Part shown: positions 1-39,152 of the stretch, piece after piece
How the letters are laid out: every line of letters starts with the position of its first letter
Numbering within the stretch: the first letter of the stretch is position 1
Assembly (NCBI GenBank): GCA_947572725.1
Contig: CANPDB010000013.1
Coordinates: forward strand, 1-39,152
Source: an uncultured Clostridium sp.
Lineage (GTDB): Bacteria > Bacillota > Clostridia > TANB77 > CAG-508
Direction: 5' to 3'
DNA: 39,152 nucleotides
Program-made: the position numbers and the translations under genes
The notes under the pieces: model-generated
Seen by the model: the letters and a program-made list of their open reading frames with translations, nothing else
The model's database searches: none
What the model was told of the DNA's origin: nothing

Positions 1-68
1 GTATTAAAGATGAATTTGTAATAAAATAAAAAAATTTAATCTTTATTTCTGAAAAAGCAAAAAAACGT

Positions 69-97
69 TTGACATTTTTTTGTTTGTGTGATATTAT
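69..97 (+). promoter_or_regulatory. sigma-A promoter of lexA
   Basis: TTGACA at 69-74 and TATTAT at 92-97 are separated by exactly 17 bases, a near-perfect vegetative promoter. Transcription would begin near 103-105, about 25 bases before the lexA ATG at 129. The TTG at 69 could be read as an upstream alternative start in the lexA frame, but it is the -35 box and lies upstream of the transcript. The short palindrome AAACGTTT at 63-70 overlaps the -35 box. It does not match the Bacillus or clostridial SOS boxes I know, so an autoregulatory LexA site is not claimed. Confidence 0.85.
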
Positions 98-128
98 AAG
101 ACAAAATAATGGAAATGGAGTGATAAAT

Positions 129-782
129 ATGCCAGGAAAAAAGAAACCAGAATTAAATAAAAGAGAAAAAGCAATACTAAAATTCATCGAAAAACAAATC
201 ATGACACAAGGATATCCACCATCAGTAAGAGAAATAGGAAAAGCAGTAGGACTAAGCTCAACAGCAACAGTACACGGATACTTAGCAAAACTAGACGAAA
301 AAGGATATATCAAAAAACAAGACAAAAAAGGAAGAACACTAAGACTACTAAAAGGAGGAACAGGAGAACCAAAATCAACATCAAGCAAAGACTTCTACAC
401 ACAAAAAGAACTAGTAGAAGTACCAATAATAGGAAGAATTACAGCAGGAGAGCCAATTCTAGCAGTAGAAAACGTAACAGACACATTCCCAATTCCAATC
501 GACTTTGTAGGAAACTCAGAAAGTTTTATGCTTACAGTTAGAGGAGAAAGTATGATAGAAGCAGGAATATTAGATGGAGATTACATACTAGTAAAAAAAC
601 AAAATACAGCAAACAATGGAGAAATTGTAGTTGCTTTAATAGGAGAAGAAGCAACAGTAAAAACATTCTATAAAGAAGCAGATCACATCAGGTTACAACC
701 AGAAAATAGCACAATGGACCCAATAATAGTACCAACTTGTGAAATATTAGGAAAAGTTGGTGGAGTATTTAGAAAAATGTAG
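129..782 (+). CDS. lexA: LexA repressor (SOS regulator, self-cleaving)
   Basis: A 217-residue transcriptional repressor of the SOS response that cleaves itself when stimulated by RecA filaments. An N-terminal winged helix domain (residues 11-73) contains the recognition-helix region [20 protein letters not shown]. The C-terminal S24 peptidase domain has the Ala106-Gly107 cleavage bond in ITAGEP, the catalytic Ser141 in RGESM and Lys178 in ATVKTF. Length and motif spacing are standard for LexA. I chose the ATG at 129 because it follows GGAG at 117-120 with 8-base spacing and lies downstream of the mapped promoter. The gene is monocistronic: the following exporter has its own promoter. The first two thirds of the gene are almost free of third-position T, unlike the last third. 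Confidence 0.97.
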
Positions 783-810
783 AATTCACAAAAGTTTCAC
801 AAATCTAATA

Positions 811-854
811 TTGACAGAATAACACTGTGTCAAATATAATGATACAGTGTTATT
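811..854 (+). promoter_or_regulatory. promoter of ABC exporter operon inside a long inverted repeat (operator candidate)
   Basis: TTGACA at 811-816 and TATAAT at 835-840 (18-base spacer) form a strong promoter. A dyad overlaps it: AATAACACTGT at 818-828 is the exact complement of ACAGTGTTATT at 844-854. With one G-T position the arms extend to 15 bases (818-832 and 840-854), leaving 7 bases between them. The dyad is centred on the -10 box, where a bound repressor would block polymerase. Exporter pairs like the one downstream are often controlled by MarR- or PadR-type repressors, but no such gene is adjacent, so the regulator is unknown. Confidence 0.7.
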
Positions 855-862
855 TAGTTAGG

Positions 863-894
863 AAATAGGGAGAAAAGGAACGTCCCCTATTCTC
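863..894 (+). repeat. REP-like hairpin in the exporter 5' leader
   Basis: AATAGGG at 864-870 pairs with CCCTATT at 885-891. Read on the minus strand the loop begins GACGTTCCTTTT right after the GGG of the stem, giving the GGGGACGTTCC core also present at 35774-35790 and similar to the cores of the hairpins at 15163, 17761 and 38970. It lies between the promoter and the AGGAGA ribosome site of the next gene, so it is transcribed as leader RNA. Confidence 0.55.
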
Positions 895-909
895 GGAAGG
901 AGATTAAAG

Positions 910-3366
910 ATGCTTAAGGTATTAAAAAATTTAAAGAACTCATTTTGGTCAGTGGTAATAATAGTAGCATTACTATGTTTACAAGCAGCAGCAGATTTAG
1001 CATTGCCAGATTATACTTCAAAAATAGTAAATATAGGTATTCAAGCAGGTGGAATTGAAACAGCAGTGCCAAAGGTTATTTCTAAAGAGAATATGGAAAT
1101 TCTTCTTGTTTTCACAGATAAGGATAGTGAAATCTTAGATTCTTACACACTTGCACAAGATATATTAGATAAACAAGATATACTACATAGTGACGAAGAG
1201 AATAAAACAAGTGCAGAAAATAAGGAACAAGAAAAAGCACTAAGAGAAGAAGAAAAAATATTACAAAAGTATTTAGGAAAAGATTATAAAGAAAAGCCAA
1301 ATGCAGATTATGTATTAGCTAATACATATGTTTTAAAAAATATAGATGAGGAAAAAGGGCAAGAACTTGTGAAATTATTGTCAACTCCATTAATGGAATT
1401 GACGGCAATTAGTAATGAAGAAACAGCAAATAAAATAAAAGAGCAGATGACTAAAAACATGCCAGAGATGCAGAAGCAATATATAGAGCAACAAAGTTTA
1501 ATTAATTTAATAAAAAATATGCCAGAAGAACAAAGGAATGAAATGTTGAAAGAATTTACAAAACAAATTGATGAAATGGCAGATTCAATAAAAGAACAGG
1601 CTGCAATCTCTTCTGTAAAAGAAATCTACACTGATTTAGGTGTTGATACAGATAAACTTCAAAATGATTATATTTTGAAGTCTGGAATACAAATGTTAAT
1701 GGTAGCATTTGTAAGTATGGTATCTGCTGTGCTTATTATGTTATTCTCATCAAGAGTAGCAGCAAAACTTGGACAAATATTGAGGGATAAAGTGTTTAGC
1801 AAAGTATTAAGTTTCTCAAATAAAGAGTTAAACGAATTTTCTACTGCATCACTTATAACAAGGAGTACAAACGATATTCAACAAATTCAACAATTGATTA
1901 CAATGTTATTTAGAGTAGTTGTATATGCTCCAATTATGGGATTTGGTGGATTTATTAAAGTATTAACAAATAGTGATAATTCAATGGCATGGATTATAGG
2001 AGTAGCAATACTTGCAATTTTATTTGTAGTAGGAACTTTATTTATTATAGCAATGCCTAAGTTCAAAAAGTTACAAGACTTAACAGATAAGCTAAATTTA
2101 GTATCAAGAGAGATATTAACAGGATTACCAGTAATTCGTGCATTTAATAAGGAAAAAAGAGAAGAAGGAAGATTTGATACAGCCAACAGGGATTTAATGA
2201 AAACGAATATTTTTGTTAATAGAGCAATGTCAATGATGATGCCAATGCTTATGTTTATTATGAACTCAATGATGATATTAATTATCTGGGTTGGAGGACA
2301 TGGAGTAGACCAAGGATTATTGCAAGTAGGAGATATGATGGCATTTATCCAATATATGATGCAAATTTTAATATCATTCCTAATGATATCAATGATATCA
2401 ATTATGCTTCCAAGAGCATCTGTTTCAGCAAATCGTATTAATGCTGTTATAGAAACAGAGCCAGCTATTAAAGATAAAGAAGAAACAAAAGAATTCAATC
2501 CAAATAAAAAAGGACTAGTAGAATTCAAAAATGTATGTTTCAGATATCCAGATGCTGATACAGAGATATTAGAAGATATTAATTTTACAGCAAGACCAGG
2601 TGAAACAACAGCGATTATTGGAAGTACAGGAAGTGGAAAATCAACAATAGTAAATTTACTTCCTAGATTTTATGATGTAACAGGTGGAGAACTTCTAATT
2701 GATGGCGTTAATATAAAAGAAGTTTCTCAGAAAAAGTTAAGAGACATTATAGGTTTTGTACCACAAAAAGGAATTCTATTTTCAGGAACAATAGAATCAA
2801 ATATAAAATATTCAAATGAAAATATGTCTGATGAACAAATGATAAAAGCTGCCGAAATAGCACAAGCAACAGAATTTATAGAGGGAAAAGAAAATAAATA
2901 TAAAGATGAAATAGCACAAGGCGGAGGAAATGTTAGTGGTGGACAGAAACAACGTTTATCAATAGCAAGAGCAATTGCAAAAGACCCTGAAATATTTGTA
3001 TTTGATGATAGTTTTTCTGCTTTAGATTTTAAAACAGATTCAGCCTTAAGGGATGCATTAGCAGAAAAAACAGAAAATAAAACAGTTATTATAGTGGCAC
3101 AACGTATTAGCACAATTCTAAATGCAGACCAAATAATAGTGCTAGAGGAAGGTAAAGTTGTTGGAATTGGTACACATGAAGAACTAATGAAAGATAATGA
3201 AACTTATAGACAAATTGCTTTATCACAATTATCAGAAGAAGAACTTTCAAGCAATGCCGATAATAAAGCAAATAGTGAAAGTAGTAATAAAACTCAAGAT
3301 AAACATTCTAGCAATAAAGAAAATGAAAACAGTAGTATAAAAGAAACAAAAGGAAAGGAGGAATAG
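910..3366 (+). CDS. heterodimeric ABC exporter, subunit 1 (degenerate-site half, large extracellular insert)
   Basis: An 818-residue membrane half-transporter fused to its ATPase. TM1 is near residues 12-34. A hydrophilic, Glu/Lys-rich segment of about 220 residues follows before TM2 (about 261-283), an insert typical of one clostridial subfamily and predicted to be outside the cell. The nucleotide domain has Walker A GSTGSGKST (571-579), signature SGGQ (676-679), and FDDS in place of the usual DEAT, so Asp700 replaces the catalytic Glu. The switch His is Gln731. These are the changes of the non-catalytic site in heterodimeric exporters. A Ser/Asn/Lys-rich tail (about 770-818) is dispensable-looking. 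The partner starts 2 bases after the stop. Substrate unknown; drug or peptide export is the usual annotation. Confidence 0.9.
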   Translation: MLKVLKNLKNSFWSVVIIVALLCLQAAADLALPDYTSKIVNIGIQAGGIETAVPKVISKENMEILLVFTDKDSEILDSYTLAQDILDKQDILHSDEENKTSAENKEQEKALREEEKILQKYLGKDYKEKPNADYVLANTYVLKNIDEEKGQELVKLLSTPLMELTAISNEETANKIKEQMTKNMPEMQKQYIEQQSLINLIKNMPEEQRNEMLKEFTKQIDEMADSIKEQAAISSVKEIYTDLGVDTDKLQNDYILKSGIQMLMVAFVSMVSAVLIMLFSSRVAAKLGQILRDKVFSKVLSFSNKELNEFSTASLITRSTNDIQQIQQLITMLFRVVVYAPIMGFGGFIKVLTNSDNSMAWIIGVAILAILFVVGTLFIIAMPKFKKLQDLTDKLNLVSREILTGLPVIRAFNKEKREEGRFDTANRDLMKTNIFVNRAMSMMMPMLMFIMNSMMILIIWVGGHGVDQGLLQVGDMMAFIQYMMQILISFLMISMISIMLPRASVSANRINAVIETEPAIKDKEETKEFNPNKKGLVEFKNVCFRYPDADTEILEDINFTARPGETTAIIGSTGSGKSTIVNLLPRFYDVTGGELLIDGVNIKEVSQKKLRDIIGFVPQKGILFSGTIESNIKYSNENMSDEQMIKAAEIAQATEFIEGKENKYKDEIAQGGGNVSGGQKQRLSIARAIAKDPEIFVFDDSFSALDFKTDSALRDALAEKTENKTVIIVAQRISTILNADQIIVLEEGKVVGIGTHEELMKDNETYRQIALSQLSEEELSSNADNKANSESSNKTQDKHSSNKENENSSIKETKGKEE

Positions 3367-3368
3367 AT

Positions 3369-5216
3369 ATGCCAGGTCCAATGGGTGGTCCAAGACGAGG
3401 ACCAGGTGCAGGAGCACCTGAGCAAAAAGCAAAAAACTTTAAAAATACCACAAAAAAACTAATTAATAATTATTTATCAAAATATAAATTAGCATTAATT
3501 GTTGTATTTATATTTGCTATTGGAAGTACAATATTTACAATTGTAGGACCTAAAATACTTGGAAATGCCACAACAGAGATTTTCAATGGATTAGTAAGCA
3601 AGTTATCTGGAGGAAGTGGAATAGACTTTGGAAAAATAGCACAAATTTTATTAACATTGCTTAGCTTATATATTATAAGTGCACTATTCTCCTTTATACA
3701 AGGTTTCACAATGACAAGTGTTTCACAAAAATTGACATATAAAATAAGAAATGATTTAGCAATTAAAATCAACAAATTACCAATGAAATATTTTGATAAA
3801 AAAACACATGGAGAAGTGTTATCAATTATAACAAATGATATAGACACTTTAAGTATGAACTTAAACCAAAGTATTACTCAAATAATTACAGCAATTTGTA
3901 CATTAATAGGAATACTAATTATGATGTTTTCTATTAGTTGGCAAATGACAATCATTTCATTAGTTGCATTGCCAATATCAATATTATTTGTAAAACAGAT
4001 TGTAGGAAAGTCACAAAAATATTTCAAAAAACAACAGGATTATTTGGGACATGTAAATGGTCAAGTAGAAGAAATTTATAGTGGATTAAATGTCGTAAAA
4101 GTATTTAATGGAGAAGAAAAAGCAGAGTCAGAATTTAGAAAAGCAAATAAAGAATTATATCATTCAGGATGGAAATCACAATTTTTATCAGGATTAATGC
4201 ATCCAATAATGAATTTTATAGGAAATTTATCTTATGCAGCAGTTGCAGTAGTAGGAGGATATCTAGCAATTCAAGGAACAATTACAGTTGGTAATATACA
4301 AAGTTTTATACAATACAACAAACAATTTACACAACCAATATCACAAATAGCCCAAATATCTGGAATGTTACAGGCAATGGTTGCAGCAGCAGAAAGGATA
4401 TTTGAATTTTTAGAAGAGCAAGAAGAAGAGGAAACTTCAAAAGGAACAATTGATACTTCAAAACTAAATGGAAATGTAGAATTTAAAAATGTTCATTTTG
4501 GTTATGATCCAGAAAAGACAATCATAAATGATTTTAGTGCTAAAGTAAAACAAGGCCAAAAAATAGCAATTGTAGGTCCAACAGGAGCAGGAAAAACAAC
4601 AATGGTAAAACTATTAATGAGGTTTTATGATGTGAATTCAGGGGAGATATTAGTAGATGACCACAATGTTAAAGATTTTACAAGAGGTGAACTTCGTAAA
4701 ATGTTTGGAATGGTTTTACAAGACACCTGGTTGTTTGGTGGAACTGTAAAAGATAATATAAAATATGGAAAAGAAGATGCATCAGATGATGAAATTATTC
4801 AAGCTGCAAAAGCTGCACATGTACATCATTTTATAAAAACATTACCAAAAGGATATAATTCAATATTAAATGAAGAATCAAGCAATGTTTCAGCAGGTCA
4901 AAAACAATTACTTACAATTGCAAGAGTTATTTTAACAGATCCAAAGATATTGATTTTAGATGAAGCAACAAGTTCTATTGATACAAGAACTGAAATTCAA
5001 ATTCAAAAAGCTATGGATAATTTGATGAAAGGTAGAACAAGTTTTATTATTGCTCATAGATTGTCTACAATTAAAAATGCTGATTTGATTTTGGTTATGA
5101 ATCACGGCGATATTGTTGAACAGGGTACTCACGAAGAGCTACTTGCTCAAAATGGTTTTTATGCTGATTTGTATAATAGTCAATTCGAAATCGAAGAACG
5201 GATAGAGAAAAAGTAG
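3369..5216 (+). CDS. heterodimeric ABC exporter, subunit 2 (catalytic half)
   Basis: A 615-residue transmembrane ATPase, partner of the preceding gene and translationally close to it: GGAGG at 3357-3361 lies inside the end of the upstream gene. A Gly/Pro-rich N-terminus (residues 1-18) precedes six membrane segments. The nucleotide domain keeps Walker A GPTGAGKTT (403-411), Walker B with Asp531 and catalytic Glu532 (LDEATSS), and the switch His563 (AHRLST). Its signature is SAGQ (508-511) rather than SGGQ. Together with the Asp/Gln changes in subunit 1 this predicts one canonical and one degenerate ATP site. The 3' end uses more T-ending codons than the 5' end. A strong terminator follows at 5234-5268. 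Confidence 0.92.
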   Translation: MPGPMGGPRRGPGAGAPEQKAKNFKNTTKKLINNYLSKYKLALIVVFIFAIGSTIFTIVGPKILGNATTEIFNGLVSKLSGGSGIDFGKIAQILLTLLSLYIISALFSFIQGFTMTSVSQKLTYKIRNDLAIKINKLPMKYFDKKTHGEVLSIITNDIDTLSMNLNQSITQIITAICTLIGILIMMFSISWQMTIISLVALPISILFVKQIVGKSQKYFKKQQDYLGHVNGQVEEIYSGLNVVKVFNGEEKAESEFRKANKELYHSGWKSQFLSGLMHPIMNFIGNLSYAAVAVVGGYLAIQGTITVGNIQSFIQYNKQFTQPISQIAQISGMLQAMVAAAERIFEFLEEQEEEETSKGTIDTSKLNGNVEFKNVHFGYDPEKTIINDFSAKVKQGQKIAIVGPTGAGKTTMVKLLMRFYDVNSGEILVDDHNVKDFTRGELRKMFGMVLQDTWLFGGTVKDNIKYGKEDASDDEIIQAAKAAHVHHFIKTLPKGYNSILNEESSNVSAGQKQLLTIARVILTDPKILILDEATSSIDTRTEIQIQKAMDNLMKGRTSFIIAHRLSTIKNADLILVMNHGDIVEQGTHEELLAQNGFYADLYNSQFEIEERIEKK

Positions 5217-5233
5217 ATTAAAATTTTTAGCTA

Positions 5234-5268
5234 AAAAGAAGGTGTCCTATATCTGGACACCTTCTTTT
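5234..5268 (+). terminator. intrinsic terminator after the ABC exporter operon
   Basis: A perfect 14-bp stem, 5234-5247 against 5255-5268 (core GAAGGTGTCC/GGACACCTTC), with a 7-base loop. Its A-rich and T-rich ends make it able to act in both directions, so it may also stop the minus-strand gene that ends at 5321. Confidence 0.85.
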
Positions 5269-5320
5269 GGTGGAATTAAATCTGTTTTGCCTTCATCGCT
5301 TAATAGCTTAATCGCGTTTC

Positions 5321-5782
5321 TTACTTGGTATTAGCATACTCCGTAAATCTTTTGAGAGTGACTGTTAAGTCATCTCTTGCCGCTAACAGTATACTTAACT
5401 GTCTTCTTGCCTTAGATAAGTTGACAGTTATATCTTCTGGAGTTTTAGACTCTAGCTGCTTAGAAAGCATTTCTGAATAAGTAAATTGCCGTGTATGAAA
5501 CTTGTGAAATGCATAAGCGGCTGCATCCTCGGTAGAAAACTGCTGTGCTGGTGTAACCACACCAGATAGCTGGAACTTTTCCTGAAGCAAATATGCAATG
5601 TCATCTATTGCAATATTGACTTTAGAAAGTTCGCCCTGTACCCTCTGTAAGTATAGCTGCGGGTTGTCTAGCGGCCAATCCCGTTGCTCCTTTTTCAATG
5701 GAGAGCCATAAAGCTCATCATCGAGTTCATAATTGTGTTTTGCCAACATTCGAGTTACGTGATAAATTCTAAATTCTGCCAT
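5321..5782 (-). CDS. orphan protein of unknown function in a GC-richer island
   Basis: I do not recognise this 153-residue protein. It looks soluble and helical, with no membrane segment, no signal peptide and no obvious catalytic motif. It contains the stretches DNPQLYLQRV and SKARRQLSILLAARDDL, and its C-terminal half (about residues 85-150) could form helical hairpins. AGGAGG lies 7 bases before its ATG. By eye its GC content is near two fifths, and it uses codons such as CTG, GCC and CGT that neighbours avoid, which suggests recent transfer. A near-consensus promoter at 5828-5856 drives it. In the +1 frame just past its stop, 5329-5250 on the minus strand can be read as RNAIKLLSDEGKTDLIPP, possibly a frameshifted C-terminus, but this runs into the terminator. 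Confidence 0.7.
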   Translation of the reverse strand: MAEFRIYHVTRMLAKHNYELDDELYGSPLKKEQRDWPLDNPQLYLQRVQGELSKVNIAIDDIAYLLQEKFQLSGVVTPAQQFSTEDAAAYAFHKFHTRQFTYSEMLSKQLESKTPEDITVNLSKARRQLSILLAARDDLTVTLKRFTEYANTK

Positions 5783-5827
5783 AATAATTCCTCCTATTCA
5801 AAGTTGAATTTTCTTTACTGCAACATT

Positions 5828-5856
5828 ATAATATCACATTATGTAAAACTTGTCAA
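5828..5856 (-). promoter_or_regulatory. near-consensus promoter of the GC-richer gene
   Basis: Read on the minus strand, TTGACA (5856-5851) is followed after exactly 17 bases by TATTAT (5833-5828). TGA directly before the -10 box makes it an extended -10 promoter. It is AT-rich like the host although the gene it drives is not. Confidence 0.8.
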
Positions 5857-6039
5857 TATTTTTATTTTTGTTATCGTATTAATATTTGTGAAATCATATG
5901 AAAGATAACAAGAAATTTAAATAATAAGACTGTGAGTTATAAAAGTACATAATCATACAAATATAAAAAATAACCAAAAACAGTTTCTTTATTAATCTAT
6001 ATGTGATATATTATAAAGAGAGAAAAGGGGGAAAATAAA

Positions 6040-7389
6040 ATGTCGGAAGAAAGTGGGAAAAAGAAAAGCAAATTACCAATCATAATTGCGATAACAGTAG
6101 TAATAATACTAATTATTGGAACTGTTGGAGGATATTTTGGATATCAATATATCAAACGAAACAAAACAACAGGAACAGAATGGGGAGACACATATTATTC
6201 ATATTTAAAATCAGTAAAAGAAGCAGACGAAGAAAAAATAAAAAATGCTGGACTATCAAAAGACATAAAAACAGTTCAAGTTCAATTTGTCCAAGTAAAA
6301 AGTGAAGACAATCCTAAAATGATATTAACATATCAAAAAGATAACGAAAGTTATACCAACATATATTTTATAGGAGAAGAACAAAAAGTAAATGTAATTT
6401 CATACAATAATCCAACTACAGTAAAACTATTATACAATAGAGAAGCAAAAGAATATATGTGGTATTTATACTCAAAAGAACAAGATAAAAATTCTTATAA
6501 ATCATTAGAAAAAATTATGAAAGAAATAAAAAGTGAAGATAATACTGAACAAAATTTAGACAATCAAGAAACAAAACAAGAACAAGAAACAGAAGCAGAG
6601 GCAAGTTATGCAGAATATACATTTAAAGATGACGAATTAAAATCTAACTTTGAAGTAGCAGATGAAGAAATTCCAGTAATATCAAAGTTTGATGAAAAAT
6701 TTATTGAAACTGAAATAGATGATACTAATTTATTAGAAATAAACTTTGAAGAAAATAACGACAAGTTAAGAAAAGAACTAACTGAAACAATAAGACAATA
6801 TAAAACAAAATCAGATTTAATAGAAGAGGTTAAAACAAAAACAGAAGAACAAGAAAAAATATTAGAAAATAAGAAAGAAGAAATAAAAATAGCAAAAGAA
6901 GAAAAGGCAAAAAAAGAAGATGAAGAAAAGGCAAAAGCTGAAGAAGAAGCTAAGAAAAAGCAAGAAGAAGTAGCTAAAAAAGCAGTAGAAGAAGCTAATG
7001 CAAAGAAAACAGAAGAAAATATAACTAATAAAAATAATGAAAAGCCACAAAGTACAAGTACAGTACAAGCAGGCAAATATACTTTGGTGGATAAAGCCAG
7101 AGATGGATCAGTAACCATAAAAAATGTAACAGATAATTCTATACAATTTGATATTAGTGTAGTTAATCTATTTGGAGGATATCACGTAGGACAATTGTCA
7201 GCGACAGCAACTAAAACAAGTGATAATAAATATATGTATACAACTACAGAACAAGGAAAAACATATAAATTCTATATGGAAGTTAATGGAAATAGCATAA
7301 AAGTATCTACAAGTAAAATGCTAAATGGAGACGGATTTGACCCATTCTGTGGCGTAAATGCTGCGTTTGACGGAACATACACTAAATAA
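6040..7389 (+). CDS. membrane-anchored coiled-coil protein, paralogue A
   Basis: A 449-residue protein of unknown function. A short Lys-rich N-terminus is followed by one membrane segment (about residues 12-34) and the motif YFGYQYI, then KTTGTEWGDTYYSYL, which is shared almost exactly with the next gene. A mixed alpha/beta region (about 45-235) leads to a Lys/Glu/Ala-rich coiled coil (about 247-327) and a compact C-terminal domain (341-449) with two Cys, probably beta-rich. The topology suggests an anchored protein with most of its chain outside the membrane. GGGGG at 6027-6031 is the ribosome site. The next gene, 118 bases on, has the same plan but a different C-terminal domain, so the two look like a duplicated pair. 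Confidence 0.75.
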   Translation: MSEESGKKKSKLPIIIAITVVIILIIGTVGGYFGYQYIKRNKTTGTEWGDTYYSYLKSVKEADEEKIKNAGLSKDIKTVQVQFVQVKSEDNPKMILTYQKDNESYTNIYFIGEEQKVNVISYNNPTTVKLLYNREAKEYMWYLYSKEQDKNSYKSLEKIMKEIKSEDNTEQNLDNQETKQEQETEAEASYAEYTFKDDELKSNFEVADEEIPVISKFDEKFIETEIDDTNLLEINFEENNDKLRKELTETIRQYKTKSDLIEEVKTKTEEQEKILENKKEEIKIAKEEKAKKEDEEKAKAEEEAKKKQEEVAKKAVEEANAKKTEENITNKNNEKPQSTSTVQAGKYTLVDKARDGSVTIKNVTDNSIQFDISVVNLFGGYHVGQLSATATKTSDNKYMYTTTEQGKTYKFYMEVNGNSIKVSTSKMLNGDGFDPFCGVNAAFDGTYTK

Positions 7390-7507
7390 TTAATTGTATA
7401 AAATATAGTATCAAAAAGTATTTTATAAATTTTATTAAAATAAAAAATTAGAATAATTGGAGATATATAGAATAAATCTTCATTTATAAAGATAGGAGAA
7501 TAAGAAA

Positions 7508-8692
7508 ATGAAAAAGAAAACAATAATAATTGCATTAGCAATAGTATTAATAATTATTATATTAGGAGTTGGAGGTTACTTTGGATATAAATACATAGAA
7601 GAAAGCAAAACAACAGGAGCAGAATGGGGAGATACATATGTTACTTATTTAGAAGAAGCAAAACAAACATCAGGACCAGAGAAACTTGAAAAATATGGAA
7701 TTTATGAAGGAGTAGAAAATGCAACAATCAAATTTTATCAAATAGAAGAAGAATCAGATCCAAGTATGGTAATAAAATACGACTTAAATGGAACTAAATT
7801 TTTTACAGTATGGGATATAAATAAAGAACAAAATGTACCAGATATGAAAATTGATGTAGCAAAAGATGACATTAGGTTATTATATAATATTGAAAAACAA
7901 AAATATGAATGGTATTTTTACAAAGATAGTGATGGAAACAAATTATATACAGAAGTAATACCAACAGACGAAACAAGTGGCGATGGAAAAGTAATGCATA
8001 AGGTATATGATTTTAAAAAGGAAGATTTACCAAAAAATGAAGAAGTTAAAGAAGGAGAAATTCCAACAATATCTAAGTTTGAAGAGACATTTATTGAACC
8101 TACAATTAAAGAAAGCAAAGAAATAGAAATCAATTTAAATGCAGATTCAAAAGAAATAAAAAAAGCAGTAACAGAAACAGTAAAAGAATATAAATCACAA
8201 GAACAAGGAATAACAGAAGAAGTAAAATCACAAGTAGAAGAAAAGAAAACAGAATTAAATAATAAGAAAGAGATAATAAAAAAGGCAGAAGAAGAAAAAG
8301 CTAAAAAAGAGGCAGAAGAAAAAGCGGCAGCAGAAGCAGAAGCTGCGAAAAAAGCAGCAGAGGAGGCAGCAAAAGGATTAACAGTTGGAAGTCATAAATT
8401 AAAATATGGAACATATAAATCAGATGTTTCTAAAATGGATAGTACAATGTATGGAACAATAACTTTAAATCCAAATGGAACATTTCATATAAAAGCTAAT
8501 TGTGAAGGAAATTATCCATATCCTACGTTAAACTGTGATGGAACATATAAAGTAGGTCAGGTTGAGAATTCTGGAAGCTATTCAACAGGAATACATTTCA
8601 CAACAAGTACAGGTGTAAAATTTATGTTTGAAGTGCTTAAAGATAATGCATTTAGTGACCAATGGCATGGATATAGCTATTCTGGGAACTAA
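7508..8692 (+). CDS. membrane-anchored coiled-coil protein, paralogue B
   Basis: A 394-residue paralogue of the preceding protein. One membrane segment (about residues 5-27) is followed by YFGYKYI and KTTGAEWGDTYVTYL, then the same acidic middle region including EIPTISKFEETFIEP, and a Lys/Glu/Ala coiled coil (about 245-293). The C-terminal domain (296-394) is unlike that of paralogue A: it contains GTITLNPNGTFHIKA, two Cys in an NCEG/NCDG pair, and resembles small lipocalin-like or DUF-type beta domains of secreted clostridial proteins (an impression, not a match). AGGAGA precedes the ATG. The pair probably shares a binding or scaffolding role at the cell surface, with specificity in the C-terminal domain. 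Confidence 0.75.
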   Translation: MKKKTIIIALAIVLIIIILGVGGYFGYKYIEESKTTGAEWGDTYVTYLEEAKQTSGPEKLEKYGIYEGVENATIKFYQIEEESDPSMVIKYDLNGTKFFTVWDINKEQNVPDMKIDVAKDDIRLLYNIEKQKYEWYFYKDSDGNKLYTEVIPTDETSGDGKVMHKVYDFKKEDLPKNEEVKEGEIPTISKFEETFIEPTIKESKEIEINLNADSKEIKKAVTETVKEYKSQEQGITEEVKSQVEEKKTELNNKKEIIKKAEEEKAKKEAEEKAAAEAEAAKKAAEEAAKGLTVGSHKLKYGTYKSDVSKMDSTMYGTITLNPNGTFHIKANCEGNYPYPTLNCDGTYKVGQVENSGSYSTGIHFTTSTGVKFMFEVLKDNAFSDQWHGYSYSGN

Positions 8693-8807
8693 TTAGATCA
8701 TTAAAATAACACATTTATGACTGTAGTTACCTTTTTATATGAATATGGATAGCGAGATATATGTCTATAGAGGTATTAAGAGATATTGAAACAAGCAGGT
8801 GATGAAA

Positions 8808-9335
8808 ATGTTAAAAATGTTTTACCCATATGAATATGTAGAAAGTGTATTTGCTATTGACTATAATAAGTTGTATAATAACGGATATAGAGGAATAATG
8901 TTTGATATAGACAACACACTAGTACCTCATGGAGATGATTCAACAAAAGAAATTGATGAATTATTTAAAAATATACACAGTATAGGATTTAAAACTTTAC
9001 TATTATCAAACAATGGGAAAGATAGAATTGAAAAATTTAACAAGAATATAGGTGCATTATATATAAGCAATTCTGAAAAGCCCAAAAAAACTAACTATTT
9101 AAAAGGTATAGAAATGATGAACATAAAAAAAGAGGAAACATTATTCATAGGTGATCAAATATTTACAGATATATATGGAGCTAATAGAAGCGGAGTAGAT
9201 AATATATTAGTTAAATACATAGGGTATTACAAAAAAGAGAAAAAAGGAATAAGAAGAAATATAGAAAAAATAATTCTAAGATTATATGAAATAAACAAAT
9301 CTTGTCAAAATAGACTAGGAGATATACAAAAATAG
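8808..9335 (+). CDS. yqeG: YqeG family HAD-IIIA phosphatase
   Basis: A 175-residue cytoplasmic HAD-superfamily phosphatase of the YqeG type. Motif I is FDIDNTLV with the nucleophile Asp33 and general acid Asp35, motif II is Ser67 in LSNNG, motif III is probably Lys91, and motif IV is FIGDQIFTD with Asp116 and Asp121. The N-terminal MLKMFYPYEYV matches the family's usual start. In-frame GTG (8799) and ATG (8802) codons lie just upstream, but ATG 8808 is best placed after AGGTG (8797-8801). Its substrate is not established; in Bacillus the gene sits next to ribosome-associated GTPase genes. Here it is followed at once by a VanW gene whose ribosome site overlaps the end of this gene. Confidence 0.88.
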   Translation: MLKMFYPYEYVESVFAIDYNKLYNNGYRGIMFDIDNTLVPHGDDSTKEIDELFKNIHSIGFKTLLLSNNGKDRIEKFNKNIGALYISNSEKPKKTNYLKGIEMMNIKKEETLFIGDQIFTDIYGANRSGVDNILVKYIGYYKKEKKGIRRNIEKIILRLYEINKSCQNRLGDIQK

Positions 9336-9346
9336 GGGGAATAAAA

Positions 9347-10207
9347 ATGTTATGGAATAAAGATAAACTTTTTTGCGAAATTAATCCAACTTGTTATAAA
9401 ATATCTTTACAAAAAGAAACTATAAAAAGACATATAAAAAATTTATTAAGTGATGAGAAAATTGCAAAAAATAAACAAGAAGAAAAATTAGATAATGTTA
9501 TTTCAAGCCGTAATTGTAATTTAATAAAAAAGGGAAAGGGAATTGACCCAAGGCTTCAAGAAAATAAGGCAGTAAATATAACATTAGCAAGTAATAAAAT
9601 TAATGGAATAATAATTCATCCAGGTGAAGTGTTTTCTTTTTGGAAGACTTTAGGAAACACAACAAAAAGAAAGGGGTATAAAGAAGGACGTGTAATAAGA
9701 GGAGACAAACTAGAACCAGGAGTTGGCGGAGGACTTTGCAATTTAGCAAATACAATACATTGGCTAGTTTTACATAGTCCATTAGATGTAACTGAATTCC
9801 ATAGTCATTCTGATGCACTAGCTCCAGACCACGGAAAAAGAGAACCATTTAGTTCAGGTACATCAGTTTGTTATAATAGTATTGATTATAGATTTAAAAA
9901 TAATACTGATCAAGACATTCAACTTCTTTTATGGTGTGATGATGAAAAGTTGTATGGAGAATTAAGAAGTGAAAAAGAATTTCCATGGACTTATGAACTA
10001 GTTGAAGAAAATCATTGTTTCCAAAAAGAGGGAGAAAAGTATTATAGAAGCTCAAAGATTTATAGAGAAGTTATTGATAAATCAACAAATGATATTTTGG
10101 AAAAGAAACTTGTTTGGGACAACCATTCAGAAGTTATGTATGATTATTCTTTAATTCCTAAAGAACAAATAAAAGATAATAATTTAGATGAAAAGACACC
10201 AGCATAA
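9347..10207 (+). CDS. VanW family protein
   Basis: A 286-residue protein whose central part (about residues 60-215) is a VanW domain: FSFWKTLGNTTKRKGYKEG, then GGGLCNLANTIHW and HSHSDALAPDHG, and SVCYNSIDYRFKN. VanW was first seen in vancomycin-resistance clusters, but the family is common in Clostridia without resistance, and its biochemical role is unknown; a link to the cell envelope is assumed. There is no signal peptide or membrane segment. The gene is probably co-transcribed with yqeG: its GGGGA ribosome site begins at the base after the yqeG stop. The stop codon lies in the loop of a terminator. Confidence 0.9.
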   Translation: MLWNKDKLFCEINPTCYKISLQKETIKRHIKNLLSDEKIAKNKQEEKLDNVISSRNCNLIKKGKGIDPRLQENKAVNITLASNKINGIIIHPGEVFSFWKTLGNTTKRKGYKEGRVIRGDKLEPGVGGGLCNLANTIHWLVLHSPLDVTEFHSHSDALAPDHGKREPFSSGTSVCYNSIDYRFKNNTDQDIQLLLWCDDEKLYGELRSEKEFPWTYELVEENHCFQKEGEKYYRSSKIYREVIDKSTNDILEKKLVWDNHSEVMYDYSLIPKEQIKDNNLDEKTPA

Positions 10208-10224
10208 ATTTGCTGGTGTTTTTT
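10196..10224 (+). terminator. intrinsic terminator after the VanW gene
   Basis: ACACCAGCA at 10196-10204 pairs with TGCTGGTGT at 10211-10219, followed by a run of T to 10224. The VanW stop codon is in the loop. Confidence 0.9.
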
Positions 10225-10296
10225 GAAATATAAGAATTTCTAATTCAATTACTCTCTAATAGCGCTTTTTTCACATTTTATAACTTGTTTCGTTAT

Positions 10297-10971
10297 TTAT
10301 ATAGTTTTATTGATATAATCACACACTTTATCAATTTGTTCACTAAAAGTTCCATCAAATTTATTTTCAAAAAATGCACTACCAATAGTAAAAGTCCAAG
10401 GAGCGGCATCTTTTATTTCATCAAGCCTTTTATAACTATTTATACTACCAGCAATACAAACAGGAGCATTTACTTGTGATACAAATTCTTTGTTAAGAGT
10501 AACAGCGTCACCTGTATATCTATATCCTAATAAATCAAATCCATAAACACCTTTTTCAAGATATTTGTTGGCTTCGTTTACCATTTCTTCGATACTGCCA
10601 TTAAGTATAGAAGGTCGTTCTGTAACTTGTCCGACAAATGGCATATATTTAAGATTGTGCTTTTGGCATAATTCATTGACAGAATCAAAAAACAGTGTAC
10701 CCATAAGAATGTCGCATCCACATTGTATAGCTATTTTTGCTCCTTCTATACATTCTTTTTCTGTGTATTCGACTACTTCTAAAAAAGTTGTTTTGCCGCA
10801 TTTTTTCATATATGCATATAATTTTTTCATTTCATCTAGAGGTAAAGGCTTTTCCTTAAATCCCCAAAAGTTTGCTTTGGAATTTTTACATTGTTCAAAA
10901 ATTTCTTGGGCGTTTTTTACTGTGCAGTCATTGTATGTCAACATTACAATTAATTCTGGATTATTTTTCAT
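10297..10971 (-). CDS. TIM-barrel-like protein of a clostridial family (function uncertain)
   Basis: A 224-residue cytoplasmic protein with the beta/alpha rhythm of a TIM barrel. Two late motifs, VCIAGSINSYKRLDE and WTFTIGSAFFE, look like the phosphate-binding loops of HisA/HisF- and NanE-like barrels. Other strands are ELIVMLTYND, KTTFLEVVEY, CDILMGTLFF, KYMPFVGQV and GFDLLGYRYTGD. It resembles a family I know from clostridial genomes without a settled function. The ATG at 10971 follows AAGGGA with about 10 bases between. An in-frame extension upstream to 11190 is Phe/Leu-rich low-complexity sequence that overlaps the divergent gene's start and is not coding. The gene stands alone, divergent from the MurF-like gene. 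Confidence 0.75.
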   Translation of the reverse strand: MKNNPELIVMLTYNDCTVKNAQEIFEQCKNSKANFWGFKEKPLPLDEMKKLYAYMKKCGKTTFLEVVEYTEKECIEGAKIAIQCGCDILMGTLFFDSVNELCQKHNLKYMPFVGQVTERPSILNGSIEEMVNEANKYLEKGVYGFDLLGYRYTGDAVTLNKEFVSQVNAPVCIAGSINSYKRLDEIKDAAPWTFTIGSAFFENKFDGTFSEQIDKVCDYINKTI

Positions 10972-11084
10972 AGTTTGTTGTCCCTTCTTTTTAATATTAT
11001 GTCTAATTATAGTACTAAATTTATAATATGACAAGAAATTATATTGAAAAAATTTTGAATATATGTAGAATTTAGAAAAAGATA

Positions 11085-11093
11085 TGATATAAT
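11085..11093 (+). promoter_or_regulatory. extended -10 promoter of the MurF-like gene
   Basis: TGATATAAT, an extended -10 element, ends 30 bases before the ATG at 11124. No good -35 box is present at the matching distance, as is common for extended -10 promoters. Confidence 0.6.
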
Positions 11094-11123
11094 CATAACA
11101 AATAACTAAATGTGAGGTAAGAG

Positions 11124-12515
11124 ATGTATACATTAGAAGAAATAGAAAAGTATACAAATGGAACAATAATAAATGGAGACAAGAAAACAATATTAAAGAG
11201 ATATTCAGTAAACAATAAACACAAAAAAGGCGAATTTTTTATTCCTATTATATTTCACGAAATTGATAGAGAAAAATATGTAATAGATTCAGTAAAAGCA
11301 GGTGGAATAGGATTTATAATAAATAAAAACTCACAAAGATACGAAGAAATAATACAAAGTGCAAAGAAAATAAATCCTAACATTTGTATTATTGAAGTAG
11401 AAGGTGTAAATAAAGCATTATATCAATTAGGATTAGAAAGTAGAAAAAGAAATATAGATAAACCCATAATAGCAGTAACAGGAAGTGTTGGAAAATCGAC
11501 TTTAAGCAACTTAATTGCAAAAATTTTAGAAACTGAAAAAAAGGTATTATATGATTTTAACAATCAAAATAACAATACAAAGTGGCACATATCTCAAACA
11601 TTAATGGACTTTGAAAATTATGAAATGGCTGTAATTGAATTGGGAATTAGTAGAATAGGAGTTATGACACAACTATCAAAATTAGTAGAGCCATCAATTA
11701 CAGTAATCAACAGTATTGGAACAGCACACTTAAACAACTTTAAAACGATAGAAACAACTTTGAAAGAAAAGTTGCATATTACAGACTATATAAAAGATAA
11801 AAAAATATTATTTATAAATGCAGATGATGCATATTTACAAAAAGTAGAAAAAACTAATTTATATGATATAAGAAAGTATAGTTTAAGAGAAGCTTATGAT
11901 ATTAAAGAATATGAAGGAAAACCAAGTTTTAAAACTAAAATATATGGAAAAGAAACTGAATTTAATCTTGATTTATATGGAAAACATCATATATCTAACA
12001 TTATCTTAGCAATAAAAATAGGAGAAATCTACAATATAAGCTATGAAAATATTGTAAAAGCAATCAATAGTTTTAAAGCAATTGATGGAAGATTTAAAGT
12101 AATAAAGAACAATCAAAAAAATATAACAATAATAGATGATGCATATAACTCTAGTTTGATTGCTGCAAAATTTGGATTAGAAATAGCAAACAAAATAGAA
12201 AGTAAGAGAAAGATTGCTGTTTTAGGAAAACTAGGAGAAGAATCTCATAAGATGAATGAAGAACTTGGAAAATTTTTTGAAAATCTGGAATTTGATTATC
12301 TTTTTACAACAGGAGAATATGCAGAAAATTTAATCAAAGGTGCAGAAAAATTTTTAAAGAAAGAAAATATAAAATGTTTTAAAGAAAAGAATTCTCTAAT
12401 GTCAGAACTTGATAAAACAGTTGAAGAAGGTGACTTGATTTATATAAAAGCTGCTAATTCAGAACATTTTAATGAAATAGTAAAATATTTTAAGGAGAAG
12501 TATGGAATATTATAG
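11124..12515 (+). CDS. divergent MurF-type Mur ligase
   Basis: A 463-residue ATP-dependent amide ligase of the Mur family, closest in plan to MurF, which adds D-Ala-D-Ala to the UDP-MurNAc-tripeptide. The N-terminal substrate domain (1-100) contains KAGGIGFIINK. The central domain has the P-loop TGSVGKST (119-126), ELGISRIG (172-179) where MurF normally has ELGMN, and GTAHLNNF with His202. The C-terminal domain includes IDDAYNSS (337-344), the adenine-site motif typical of MurF. The P-loop differs from the usual TGSNGKTT, with Val for Asn and Ser for Thr. The gene stands alone and not in a division/cell-wall cluster, so it may be a second ligase acting on another substrate. Ligase fold is certain, exact substrate is not. 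Confidence 0.8.
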   Translation: MYTLEEIEKYTNGTIINGDKKTILKRYSVNNKHKKGEFFIPIIFHEIDREKYVIDSVKAGGIGFIINKNSQRYEEIIQSAKKINPNICIIEVEGVNKALYQLGLESRKRNIDKPIIAVTGSVGKSTLSNLIAKILETEKKVLYDFNNQNNNTKWHISQTLMDFENYEMAVIELGISRIGVMTQLSKLVEPSITVINSIGTAHLNNFKTIETTLKEKLHITDYIKDKKILFINADDAYLQKVEKTNLYDIRKYSLREAYDIKEYEGKPSFKTKIYGKETEFNLDLYGKHHISNIILAIKIGEIYNISYENIVKAINSFKAIDGRFKVIKNNQKNITIIDDAYNSSLIAAKFGLEIANKIESKRKIAVLGKLGEESHKMNEELGKFFENLEFDYLFTTGEYAENLIKGAEKFLKKENIKCFKEKNSLMSELDKTVEEGDLIYIKAANSEHFNEIVKYFKEKYGIL

Positions 12516-12522
12516 GAATTGA

Positions 12523-12782
12523 AATTATGTTGGAAAGTTTGAAATTGGCATTACTTCAATTGTTGTTTTAGTAAATAAAGGAGATAATATTAAAATTTTA
12601 AGATAAGGTAGTAGGCAGATTTCTTTGAAAACACGAATGCTATAATATTTGGGCATGGAGATAAATATGCTAAACAAGAAGTTGTTTCTCATTTCAATAA
12701 AAAGTTAAAAAATGTACCAGCATTTTATTTGAAAAGAGGAAGAGCATTTAGAGTTACTACAGACGGAGTTAAATATGAATAA
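12523..12782 (+). pseudogene. decayed gene remnant (two readable fragments)
   Basis: The 450-base gap between the MurF-like gene and copA holds two peptide fragments in different frames with no start codon or ribosome site. One, 12523-12606, reads GKFEIGITSIVVLVNKGDN and then a stop. The other, 12615-12782, reads 55 residues including NAIIFGHGDKYAKQEVVSHF and ending TTDGVKYE, with two stops directly before it. Both have protein-like composition, so this is probably a broken gene. I cannot name the family; a flavodoxin-like C-terminus was considered on weak resemblance. Confidence 0.45.
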
Positions 12783-12790
12783 GTTGTTTT

Positions 12791-12814
12791 ACGGTGGCTT
12801 TATAAAGCCACCGT
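12791..12814. terminator. perfect palindromic hairpin between the remnant and copA
   Basis: ACGGTGGCTT (12791-12800) and AAGCCACCGT (12805-12814) form a perfect 10-bp stem with the loop TATA. Downstream on the plus strand there is only a broken T run (TGAATATTTT). A weak terminator is likeliest, perhaps that of the decayed gene; a protein-binding palindrome is possible. Confidence 0.55.
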
Positions 12815-12848
12815 TGAATATTTTAAAGAGAAACTTTAATTAAATTAC

Positions 12849-12877
12849 TTGATAAATAGGAGGAGAGTTGATAAAAT
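12849..12877 (+). promoter_or_regulatory. promoter of copA
   Basis: TTGATA at 12849-12854, 17 bases, then TAAAAT at 12872-12877, with TGA just before it (extended -10). It lies 90 bases upstream of the copA ATG. I see no TACAnnTGTA (CopY) site around it, and no convincing CsoR site. Confidence 0.65.
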
Positions 12878-12967
12878 AAAATAGATTTAGAGAATAATAA
12901 GAATAATTTATTAAAAACAATATAAAAATAATAAAAGAAAAATCCAATTAATAGATGGAGGAATATA

Positions 12968-15166
12968 ATGAAAAAAACACTATTACGAATAGAAGGAATG
13001 ACATGTAGTGCATGTTCAAATGGGCTAGAAAAATACCTAAACAAGCAAGAAGGCATACTAAATTCTAGCGTAAACTTAGTAATGGCAAATGCATTAATAG
13101 AATATGACGAAACAATTTTAGACATTAACCAAATAGAACAATTTGTAAAAAAAGCAGGATTTAAAAGCTTAGGGTTATATGATGCAAAAGTAGAAGAAAA
13201 CAAAAACAATAAACAAAAAATAGAATTTATTATATATACAATATTAGCAGTAATTTTATTATATATATCAATGGGACATATGGTAGGACTACCAATATTC
13301 AATTTTATAAATATGCATCACAATCCAATGAATTACACAATAACATTACTTATACTAACAATTATATTTGTTATATATGGATTTGACATTATAAAAAACG
13401 GAATAAAGAACTTAATCCACAAATCACCAAATATGGACACACTAGTTGGAATAGGAGTAATAAGTAGTATATTATATAGTTTATACAGTATGGTAATGAT
13501 TTCAAAAGGCAGTAACGAATATGTGCATCACTTATATTTTGAAACAGCTGCAATTGTAATATATTTTATAAAATTAGGAAGATATGTAGATGGAATAAGT
13601 AAAGACAAAACAAAAGATGCTATTCAAAAATTAGTACAAATAACTCCTAATAAAGCAATTATCAAAGTAGATGGAAAAGAAAAAGAAGTAACATTAGATG
13701 AAATAGAAAAGGGAGATATAGTTATTAGCCATGCAGGAGAAAAAATAGCAGTTGATGGCGAAATAGTAGAAGGAAAGGCACATTTAGACGAATCATTAAT
13801 AATAGGAGAAAGTAAGCCAGTAAATAAAACCATAGGAAATAAAGTAATTGCAGGAAGTATGAACTTTGATGGATATTTAGAATACAAAGCAGAAAAAATA
13901 GGAAAAGAATCAACTATATCACAAATTGTAAAACTAGTATTAGAAGCAACAAACACAAAAGCACCAATAGCAAAAATAGCAGACAAAGTAAGTGGATATT
14001 TTGTACCAATTGTTATAATAATTGCGATAATAACATTTATAGTATATTTAATATTAGGATTTGAAGTAAGTGAAGCAATTGCAACATTTGTCACAGTATT
14101 AGTAGTAGCATGTCCATGTGCACTAGGACTTGCAACACCACTTGCAATAGTTGTAAGTGAAGGAGTTTGTGCTAACAAAGGAATCTTAGTTAAAAAAAGT
14201 GAAACATTAGAAAATGCGGAAAAAATAAATACAATTGTATTTGACAAAACAGGAACACTAACATATGGAACATTAAAAATATCAAAAATATTTAATTATA
14301 GTAGTTTAGAAGAAAAAGAACTATTACAAATAGCAGGAAGCCTTGAAGCAAAATCAACACATCCAATAAGTAAAGCATTTGACGAATACTTAAAGAAAAA
14401 TAAAATACAGCAATTAGAAGTAAAAGAATTCGAAAACATAAGTGGGTTAGGAATTACAGGAAAAATAAATGAAAAAGAAATAATACTAGGAAACAGCAAA
14501 ATATTAGAACACTTTTCAATAGAAAATAAACATAAACAAAACGAAAACCAATTGACAAATGAGGGGAATAGTATTATATATGTAGTAGAAAATAAAAAAA
14601 TAATAGCACTAATAGGAGTAAATGACATAATAAGAGAAAACATTGAAAATGTAATAAAAACATTAAACGAAAAAAACATAGAAACAATCATACTAACAGG
14701 AGACAATGAACAAACAGCAAACATAATAGCACAAAAAATCGGAATAAAAACAGTAATAGCAAATGTAATGCCAACAGAAAAAGCAAACAAAATAAAAGAA
14801 CTAAAACAACAAGGAAAAGCAGTAATAATGTGTGGAGATGGAATAAACGACAGCCCAGCATTAGCAATAAGTGACATAGGAATAAGCGTAAACAGTGGAA
14901 CAGACATAGCGATGGATTCATCAGATGTCATCTTAATGAAAAACGACCTAAGCAAAATAATAGACTTAATAAAAATAAGTAAAAAAACAATTAGAAACAT
15001 AAAACAAAACCTATTTTGGGCATTTTTCTACAATAGTTTAATGATACCAATATCAATAGGAATACTAAAACCAATAGGAATAAGCATAAACCCAATGATA
15101 GCAGGAATAAGTATGGTAATAAGTAGTTTAACAGTTATAGCAAACAGTTTAAGACTTAAAAAATGA
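12968..15166 (+). CDS. copA: Cu(I)-exporting P1B-type ATPase CopA
   Basis: A 732-residue inner-membrane pump. One N-terminal heavy-metal domain carries GMTCSACS with metal ligands Cys13 and Cys16. The transmembrane metal site is CPC (382-384) in ACPCALGLATP. The phosphorylated Asp426 is in DKTGTLT, the nucleotide-binding His465-Pro466 is in STHPIS, and the hinge is GDGIND (623-628). The last two membrane helices contain the YN and M..SS signatures of Cu(I) pumps (FFYNSLMIP and GISMVISSL), which separates it from Zn/Cd pumps. GGAGG at 12957-12961 precedes the ATG. A CopZ-like chaperone lies 1.4 kb downstream. The stop codon is inside the hairpin repeat at 15163. Confidence 0.9.
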   Translation: MKKTLLRIEGMTCSACSNGLEKYLNKQEGILNSSVNLVMANALIEYDETILDINQIEQFVKKAGFKSLGLYDAKVEENKNNKQKIEFIIYTILAVILLYISMGHMVGLPIFNFINMHHNPMNYTITLLILTIIFVIYGFDIIKNGIKNLIHKSPNMDTLVGIGVISSILYSLYSMVMISKGSNEYVHHLYFETAAIVIYFIKLGRYVDGISKDKTKDAIQKLVQITPNKAIIKVDGKEKEVTLDEIEKGDIVISHAGEKIAVDGEIVEGKAHLDESLIIGESKPVNKTIGNKVIAGSMNFDGYLEYKAEKIGKESTISQIVKLVLEATNTKAPIAKIADKVSGYFVPIVIIIAIITFIVYLILGFEVSEAIATFVTVLVVACPCALGLATPLAIVVSEGVCANKGILVKKSETLENAEKINTIVFDKTGTLTYGTLKISKIFNYSSLEEKELLQIAGSLEAKSTHPISKAFDEYLKKNKIQQLEVKEFENISGLGITGKINEKEIILGNSKILEHFSIENKHKQNENQLTNEGNSIIYVVENKKIIALIGVNDIIRENIENVIKTLNEKNIETIILTGDNEQTANIIAQKIGIKTVIANVMPTEKANKIKELKQQGKAVIMCGDGINDSPALAISDIGISVNSGTDIAMDSSDVILMKNDLSKIIDLIKISKKTIRNIKQNLFWAFFYNSLMIPISIGILKPIGISINPMIAGISMVISSLTVIANSLRLKK

Positions 15167-15196
15167 GACACTTGGGACGGTGCAAAAATGTCTCAT
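15163..15196 (+). repeat. REP-like hairpin over the copA stop codon
   Basis: ATGAGACA (15163-15170) pairs perfectly with TGTCTCAT (15189-15196). The loop contains GGGACGGTGCAAAAA, a version of the GGGACG core of the other hairpins in the window. From memory, hairpins of the form TGAGACA/GGGACGGTTCTTTT/TGTCTCA are common in clostridial genomes and look like REP elements mobilised by RAYT transposases; none is encoded here. It may also serve as the copA terminator, though no T run follows. Confidence 0.6.
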
Positions 15197-15277
15197 AATT
15201 AACTCGAAAAATGTCGAAAGTGAAATAAAAATTACAATTAAATATTAGAAAAGACAGATAATGACACACTCTAAATT

Positions 15278-15347
15278 TATTCTAAAATACAAAAAGTTTA
15301 GAATACACTCGAAACTATTTGACGAAATCAAAATGTTATGATAAAAT
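15278..15347 (+). promoter_or_regulatory. promoter of the AAA/DUF4143 ATPase with an upstream inverted repeat
   Basis: TTGACG at 15319-15324, 17 bases, then TAAAAT at 15342-15347 preceded by TGA (extended -10). Upstream, TATTCTAAA (15278-15286) and TTTAGAATA (15297-15305) form a 9-bp inverted repeat ending 13 bases before the -35 box. ACACTC occurs next to each arm (15266-15271 and 15305-15310), which suggests a binding site. Confidence 0.6.
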
Positions 15348-15378
15348 AAATATAGAATGGCAGAAAGGAAACAAAAGT

Positions 15379-16578
15379 ATGATAAAGCGTGAAATGTATT
15401 TAGATAAAATAAGAAATTCATATGATAGTGAACTTATAAAAATAATAATTGGTGTTAGACGTTCTGGAAAATCTGTATTAATGTTGCAAATAATAGATGA
15501 ATTAAAGCAAAGAGGAATTGACGAAGAGCATATTATATACATTAATTTTGAGGATTATGACTATACAGATTATACAAAACCAAAAGAATTCAATAAATAT
15601 GTAAAAGACAAAATTAAAGATAAAAAGAAATATTATTTGTTTTTCGATGAAATTCAAAATGTACAAGATTTTGAAAAAGTAATAAATTCATTCAGAGCGA
15701 CAATGAATGTAAGTATATTTATAACAGGCTCTAATAGTAAAGTGCTGTCTGGTGATTTATCAACATATTTAGCTGGTAGATATATTAGCATAAGAATGAT
15801 GCCATTTACATTCTCAGAATATTTAGAATTACAAAAGAGTCGAGGGATAATAAAAGATAAAGATGAAAGTTTTCTAGAATATATAGAATGGGGAGGTATG
15901 CCTCAAATATATAATTCTACAAGTATTCAAGAAAGAAAAATGTATTTGAAGGATTTATATAATACAGTTATTTTAAAGGACATTGTTGAGAGAAATGTTA
16001 TCAAAGATGTAAATCTTTTAAATAGAGTAATTCAATTTATGATAGAAAACATTGGTGGAGTAATATCTGCTAATTCTATAACAAAGTTTTTAAAAAGTGA
16101 TAATATAACAACAAGTGTTGATACAATTTTAAATTATATTGAATATATCAATAATTCGATGATTGCAAATAAAGTAAGTAGATATAATATAAGAGGAAAA
16201 TCAGTAATGACATTACTTGAAAAATATTATTTAGCAGATTTAGGATTGTTACAAATTAAAAATACTCCAATAGAAAAGAAAATAGGAGGAAGATTAGAAA
16301 ACATAGTGTACAATGAATTAATAGCTAGAGGATATGATGTATATATAGGAAAAACTGATAATGGAGAAATAGATTTTGTTATAGATAATTTTGGAGATAG
16401 ATTTTATATTCAGGTAGCAGATTATTTATCAAGTGATGAAGTTGTAGAAAGAGAATTTGGTGCATATAAAAATGTTGCTGACAATTTTCCTAAATACGTT
16501 ATTACAATGGATAAGATAAATTATAGCCGAGATGGCATAATTCATAAAAATATAATTGATTGGTTATTAGAAAAATAA
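15379..16578 (+). CDS. AAA-family ATPase with DUF4143 C-terminal domain
   Basis: A 399-residue cytoplasmic protein of a family with many copies in bacteria and archaea and no settled function. The N-terminal AAA_14 domain has Walker A GVRRSGKS (25-32), Walker B FFDEIQN (Asp90, Glu91) and the sensor-like FITGSNSK. The C-terminal DUF4143 region contains a PD-(D/E)XK-like core: GGRLENIVYNEL, then EIDFVI and YIQVA. I chose ATG 15379, after AAGGA; the longer frame beginning at the TTG at 15319 starts in the -35 box. The gene sits between copA and copZ with its own promoter and 19 bases before copZ, so it may be an insertion into an older copAZ operon. Confidence 0.88.
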   Translation: MIKREMYLDKIRNSYDSELIKIIIGVRRSGKSVLMLQIIDELKQRGIDEEHIIYINFEDYDYTDYTKPKEFNKYVKDKIKDKKKYYLFFDEIQNVQDFEKVINSFRATMNVSIFITGSNSKVLSGDLSTYLAGRYISIRMMPFTFSEYLELQKSRGIIKDKDESFLEYIEWGGMPQIYNSTSIQERKMYLKDLYNTVILKDIVERNVIKDVNLLNRVIQFMIENIGGVISANSITKFLKSDNITTSVDTILNYIEYINNSMIANKVSRYNIRGKSVMTLLEKYYLADLGLLQIKNTPIEKKIGGRLENIVYNELIARGYDVYIGKTDNGEIDFVIDNFGDRFYIQVADYLSSDEVVEREFGAYKNVADNFPKYVITMDKINYSRDGIIHKNIIDWLLEK

Positions 16579-16596
16579 ATTGAGGAGGAAAATAAA

Positions 16597-16824
16597 ATGT
16601 TTGGAGGAAACAAAATAACAAAAATAATAGAAATAGAAGGGATGAGTTGTGGACACTGTTCTAAAAAAGTGGAAACAGCATTAAGTGAACTAAAGGAAGT
16701 CAAAAGTGTAAATGTAAGTTTAGAAGAGAAAAAAGCAGAGGTTATTTTAAAACAAGAAGTGGATAATGATGTGCTAAAAAATATTATTGAAGAATTAGGA
16801 TATAAAGTAGTTAATATAAAATAA
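16597..16824 (+). CDS. copZ: CopZ-like copper chaperone (HMA domain)
   Basis: A 75-residue cytoplasmic protein made of a single heavy-metal-associated domain. Its metal loop is GMSCGHC, with two Cys, followed by the usual beta-alpha-beta-beta-alpha-beta pattern and ending ELGYKVV. It would carry Cu(I) to the N-terminal domain of CopA, although the loop alone cannot exclude another metal. A strong GAGGAGG ribosome site lies 8 bases upstream. There is no clear promoter in the 18-base gap to the ATPase gene, so it is probably read through from 15319. The hairpin repeat at 16829 begins 5 bases after the stop and ends in five T, so it can serve as terminator. Confidence 0.82.
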   Translation: MFGGNKITKIIEIEGMSCGHCSKKVETALSELKEVKSVNVSLEEKKAEVILKQEVDNDVLKNIIEELGYKVVNIK

Positions 16825-16828
16825 ATTG

Positions 16829-16896
16829 AAAACTTGCCACTGGTTCTGGTTGCTACTGGTTCTGCTACTGGTTCCGGGTTTAAATGGCAAGTTTTT
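16829..16896 (+). repeat. expanded TTGCCA/TGGCAA hairpin repeat with internal 12-base tandem
   Basis: An 11-bp perfect stem, 16829-16839 and 16885-16895 (AACTTGCCA/TGGCAAGTT core), encloses three tandem-like CTGGTTC units; TGCTACTGGTTC is repeated exactly at 16851-16862 and 16863-16874. The right end, GGTTCCGGGTTTAAATGGCA, matches the repeats at 17810-17838 (reversed) and 38932-38960. Those copies are 29 bases from TTGCCA to TGGCAA; this one is 57, as if the loop had been expanded. Five T follow the stem. Confidence 0.8.
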
Positions 16897-16942
16897 ATAA
16901 TAAGCGGTAATAATTAAATAATAAAGGGAGAACGAACAATAT

Positions 16943-17758
16943 ATGGAGATATGGGATTTATTAGATGAAAAAGGTAATAAAACAGGCAAAACAATGATAA
17001 AGGGAGAAGGTATTCCAAAAGGACAATATCATTTAGGTGCAGATGTATGGATTATAAACTCTGAAAATAAAATTTTAATACAAAAACGATCTGCTAAGAA
17101 AAAACTATCTCCAAATGTATGGGGAATGACAGGAGGTTCAGTAGTTAAAGGAGAAAAAAGTTTACAAACGATAGAAAGAGAGACATTAGAAGAATTAGGA
17201 ATAAAGTTAAATATGGATAATATACAATTAGTAAAACATTATAGAACTGGAAATGTATGGTTAGATACATATTTAACAAAACAAGATATCAATTTAGAAG
17301 ATATCGTTATGAGAGTGGAAGAAGTAAGTGAAGTAAAATGGGCAACATATGATGAAATAGAAGAATTGTATAAAAACAATCAATTTATAGAAAATAGATG
17401 GGAATTTGTAAGAAATGTAATAAAATGTGCTCTATATATAGGAAAAGAAATAAAAGTAGAAATAGACAGGCCAATTGGTAGTACTCACCCTAAATATCCT
17501 AATTTTAAATACACAGTTAATTACGGATTTGTTCCTAATACAATTAGTGGCGATGGTGAAGAAATAGATTGTTATGTGTTAGGAGAAAATAATCCATTAG
17601 ATGAATATATAGGAAAGTGTATTGCAGTAATTCATAGGATGGATGAAGATGATGATAAACTAATAATAGTTCCAGAAGGTAAAGAATTTTTAAAAAGAGA
17701 AATAAGAGCACTTACAGATTTTCAGGAAAGATATTATAAAAGTACAATTATAATGTAA
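16943..17758 (+). CDS. NUDIX hydrolase fused to an inorganic-pyrophosphatase-like domain
   Basis: A 271-residue two-domain cytoplasmic protein. Residues 1-155 are a NUDIX hydrolase of the type that starts MEIWDLLDE and resembles isopentenyl-diphosphate isomerase. A complete NUDIX box spans 65-87: Gly65, Glu71, Arg79-Glu80, Glu83-Glu84, Gly86. Residues 168-271 look like a small inorganic pyrophosphatase: EIDRPIGSTHPKY, YTVNYGFVP, GDGEEIDCYVLG (Asp204, Asp209, as in the DGDPLD motif) and HRMDEDDDKLIIVP (Asp234-Lys239). NUDIX enzymes that release pyrophosphate would gain from an attached pyrophosphatase; that link is inference. The frame is uninterrupted and both sets of catalytic residues look intact. 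Hairpin repeats flank the gene on both sides. Confidence 0.85.
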   Translation: MEIWDLLDEKGNKTGKTMIKGEGIPKGQYHLGADVWIINSENKILIQKRSAKKKLSPNVWGMTGGSVVKGEKSLQTIERETLEELGIKLNMDNIQLVKHYRTGNVWLDTYLTKQDINLEDIVMRVEEVSEVKWATYDEIEELYKNNQFIENRWEFVRNVIKCALYIGKEIKVEIDRPIGSTHPKYPNFKYTVNYGFVPNTISGDGEEIDCYVLGENNPLDEYIGKCIAVIHRMDEDDDKLIIVPEGKEFLKREIRALTDFQERYYKSTIIM

Positions 17759-17842
17759 AGTTGCCATTTGGGATGGGTCTTTTTGGCAATTACTGTTTAT
17801 TATAAAAACTTGCCATTTAAACCCGGAACCAATGGCAACTTT
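17757..17842. repeat. paired 29-base TTGCCA/TGGCAA hairpins between convergent genes
   Basis: Two units face each other. Unit 1 (17761-17789) has TTGCCA and TGGCAA around a loop with GGGATGGGTCTTTT. Unit 2 (17810-17838) has the same ends around TTTAAACCCGGAACCAA, the reverse complement of the type seen at 38932. The outer ends AAAGTTGCCATT (17757-17768) and AATGGCAACTTT (17831-17842) are a perfect 12-bp inverted repeat, giving an 86-base composite like a BIME. It lies between the NUDIX fusion and the DUF1836 gene and could terminate both. Confidence 0.8.
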
Positions 17843-17845
17843 TAC

Positions 17846-18367
17846 TTAGTCCGCGTCTCCAAGTAGAAAAACTTTTTTTACATATAACCTGTTTGCAAAT
17901 GATTGGACAACATTTCTTAAAAGATATTGTTCTTGAGTAAGTTTGTTGCTGTCAATGTAGTTTTTTCCAACAAATGTTAGTTTAATAGCTTTTTCTAATT
18001 CGTTGCAAAACAAATTATAGGCTTGATCAGTAGGTGAAGTTTTTATAGCAAGTTCAATTAGTTTTTTTATGTCTTCCATACTGTATACTTGTTTTAAGAT
18101 AAATATTACAAATAGATATGCTATATGTTCTTTGTTGTACTTTTTATTGATAGGTGCTTTTACTACCCCATGTTTTACATAGTTGTTAATCATAGTTTTT
18201 GTTATAAATTTATTTTCTTTTTCATTTTCTTCTTTTATAAAATTAGTTAAATAACTTTCTAATAAAGTTACAACTTGGTCTAAATATAAGTCAACATTAG
18301 GCAGTTCTCTCCATCTTGGAAGATGAAAGTTTTCTATTTTTTTATTATATTCAATTTCAGTTTTCAT
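17846..18367 (-). CDS. DUF1836 family protein (putative DNA-binding regulator)
   Basis: A 173-residue protein with the DUF1836 pattern: FHLPRWRELPNVDLYLDQVV near the N-terminus, then ITKTMINNYVKHGVVKAP and KKYNKEHIAYLFVIFILKQV (about residues 55-95), which read as a MerR-like helix-turn-helix plus helices. Family members are presumed transcription regulators; no target is established to my knowledge. A possible -10 box, TATACT (18395-18390, minus strand), has no clear -35 box. It faces the acyl-CoA synthetase gene divergently across a 201-base region that holds a perfect palindrome, so that gene is its most likely target. The last bases abut the hairpin repeat at 17757. Confidence 0.82.
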   Translation of the reverse strand: MKTEIEYNKKIENFHLPRWRELPNVDLYLDQVVTLLESYLTNFIKEENEKENKFITKTMINNYVKHGVVKAPINKKYNKEHIAYLFVIFILKQVYSMEDIKKLIELAIKTSPTDQAYNLFCNELEKAIKLTFVGKNYIDSNKLTQEQYLLRNVVQSFANRLYVKKVFLLGDAD

Positions 18368-18458
18368 AATATATCCCCCTAAAAAGACTAGTATAATAGT
18401 GATTATAGTTTAATATAATAAAGTTATAATATCATTTTTAGAAGACTTAGTCAACTAC

Positions 18459-18505
18459 TTGACATGCTATATTACATGTGATAATCTAGTATCAGATACT
18501 AGATT
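18459..18505 (+). promoter_or_regulatory. acyl-CoA synthetase promoter with a perfect 23-base operator-like palindrome
   Basis: TTGACA at 18459-18464, 17 bases, then TAATCT at 18482-18487. AATCTAGTATC (18483-18493) and GATACTAGATT (18495-18505) are perfect 11-base arms around a single A. The palindrome covers the -10 box and the start of transcription, the classical place for a repressor. The part CTAGTAT recurs at 18388-18394, overlapping the possible TATACT -10 box of the divergent DUF1836 gene, so one regulator could control both. Confidence 0.75.
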
Positions 18506-18568
18506 GGAAAAATATATAAAATTTATATTAATAGACTTTATGAACATATTATACGAGGAGTTATTGTT

Positions 18569-20293
18569 ATGAAAGAAATGAAATACCTTGAAGCTACTGA
18601 ATTTGAAAATATAAAAGAACTTATGTATAATTCAGCAGAAAAATATAAAGATAATACAGCTTTTATATTAAAAGAAAAGCAAGAAAAAGAAGTAACTTAT
18701 AAAAATATTAGCTATGGAAAATTTTTAGAAGATATAAATGCTTTAGGAACAAAATTTTATGATTTAGGATTTAATAATAAGAGAGTAGCTATAGTTGGTA
18801 GAAATAGTTATGGATGGGTATTGACACATCTAGCGAATTTATTAGGTGGAATAGTTTCGATACCATTAGATAAAGAATTACAAGTAGATGAATTAGAAAG
18901 TTGTGTTTTAAGAAGTAAAGCAGATGTAGTTGTATTTGATGAGAAATATATTGATAATATAAAAGAAATACAAAATAGAAACAATGTAAAAACAGAGCAT
19001 TATATTTGTATGCACAAATTAGATGGATACTTAAATATTGAAGAACTTACAAAACAAGGTGAAGAATTAATTGCAAATGGAAATAAAGAATATATTGAAA
19101 CAGAAATAGATTGTGATAAAATGAATATTTTATTATTTACATCAGGAACAACATCAAAATCTAAAGCTGTAATGCTATCACAAAAAAACATTGCATCAAA
19201 CATATATGGAATGCAACAAGTGGAAGCATTATATAGTACAGATATAAATTTAGCATTTTTACCATTCCACCATGTATTTGGTTCAACAGGAATGATTATG
19301 ATGCTTGCATGTGGATTAGCAACGGCTTTTCCAGATGGTTTAAGATATGTAGCTCAAAATTTAAAAGAATATAAAGTATCTGTATTTGTTGGAGTGCCAT
19401 TATTAGTTGAGGCAATTTATAAAAACGTAGAACAAGGTATAGAAAAGCAAGGAAAAACAAAAACAGTAAATTTTGCAAAGAAGATAAGTAATCTACTACT
19501 AAAATTACATATTGATATAAGAAGAAAATTGTTTAAGCAAATTCATAATGAACTAGGTGGACATTTAAGATTTGTAATATCAGGAGGAGCACCTTTAGAC
19601 AAAAAAGTTGCTAAAGGTTTTAATGAAATAGGAATGGAAGTAGTTCAAGGATATGGACTAACAGAAACATCACCTGTTATAGCAGCTGAAAATTATATGA
19701 TTAAAAAATGTGGCTCAATTGGAATTCCTATGCCTAATGTTGAAATTGAATTTGACAACAAAGATGAAAATGGAATAGGAGAGCTAAAAGTAAAAGGTCC
19801 AAATGTAATGATAGGATATTATGAAAATGAAGAAGCAACAAAAGAAGTAATTAAAGATGGTTGGTTTCATACAGGAGATTTAGGATATGTTGACAAAAAT
19901 GGTTATATCTTTTTAACTGGTAGACAAAAAGATATGATTGTTTTAAAAAATGGTAAAAAGGTATTTCCAGAGGAATTAGAGATATTAATTAATAGACTAG
20001 ATATTGTGGAAGAATGTATGGTGTTTGGAATGCCTAATGTAAGTAATAAAAATGATGTCAAACTGTCTGTTAAAATTGTGTATAATAAAGATGTAGCAAA
20101 AGAAAAATATCCAGATAGTTCAAAAGAACAATTGGAAGAAATAATTTGGGAGAAAATTAAAGAAATTAATAAAACATTTCCACCATATAAGTATATTAAA
20201 AATATGATTTTAACTGATAAAGAACTTATTAAAACAACTACTAAAAAAGTTAAAAGAAATGAAGAAATGAAAGAAATTTTAAAATCAAATTAA
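18569..20293 (+). CDS. AMP-forming acyl-CoA synthetase (long-chain fatty acid-CoA ligase type)
   Basis: A 574-residue ANL-superfamily enzyme that would activate a fatty acid through an acyl-adenylate and transfer it to CoA. Motifs in order: FTSGTTSKSKAV (P-loop, 190-201), GYGLTETSP (361-369), HTGDLGYVD (434-442), the hinge GRQKD with Arg452, and the C-terminal KTTTKKVKRN with a likely catalytic Lys560. The P-loop is unusual in having SKSK where GxPK is normal. There is no membrane segment. The gene is monocistronic, with a consensus promoter covered by a palindrome, and is divergent from a DUF1836 gene. The carboxylate chain length cannot be told from sequence; an acyl-ACP synthetase is possible. 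Confidence 0.88.
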   Translation: MKEMKYLEATEFENIKELMYNSAEKYKDNTAFILKEKQEKEVTYKNISYGKFLEDINALGTKFYDLGFNNKRVAIVGRNSYGWVLTHLANLLGGIVSIPLDKELQVDELESCVLRSKADVVVFDEKYIDNIKEIQNRNNVKTEHYICMHKLDGYLNIEELTKQGEELIANGNKEYIETEIDCDKMNILLFTSGTTSKSKAVMLSQKNIASNIYGMQQVEALYSTDINLAFLPFHHVFGSTGMIMMLACGLATAFPDGLRYVAQNLKEYKVSVFVGVPLLVEAIYKNVEQGIEKQGKTKTVNFAKKISNLLLKLHIDIRRKLFKQIHNELGGHLRFVISGGAPLDKKVAKGFNEIGMEVVQGYGLTETSPVIAAENYMIKKCGSIGIPMPNVEIEFDNKDENGIGELKVKGPNVMIGYYENEEATKEVIKDGWFHTGDLGYVDKNGYIFLTGRQKDMIVLKNGKKVFPEELEILINRLDIVEECMVFGMPNVSNKNDVKLSVKIVYNKDVAKEKYPDSSKEQLEEIIWEKIKEINKTFPPYKYIKNMILTDKELIKTTTKKVKRNEEMKEILKSN

Positions 20294-20338
20294 TATATTA
20301 ATAAAACAAGTTATGAAAGATGAAAGAAGTTTTTCTAT

Positions 20339-20540
20339 GTAACTATTTAGGCTTAGTAATCTAAAATAGCGCTAAAGAGTTTATATTTCAATATTTTGAA
20401 GTGAAATTGTGGGGACCGTTTTAGAAAATGTTTGAGCTTTAGCGAAATACATTTTCTTAAATGGGGATAACGTAAAAATATTGAAATATAAACTCTTGGG
20501 AGCGAGTAGATAATTGCAGTCTAAATAGTTACTTTTCTAT
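20339..20540 (+). ncRNA. highly structured noncoding RNA candidate (raiA-motif RNA considered)
   Basis: The 363-base gap after the acyl-CoA synthetase holds a nested structure. Outer stem: GTAACTATTTAG (20339-20350) with CTAAATAGTTAC (20521-20532), 12 bp. Middle stem: 20375-20397 with 20475-20497, 23 bp perfect. Inner stem: AGAAAATGT (20423-20431) with ACATTTTCT (20449-20457). The inner loop has CTTTAGCG (20437-20444), complementary to CGCTAAAG (20370-20377), allowing a pseudoknot. The unpaired parts are purine-rich and look conserved: GTGGGGACCG, ATGGGGATAACG, GGGAGCGAGTAG. TTTTCT follows the outer stem only on the plus strand, so it is probably a plus-strand transcript with its own terminator. 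Size and layout recall the clostridial raiA RNA, but I cannot confirm that from memory. No open reading frame of note is present. Confidence 0.65.
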
Positions 20541-20656
20541 AGTAATTATAACATTAAGCATATAAAAACTTTTATAACTTGTTTTATTAGTTATATGACT
20601 TTATGATATATAAAATCCATTACAATTAAAACTATAACATCTAATATAAAAAAACA

Positions 20657-21208
20657 TTACAAATCAATTTTATTATAAATACTAGCAATATTTCCTGTTT
20701 GTTCACCAGTAGCAATTGTAAAAGGATAAAAATTATTTTTTGCTAACCACTGATAAACATCATACGAATGATTACAACTCATAGTATAAGCATCTTTTAA
20801 AAATTGTCTTAATTTAGGATTTGTTGCTTCCATAGAAGCAATTGCATACTCTTTACCAGCACGTTTTAAAGTTAAAAAATAAGACAAAGCAATTTCTCTA
20901 TCATTAAAAGTTTGTACATTAGTATTAACTGTTACAGGAGTAGCAGATTTAGATTCGTTTACATCTTCTGTAAAAATTGAAGTATTTAATTGAGGGACAT
21001 TTAATTTTCCATCAGCAGTGTCAACATTTTTTACAAATTCTACTTTTTTGTTGTAGTCTTCAACATGAATAGGAAAATGAGTATTTAATAAATTTTTTAG
21101 TTCTTCGTCTTGAACTTGATTTTTAAATAGTGACATACAAGTAATTGTATTTACACAGCTTAATATTAGTTCATTTAAATAACTTAATTCACAGATTGTT
21201 AATTTCAT
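20657..21208 (-). CDS. CotF-like spore coat protein
   Basis: A 183-residue helical protein of the CotF/ferritin-like coat family. The N-terminal helix LTICELSYLNELILSCVNTI and the paired helix with HFPIHVEDYNKKVEF are family hallmarks, and the C-terminal helices include ALSYFLTLKRAGKEYAIA and CNHSYDVYQWLAKNNFYP. CotF proteins are found in the coat of Bacillus endospores; small paralogues are frequent in Clostridia and support a spore-forming host. Two ATGs are possible: 21220 abuts AAAGGA with no spacing, and 21208 lies 12 bases from it. I take 21208. No terminator was found. Confidence 0.82.
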   Translation of the reverse strand: MKLTICELSYLNELILSCVNTITCMSLFKNQVQDEELKNLLNTHFPIHVEDYNKKVEFVKNVDTADGKLNVPQLNTSIFTEDVNESKSATPVTVNTNVQTFNDREIALSYFLTLKRAGKEYAIASMEATNPKLRQFLKDAYTMSCNHSYDVYQWLAKNNFYPFTIATGEQTGNIASIYNKIDL

Positions 21209-21281
21209 ATTTAATTTCATTCCTTTCTAAGGCATAAATCTGGTTGAAAAAGAATTAACCTATTATAGTATGTCCAATTAT

Positions 21282-21761
21282 TTAAATAGTATCCAATAAT
21301 TCTTTTCTAAAATTTATTAAATCAGAAAAGGCAATATGAATATTTTTTGCTTCAAGTCTTAAAAGACTTTCGGCCTTTTCTATTATTTCTTTCTGCAAAG
21401 GCATTGAAATAGTTACATCATTATTTTTAACTTGATATTTTTCTTCAATATATTGGGGAGTGGTTGGAAACATATTTTGTATTAAAAATACAGCATTTTC
21501 ATCTTTAACAATACCAAATACAAAATTTAAAGGTTCACGATTTATCTTTTCTTTCTTTTTTTCATAAATAGTTTTATATTTTTTGTACTGCTTGGAAATT
21601 GGAACAAACCATATTATATTTTCGTTTGTTTTATCCTTGAAACAAAAATAACAAGGTCTTTTATTTCCAGTCTCTTTATTTTCCATTAAATTATATTTAG
21701 CACCATATTCTTTAATAAATTCATTACTTATAAAGTAAAATTTTCCATTTTCTATTTGCAT
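21282..21761 (-). CDS. cptN: type III toxin-antitoxin endoribonuclease, CptIN family toxin
   Basis: A 159-residue toxin of the ToxN/CptN/TenpN group, small barrel endoribonucleases held inactive by an RNA. CptN-like features are GKFYFISNEFI at the start, KRPCYFCF, IIWFVPIS followed by KYKTIYEKK, FVFGIVKDENAVFLIQNMFP and PQYIEEKY. Length fits the family. AGGAGG lies 7 bases before the ATG. The upstream region has the diagnostic type III layout on the same strand: promoter, two tandem RNA repeats, a hairpin terminator, then the toxin. Free toxin would cut mRNA and stop growth; type III systems act in phage defence and plasmid maintenance, and this one is probably chromosomal. A PemK/MazF-like fold is shared by these toxins, but the RNA repeats argue for type III. 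Confidence 0.88.
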   Translation of the reverse strand: MQIENGKFYFISNEFIKEYGAKYNLMENKETGNKRPCYFCFKDKTNENIIWFVPISKQYKKYKTIYEKKKEKINREPLNFVFGIVKDENAVFLIQNMFPTTPQYIEEKYQVKNNDVTISMPLQKEIIEKAESLLRLEAKNIHIAFSDLINFRKELLDTI

Positions 21762-21782
21762 GTAGTTTCCTCCTAATTATTA

Positions 21783-21817
21783 CAAAATGGGAGTTATCTT
21801 TAAAAGAAAACCCCCAT
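21783..21817 (-). terminator. terminator between antitoxin repeats and toxin gene
   Basis: On the minus strand ATGGGGGTT (21817-21809) pairs with AACTCCCAT (21795-21787), 9 bp with one G-U, extended by TCTT/AAGA inside, then TTTTGT. In type III loci this leaky terminator sets a high ratio of antitoxin RNA to toxin mRNA. Confidence 0.8.
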
Positions 21818-21923
21818 ATACATTTTTTAGCTTGCCCTATTTATTGGACACTGCAAGCCGTGTCCTCCATTTGTTAAACCTATCCTATTTACCGACACTA
21901 TAGGTCGTGTCCTCCATTTTTGT
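21787..21923 (-). ncRNA. cptI: CptI antitoxin RNA, two tandem pseudoknot repeats
   Basis: Minus-strand RNA from about 21923 to the terminator. Two repeats with a 47-48 base period share ATGGAGGACACG and AGTGTC and TAAATAGG. Unit 1: stem GACAC (21911-21907) with GTGTC (21898-21894); loop ACCTAT (21905-21900) pairs with ATAGGT (21883-21878). Unit 2: stem GGACAC (21865-21860) with GTGTCC (21851-21846); loop GCTTGC (21858-21853) pairs with GCAAGC (21835-21830). The loop pairing gives an H-type pseudoknot in both units. Of its six base pairs, two are identical and four differ by compensating changes, and the 10-base linker is the same length in both. A third, partial unit follows (CTAAAAAATG). The toxin is expected to cut the precursor into single repeats that bind and inhibit it. 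Confidence 0.85.
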
Positions 21924-21929
21924 AATATT

Positions 21930-21958
21930 AGTATAACACAAAAATATAATGTTTGCAA
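21930..21958 (-). promoter_or_regulatory. promoter of the cptI-cptN transcript
   Basis: On the minus strand, TTGCAA (21958-21953), exactly 17 bases, then TATACT (21935-21930). It is placed so that the RNA would start about 11 bases before the first repeat. Confidence 0.8.
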
Positions 21959-21974
21959 TAATTTTCGTGTTATT

Positions 21975-21993
21975 TACTAATATAGTATTAGTA
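21975..21993. promoter_or_regulatory. palindrome upstream of the toxin-antitoxin promoter
   Basis: TACTAATA (21975-21982) and TATTAGTA (21986-21993) form a perfect 8-base inverted repeat around TAG. One arm (TATTAGTA, 21926-21933) recurs over the -10 box of the cptI promoter. A regulator site shared with the toxin-antitoxin promoter is possible; being AT-only apart from one base pair per arm, it could be chance. Confidence 0.35.
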
Positions 21994-22064
21994 TTGTTAG
22001 ATAAAAGTGATATTATACAATTTTAATAAATATAAACAAATATAACATAATATGACTTTTTTAG

Positions 22065-22093
22065 TTGATAAACCTAAAGCAAAGTGATAAAAT
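22065..22093 (+). promoter_or_regulatory. promoter of the NatAB-like ABC operon
   Basis: TTGATA at 22065-22070, 17 bases, then TAAAAT at 22088-22093 with TGA before it (extended -10). It is nearly the same design as the copA promoter. It precedes the short reading frame at 22118 and the ABC ATPase at 22219. Confidence 0.7.
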
Positions 22094-22117
22094 AGCAAAG
22101 AGGTGATTACACAAAAA

Positions 22118-22204
22118 ATGGTACGAATAGGAAAAAAAGTAGAAGGCAAAAAATACACAAAAAGAGTAGCAGCATATATGAAGTTTGAACAGATATATTA
22201 TTAA
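22118..22204 (+). CDS. possible 28-residue leader peptide or gene remnant
   Basis: A short frame, MVRIGKKVEGKKYTKRVAA and so on, ends 14 bases before the ABC ATPase ATG, inside the leader of its mRNA. GAGGTG lies 12 bases upstream, rather far. The frame could start earlier at GTG 22103. It is basic (nine Lys or Arg of 28 residues) and has no membrane segment. It may be a translated leader, a tiny protein or the front of a lost gene. Confidence 0.3.
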   Translation: MVRIGKKVEGKKYTKRVAAYMKFEQIYY

Positions 22205-22218
22205 GGAGGAATTATAAG

Positions 22219-23109
22219 ATGAGTTTAGTATTAAAAAATGTATCAAAAACTTTTGTAGACAAAAAAGTAGTAGATAACATTTCACTAAAACTAGAAAAAC
22301 CAGGAGTTTTTGGACTACTTGGAACAAATGGAGCAGGAAAAACAACAACAATAAGAATGATATTAGGAATCATTAAAAAAGGAAGTGGAGAAATTACATG
22401 GAATGGAAAAGCAGTAGAAAGAAAACATGTTAATTTTGGATATTTACCAGAAGAAAGGGGAGTATACCCAAAAGTAAAAATACAAGACCAATTAATGTAT
22501 TTTGCAAGTTTAAAAGGAATGGACAAAACAGAAGCATTACAATCAATAGAAAAATGGGCTAAAAAACTAAAAGTAGAAGAATACTTACAAATGCCAGCAG
22601 AAAAACTATCAAAAGGAAACCAACAAAAAATACAATTTATGACTGCTGTAATACATAATCCAGAACTAATAGTGCTTGACGAACCATTTAGTGGTTTAGA
22701 TCCAGTTAATACAGAAATACTAAAAAACATTATTATCGAACTAGTAGCAGAAGGAAAATACATAATTATGTCTGCACATCAAATGGCAACAATTGAAGAA
22801 TTCTGTACAGATATATTAATATTAAATAAAGGAAAAACAGTTTTACAAGGAAACTTAAAAGAAATCAAAGAAACATATCCAGCTAATCGTGTTGAAATTG
22901 ACACAAACAAAGATATAAAATCTTATATAAAGAAGTTTGATTTAAAAATTGAGAACGAAAAAGACAATCAATATGTAATCAAAATTTCAGAAGAAGAAAA
23001 GGCACGTGAACTTTTAAGCGAGTTAGTAAATAATAAAATAGAAATAAGCAAATTTGAAATTAAGAAACCAACATTAAATGACATTTTCATAGAAAAGGTA
23101 GGTGAATAA
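22219..23109 (+). CDS. ABC transporter ATP-binding protein, NatA/YhaQ-like
   Basis: A 296-residue cytoplasmic ATPase, partner of the permease that starts 2 bases after its stop. Walker A is GTNGAGKTTT (about residues 35-44), the signature is LSKGNQQK rather than LSGGQ, Walker B is VLDEPFSGLDP, and the switch His is in MSAHQM. The LSKGNQQK form and the C-terminal extension (about 220-296) are typical of the NatA/YhaQ group, whose Bacillus members are linked to sodium or drug export; substrate here unknown. The ribosome site GGAGG is at 22205-22209. The first two thirds are almost free of third-position T. Confidence 0.88.
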   Translation: MSLVLKNVSKTFVDKKVVDNISLKLEKPGVFGLLGTNGAGKTTTIRMILGIIKKGSGEITWNGKAVERKHVNFGYLPEERGVYPKVKIQDQLMYFASLKGMDKTEALQSIEKWAKKLKVEEYLQMPAEKLSKGNQQKIQFMTAVIHNPELIVLDEPFSGLDPVNTEILKNIIIELVAEGKYIIMSAHQMATIEEFCTDILILNKGKTVLQGNLKEIKETYPANRVEIDTNKDIKSYIKKFDLKIENEKDNQYVIKISEEEKARELLSELVNNKIEISKFEIKKPTLNDIFIEKVGE

Positions 23110-23110
23110 A

Positions 23111-24340
23111 ATGAAAGATTTAATAACAGTAATGAATTTTACAATAAAAGATATGGTAAAAAGAAAATCTTTTGTTATTTCTACTATTATAATCTTAGTA
23201 TTAGTAGTAATTGGATTTAATGTACCAAATATAATTAAATCTATAAAAGGAGAAGACACACAAGACAAATTAGTAATTCTTGATAAAGAAAACATTTTTG
23301 AAGGCTCTTTAGAAATGTTAAAAAATGTAGATTTAGATTATGAAATAAATATTGACACACAATCAAACGAAGAACAAATAAAAGAAAAAATAGAATCAGA
23401 AGAAATTGAATCCGCAATTATAATAGAAAAATCAGACGAAAATATAAAAGTTCGTTATGTTGTAAAAAATACAAATATGATGGATGGAGTACCAGAAAGC
23501 ATTATAAACACTTTAAATACTATGTATTCTAATTTACAAATTAGCAAATTAGGTTTAACTACAGAACAATTACAAGCTATTGCTCCTAATTTTGACTTTA
23601 GCTTAGAACAAACAGAAGAACAAAAAGCAAGTGGAAATATATTAGCAATGATGTTACTTTCTTTGGTACTATTTTATGCAATTTACTTCTGTGCATATCA
23701 AGTATCAAGTTCTATTACAACAGAAAAAACATCAAAAATTATGGAGACACTAGTAACATCTACAAGTCCAAGAACAATTGTAATAGGAAAAACATTAGGT
23801 ATAGGAATTGTTGGACTATTACAAATGATTGTTATTGTAGCAACTGCAATAATTAGTGCAAAGGCATTTTTAGAGCCAGGAATGATTGATAAAGTATTAG
23901 ATATGTCAAATATAACACCATACTTAGGATTTGTTACAATTATCTATTTCTTATTAGGATATTTTGTATATAGCTTATTATATGCTTTAACAGGATCTAC
24001 TGTAAGCAAGCCAGAAGATATTCAATCTGCAAATGGACCTGTTGCAATATTAGCTGTTGTAGGATTTTATTTATCATATTTTACAATGATGAATCCAACA
24101 AGTGAACTAAATGTATTTGCTTCATTATTTCCAATATCATCACCTTTCTGTATGCCATTTAGAGTGATGATGGGATTGGCAAGCGTGACAGATGTAATAA
24201 TATCAGTTGCTATTTTAGTTGTAACAATACTTATTATTGCTCAAGTTGCAATTAAAATATATTCAAATGCGATTTTGAATTATGGTACAAAAATGAGTTT
24301 AAAAGATATTGTTAAAATGTATAGAGATAAAAATAGTTAA
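23111..24340 (+). CDS. ABC-2 type permease, NatB/YhaP-like
   Basis: A 409-residue membrane protein of the ABC-2 family. One membrane helix (about residues 17-38) is followed by an extracytoplasmic segment of about 140 residues and a C-terminal block of five or six helices: MMLLSLVLFYAIYFCAY, GIVGLLQMIVIVATAIISA, FVTIIYFLLGYFVYSLLY, AILAVVGFYLSYF and VAILVVTILIIAQVAIKI. TTEKTSKIMETLVTSTSPR before the third helix is the conserved coupling region of this family. ATG 23111 follows AGGTGA; a GTG at 23102 would overlap the ATPase gene by 8 bases. It forms the membrane part of the transporter with the preceding ATPase. Confidence 0.88.
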   Translation: MKDLITVMNFTIKDMVKRKSFVISTIIILVLVVIGFNVPNIIKSIKGEDTQDKLVILDKENIFEGSLEMLKNVDLDYEINIDTQSNEEQIKEKIESEEIESAIIIEKSDENIKVRYVVKNTNMMDGVPESIINTLNTMYSNLQISKLGLTTEQLQAIAPNFDFSLEQTEEQKASGNILAMMLLSLVLFYAIYFCAYQVSSSITTEKTSKIMETLVTSTSPRTIVIGKTLGIGIVGLLQMIVIVATAIISAKAFLEPGMIDKVLDMSNITPYLGFVTIIYFLLGYFVYSLLYALTGSTVSKPEDIQSANGPVAILAVVGFYLSYFTMMNPTSELNVFASLFPISSPFCMPFRVMMGLASVTDVIISVAILVVTILIIAQVAIKIYSNAILNYGTKMSLKDIVKMYRDKNS

Positions 24341-24512
24341 TATTTCATTATGATTCATAGCTTATTTATATTTACTTTACTAAAGAGTTATAATATATTA
24401 TTTTTTATCCATTCCTAAAAAATAAATATTAATACTTTCTTAAATCTATTTATTAGTAACACCATATATGTTAGTATAAAAGTATAATAAAAGTTAAAAA
24501 GGAGGTATTAAT

Positions 24513-25052
24513 TTGCATAGAATAGAAGCATATATTAGACTAGCCTTGATATTTATTGTTATAATAAGTATTTTATATATACCCATATTATTATTTCTAA
24601 GAAAAAAAGGAAAGAGCGTAATTAGGCAGCTAGGATATATAGGATTAATTTGCTCAATATTTCTCATTATATTTGCTACTATTTTATTTGTACCAATTAA
24701 CTTTCAGCCAGAAGAATATATTTTAAATATTAAGCCACTTAATTGGATAGGAAATACAGACAGCATTCAACAAGTTATTGTTGAAAAAGTACCAAATATA
24801 ATGTTGTTTATACCATTAGGATTCTTTATACCAATAGTATTAGAAAATAAAAGGAAGCTATACAAAACAACTTTTATTTCATTGTGTATAACATTTAGTG
24901 TTGAGTTTTTTCAATACTTTATAGGGCGTTCTTCTGATATTGATGATATTATAACAAATATTCTAGGAGCTATTATTGGTTATGAAGTTTTCAAAATATT
25001 AAGTAAACTCTTAAAGGATAAAAAATGGTGGAATGAATTTAAAGGCAGATAA
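24513..25052 (+). CDS. VanZ family membrane protein, TTG start
   Basis: A 179-residue protein with four to five membrane helices and the VanZ pattern: PNIMLFIPLGFFIPIVL, then SVEFFQYFIGRSSDIDDIIT and NILGAIIGYEVF. VanZ gives low-level teicoplanin resistance in enterococcal clusters; most relatives have no proven role. The start is TTG 24513, supported by a perfect GGAGG (24501-24505) with 7-base spacing and no closer ATG. A VanW gene lies in the same window but 14 kb away, and no van ligase or VanRS genes are visible, so this is not a resistance cluster. A stem-loop spans its stop codon. Confidence 0.85.
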   Translation: MHRIEAYIRLALIFIVIISILYIPILLFLRKKGKSVIRQLGYIGLICSIFLIIFATILFVPINFQPEEYILNIKPLNWIGNTDSIQQVIVEKVPNIMLFIPLGFFIPIVLENKRKLYKTTFISLCITFSVEFFQYFIGRSSDIDDIITNILGAIIGYEVFKILSKLLKDKKWWNEFKGR

Positions 25053-25075
25053 TTTATTGAAAATTATCTGCCTTT
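25041..25075 (+). terminator. terminator of the VanZ gene
   Basis: A perfect 15-bp stem (25041-25055 with 25061-25075; AAAGGCAGAT/ATCTGCCTTT) with a 5-base loop. It begins inside the last codons of the gene. The following T run is short. Confidence 0.8.
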
Positions 25076-25137
25076 ATGTTATTATCTAATCGTAAATTAC
25101 TATATATACTAAATTTTTATAGAACAAAGGAGAAACA

Positions 25138-26898
25138 ATGAAAAGCAGTTTTTTAGGAAAAACACTAAAAGGAACAAAATATTATATAGCATTAACACTA
25201 ATACTAAGTGCAATATATTCAAGATTAGTAGTATATGTACCAATGTTCATACAATACGCACTAGATGGAGTAATATCAGGAAATGAAAATGTTATACCAT
25301 CTTGGATAAGACAACTATTCTTTTCTAATGAAAAGATAGGAAAAATCATTACACTTGTAATTATATTAATACTAGTAAACCTATTAATATTTGCAGTAAA
25401 CTATATAAAAAGTAAAGCCAATACAAAATTCAACTTGAAAATAAATAGAAATATAAAACAAATAATATTAGAACATATACCAAAAATAGAATATATGGAA
25501 TTTAGTAATATTGACAAATCAAATGTTATACAAAGGGTAAACAATGATGCCGCAACATATGCAGAGTTTTTTAACTCACAAATAAACTTGTTTTTAGATA
25601 CAATATTTATTTCAATATTTGCGATAATACAAACATTTTCATTAAATATTGTGGTAGGAATATTTATAGTGATGATATGTATTATTATTGCTATTTTATC
25701 AATATGGCAATACAAAGTATCAAGACCATTAATTGAAGATACGGTAGAGATGAATAAAGAGATAATAAATAAAACAACAGTAAGTATAGAAGAATCAAAA
25801 ATGTTAAAAATTTTTAACAGAAGAGATAAAGAAATAAAAGATTTTAAAAAACTAAACAATGAATGTAAAGAAAAAGAAATGAAATTTCAAAAATATAAAA
25901 CAATTTATACAATATTAGTTCATTCAATTAGAAATTTTAAAGAGCCGTTTATACTGTTATATGGTGGGATTTTAGTAGTAAATAGTCAATTAACATTAGC
26001 AGAAATATCTATTTTATTAAGTTATGCAACTAAAATAACTAATTCAATATATAATTCATCAGAAAAAATAGCTTTTTTAAATGAATTTATTGTAGCATAT
26101 AAAAAGCTTTCAAAATTAATGAAACGCAAAGAAGATATTGAGAAAAATCCAGATATAAATTTAAGTGGAGATATTATATTTAAAAATGTAACAATAAAAA
26201 TACAAGAAAATGTTATACTAAAAAATCTTAATTTTACAATTCAGCAAGGAAAAAACATTGCAATTGTAGGAGATAATGGAACAGGAAAGACAATAATTGC
26301 AAAAACTCTAATTGGTTTTTATGAATATGAAGGAGAAATTTATATTGGAAAAAACAACATAAATGAAGTAAGTAAAAAAAGTTTAAGAGATTACATAGGA
26401 GTTGTTTTACAAGATACATATCTTTTTACAGATACAATTAAAAATAATATAAATGTAAAAGACAAAATTATAAGTAATGAAGAAATTATTAATGTATGTA
26501 AATTAGCAGATGTATATGAAGATATCAAATGTTTTGATGAGAATATAGATTATATGATAGGAAAGGGTGGTAACAATATATCAGGAGGTCAAAAACAAAG
26601 AATTGCCATTGCAAGAACATTATTATTAGATAATCAATTTATTATATTTGATGATTCTTTATCTAAACTTGATACAAAAACAAAAATAACTATATTAAAC
26701 AACATTATAAATATAAAAAGAGGAACAATTATTATTTCACACGATACAGAGATCATGAAAAAGTGTGATAAAGTTTTATTTATTGATGAAAACACAATTA
26801 AAGAAGGAACGCATAATGAGTTAATGGAAAAAAGCAACAATTATAAAAACATTATAGAAAATAGTCAAAATAAAATATTAGAAGAAGAGGAAATTTAA
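25138..26898 (+). CDS. second heterodimeric ABC exporter, subunit 1 (degenerate-site half)
   Basis: A 586-residue membrane-ATPase fusion. About six helices lie in residues 15-310, starting with IALTLILSAIYSRLVVYVP and including VGIFIVMICIIIAILSIW. The nucleotide domain has Walker A GDNGTGKT (378-385), signature SGGQ (482-485) and FDDS with Asp506 in place of the catalytic Glu; the switch His535 is kept in SHDTE. The Asp change marks it as the non-catalytic half, as in the exporter at 910. There is no large extracellular insert, so it is not a close copy of that one. AAAGGAGA precedes the ATG. The partner starts 2 bases after the stop. Confidence 0.88.
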   Translation: MKSSFLGKTLKGTKYYIALTLILSAIYSRLVVYVPMFIQYALDGVISGNENVIPSWIRQLFFSNEKIGKIITLVIILILVNLLIFAVNYIKSKANTKFNLKINRNIKQIILEHIPKIEYMEFSNIDKSNVIQRVNNDAATYAEFFNSQINLFLDTIFISIFAIIQTFSLNIVVGIFIVMICIIIAILSIWQYKVSRPLIEDTVEMNKEIINKTTVSIEESKMLKIFNRRDKEIKDFKKLNNECKEKEMKFQKYKTIYTILVHSIRNFKEPFILLYGGILVVNSQLTLAEISILLSYATKITNSIYNSSEKIAFLNEFIVAYKKLSKLMKRKEDIEKNPDINLSGDIIFKNVTIKIQENVILKNLNFTIQQGKNIAIVGDNGTGKTIIAKTLIGFYEYEGEIYIGKNNINEVSKKSLRDYIGVVLQDTYLFTDTIKNNINVKDKIISNEEIINVCKLADVYEDIKCFDENIDYMIGKGGNNISGGQKQRIAIARTLLLDNQFIIFDDSLSKLDTKTKITILNNIINIKRGTIIISHDTEIMKKCDKVLFIDENTIKEGTHNELMEKSNNYKNIIENSQNKILEEEEI

Positions 26899-26900
26899 TA

Positions 26901-28589
26901 ATGTTACAAGAAATAATAAAAAGATATAAAAAGCAAACAATTAAAATTGCTGTAGCAAGAACTTTAACAAGTGTTATGGTTGTTACTTTTATTGCATTTA
27001 TGCTAATAATGGTTGAATATGCTATTCCAAGTAAAAATATAAAGTTAATTATACAATTAGGAATTATGTATTTTGCTGTTAATATTGTAAGGACGATTGT
27101 TACACTATATGAAAGTGTATGGCATAATATTTTTGAAAAAGAACTAGAAGCAGATTACAGAGAAAAAATTTTTGTAAAGTTGCAGAATATAAAACAAAAT
27201 GAAATAGATAAAATTAGAGTTGGCGAAATACTAGAAAATATAATTAATGACACAAAAGAATTTGGAAAATATTATACACAAGGTATAACAAGAGCATATT
27301 TTGGAGGAGTATTAAGATTAATTGGAACTTTAGCAGTACTAATGTATTTAGACATTCCAATTGTAACAATAACTTTTATAATTTATATAATTGGTTTTTT
27401 CGTTGCATTTTTATTTAACAAAAAATCAATTCAATATACAAAATTGAAAAGAGAAGCAAATGCAAAAATACTAAACTGGTCAAATGAACAAGTACAAGGA
27501 TATCAAACAATTAAAGCTTTAGAAATACAACAACAAAGAATGAAAGAAATACGAGTATTAATTAGCAACTATGAAAAAGCTGTAAATAAACTAGAAAGAA
27601 ATATTAGAACATATACTTGTATATATGACTTTATAGTTTCATTTGTATTAGTTATTACTATGTTAATAGGAAGTATAAATGTAGAAAGTGGAATTTTATC
27701 ATATGGTGCATTAATAATACTTGCAAGATATATTGACTCGCCAGAAGTGTATGCTAAATGGTTTATAGAAGGATTTCAAATACGAAATATAAGCAAGATT
27801 TCATATGAAAAGATACAAGATATTTTAAATAAGCAAGAGGAAGAAATTGATATAGGAGAAAAGTTAGACAAGGTCGAAAATATAGAGTTTGAAGATATAA
27901 ACTTTTCTTATGATAAAAAACATAATACTTTAAATAATATATCGTTTAAAGTAAATAAAAATCAAAGTGTAGCATTAGTTGGAAGAACAGGAAGCGGGAA
28001 GACAAGCTTAGTTAATTTGATTTGTAGATTTTATGATTTAGAAGATGGAAAAATTTTAATTAATGGAAAAGACTATAAAGAATATAGTATTAGGAGTTTA
28101 AGGGATAAAGTAGGTTATATTATGCAAAAAGTAGTAATATTTGATGGAACTATTTTGGAAAATATTAACTATGCTAATAAAGATATTTCCAAAGATGAAA
28201 TTATTGAAATATGTAAAAAGATGAATTTGCATAATAAAATTATGTCTTTAAAAGATGGATATGAAACAAAAATTAGTAATGATACAAATGTTTTTTCAGC
28301 AGGAGAAAAGCAATTACTGAATTTTACAAGAATAATGGTGGAAAATCCTGAAATTATTATATTAGATGAAGCAACCGCTTCTCTTTCATATGATTCTGAG
28401 ATGTTGGTAAGAGAGGCTATTGAAGAGATTACAAAAGGAAGAATTAGTTTTATTATTGCTCATAGGTTATCTACTATTAGGAAATGTGATAAAATTTTGC
28501 TTATGCAAGATGGGAAAGTGATTGAAGAGGGGAATCATAATGAGTTAATTGAAAAACAAGGGGAGTATTATATATTAGTAAATGCATGA
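26901..28589 (+). CDS. second heterodimeric ABC exporter, subunit 2 (catalytic half)
   Basis: A 562-residue partner of the preceding gene. Walker A is GRTGSGKT (361-368), Walker B has Asp489 and the catalytic Glu490 (LDEATAS), and the switch His521 is in AHRLST. The signature is SAGE (466-469) instead of SGGQ, a larger deviation than the SAGQ of the first exporter. Since the degenerate partner supplies SGGQ, one ATP site would be canonical. The membrane half has helices such as TIAVLM-type segments at about 20-45, 55-75, 130-170 and 235-260. The ribosome site lies in the upstream gene's end (GAAGAGGAAA), so translation is coupled. Substrate unknown. Confidence 0.87.
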   Translation: MLQEIIKRYKKQTIKIAVARTLTSVMVVTFIAFMLIMVEYAIPSKNIKLIIQLGIMYFAVNIVRTIVTLYESVWHNIFEKELEADYREKIFVKLQNIKQNEIDKIRVGEILENIINDTKEFGKYYTQGITRAYFGGVLRLIGTLAVLMYLDIPIVTITFIIYIIGFFVAFLFNKKSIQYTKLKREANAKILNWSNEQVQGYQTIKALEIQQQRMKEIRVLISNYEKAVNKLERNIRTYTCIYDFIVSFVLVITMLIGSINVESGILSYGALIILARYIDSPEVYAKWFIEGFQIRNISKISYEKIQDILNKQEEEIDIGEKLDKVENIEFEDINFSYDKKHNTLNNISFKVNKNQSVALVGRTGSGKTSLVNLICRFYDLEDGKILINGKDYKEYSIRSLRDKVGYIMQKVVIFDGTILENINYANKDISKDEIIEICKKMNLHNKIMSLKDGYETKISNDTNVFSAGEKQLLNFTRIMVENPEIIILDEATASLSYDSEMLVREAIEEITKGRISFIIAHRLSTIRKCDKILLMQDGKVIEEGNHNELIEKQGEYYILVNA

Positions 28590-28733
28590 AAATAAACAAG
28601 TTTTCAAATTTCCATAAAAAGGTTGTCTTTTAAAACATAGAGGTATATAATTAACAAAGAAAAAATATTATATAAAAATCACATAACACGCACAACTTTT
28701 CAAAAGATTTTATATAAAAGAAAAGGGGAAAAA

Positions 28734-31700
28734 ATGAAAAGAAAACTAAAATTAGGAATATTAATAATAAGTGTTTTATTAATAGGAATAGTTCTAAAAT
28801 CAGTCACATCAATAGCAACAACAGATAATACATATTATACAATTAATAATCAAATACCATTACGAACAACACAAGTAATGGAACAATATGGTTACCATTG
28901 TGATAGAACAACAGCATATTTATTTGATAATGGAAATAATACATTAGACAAGATAGATATAAAAAATGGTAAAATTTACATAATGAAACTAAATTCTTCA
29001 TTCGAGAAAATTAGTGAAAAAGAAATAAACACAGAACTATCAGAAGTTGGTGGTATTTATTCAGGAAAAAGCTACAATTTTGTAGTATATGGACAAGACA
29101 ACAAAAGTAAAAACAATAATGCAGAAGTTATAAGAGTTGTAAAATATTCTAAAGATTGGAATAGATTGGGTCAATGTTCTATAAATAATATAAATACAAC
29201 TATACCATTTGATGCTGGTAACTGTAGAATGTCAGAAAAAGACGATAAACTAATTATACACACTAGTCATGAAATGTATAGTGGACATCAAGCAAACTTA
29301 ACACTTGCAATAAATCAATCAAATATGCAGAGAACATTTATAAATTCTGGTACATCATCATCTGGAGCATCAGGATATGTTAGCCATTCATTCAATCAAT
29401 TTGTAACAGTAGATGGAGAAAATTACTATACAGTAGACCATGGAGATGCATATCCTAGAGGAGTAGTTATATGCAAATTCAATGTGGCAGATTTAAGCAA
29501 AACTAATGTACCTAAACCAACTACTTATGCTAATGTTTTTGTAGCAGAAGGTGCAGCAGGTGATAATACTACAGGACTTAGTATAGGAGGTTTTGAACTA
29601 TCAGATAATAATTGTTTAGTAGTCGGAAATTCAGTAAGGCAAATAAGTGATGGAAAAAATAATTATGAAAAAAGAAATGTATTTTTAACAGTTACGCCTA
29701 AAAACGATATTAGTAGAGCAAAGACAAAAACAATATGGTTAACTAATAATGACAATGCAGGAAAAGTAAATACAACAATTCCATATATAGTTAAATTAAA
29801 CAATAATAGATTTTTAATAATGTGGTCATTAGATGGAAGAAAAAACTATGGAAAAGTTCAAATGATAGTAGTTGATGGAAACGGAAACAAACTTACAGAT
29901 ACTATAACATTGGGAGGAATGCTTTCATATTGTAAGCCAATAGTATTTAATAACAAAGTAGTGTGGTATTCAGCAACTTCAGAAATAGAAAAAACAATAT
30001 TCTTTCATATAGATGCTTCTACAAATGCAAAAGTTAATAGTTATAATAATAAAAACCTAATAAACTATCAAGGAACAGAACATTTTGATTTAACAGAAAA
30101 TATAAATGGTGCATTTATTTTAGGAACTTATGATGACAGTTCAGAAAATTTAGTTTTGCCATATGTAGATTACCCATGGATAAAAATGAGTCTTAGGTCA
30201 GCAACATTTAAAGATTGTACAAAAGTAAAAAATATAACGATTCCAGGACAATATGGAAGGTCAACAGCTTTTAGAGGTGAAAAAGGAATTTTTGAAAATT
30301 GCAAATCCTTAGAAAGTGTAAACTTTTTGAATGGTGCAAGAAAAGTATGGGATGATGATTTTGCTGGTTGTACTAATTTAAAAACAGTAAATTTGGGAAA
30401 TACAATGGAGGAAATTGGAAAAAATGCATTTAGACGTACAGCAATTACTAGCTTGAATTTACCAAGTTCATTAACGACATTAAATGATTATGCATTTTCA
30501 AGTAATAATAATTTAAGTGAAATAAAATTTTCAAATGGATTAAAAACAATAGGAAGATTTGCATTTGCATATGCTGGAGGCTTAAAAACGATACAACTAC
30601 CAGAAAGCTTAGAAGAAATTGGAGAAAATGCATTCTATATGGGTGGAAAGTTAGAAGGAACAATAGTAATACCATCAAATGTAAAAACAATAGGTGATGA
30701 AACTTTCGAGGGAAATAGAAAAATTGAAAAACTGATATTTAGAAATAGTAACACACCAGCAAATAGTAGAATGGTTATAAATGATTATACAATGGATGTT
30801 GGAGAAACTTATAAACCATTAGAAGGGGTCAAAATTTCTAAAATAGAAGTAGACGCAGGAAAAGAAAGTTATGTAAATATTGCAAAAGATGGAACAATTA
30901 CAGCGTTAAAAGAGGGAAGTTCAATTTCAGTACATTACTATGTAGAAGGACAAAAAAAATTTGTATTTGTAACAATTTTAAAAATACAAAAATCTATGAA
31001 ATTAAAAGATATTAATATTAACAAAACTGATATAAAATTGAAACATGGCCAAACTGATAAACTAACAGTAACGTATAATCCTACAAATACTACAGATAGC
31101 AAAGATTTAATATGGACATCAAGTAACCCTAATGTAGCAACAGTTAGTAATAATGGAACAATAACAGGTATAGGTAATGGAACAACTGTTATTACTGTAA
31201 AATGTGGAAGTATAACAAAACAATGTAATGTAGAAGTTAGAGAAGCTTATTTTGTAAACAAATGGCTAAATGTAGATACTTCAACTTTACCACCTGTTGT
31301 GCTTCCAGGACAAAAATACTCAGCGGAACTAGATAATGGACAATTTGCAGAAGTAGAACTTAATGCTAATAATAGAAATGTAATTATTTCTGCAACTGGT
31401 TTAATAGGTGATATGCCTGGATTTACAACTCTTACTGCATATGATGAAAGATATGGAAATTTAACTTATATAGCATTTGTTAATGATACGGCAATGTTAA
31501 GTGATGGAACATATAAATTTGCAGGAGATTTAAATGGAAATGGTGCATTTGATTCAGAAGATGTTATTTTATTAACAACTATAATAAATAATAATAATTT
31601 ATCACAAGATGATAAAATATTATGTGATATAAATGGAGATGGACAATATAATAATTTAGATATAGAAGCATTAAAAACAATTGTAAATGAAAATAAAATA

Positions 31701-33848
31701 TCAATAGGAAAAGAAATTCCTATTAACGATATAGAAGTAACTATGGATAAAACAACAATAGATAATAAAGAAAGATATATTTTAAAAACTAAAGTGTGGC
31801 CAACAAATACAACAATGGATAAAAATATAACATATACTTCTGCTACACCAGATGTAGCAACAGTTGATGCTAATGGAACTATAACAGTATTAAAAGCAGG
31901 AAATGCAATATTTATTGTAAAAAGTGTAAATGGAGTATATAGAGACTGTATGGTTACTTATACTGAAGATGATATTACAAACAAAAAAACTACAGAGCCA
32001 ACACCAGAAGAACCATCGCCAGTGGATCCATCAGCACCAGAAGTGCCAATTACAAGTATATCATTAAGTCCAACAAATTCAACACTTCAAAAAGATCAAA
32101 CTGTTAAAATAACAGTAACAATAAATCCAACAAATACAACACAAAGCAAAATAGTAACTTGGATGACAAGTGATTGTTCAGTTGCAACAGTAAATGAATC
32201 AGGAGTAGTAACAGGAATAGGAAATGGTACAGCAACAATAACAGCTAAAACAAGTAATGGAAAGACAGCAGTATGCAATATAACAGTAAATGCACCAACA
32301 GATCCAACAACACCAGATACACCAGTAACACCAACTACAGTACCAATTACAAATGTAATGATAAATCCATCAAATAAAATAATTAAAAAGAATGAAAGTT
32401 TTAGAATAACAGCAACTGTAAATCCAACAAATACAACAGAAAACAAAACAATAACTTGCACAACAAGTGATAGTACAGTAGCAACAGTAGATCAATCAGG
32501 ATTAGTTACAGGAAAACAAAACGGAACAGCCATAATAACAGCTAAAGCAAGCAATGGAAAAACGGCAATATGCAGTATAACAGTAAATGCACCAACAGAT
32601 CCAACAACACCAGATACACCAGTAACACCAACTGTAATACCAATCACAAGTATAGCAGTAAGCCCAGCAAATACAACAATTCAAAAAGGTAAAACTGCTA
32701 GAATAACAGCAACAATAAATCCAACAAATACAACACAAAGTAAAGTAATAACTTGGACAACAAGCAATAGTACAGTAGCAACAGTAGATCAATCAGGATT
32801 AATTACAGCTAAACAAAATGGAACAGCAATAATAACAGCAAGAACAAGCAATGGAAAAACAGCAACTTGTAGAGTAACAGTATATACTCCAACTTCAACA
32901 ACACCAAATAATCCAACAAATCCATCTACGCCAAAAGCAATTCCAAACATAAGTTATCGTACACATGTGCAAAATGTAGGATGGCAAGGTTATGTAAAAA
33001 ATGGACAAATGGCAGGAACAAGTGGAAGATGTCTAAGACTTGAAGGAATAAATATAAAATTAGAAAATAATCAATATGGTGGCGGAATTAGTTATCAAAC
33101 TCATGTACAAAATGTGGGATGGCAAAATTATGTACAAAACGGAGCAATGTCTGGAACATCTGGAAGATGTTTAAGACTAGAAGGAATTAGAATTAAACTA
33201 ACAGGACAAATTGCTAATTATTATGATGTATATTATAGAGTACATTGCCAAGACATTGGATGGCTAGATTGGGCAAAAAATGGCGAAGCAGCAGGGAGTT
33301 CAGGATTTAGTTATAGATTAGAAGGAATAGAAATTAGATTAGTAAAAAAAGGCGGAGCAGCACCAGGAAAAACAAATAGACATTTTGTACAAAAATATTT
33401 ATTATATCAAACTCATGTACAAAATGTAGGATGGCAAAACAATGTGCAAGATGCAGAAATGTCTGGAACTTCTGGAAGGTCACTTAGATTAGAAGGAATA
33501 AAAATTGCATTACAAAATAAGCCATATGATGGAAATATACAATATAGAACACATGTACAAAACATAGGTTGGCAAAACTATGTACAAAATGGAGCAATGT
33601 CAGGAACAAATGGAAGAAGTTTAAGACTTGAGGCAATACAAATTCGTTTAACAGGAACTATGGCACAAAAATATGATATATATTATAGGGTTCATTGCCA
33701 AAACTTTGGCTGGATGGGCTGGGCAAAAAATGGTCAGGCAGCAGGAAGTGCAGGATATTGCTATAGACTAGAAGGAATACAAATTTGCCTTATGCCAAAG
33801 GGAGCAAAGGCTCCTGGTAGCACAGTTAATTGCTTTAGGTCAAAATAA
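28734..33848 (+). CDS. large secreted surface protein: BspA-like LRRs, Ig-like domains, internal dockerin, six ChW repeats
   Basis: A 1704-residue exported protein. A signal peptide (about residues 1-29) precedes a beta-rich N-terminal region (about 40-480), BspA-type leucine-rich repeats (about 490-675; e.g. LKTIQLPESLEEIGENAF), a Big_2 Ig-like domain (755-836), a type I dockerin (931-990), a second Big_2 (995-1076), a Pro/Thr linker, and three tandem Big_2 domains (about 1103-1385). The C-terminus (1406-1700) is six ChW repeats, e.g. THVQNVGWQNYVQNG. The dockerin has two calcium loops: 932-943 (DLNGNGAFDSED) and 965-976 (DINGDGQYNNLD). No LPXTG anchor is present. Family knowledge suggests adhesion or binding of host or dietary polymers. 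It is monocistronic, with a terminator at 33948. Confidence 0.88.
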   Translation: MKRKLKLGILIISVLLIGIVLKSVTSIATTDNTYYTINNQIPLRTTQVMEQYGYHCDRTTAYLFDNGNNTLDKIDIKNGKIYIMKLNSSFEKISEKEINTELSEVGGIYSGKSYNFVVYGQDNKSKNNNAEVIRVVKYSKDWNRLGQCSINNINTTIPFDAGNCRMSEKDDKLIIHTSHEMYSGHQANLTLAINQSNMQRTFINSGTSSSGASGYVSHSFNQFVTVDGENYYTVDHGDAYPRGVVICKFNVADLSKTNVPKPTTYANVFVAEGAAGDNTTGLSIGGFELSDNNCLVVGNSVRQISDGKNNYEKRNVFLTVTPKNDISRAKTKTIWLTNNDNAGKVNTTIPYIVKLNNNRFLIMWSLDGRKNYGKVQMIVVDGNGNKLTDTITLGGMLSYCKPIVFNNKVVWYSATSEIEKTIFFHIDASTNAKVNSYNNKNLINYQGTEHFDLTENINGAFILGTYDDSSENLVLPYVDYPWIKMSLRSATFKDCTKVKNITIPGQYGRSTAFRGEKGIFENCKSLESVNFLNGARKVWDDDFAGCTNLKTVNLGNTMEEIGKNAFRRTAITSLNLPSSLTTLNDYAFSSNNNLSEIKFSNGLKTIGRFAFAYAGGLKTIQLPESLEEIGENAFYMGGKLEGTIVIPSNVKTIGDETFEGNRKIEKLIFRNSNTPANSRMVINDYTMDVGETYKPLEGVKISKIEVDAGKESYVNIAKDGTITALKEGSSISVHYYVEGQKKFVFVTILKIQKSMKLKDININKTDIKLKHGQTDKLTVTYNPTNTTDSKDLIWTSSNPNVATVSNNGTITGIGNGTTVITVKCGSITKQCNVEVREAYFVNKWLNVDTSTLPPVVLPGQKYSAELDNGQFAEVELNANNRNVIISATGLIGDMPGFTTLTAYDERYGNLTYIAFVNDTAMLSDGTYKFAGDLNGNGAFDSEDVILLTTIINNNNLSQDDKILCDINGDGQYNNLDIEALKTIVNENKISIGKEIPINDIEVTMDKTTIDNKERYILKTKVWPTNTTMDKNITYTSATPDVATVDANGTITVLKAGNAIFIVKSVNGVYRDCMVTYTEDDITNKKTTEPTPEEPSPVDPSAPEVPITSISLSPTNSTLQKDQTVKITVTINPTNTTQSKIVTWMTSDCSVATVNESGVVTGIGNGTATITAKTSNGKTAVCNITVNAPTDPTTPDTPVTPTTVPITNVMINPSNKIIKKNESFRITATVNPTNTTENKTITCTTSDSTVATVDQSGLVTGKQNGTAIITAKASNGKTAICSITVNAPTDPTTPDTPVTPTVIPITSIAVSPANTTIQKGKTARITATINPTNTTQSKVITWTTSNSTVATVDQSGLITAKQNGTAIITARTSNGKTATCRVTVYTPTSTTPNNPTNPSTPKAIPNISYRTHVQNVGWQGYVKNGQMAGTSGRCLRLEGINIKLENNQYGGGISYQTHVQNVGWQNYVQNGAMSGTSGRCLRLEGIRIKLTGQIANYYDVYYRVHCQDIGWLDWAKNGEAAGSSGFSYRLEGIEIRLVKKGGAAPGKTNRHFVQKYLLYQTHVQNVGWQNNVQDAEMSGTSGRSLRLEGIKIALQNKPYDGNIQYRTHVQNIGWQNYVQNGAMSGTNGRSLRLEAIQIRLTGTMAQKYDIYYRVHCQNFGWMGWAKNGQAAGSAGYCYRLEGIQICLMPKGAKAPGSTVNCFRSK
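32955..33840 (+). repeat. tandem duplication of a three-unit ChW block (450-base period)
   Basis: Six ChW units form two blocks of three. Equivalent Tyr codons, 32955 and 33405, are exactly 450 bases (150 residues) apart. In each block the first two units begin with a THVQN motif and the third with RVHCQ, and each block ends with a short PG-containing linker (GAAPGK, AKAPGS). Confidence 0.85.
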
Positions 33849-33947
33849 TAAGTGTAGCAATTCATATCTTATTTATATTAAACTCTTTACTTTAGTTACT
33901 CTACTATTTTAAATAAGGATGAAAGTTGTAATTATCCAATAACAAAG

Positions 33948-33980
33948 AAGAAAGTGTTTTATAAAAAATGCTTTCTTTTT
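33948..33980 (+). terminator. terminator of the surface protein gene
   Basis: AAGAAAGTGTTTT (33948-33960) pairs with AAAATGCTTTCTT (33965-33977), 13 bp with two G-U pairs, then more T. Confidence 0.8.
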
Positions 33981-34064
33981 ATATGTCTTTATGATAATAT
34001 ATTAATTATTAAATTAATTACTAAATATATTAGAATAAATTAATTAAAAACGGAGGCAGAATGA

Positions 34065-34659
34065 ATGAAAGTAAAACATAAAAGAGTGAGTGATGAACAA
34101 TTTTCTCAATGTATTAATAAAATATGTGATAATTTGAAAAATTATATTCAGGAAAATAATTTGAAAATAGACTATATATGTCCAATATTAAGAAGTGGTG
34201 CAGTTCCAGCGGTATATATTGCTAACAAATTAAATATTGTCAAATTTGCACCTATACAGGTAAAGCACATAGCATATAAAAATGGTGAAAATAAAATTGA
34301 GATGATATTTAATCCATTTTATTCAATAAAGATAAATAAGGAAGAGCCTGTTTTTTTTGGTGGTAGAGGCGATGCACAGCACAGGTACCAGTTCTAAAAT
34401 TTGCATAAGTGAAATTAAAAATAGATATAAAAATGCAAAAATAATATATGTTTGCTTAACAAAGCAATATGGAAGTATGGATTTTAAAGATATGACTATA
34501 TATGAAGATACAGTATTTTACTATAATGGAGATAATGGATTTAGTGAAGAAAAATGTGAGCAATTGGGAATAGAATATTTTCATCCTTTATTTCCATGGG
34601 AGAATTTAGAAATGGAAATAGAACATCCAGATGATTTGGAAGAAAATATATTTTTTTAA
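34065..34659 (+). pseudogene. phosphoribosyltransferase-like gene frameshifted at a run of eight T
   Basis: Two overlapping frames make one protein. The first (34065-34397) carries the N-terminal part, including YICPILRSGAVPAVYIANKL. The second picks up at about 34357 with VVEAMHSTGTSSK, the PRPP-binding loop of type I phosphoribosyltransferases, and runs to 34659. The join is TTTTTTTT at 34351-34358. Removing one T gives a continuous protein of about 197 residues with an ideal beta strand, VFLVVEAMHSTGTSS. The PRPP motif has EA where most enzymes have an acidic pair. It could be a true pseudogene, a sequencing error, or a slippage-controlled gene. A ribosome site, GGAGG, is present before ATG 34065. 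Confidence 0.7.
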
Positions 34660-34687
34660 AGGAAATTGAGTTTATTCAATTTCCTTT
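34658..34687. terminator. shared hairpin between convergent genes
   Basis: AAAGGAAATTGA (34658-34669) pairs with TCAATTTCCTTT (34676-34687), 12 bp, loop of 6. It overlaps the last codon region of the DUF1064 gene and the stop of the phosphoribosyltransferase-like gene, and could end both transcripts. Confidence 0.65.
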
Positions 34688-35025
34688 ATCTTTAAATTAT
34701 ATTTATCTTCAAAAACCTTCTTTTTAGCGATATACTCTTTAGTTTTAAAACCTTTAACATCAATAACTTCTGTTGAAAGGTCTTTATTAAATACAATAAA
34801 ATCTGCTTTATATTTTAAACCAGGTGCTAAAATAAAAATAGGTTGTAAACAAAAACCATTAATTTCTTGTGCTTGTAATCGCAATTTTAATTCACAATAA
34901 TAATCCGCTTCTTTTTGGCTATCAAAAGTATGTCCATCAACAGATACTTTTGTCGCTCTATATTTACTTTTTCTTTTAGATCCATTCGTAAAATTTTTAT
35001 AATCTTCAACACTCCAATGTTCCAT
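34672..35025 (-). CDS. DUF1064 family protein, PD-(D/E)XK nuclease-like
   Basis: A 117-residue protein of a family mostly found in phages. The core reads KYRATKVSVDGHTFDSQKEA, then EADYYCELKLRL, LQPIFILAPGLKYKADFIVF and EVIDVKGFKTKEYIAKKKVF. The conserved Glu, the Asp of ADF and the DVK form a PD-(D/E)XK-type active site, so it is probably an endonuclease, perhaps Holliday-junction-like. No phage genes surround it, so it may be a prophage relic. ATG 35025 is preferred over the TTG one codon upstream because AGGAGA lies at a suitable distance. Confidence 0.82.
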   Translation of the reverse strand: MEHWSVEDYKNFTNGSKRKSKYRATKVSVDGHTFDSQKEADYYCELKLRLQAQEINGFCLQPIFILAPGLKYKADFIVFNKDLSTEVIDVKGFKTKEYIAKKKVFEDKYNLKIKEIE

Positions 35026-35242
35026 CAATATCTTCTCCTAAGTTAATTTATTAATTGTTATTATATAGAAAAAATAAAAAAACTGCAATAGAGTTTTACT
35101 TTTTTAATGGCATAAATCCTAAACAATTGCATAAAATACTTTAAACATTTGAAAGCATAAATCTTCTGTTATTCCCTAGAGGTTAGGCTAGGTTCATATA
35201 GAAACTATTGACATTTGCAATTGAGAGAGGAGAAAGTGTAAT

Positions 35243-35710
35243 ATGATAACTATTATAATAGCATTGGTGATTTGTTATGTATGTACTAATATACATCGGT
35301 TAGAGCATTTTCCTGTTGGACCATCTCCAATATTATATGGAATTGGAACAGTTGTGTTATGTGTAGGCATAGTAGTTGGAATAGCTGTTCCAGTATGCGG
35401 GTTTGACTACGAAGTGGAAACAGTAAATTTATGTGACATTTCTTCAGAAGATGCAGTACCTCTTATGGTAATGAAAACCGACGAAGAAGAAAAAGTTTAT
35501 TACAAAAGTAAGAAGCTTTATAATGAAGAACTTATTAGTGTGAAAAACAAAGAAGGAGTTTCTTTTAAAATAAATATAGATAAGAAATACAAAAAACCTG
35601 TATTGAAAATTTACAAAAAAACTCCAGTAAGAAATTTATTTTTATTTGCACTAATAGGCGAAGAAAAGAAATATCAATTTTATGTATCAGAAATAAAATA
35701 CATAAAGTAA
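35243..35710 (+). CDS. small membrane protein of unknown function
   Basis: A 155-residue protein I do not recognise. Two hydrophobic segments (about residues 1-15 and 30-50: YGIGTVVLCVGIVVGIAVPV) are joined by a short His/Pro-containing loop. A hydrophilic, Lys-rich domain follows (about 55-155) with the pattern of small beta structure (KPVLKIYKKTPV, YQFYVSEIKYIK). It resembles phage or plasmid-type proteins with a membrane anchor and a C-terminal domain in the cytoplasm or outside; topology is unclear. GGAGAAAG precedes the ATG. TTGACA occurs at 35208 but with no -10 box at the right distance. A strong terminator follows. Confidence 0.65.
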   Translation: MITIIIALVICYVCTNIHRLEHFPVGPSPILYGIGTVVLCVGIVVGIAVPVCGFDYEVETVNLCDISSEDAVPLMVMKTDEEEKVYYKSKKLYNEELISVKNKEGVSFKINIDKKYKKPVLKIYKKTPVRNLFLFALIGEEKKYQFYVSEIKYIK

Positions 35711-35736
35711 AAGCACAACAAAAATCCTAACCTAGA

Positions 35737-35771
35737 AAAGTCGCTTAATCGAAAGATTGAGTGGCTTTTTT
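35737..35771 (+). terminator. terminator of the small membrane protein gene
   Basis: A 14-bp stem with three G-U pairs (35737-35750 with 35755-35768), a GAAA tetraloop and a run of T to 35771. Confidence 0.88.
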
Positions 35772-35773
35772 AT

Positions 35774-35790
35774 GAACGTCCCCTGTTCCC
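35774..35790 (-). repeat. half copy of the GGGGACGTTC repeat
   Basis: GAACGTCCCCTGTTCCC; on the minus strand GGGAACAGGGGACGTTC. It matches the inner half of the hairpin at 863-894 (GAGAATAGGGGACGTTCC) but lacks the closing arm, so it is a truncated or degenerate member. Confidence 0.5.
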
Positions 35791-35820
35791 TCTGCATAGA
35801 ATATCTTAGAGGTGTTTTTA

Positions 35821-36339
35821 ATGATAAAATATGAGGAATTAGAACAAATGTTAAATAGAAATAGGAAGGTACCATATCCATCAATTCCTAATTTATATCC
35901 AAACAAGAAATATGCAAATTTAATATATAATAGCTTTGCAGGAAAAGAAGGGGAGTTAACAGCAATAACACAATATATTTATGAACATATTGATTTTAAA
36001 GATAAAGAAGAGATTAGTACAATTCTGTTAAGTATAGCAATTGAAGAAATGCATCATATAGACATATTAGGAGAAATTTTGATAAATTTAGGAGAAAAGC
36101 CAATTTATAAAAGTTCAGAAGGAAAAGATTGGTGTTCTAATAATGTTCAATATAAAATAAAAGATATAAAAGAAGCTATGAAAATTAATATTTGTTCTGA
36201 AGAAACAGCAATTGCAGGATATATGCAGTTGATGAGATTTACGAATAATGTGTATTTAAGAAAAGTGTATGAAAGGATTATTTTGGATGAGAAGACTCAT
36301 CTAGAAATTTTTAGAAAGATTTTATCAAGTTGTCAATAA
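35821..36339 (+). CDS. ferritin-like di-iron/manganese protein
   Basis: A 172-residue four-helix protein with the paired carboxylate/ExxH pattern of the ferritin-like superfamily: Glu45 in GELTAITQYIYE, EEMHH (75-79), Glu128 in SEETAIAGY, and DEKTHLE with Glu157 and His160. This pattern suits rubrerythrin-like or manganese-catalase-like proteins, including CotJC-type coat proteins. It has no rubredoxin domain. It probably handles peroxide or stores metal; in a spore-former a spore role is possible. The start is ATG 35821 after GAGGTG (35809-35814); an in-frame GTG at 35812 lies within that site. Confidence 0.82.
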   Translation: MIKYEELEQMLNRNRKVPYPSIPNLYPNKKYANLIYNSFAGKEGELTAITQYIYEHIDFKDKEEISTILLSIAIEEMHHIDILGEILINLGEKPIYKSSEGKDWCSNNVQYKIKDIKEAMKINICSEETAIAGYMQLMRFTNNVYLRKVYERIILDEKTHLEIFRKILSSCQ

Positions 36340-36488
36340 GAACAAATCGGAAAGCCTTAATATTAGCACAACTTTAACTTTATTCCTTGGCTTTCCGTGA
36401 ATTTGTTCATGTGCCAAATTTATGAAATAAATTTGTGTACAATGTATTTAATATAATAGAAAGTCAGTATGACTTTCTATTATATTAA
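36340..36488. repeat. three successive hairpins between convergent genes
   Basis: Hairpin 1: GAACAAAT and CGGAAAGCC (36340-36356) pair with GGCTTTCCG and ATTTGTTC (36389-36408), with a TGA bulge; it begins right after the ferritin-like stop. Hairpin 2: CAAATTTAT (36415-36423) with ATAAATTTG (36427-36435). Hairpin 3: a perfect 19-bp stem, 36448-36466 with 36470-36488, with a 3-base loop. Hairpin 1 may be the plus-strand terminator, although no T run follows. The role of the others is unclear. Confidence 0.6.
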
Positions 36489-36489
36489 G

Positions 36490-36532
36490 AAAAGGGCACA
36501 GATACATTTTAAATATGTATCTGTACCCTTTT
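36490..36532 (-). terminator. terminator of the P-type ATPase gene
   Basis: On the minus strand AAAAGGG-A/C-ACAGATACAT arms (36490-36507 with 36515-36532) form a long stem with one mismatch, ending TTTTCTT. It lies 26 bases past the ATPase stop at 36559. Confidence 0.8.
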
Positions 36533-36558
36533 AAACATTATGACATATACAGCAGAAA

Positions 36559-38910
36559 TTAGTGTGATAAATTTCTAAACAACAAATTTAATATAGTAAA
36601 ATTAATTGCAGAAATAATCAAAATTCTAATAGCAGTAGTAGAGATAGTAGCCAAAGGAACAATATTAAAGAAAAATCCTAAAACAGTTAATCCAATTATA
36701 AAAATAAGAATCATAGTAATTGTAAGCACTAATCTATAAACTGAAAATGGTAATTTATTATCTTCGCTTTTCCTAGAAGGAATAAATGTAAGTAACAACA
36801 TTAATCCACATATACCAGTAGAAATTACACATAAACTTGAAAAATGTTCTTCAGGAATAATGTTAAATTTCTTTAATAAAGCTAAAGAGAAAATATTTAT
36901 TACAGCGGTTAATCCAGTAGGTAAAGCCTTAGAAATTACATTTTTTAAGAAATTGCCTTTTATTCTTTCTTTATTAGGCTCTAATGCTAGCATGAAAGAA
37001 GGGATACCAATTGTTACTAAACTAATTAAGCTTAATTGAATTGGAACAAATGGATATTCTTCTCTCATAAATAAAAACATTAAGGCAAGCAAAGAAGAGT
37101 AAATTGTTTTTACTAAAAATAAAGAAGCTGACCTTTGTATATTATTAATTGTTCGTCTTCCTTCTGCAACTATTTTTGGCATAGATGCAAAATTAGAATC
37201 AAGTAAAACTAATTTAGAAATATTTTTAGTAGCATCACTACCATTAGCCATTGCAATACTACAATCAGACTCTTTTAAAGCTAAAACATCATTAACACCA
37301 TCACCAGTCATTGCAACAGTTCTACCACTTTCTTGTAAAGCTTTTATTAGATCCCTCTTCTGTGTAGGAGAAACTCTACCAAAGATAGAATAACTTGTAG
37401 CAATATCTTTTATATCAGTATGTTCATCTAATGTTGACATATCAAAATATTTTTCCGAATTTTTAATACCAACCCTTTTAGCAATTTTAGAAACAGTAAT
37501 AGGGTTATCACCAGAAATTATTTTAATATTAACTCTTTGACTATCAAAATACTTAATTGTAGTAGAAGCTTCTTTTCTAATTTTATCTATAATTAATACA
37601 TAACCAATCAATTCTAAAGCTTGTGGTAAATCATTATTTTTATTAAAACAATATTTGCTATGTGCTAAAACTAAAACACGATAATCTTTTGAATAATACT
37701 CCACTTTATCCTTATATGTAGAAAATTTTCGTTTCAAAACAAACTCAGGAGCACCAATAACATAAGAACCTTCATCTTTAAAATTAATTCCAGACCACTT
37801 AGTTTCAGAAGAAAATGAAACTTTTTTATTTGGTACAAATTTTCTAGATGGATTAGAAAATTTATCTTTAAGTGCCATCATAGTTGAATTTTCGTCTTCC
37901 GAAAATTTAGCTATATTTGCTAAAATATTTTTCATTTCTTTTTTTTCACAATCAATAGGAATAAAATCCTTTACTTCCATAGAACCTTCAGTTAAAGTTC
38001 CAGTTTTATCTAAGCACAAAGTATCAACCCTTGCCAAAGTTTCAATACAATATAAATCCTGAACTAAAACTTTAGATTTAGACAAACGAGTAACACTTAC
38101 AGCCAAAACAGTACTTGTTAAAAGAACAAGACCTTCAGGAATCATACCAATTAAAGCAGCAACAGTTTGAACAACAGCTTCACTTAAAGTTGCACCATTT
38201 AAATATAATTGACTAACAAATAAGCCAATACCAATTGGAACAATAGCAAAAGTCAAAAACTTAATAATTTTATTTAAAGAAGACATAATTTCAGATTGAG
38301 TCTTTTTAATAACCTTAGCACCACTAGAAATTTGAGCAGTATAATTATCATTACCAATATGTTCAACCTTAGCAATACACTTACCACTAACAACATAACT
38401 ACCAGACAAAATCATATCACCAGGCTTTTTAGTAATACTATCAGGCTCACCAGTAATACAAGACTCATTTACCAACACAGTACCACTTTTAACAATACTA
38501 TCAGTAACAACCTGATTACCAGTAGACAACTCAAACAAATCATCTAAAACAAGTTTATTAACACTAATATCTTCCTTTTTGCCATCGCGAATTACTTTAG
38601 CCTTATTACTTGTCATAATAGACAACTTATCAACAACCCTTTTAGAATGAATCTCTTGAATAGTGCTAATAGCAGTATTAACAATAACAATCAACAAAAA
38701 CAGCGTATTCTTATACGATTTAACACTAAAAATAGCAATAGCAAAAACTAAATTCAACAAATTAAATAAAGTAAAGAAATTTTCAAACAAAATTCGCCTA
38801 ATAGACTTAGTAGGAGGAGAAGTATCAAAATTAACAAGCTTCTCCTTAACTCTTTGTTGTACTTGTTCATTAGTTAAACCATTTTCTAAACTTGGTTCAT
38901 ATCTTTCCAT
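36559..38910 (-). CDS. P-type cation-transporting ATPase (CtpE-like, P2-type features)
   Basis: A 783-residue membrane pump. Motifs: TGE (153-155, actuator), IPEGL (257-261) in the fourth helix, the phosphorylated Asp301 in DKTGTLTEG, GDNP (468-471), and GDGVND (536-541). The PEGL motif is the P2-type ion-binding feature that separates it from copper and zinc pumps. The sequence MIPEGLVLLTS is like mycobacterial CtpE, which takes part in Ca2+ uptake; cation specificity is inference. At least eight helices are visible, four of them after residue 590. AGGAG precedes the ATG. Repeat hairpins start 22 bases upstream of the start, where its promoter should be. Confidence 0.88.
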   Translation of the reverse strand: MERYEPSLENGLTNEQVQQRVKEKLVNFDTSPPTKSIRRILFENFFTLFNLLNLVFAIAIFSVKSYKNTLFLLIVIVNTAISTIQEIHSKRVVDKLSIMTSNKAKVIRDGKKEDISVNKLVLDDLFELSTGNQVVTDSIVKSGTVLVNESCITGEPDSITKKPGDMILSGSYVVSGKCIAKVEHIGNDNYTAQISSGAKVIKKTQSEIMSSLNKIIKFLTFAIVPIGIGLFVSQLYLNGATLSEAVVQTVAALIGMIPEGLVLLTSTVLAVSVTRLSKSKVLVQDLYCIETLARVDTLCLDKTGTLTEGSMEVKDFIPIDCEKKEMKNILANIAKFSEDENSTMMALKDKFSNPSRKFVPNKKVSFSSETKWSGINFKDEGSYVIGAPEFVLKRKFSTYKDKVEYYSKDYRVLVLAHSKYCFNKNNDLPQALELIGYVLIIDKIRKEASTTIKYFDSQRVNIKIISGDNPITVSKIAKRVGIKNSEKYFDMSTLDEHTDIKDIATSYSIFGRVSPTQKRDLIKALQESGRTVAMTGDGVNDVLALKESDCSIAMANGSDATKNISKLVLLDSNFASMPKIVAEGRRTINNIQRSASLFLVKTIYSSLLALMFLFMREEYPFVPIQLSLISLVTIGIPSFMLALEPNKERIKGNFLKNVISKALPTGLTAVINIFSLALLKKFNIIPEEHFSSLCVISTGICGLMLLLTFIPSRKSEDNKLPFSVYRLVLTITMILIFIIGLTVLGFFFNIVPLATISTTAIRILIISAINFTILNLLFRNLSH

Positions 38911-38931
38911 ATCACATTCTCCTTAGTAAAG

Positions 38932-39035
38932 TTGCCATTGGTTCCGGGTTTATTTGGCAACTTGCCAACTTGCCAAAAGGGACGTGTCTTTTTGGCAATC
39001 TATTTGATAATAACTCCGAATTTATTAGGCAACTT
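38932..39035. repeat. cluster of TTGCCA/TGGCAA hairpins upstream of the P-type ATPase
   Basis: Unit 1 (38932-38960): TTGCCA, loop with GGTTCCGGGTTT, TGGCAA. Unit 2 (38970-38998): TTGCCA, loop AAAGGGACGTGTCTTTT, TGGCAA. Both are 29 bases. An extra TTGCCA half lies between them at 38962-38967, and a decayed unit-1 right end (AACTCCGAATTTATTAGGCA) at about 39013-39032. These are the same two unit types as in the composite at 17757. Confidence 0.8.
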
Positions 39036-39152
39036 GATTATTGTTGTAATAAATTTTATCATATTGATTTATAAAAGTCTAGAAATCAATTTAAGTTGGT
39101 GAATTGTAAAAGTAAAATATAGTTTGTAAAACTAACGTCTATTGTAAGATTA

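Follow-up and report, generated by a model that had tools for sequence, protein, structure and literature searches.

A CptIN-type toxin–antitoxin locus of an uncultured Clostridium sp. with two unlike predicted antitoxin pseudoknots

Introduction

CptI antitoxins have been described as repeats (PMC4627078), and a locus in which the two antitoxin units preceding a single toxin differ in a helix raises the question of what the toxin reads in its RNA. Here, we describe such a CptIN-type locus on the minus strand of a 39,152-nt stretch of DNA (hereafter the window; contig CANPDB010000013.1 of assembly GCA_947572725.1) from an uncultured Clostridium sp. One toxin served by two unlike pseudoknots, a difference kept across species of related gut bacteria, amounts to a natural experiment on recognition by CptN: either any sequence will do in the pseudoknot helix S2 or the two RNAs differ in function. 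Judging from the sequence, the interest of this locus would lie in the persistent difference between its units and in a lysine (Lys57) at a conserved position of its toxin.

Layout of the locus

Read on the minus strand from 22150 to 21100, the sequence contains, in order, a conserved promoter, two 47-nt units, a hairpin and an open reading frame (ORF) of 159 aa (Table 1), that is, every part of the layout that an earlier note on this DNA had described. The unit length of 47 nt depends on our choice to cut at the AUGGAG boundary. In CptIN_Er of Eubacterium rectale (PDB 4RMO), two units likewise precede the toxin, with a terminator in between (PMC4627078). CptIN systems tabulated in PMC6315513 have units of 40–47 nt in 2–3.1 copies, and the two 47-nt units of the window lie within this CptIN range of two to three tandem units of ∼40–47 nt. 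In type III systems of the ToxIN group, too, a nuclease toxin is preceded by RNA pseudoknot repeats, but the three described ToxI/antiQ RNAs consist of 34–36-nt units in 2.8–5.5 copies and ToxIN forms heterohexamers (PMC5086642).

Table 1. Features of the CptIN-type locus in the window
Feature	Position	Strand	Evidence
Promoter, TTGCAA-17-TATACT, TG before −10	21930..21958	−	Sequence, promoter scan, conservation
Antitoxin unit 1, 47 nt	21871..21917	−	Sequence, descriptor, covariation
Unit 1 helices	S1 21911-21907 with 21898-21894; S2 21905-21900 with 21883-21878	−	Sequence
Unit 1 loops	L1 G21906; L2 21893-21884	−	Sequence
Antitoxin unit 2, 47 nt	21824..21870	−	Sequence, descriptor, covariation
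Unit 2 helices	S1 21864-21860 with 21851-21847; S2 21858-21853 with 21835-21830	−	Sequence
Unit 2 loops	L1 G21859; L2 21846-21836	−	Sequence
Hairpin between antitoxin and toxin, probably leaky terminator	21787..21817	−	Predicted fold
Ribosome binding site AGGAGG	21769..21774	−	Sequence
cptN toxin gene, 159 aa	21282..21761	−	NF047359, 4RMO, dN/dS
DNA homology with close copies (cassette)	21282..22052	−	Comparison of relatives' stretches

The −35 box (TTGCAA, 21958-21953) and the −10 box (TATACT, 21935-21930) of the promoter are 17 nt apart on the minus strand. A promoter scan lists this site (21930..21958); since the same scan yields 14 promoter-like sites in ∼900 bases versus 7.5 expected, conservation is the better evidence. 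The −10 box and the 17-nt spacer are kept in all seven loci of the close clade defined below (window included), and the −35 box is TTGCAA in six of them and TTGAAA in one.

The hairpin between the antitoxin and the toxin gene (21817-21787) is predicted to be strong (−14.5 kcal mol−1, z −3.3). The earlier note had called it a terminator, and this part of the description fared less well: the T tail is weak and a terminator scan of the region does not include the hairpin among its sites, and we therefore regard it as probably a leaky terminator.

Identity and constraint of the toxin

The 159-aa ORF matches the NCBIfam equivalog CptIN (NF047359) with 143.3 bits, at a curated cut-off of 90, over the entire profile (positions 1–150 of 150), and CptN of PDB 4RMO with E = 4e-18; in sequence, the window toxin resembles the latter only remotely. 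The comparison with CptN/ToxN profiles that had been proposed as a check thus bears out the earlier reading of the ORF as CptN-like and, together with the conservation of the repeats in relatives, the assignment of the locus to the CptIN type. By these matches, the ORF is a CptN toxin. Its best match in PHROGs (1.5e-16) is a family of unknown function. No family of Pfam or PADLOC matched the ORF at E up to 1, which further sets it apart from ToxIN toxins, as both libraries presumably contain ToxN/AbiQ models.

The toxin gene is under purifying selection: dN/dS is 0.09–0.13 between the window and its four close relatives with an intact toxin, and 0.09–0.16 in all 10 pairs of these five sequences. 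This constraint argues for a working toxin. The active-site triad of CptN has been given, with its residues unnumbered, as Ser, Ser/Thr and Arg (PMC4627078). In our alignment to the numbering of 4RMO, which is our own count and is consistent with the residues named in that paper, Ser51 corresponds to Ser56 of the window toxin, Ser52 to Lys57 and Arg53 to Gln58, so that Lys57 would occupy the second Ser place of the published triad. Among the 178 toxins compared, the Ser52 place is taken by S in 99, by T in 68 (S or T in 167 of 178) and by K in eight, and the place of Gln58 by K in 150, R in 13 and Q in 10. Both Lys57 and Gln58 are present in each of the five intact toxins of the window's clade. 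With these residues in these places, the activity of the toxin is not to be taken for granted, and one could imagine that its nuclease activity has been lost or changed and that the leader is now only regulatory. We consider this highly improbable, given the purifying selection, the retention of the equivalents of Ser51, Arg30, Pro31, Lys56, Tyr57 and Tyr104 of 4RMO, and the antitoxin units, which stay paired. Arg35 is invariant in all 178 toxins.

Structure of the antitoxin units

The fold of CptI_Er, an H-type pseudoknot with a one-base L1 and a long A-rich L2 (PMC4627078), fits each of the two units of the window, which consist of helix S1, a one-base L1 (G), helix S2 and an A-rich L2. In both units, S1 is GACAC/GTGTC; S2 comprises six pairs in each and is ACCTAT/ATAGGT in unit 1 and GCTTGC/GCAAGC in unit 2. 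Four of the six S2 pairs differ between the units, every time by a double change, and all remain Watson–Crick pairs; this is a difference from CptIN_Er, as is the unit length (45 nt there, 47 nt here). The pairing and the four compensated pairs had been pointed out in the earlier note; the sequence confirms them, and covariation with shuffle and slide controls (see below) backs them. The 5′ single-stranded flank AUGGAG is identical in units 1 and 2, and the L2 core UAAAUAGG is common to both. The 3′ tails are unlike (UUAACAA in unit 1, UAAAAA in unit 2).

An exact descriptor of this structure (5 bp, 1 nt, 6 bp, 1 nt, 5 bp, loop of 8–12, 6 bp) matched the minus strand of the window at 21911 and 21864 and, in isolation, at 10216; there was no match on the plus strand. 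Chance expectation is 0.265 matches per window strand (200 first-order Markov simulations). Two matches 47 nt apart upstream of a CptN gene are not due to chance; the lone match at 10216 is within the chance expectation. A pattern search of the same genome for orphan antitoxins retrieved only the two units of the window. On the plus strand, the S1 hairpins (21846-21865 and 21894-21911) are the only terminator-like sites of the region (two found, 0.2 expected) and, when read in that direction, might also halt RNA arriving from the opposite side.

The other check that had been proposed, a search of Rfam for type III antitoxin models, lent no support: there was no match at gathering score in the window, and the leader gave seven sub-threshold matches, none of them to a family named as a type III antitoxin. 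One of these, to the Staphylococcus aureus sRNA tsr31 (E 0.2; 22.3 bits at a cut-off of 50), spans 21783-21848 on the minus strand, that is, the 3′ side of unit 2 and the terminator hairpin, and was treated as a chance match. As Rfam, Pfam and PADLOC yielded no match, the support for CptIN comes from NCBIfam, PDB and the comparison of related loci.

Comparison set and close relatives

For this comparison, we assembled 237 loci (L001–L237; 41 of them from one scan of genome contigs), using searches of the window's own genome and of the class, genus and family, and 120 fetched stretches. The set was reduced by toxin and leader to 210 loci and then to 197 unique leaders. An adjacent pair of units was obtained in 141 of the 210 loci, with a descriptor that permits at most one S2 mismatch, so that the counts lean to pairing. 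The S2 sequences of the paired units were identical in 32 of these loci and different in 109; the second reduction left 131 leaders, 31 with like and 100 with unlike S2. Compared between the two units, 517 S2 pairs of the 141 loci were the same, 203 differed by double and 18 by single changes, and 28 were broken. The family is known and abundant, and the locus is one of its ordinary members: 72 of the 210 genomes of the genus have a CptN match, which is over the cut-off in 61. Three genomes (G510, G515 and G580) have five matches each, fragments and double-counted pieces included.

The closest relatives form, with the window, a clade of seven loci (L020–L024, L026 and the window). The S2 of unit 1 is ACCTAT/ATAGGT in all seven, and that of unit 2 is GCTTGC/GCAAGC in six; in the seventh, L020, it is ACTTGC/GCAAGT, a compensated change. 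The five loci with an intact toxin share 81–94% amino acid identity, with dS of 0.66–0.77 between the window and the other four. The two remaining loci have a damaged toxin, with a frame that ends after 50 codons in L022 and a truncation in L026, but intact copies of both units. What may be new here, although an earlier description is possible, is that the two units of the window are old and have been kept distinct across the close loci despite this dS. There is also a decayed copy (G408, contig C125, L245 1441-1558), in which unit 1 stands alone, the promoter is missing, one S2 pair is broken (ACCCAT with ATAGGT) and no CptN match was found among those listed.

Covariation was assessed in alignments in which identical rows were entered once. 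In the window clade (11 distinct units of seven loci), all 121 cells were paired, and four S2 pairs had double changes, in 17 cells. None of 500 shuffled alignments reached the percentage paired, the number of double-change cells or the covariation score; two further measures, the number of pairs with double changes (reached in 284 of 500 shuffles) and of further pair types (500 of 500), were not above the shuffles. When the structure was slid by 1–3 columns, only 16–46% of cells were paired. S1 is invariant within this clade, which thus provides no covariation support for S1. Such support comes from the sister clusters 26 and 27, where 449 of 450 cells in 45 distinct units were paired and double changes occurred in six pairs (three in S1, three in S2) and 49 cells, with none of 500 shuffles reaching the pairs, cells, percentage or score and 233 of 500 reaching the further pair types. 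A GTCAC subgroup of eight cluster 26 loci, the register of which is unclear, was left out.

A fairer test of pairing is to find the units independently of S2, which covered 86 of the 197 leaders. Unlike loops were present in 67 of these; of their 134 loops, 117 found their partner within the same unit and four in the sibling, compared with an average of 29.2 and a maximum of 42 after random reassignment of loops. For the window clade, the own unit provided the partner of all 14 loops and the sibling that of one; random reassignment gave 7.5 of 14 on average (maximum 14), a high value because about half of the loops of this clade are alike. The strict rule of five Watson–Crick pairs used here does not fit every group, as only 23 of the 38 loops of the 19 like-loop leaders and six of 30 loops in cluster 28 (CCCTTT/CTCTTT, a poor fit to the descriptor) pair under it. 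Overall, these data support the view that each unit is an H-type pseudoknot with a short L1 and an A-rich L2.

Proposed mode of action

The family, layout, pairing and conservation of the distinct units make it very likely that the locus is a working type III toxin–antitoxin module of the CptIN family, in which two pseudoknots neutralise the CptN endoribonuclease. A single promoter would give rise to an RNA with two pseudoknots; the position of the hairpin suggests that it ends most transcripts and that few read through into cptN. By analogy with CptIN_Er, the endoribonuclease CptN would cut this RNA, at A-rich AA/AUG boundaries predicted near 21917, 21870 and 21823 if the layout is a guide, and the two 47-nt products would then hold CptN, most simply in a 2:2 ring. 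From the same layout, one transcript could supply both RNAs of a ring. The S2 helices of the two units would be old paralogous versions, kept paired by compensating changes.

The shared 5′ single-stranded flank and loop core make it probable that units 1 and 2 neutralise one and the same toxin. In CptI_Er, the RNA chains end at A45 with a cyclic phosphate; the contacts made by the toxin lie mainly at the two termini of the RNA, 5′ and 3′, S2 is touched at one of its ends by Ile106, and a single repeat suffices for full antitoxicity (PMC4627078). These end contacts, taken with the shared flank and loop core, favour the view that the two units are two working antitoxins. The simplest account would then be slow compensatory change in two old units without homogenisation, with a toxin that recognises not S2 but the loop and the unpaired ends. 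Of three CptN toxins (35–44% identical), each was rescued by its cognate antitoxin, and neither of the other two antitoxins had this effect (PMC4627078).

Unlike units across the family

Slow compensatory change does not obviously explain how steady S2 is within each unit position, and the different helices may, as the earlier note suggested, tune recognition and render the units unequal. To compare the units beyond the close clade, we used toxin clusters built by identity and not by S2 (178 of the 197 toxins were usable); they replace a first comparison by 4-fold distance that was circular, three of its four groups having been chosen by S2. Cluster 26 comprises 52 loci, whose toxins are on average 53% identical to that of the window; the 5′ strands of S2 differ between the units in 51 of them, and L033 differs on one side only. 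In the E. rectale-like cluster 9, one S2 pair is G-C in unit 1 and A-U in unit 2 in all eight leaders in which the pattern found both units. Parsimony requires 10 changes of the unit 1 S2 and five of the unit 2 S2 across the 60 loci of clusters 25–27. These figures, along with the constancy of both helices in the window clade, are what would be expected of an ordered, non-equivalent pair, in which each S2 is read or needed in its own place, be it for fixed positions in a 2:2 ring, for affinities or for the order of cutting. Several observations make such non-equivalence unlikely. Like units are common (31 of 131 leaders), and include L010, the repeat of which we read as identical to the CptI_Er repeat in the primers of PMC4627078; a single CptI_Er repeat, moreover, gave full antitoxicity in that study. 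The order of the innermost S2 pair is not universal, with U-A in unit 1 and C-G in unit 2 in 51 of 123 loci but the reverse in 14, and slow compensatory change could also produce the conservation of S2. We give the same low credence to the broader proposition that the CptI antitoxins of many Clostridia are ordered pairs of non-interchangeable pseudoknots, with S2 unlike since before the split of the window clade from cluster 26 (now ∼53% identical), one transcript per 2:2 ring contributing one RNA of each kind, each ring place or cut demanding its own helix, and searches by repeat finder overlooking over half of such loci.

The unlikeness of S2 could instead have been selected because it avoids mispairing of neighbouring units during folding, an explanation that we hold to be somewhat less improbable, if still doubtful. 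At unlike loci, pairing across units is mostly weaker than pairing within them (in the window, −4.9 and −7.8 kcal mol−1 for the own helices of units 1 and 2 versus −1.7 and +0.8 for the cross pairs), in keeping with the rarity of loops that could pair with their sibling by five Watson–Crick pairs (the 4 of 134 above). However, weaker cross-pairing is expected even without selection, because any compensated difference weakens the cross pairs; like units are common; and in the CCTAT/CCTAC loci a cross pair (−3.5) is as stable as the unit 1 helix itself (−3.2). The double changes in S2, 180 of which are transitions and 23 transversions (counts that repeat shared ancestry), also follow the route that drift through G-U pairs would take.

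Two other generalizations were rejected. The first, by which the unlikeness of the units would prevent slippage and so fix their number at two, fails since like units also come in twos: two units are the rule in 29 of 31 like-S2 and 96 of 100 unlike-S2 leaders, so unlikeness is not needed to hold their number. The exceptions are, among the former, L069 with three full units and L045, the third unit of which is a weak match (score 15 of 46), and, among the latter, L223 with three units and L164, L166 and L050, which were counted as having one (L164 and L166 because their S1 had changed). The second, that the S2 of unit 2 is the stabler one everywhere, holds in the window and in the CCTAT/CCTGC and ATCAAC/ACTGGT groups but is false for CCTGT/CCTAC (−5.1, −4.8) and the E. 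rectale-like pair (−6.5, −4.7). In a clade of six loci (L061–L065 and L091), the units differ at five of the six S2 pairs (ATCAAC/GTTGAT and ACTGGT/ACCAGT), in all six by transitions only.

In a FastTree tree of 123 toxins (45 of 115 inner branches open), the like or unlike state requires 15 changes, and the window toxin falls into starred sets of 5, 7 and 59 rows with support values of 98, 95 and 99, respectively. Only a single pseudoknot unit was found in each of the leaders of L037, L040, L051, L052, L055 and L057, of which 263 nt or more were read; two of these loci (L055 and L057) belong to the archaeon Methanimicrococcus blatticola, and the record of L052 is a Methanosarcinales one. Such leaders are perhaps type III antitoxins without repeats.

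The unlikeness of the units also affects their detection. Tandem Repeats Finder (settings 2 7 7 80 10 50, applied to the last 260 nt of each leader) found the repeats in all 31 like-S2 leaders but in only 45 of the 100 unlike-S2 leaders, missing the other 55, including the units of the window. Searches for type III systems that start from repeats would therefore undercount them.

Genomic setting

The genome that contains the window carries a second CptIN locus with an intact frame (L001, contig C53), a member of cluster 26 whose toxin is 56% identical to that of the window. It has the same layout and also has unlike units (CCTAT/ATAGG in unit 1, CCTGC/GCAGG in unit 2), and, unit by unit, its two innermost S2 pairs are the same as in the window. 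In contrast, its S1 is CGCAA/TTGCG, its S2 was called as five pairs, and the place of Lys57 is taken in cluster 26 by Thr (29 of 52 toxins) or Ser (23). A broken CptN fragment on contig C28 (L003/L004) reaches 84% identity with the toxin of the window in its best stretch, and no antitoxin units were seen upstream of it. By eye, the DNA downstream of this fragment is shared with L020, L021 and L022, and the window copy therefore lies at a different place from these three loci.

The left edge of the DNA shared with the close copies falls between 22018 and 22052 in those stretches of the relatives that were compared; the right edge is at the stop codon (21282) in L020, L021, L022 and L024, at 21291 in L023 and at 21514 in the truncated L026/L241. 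Among 19 coat-gene loci from other genomes, only one (L270 in G513) also has the adjoining ABC gene; this syntenic site is without CptIN and carries a NUDIX gene (PF00293, L270 2186-2635). A stub of the NUDIX gene that is whole in G513 is seen at ∼22110-22205 of the window. The sequence data fit, but do not prove, a mobile cassette with turnover. Among viral contigs, four stretches matched the pattern and none was confirmed, phages gave no match, and three of 72,556 plasmid records matched, each at under 60% identity.

Just before the coat-protein gene, at 21203-21258 of the window, there is a ∼56-nt stretch that recurs in genomes of the genus. It is absent from the syntenic site of G513 and has one copy in the window's own genome with at most three mismatches in a 26-nt core. 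With a 625-base query, 127 of the 210 genomes gave a match, and many of the matches listed cover only this part.
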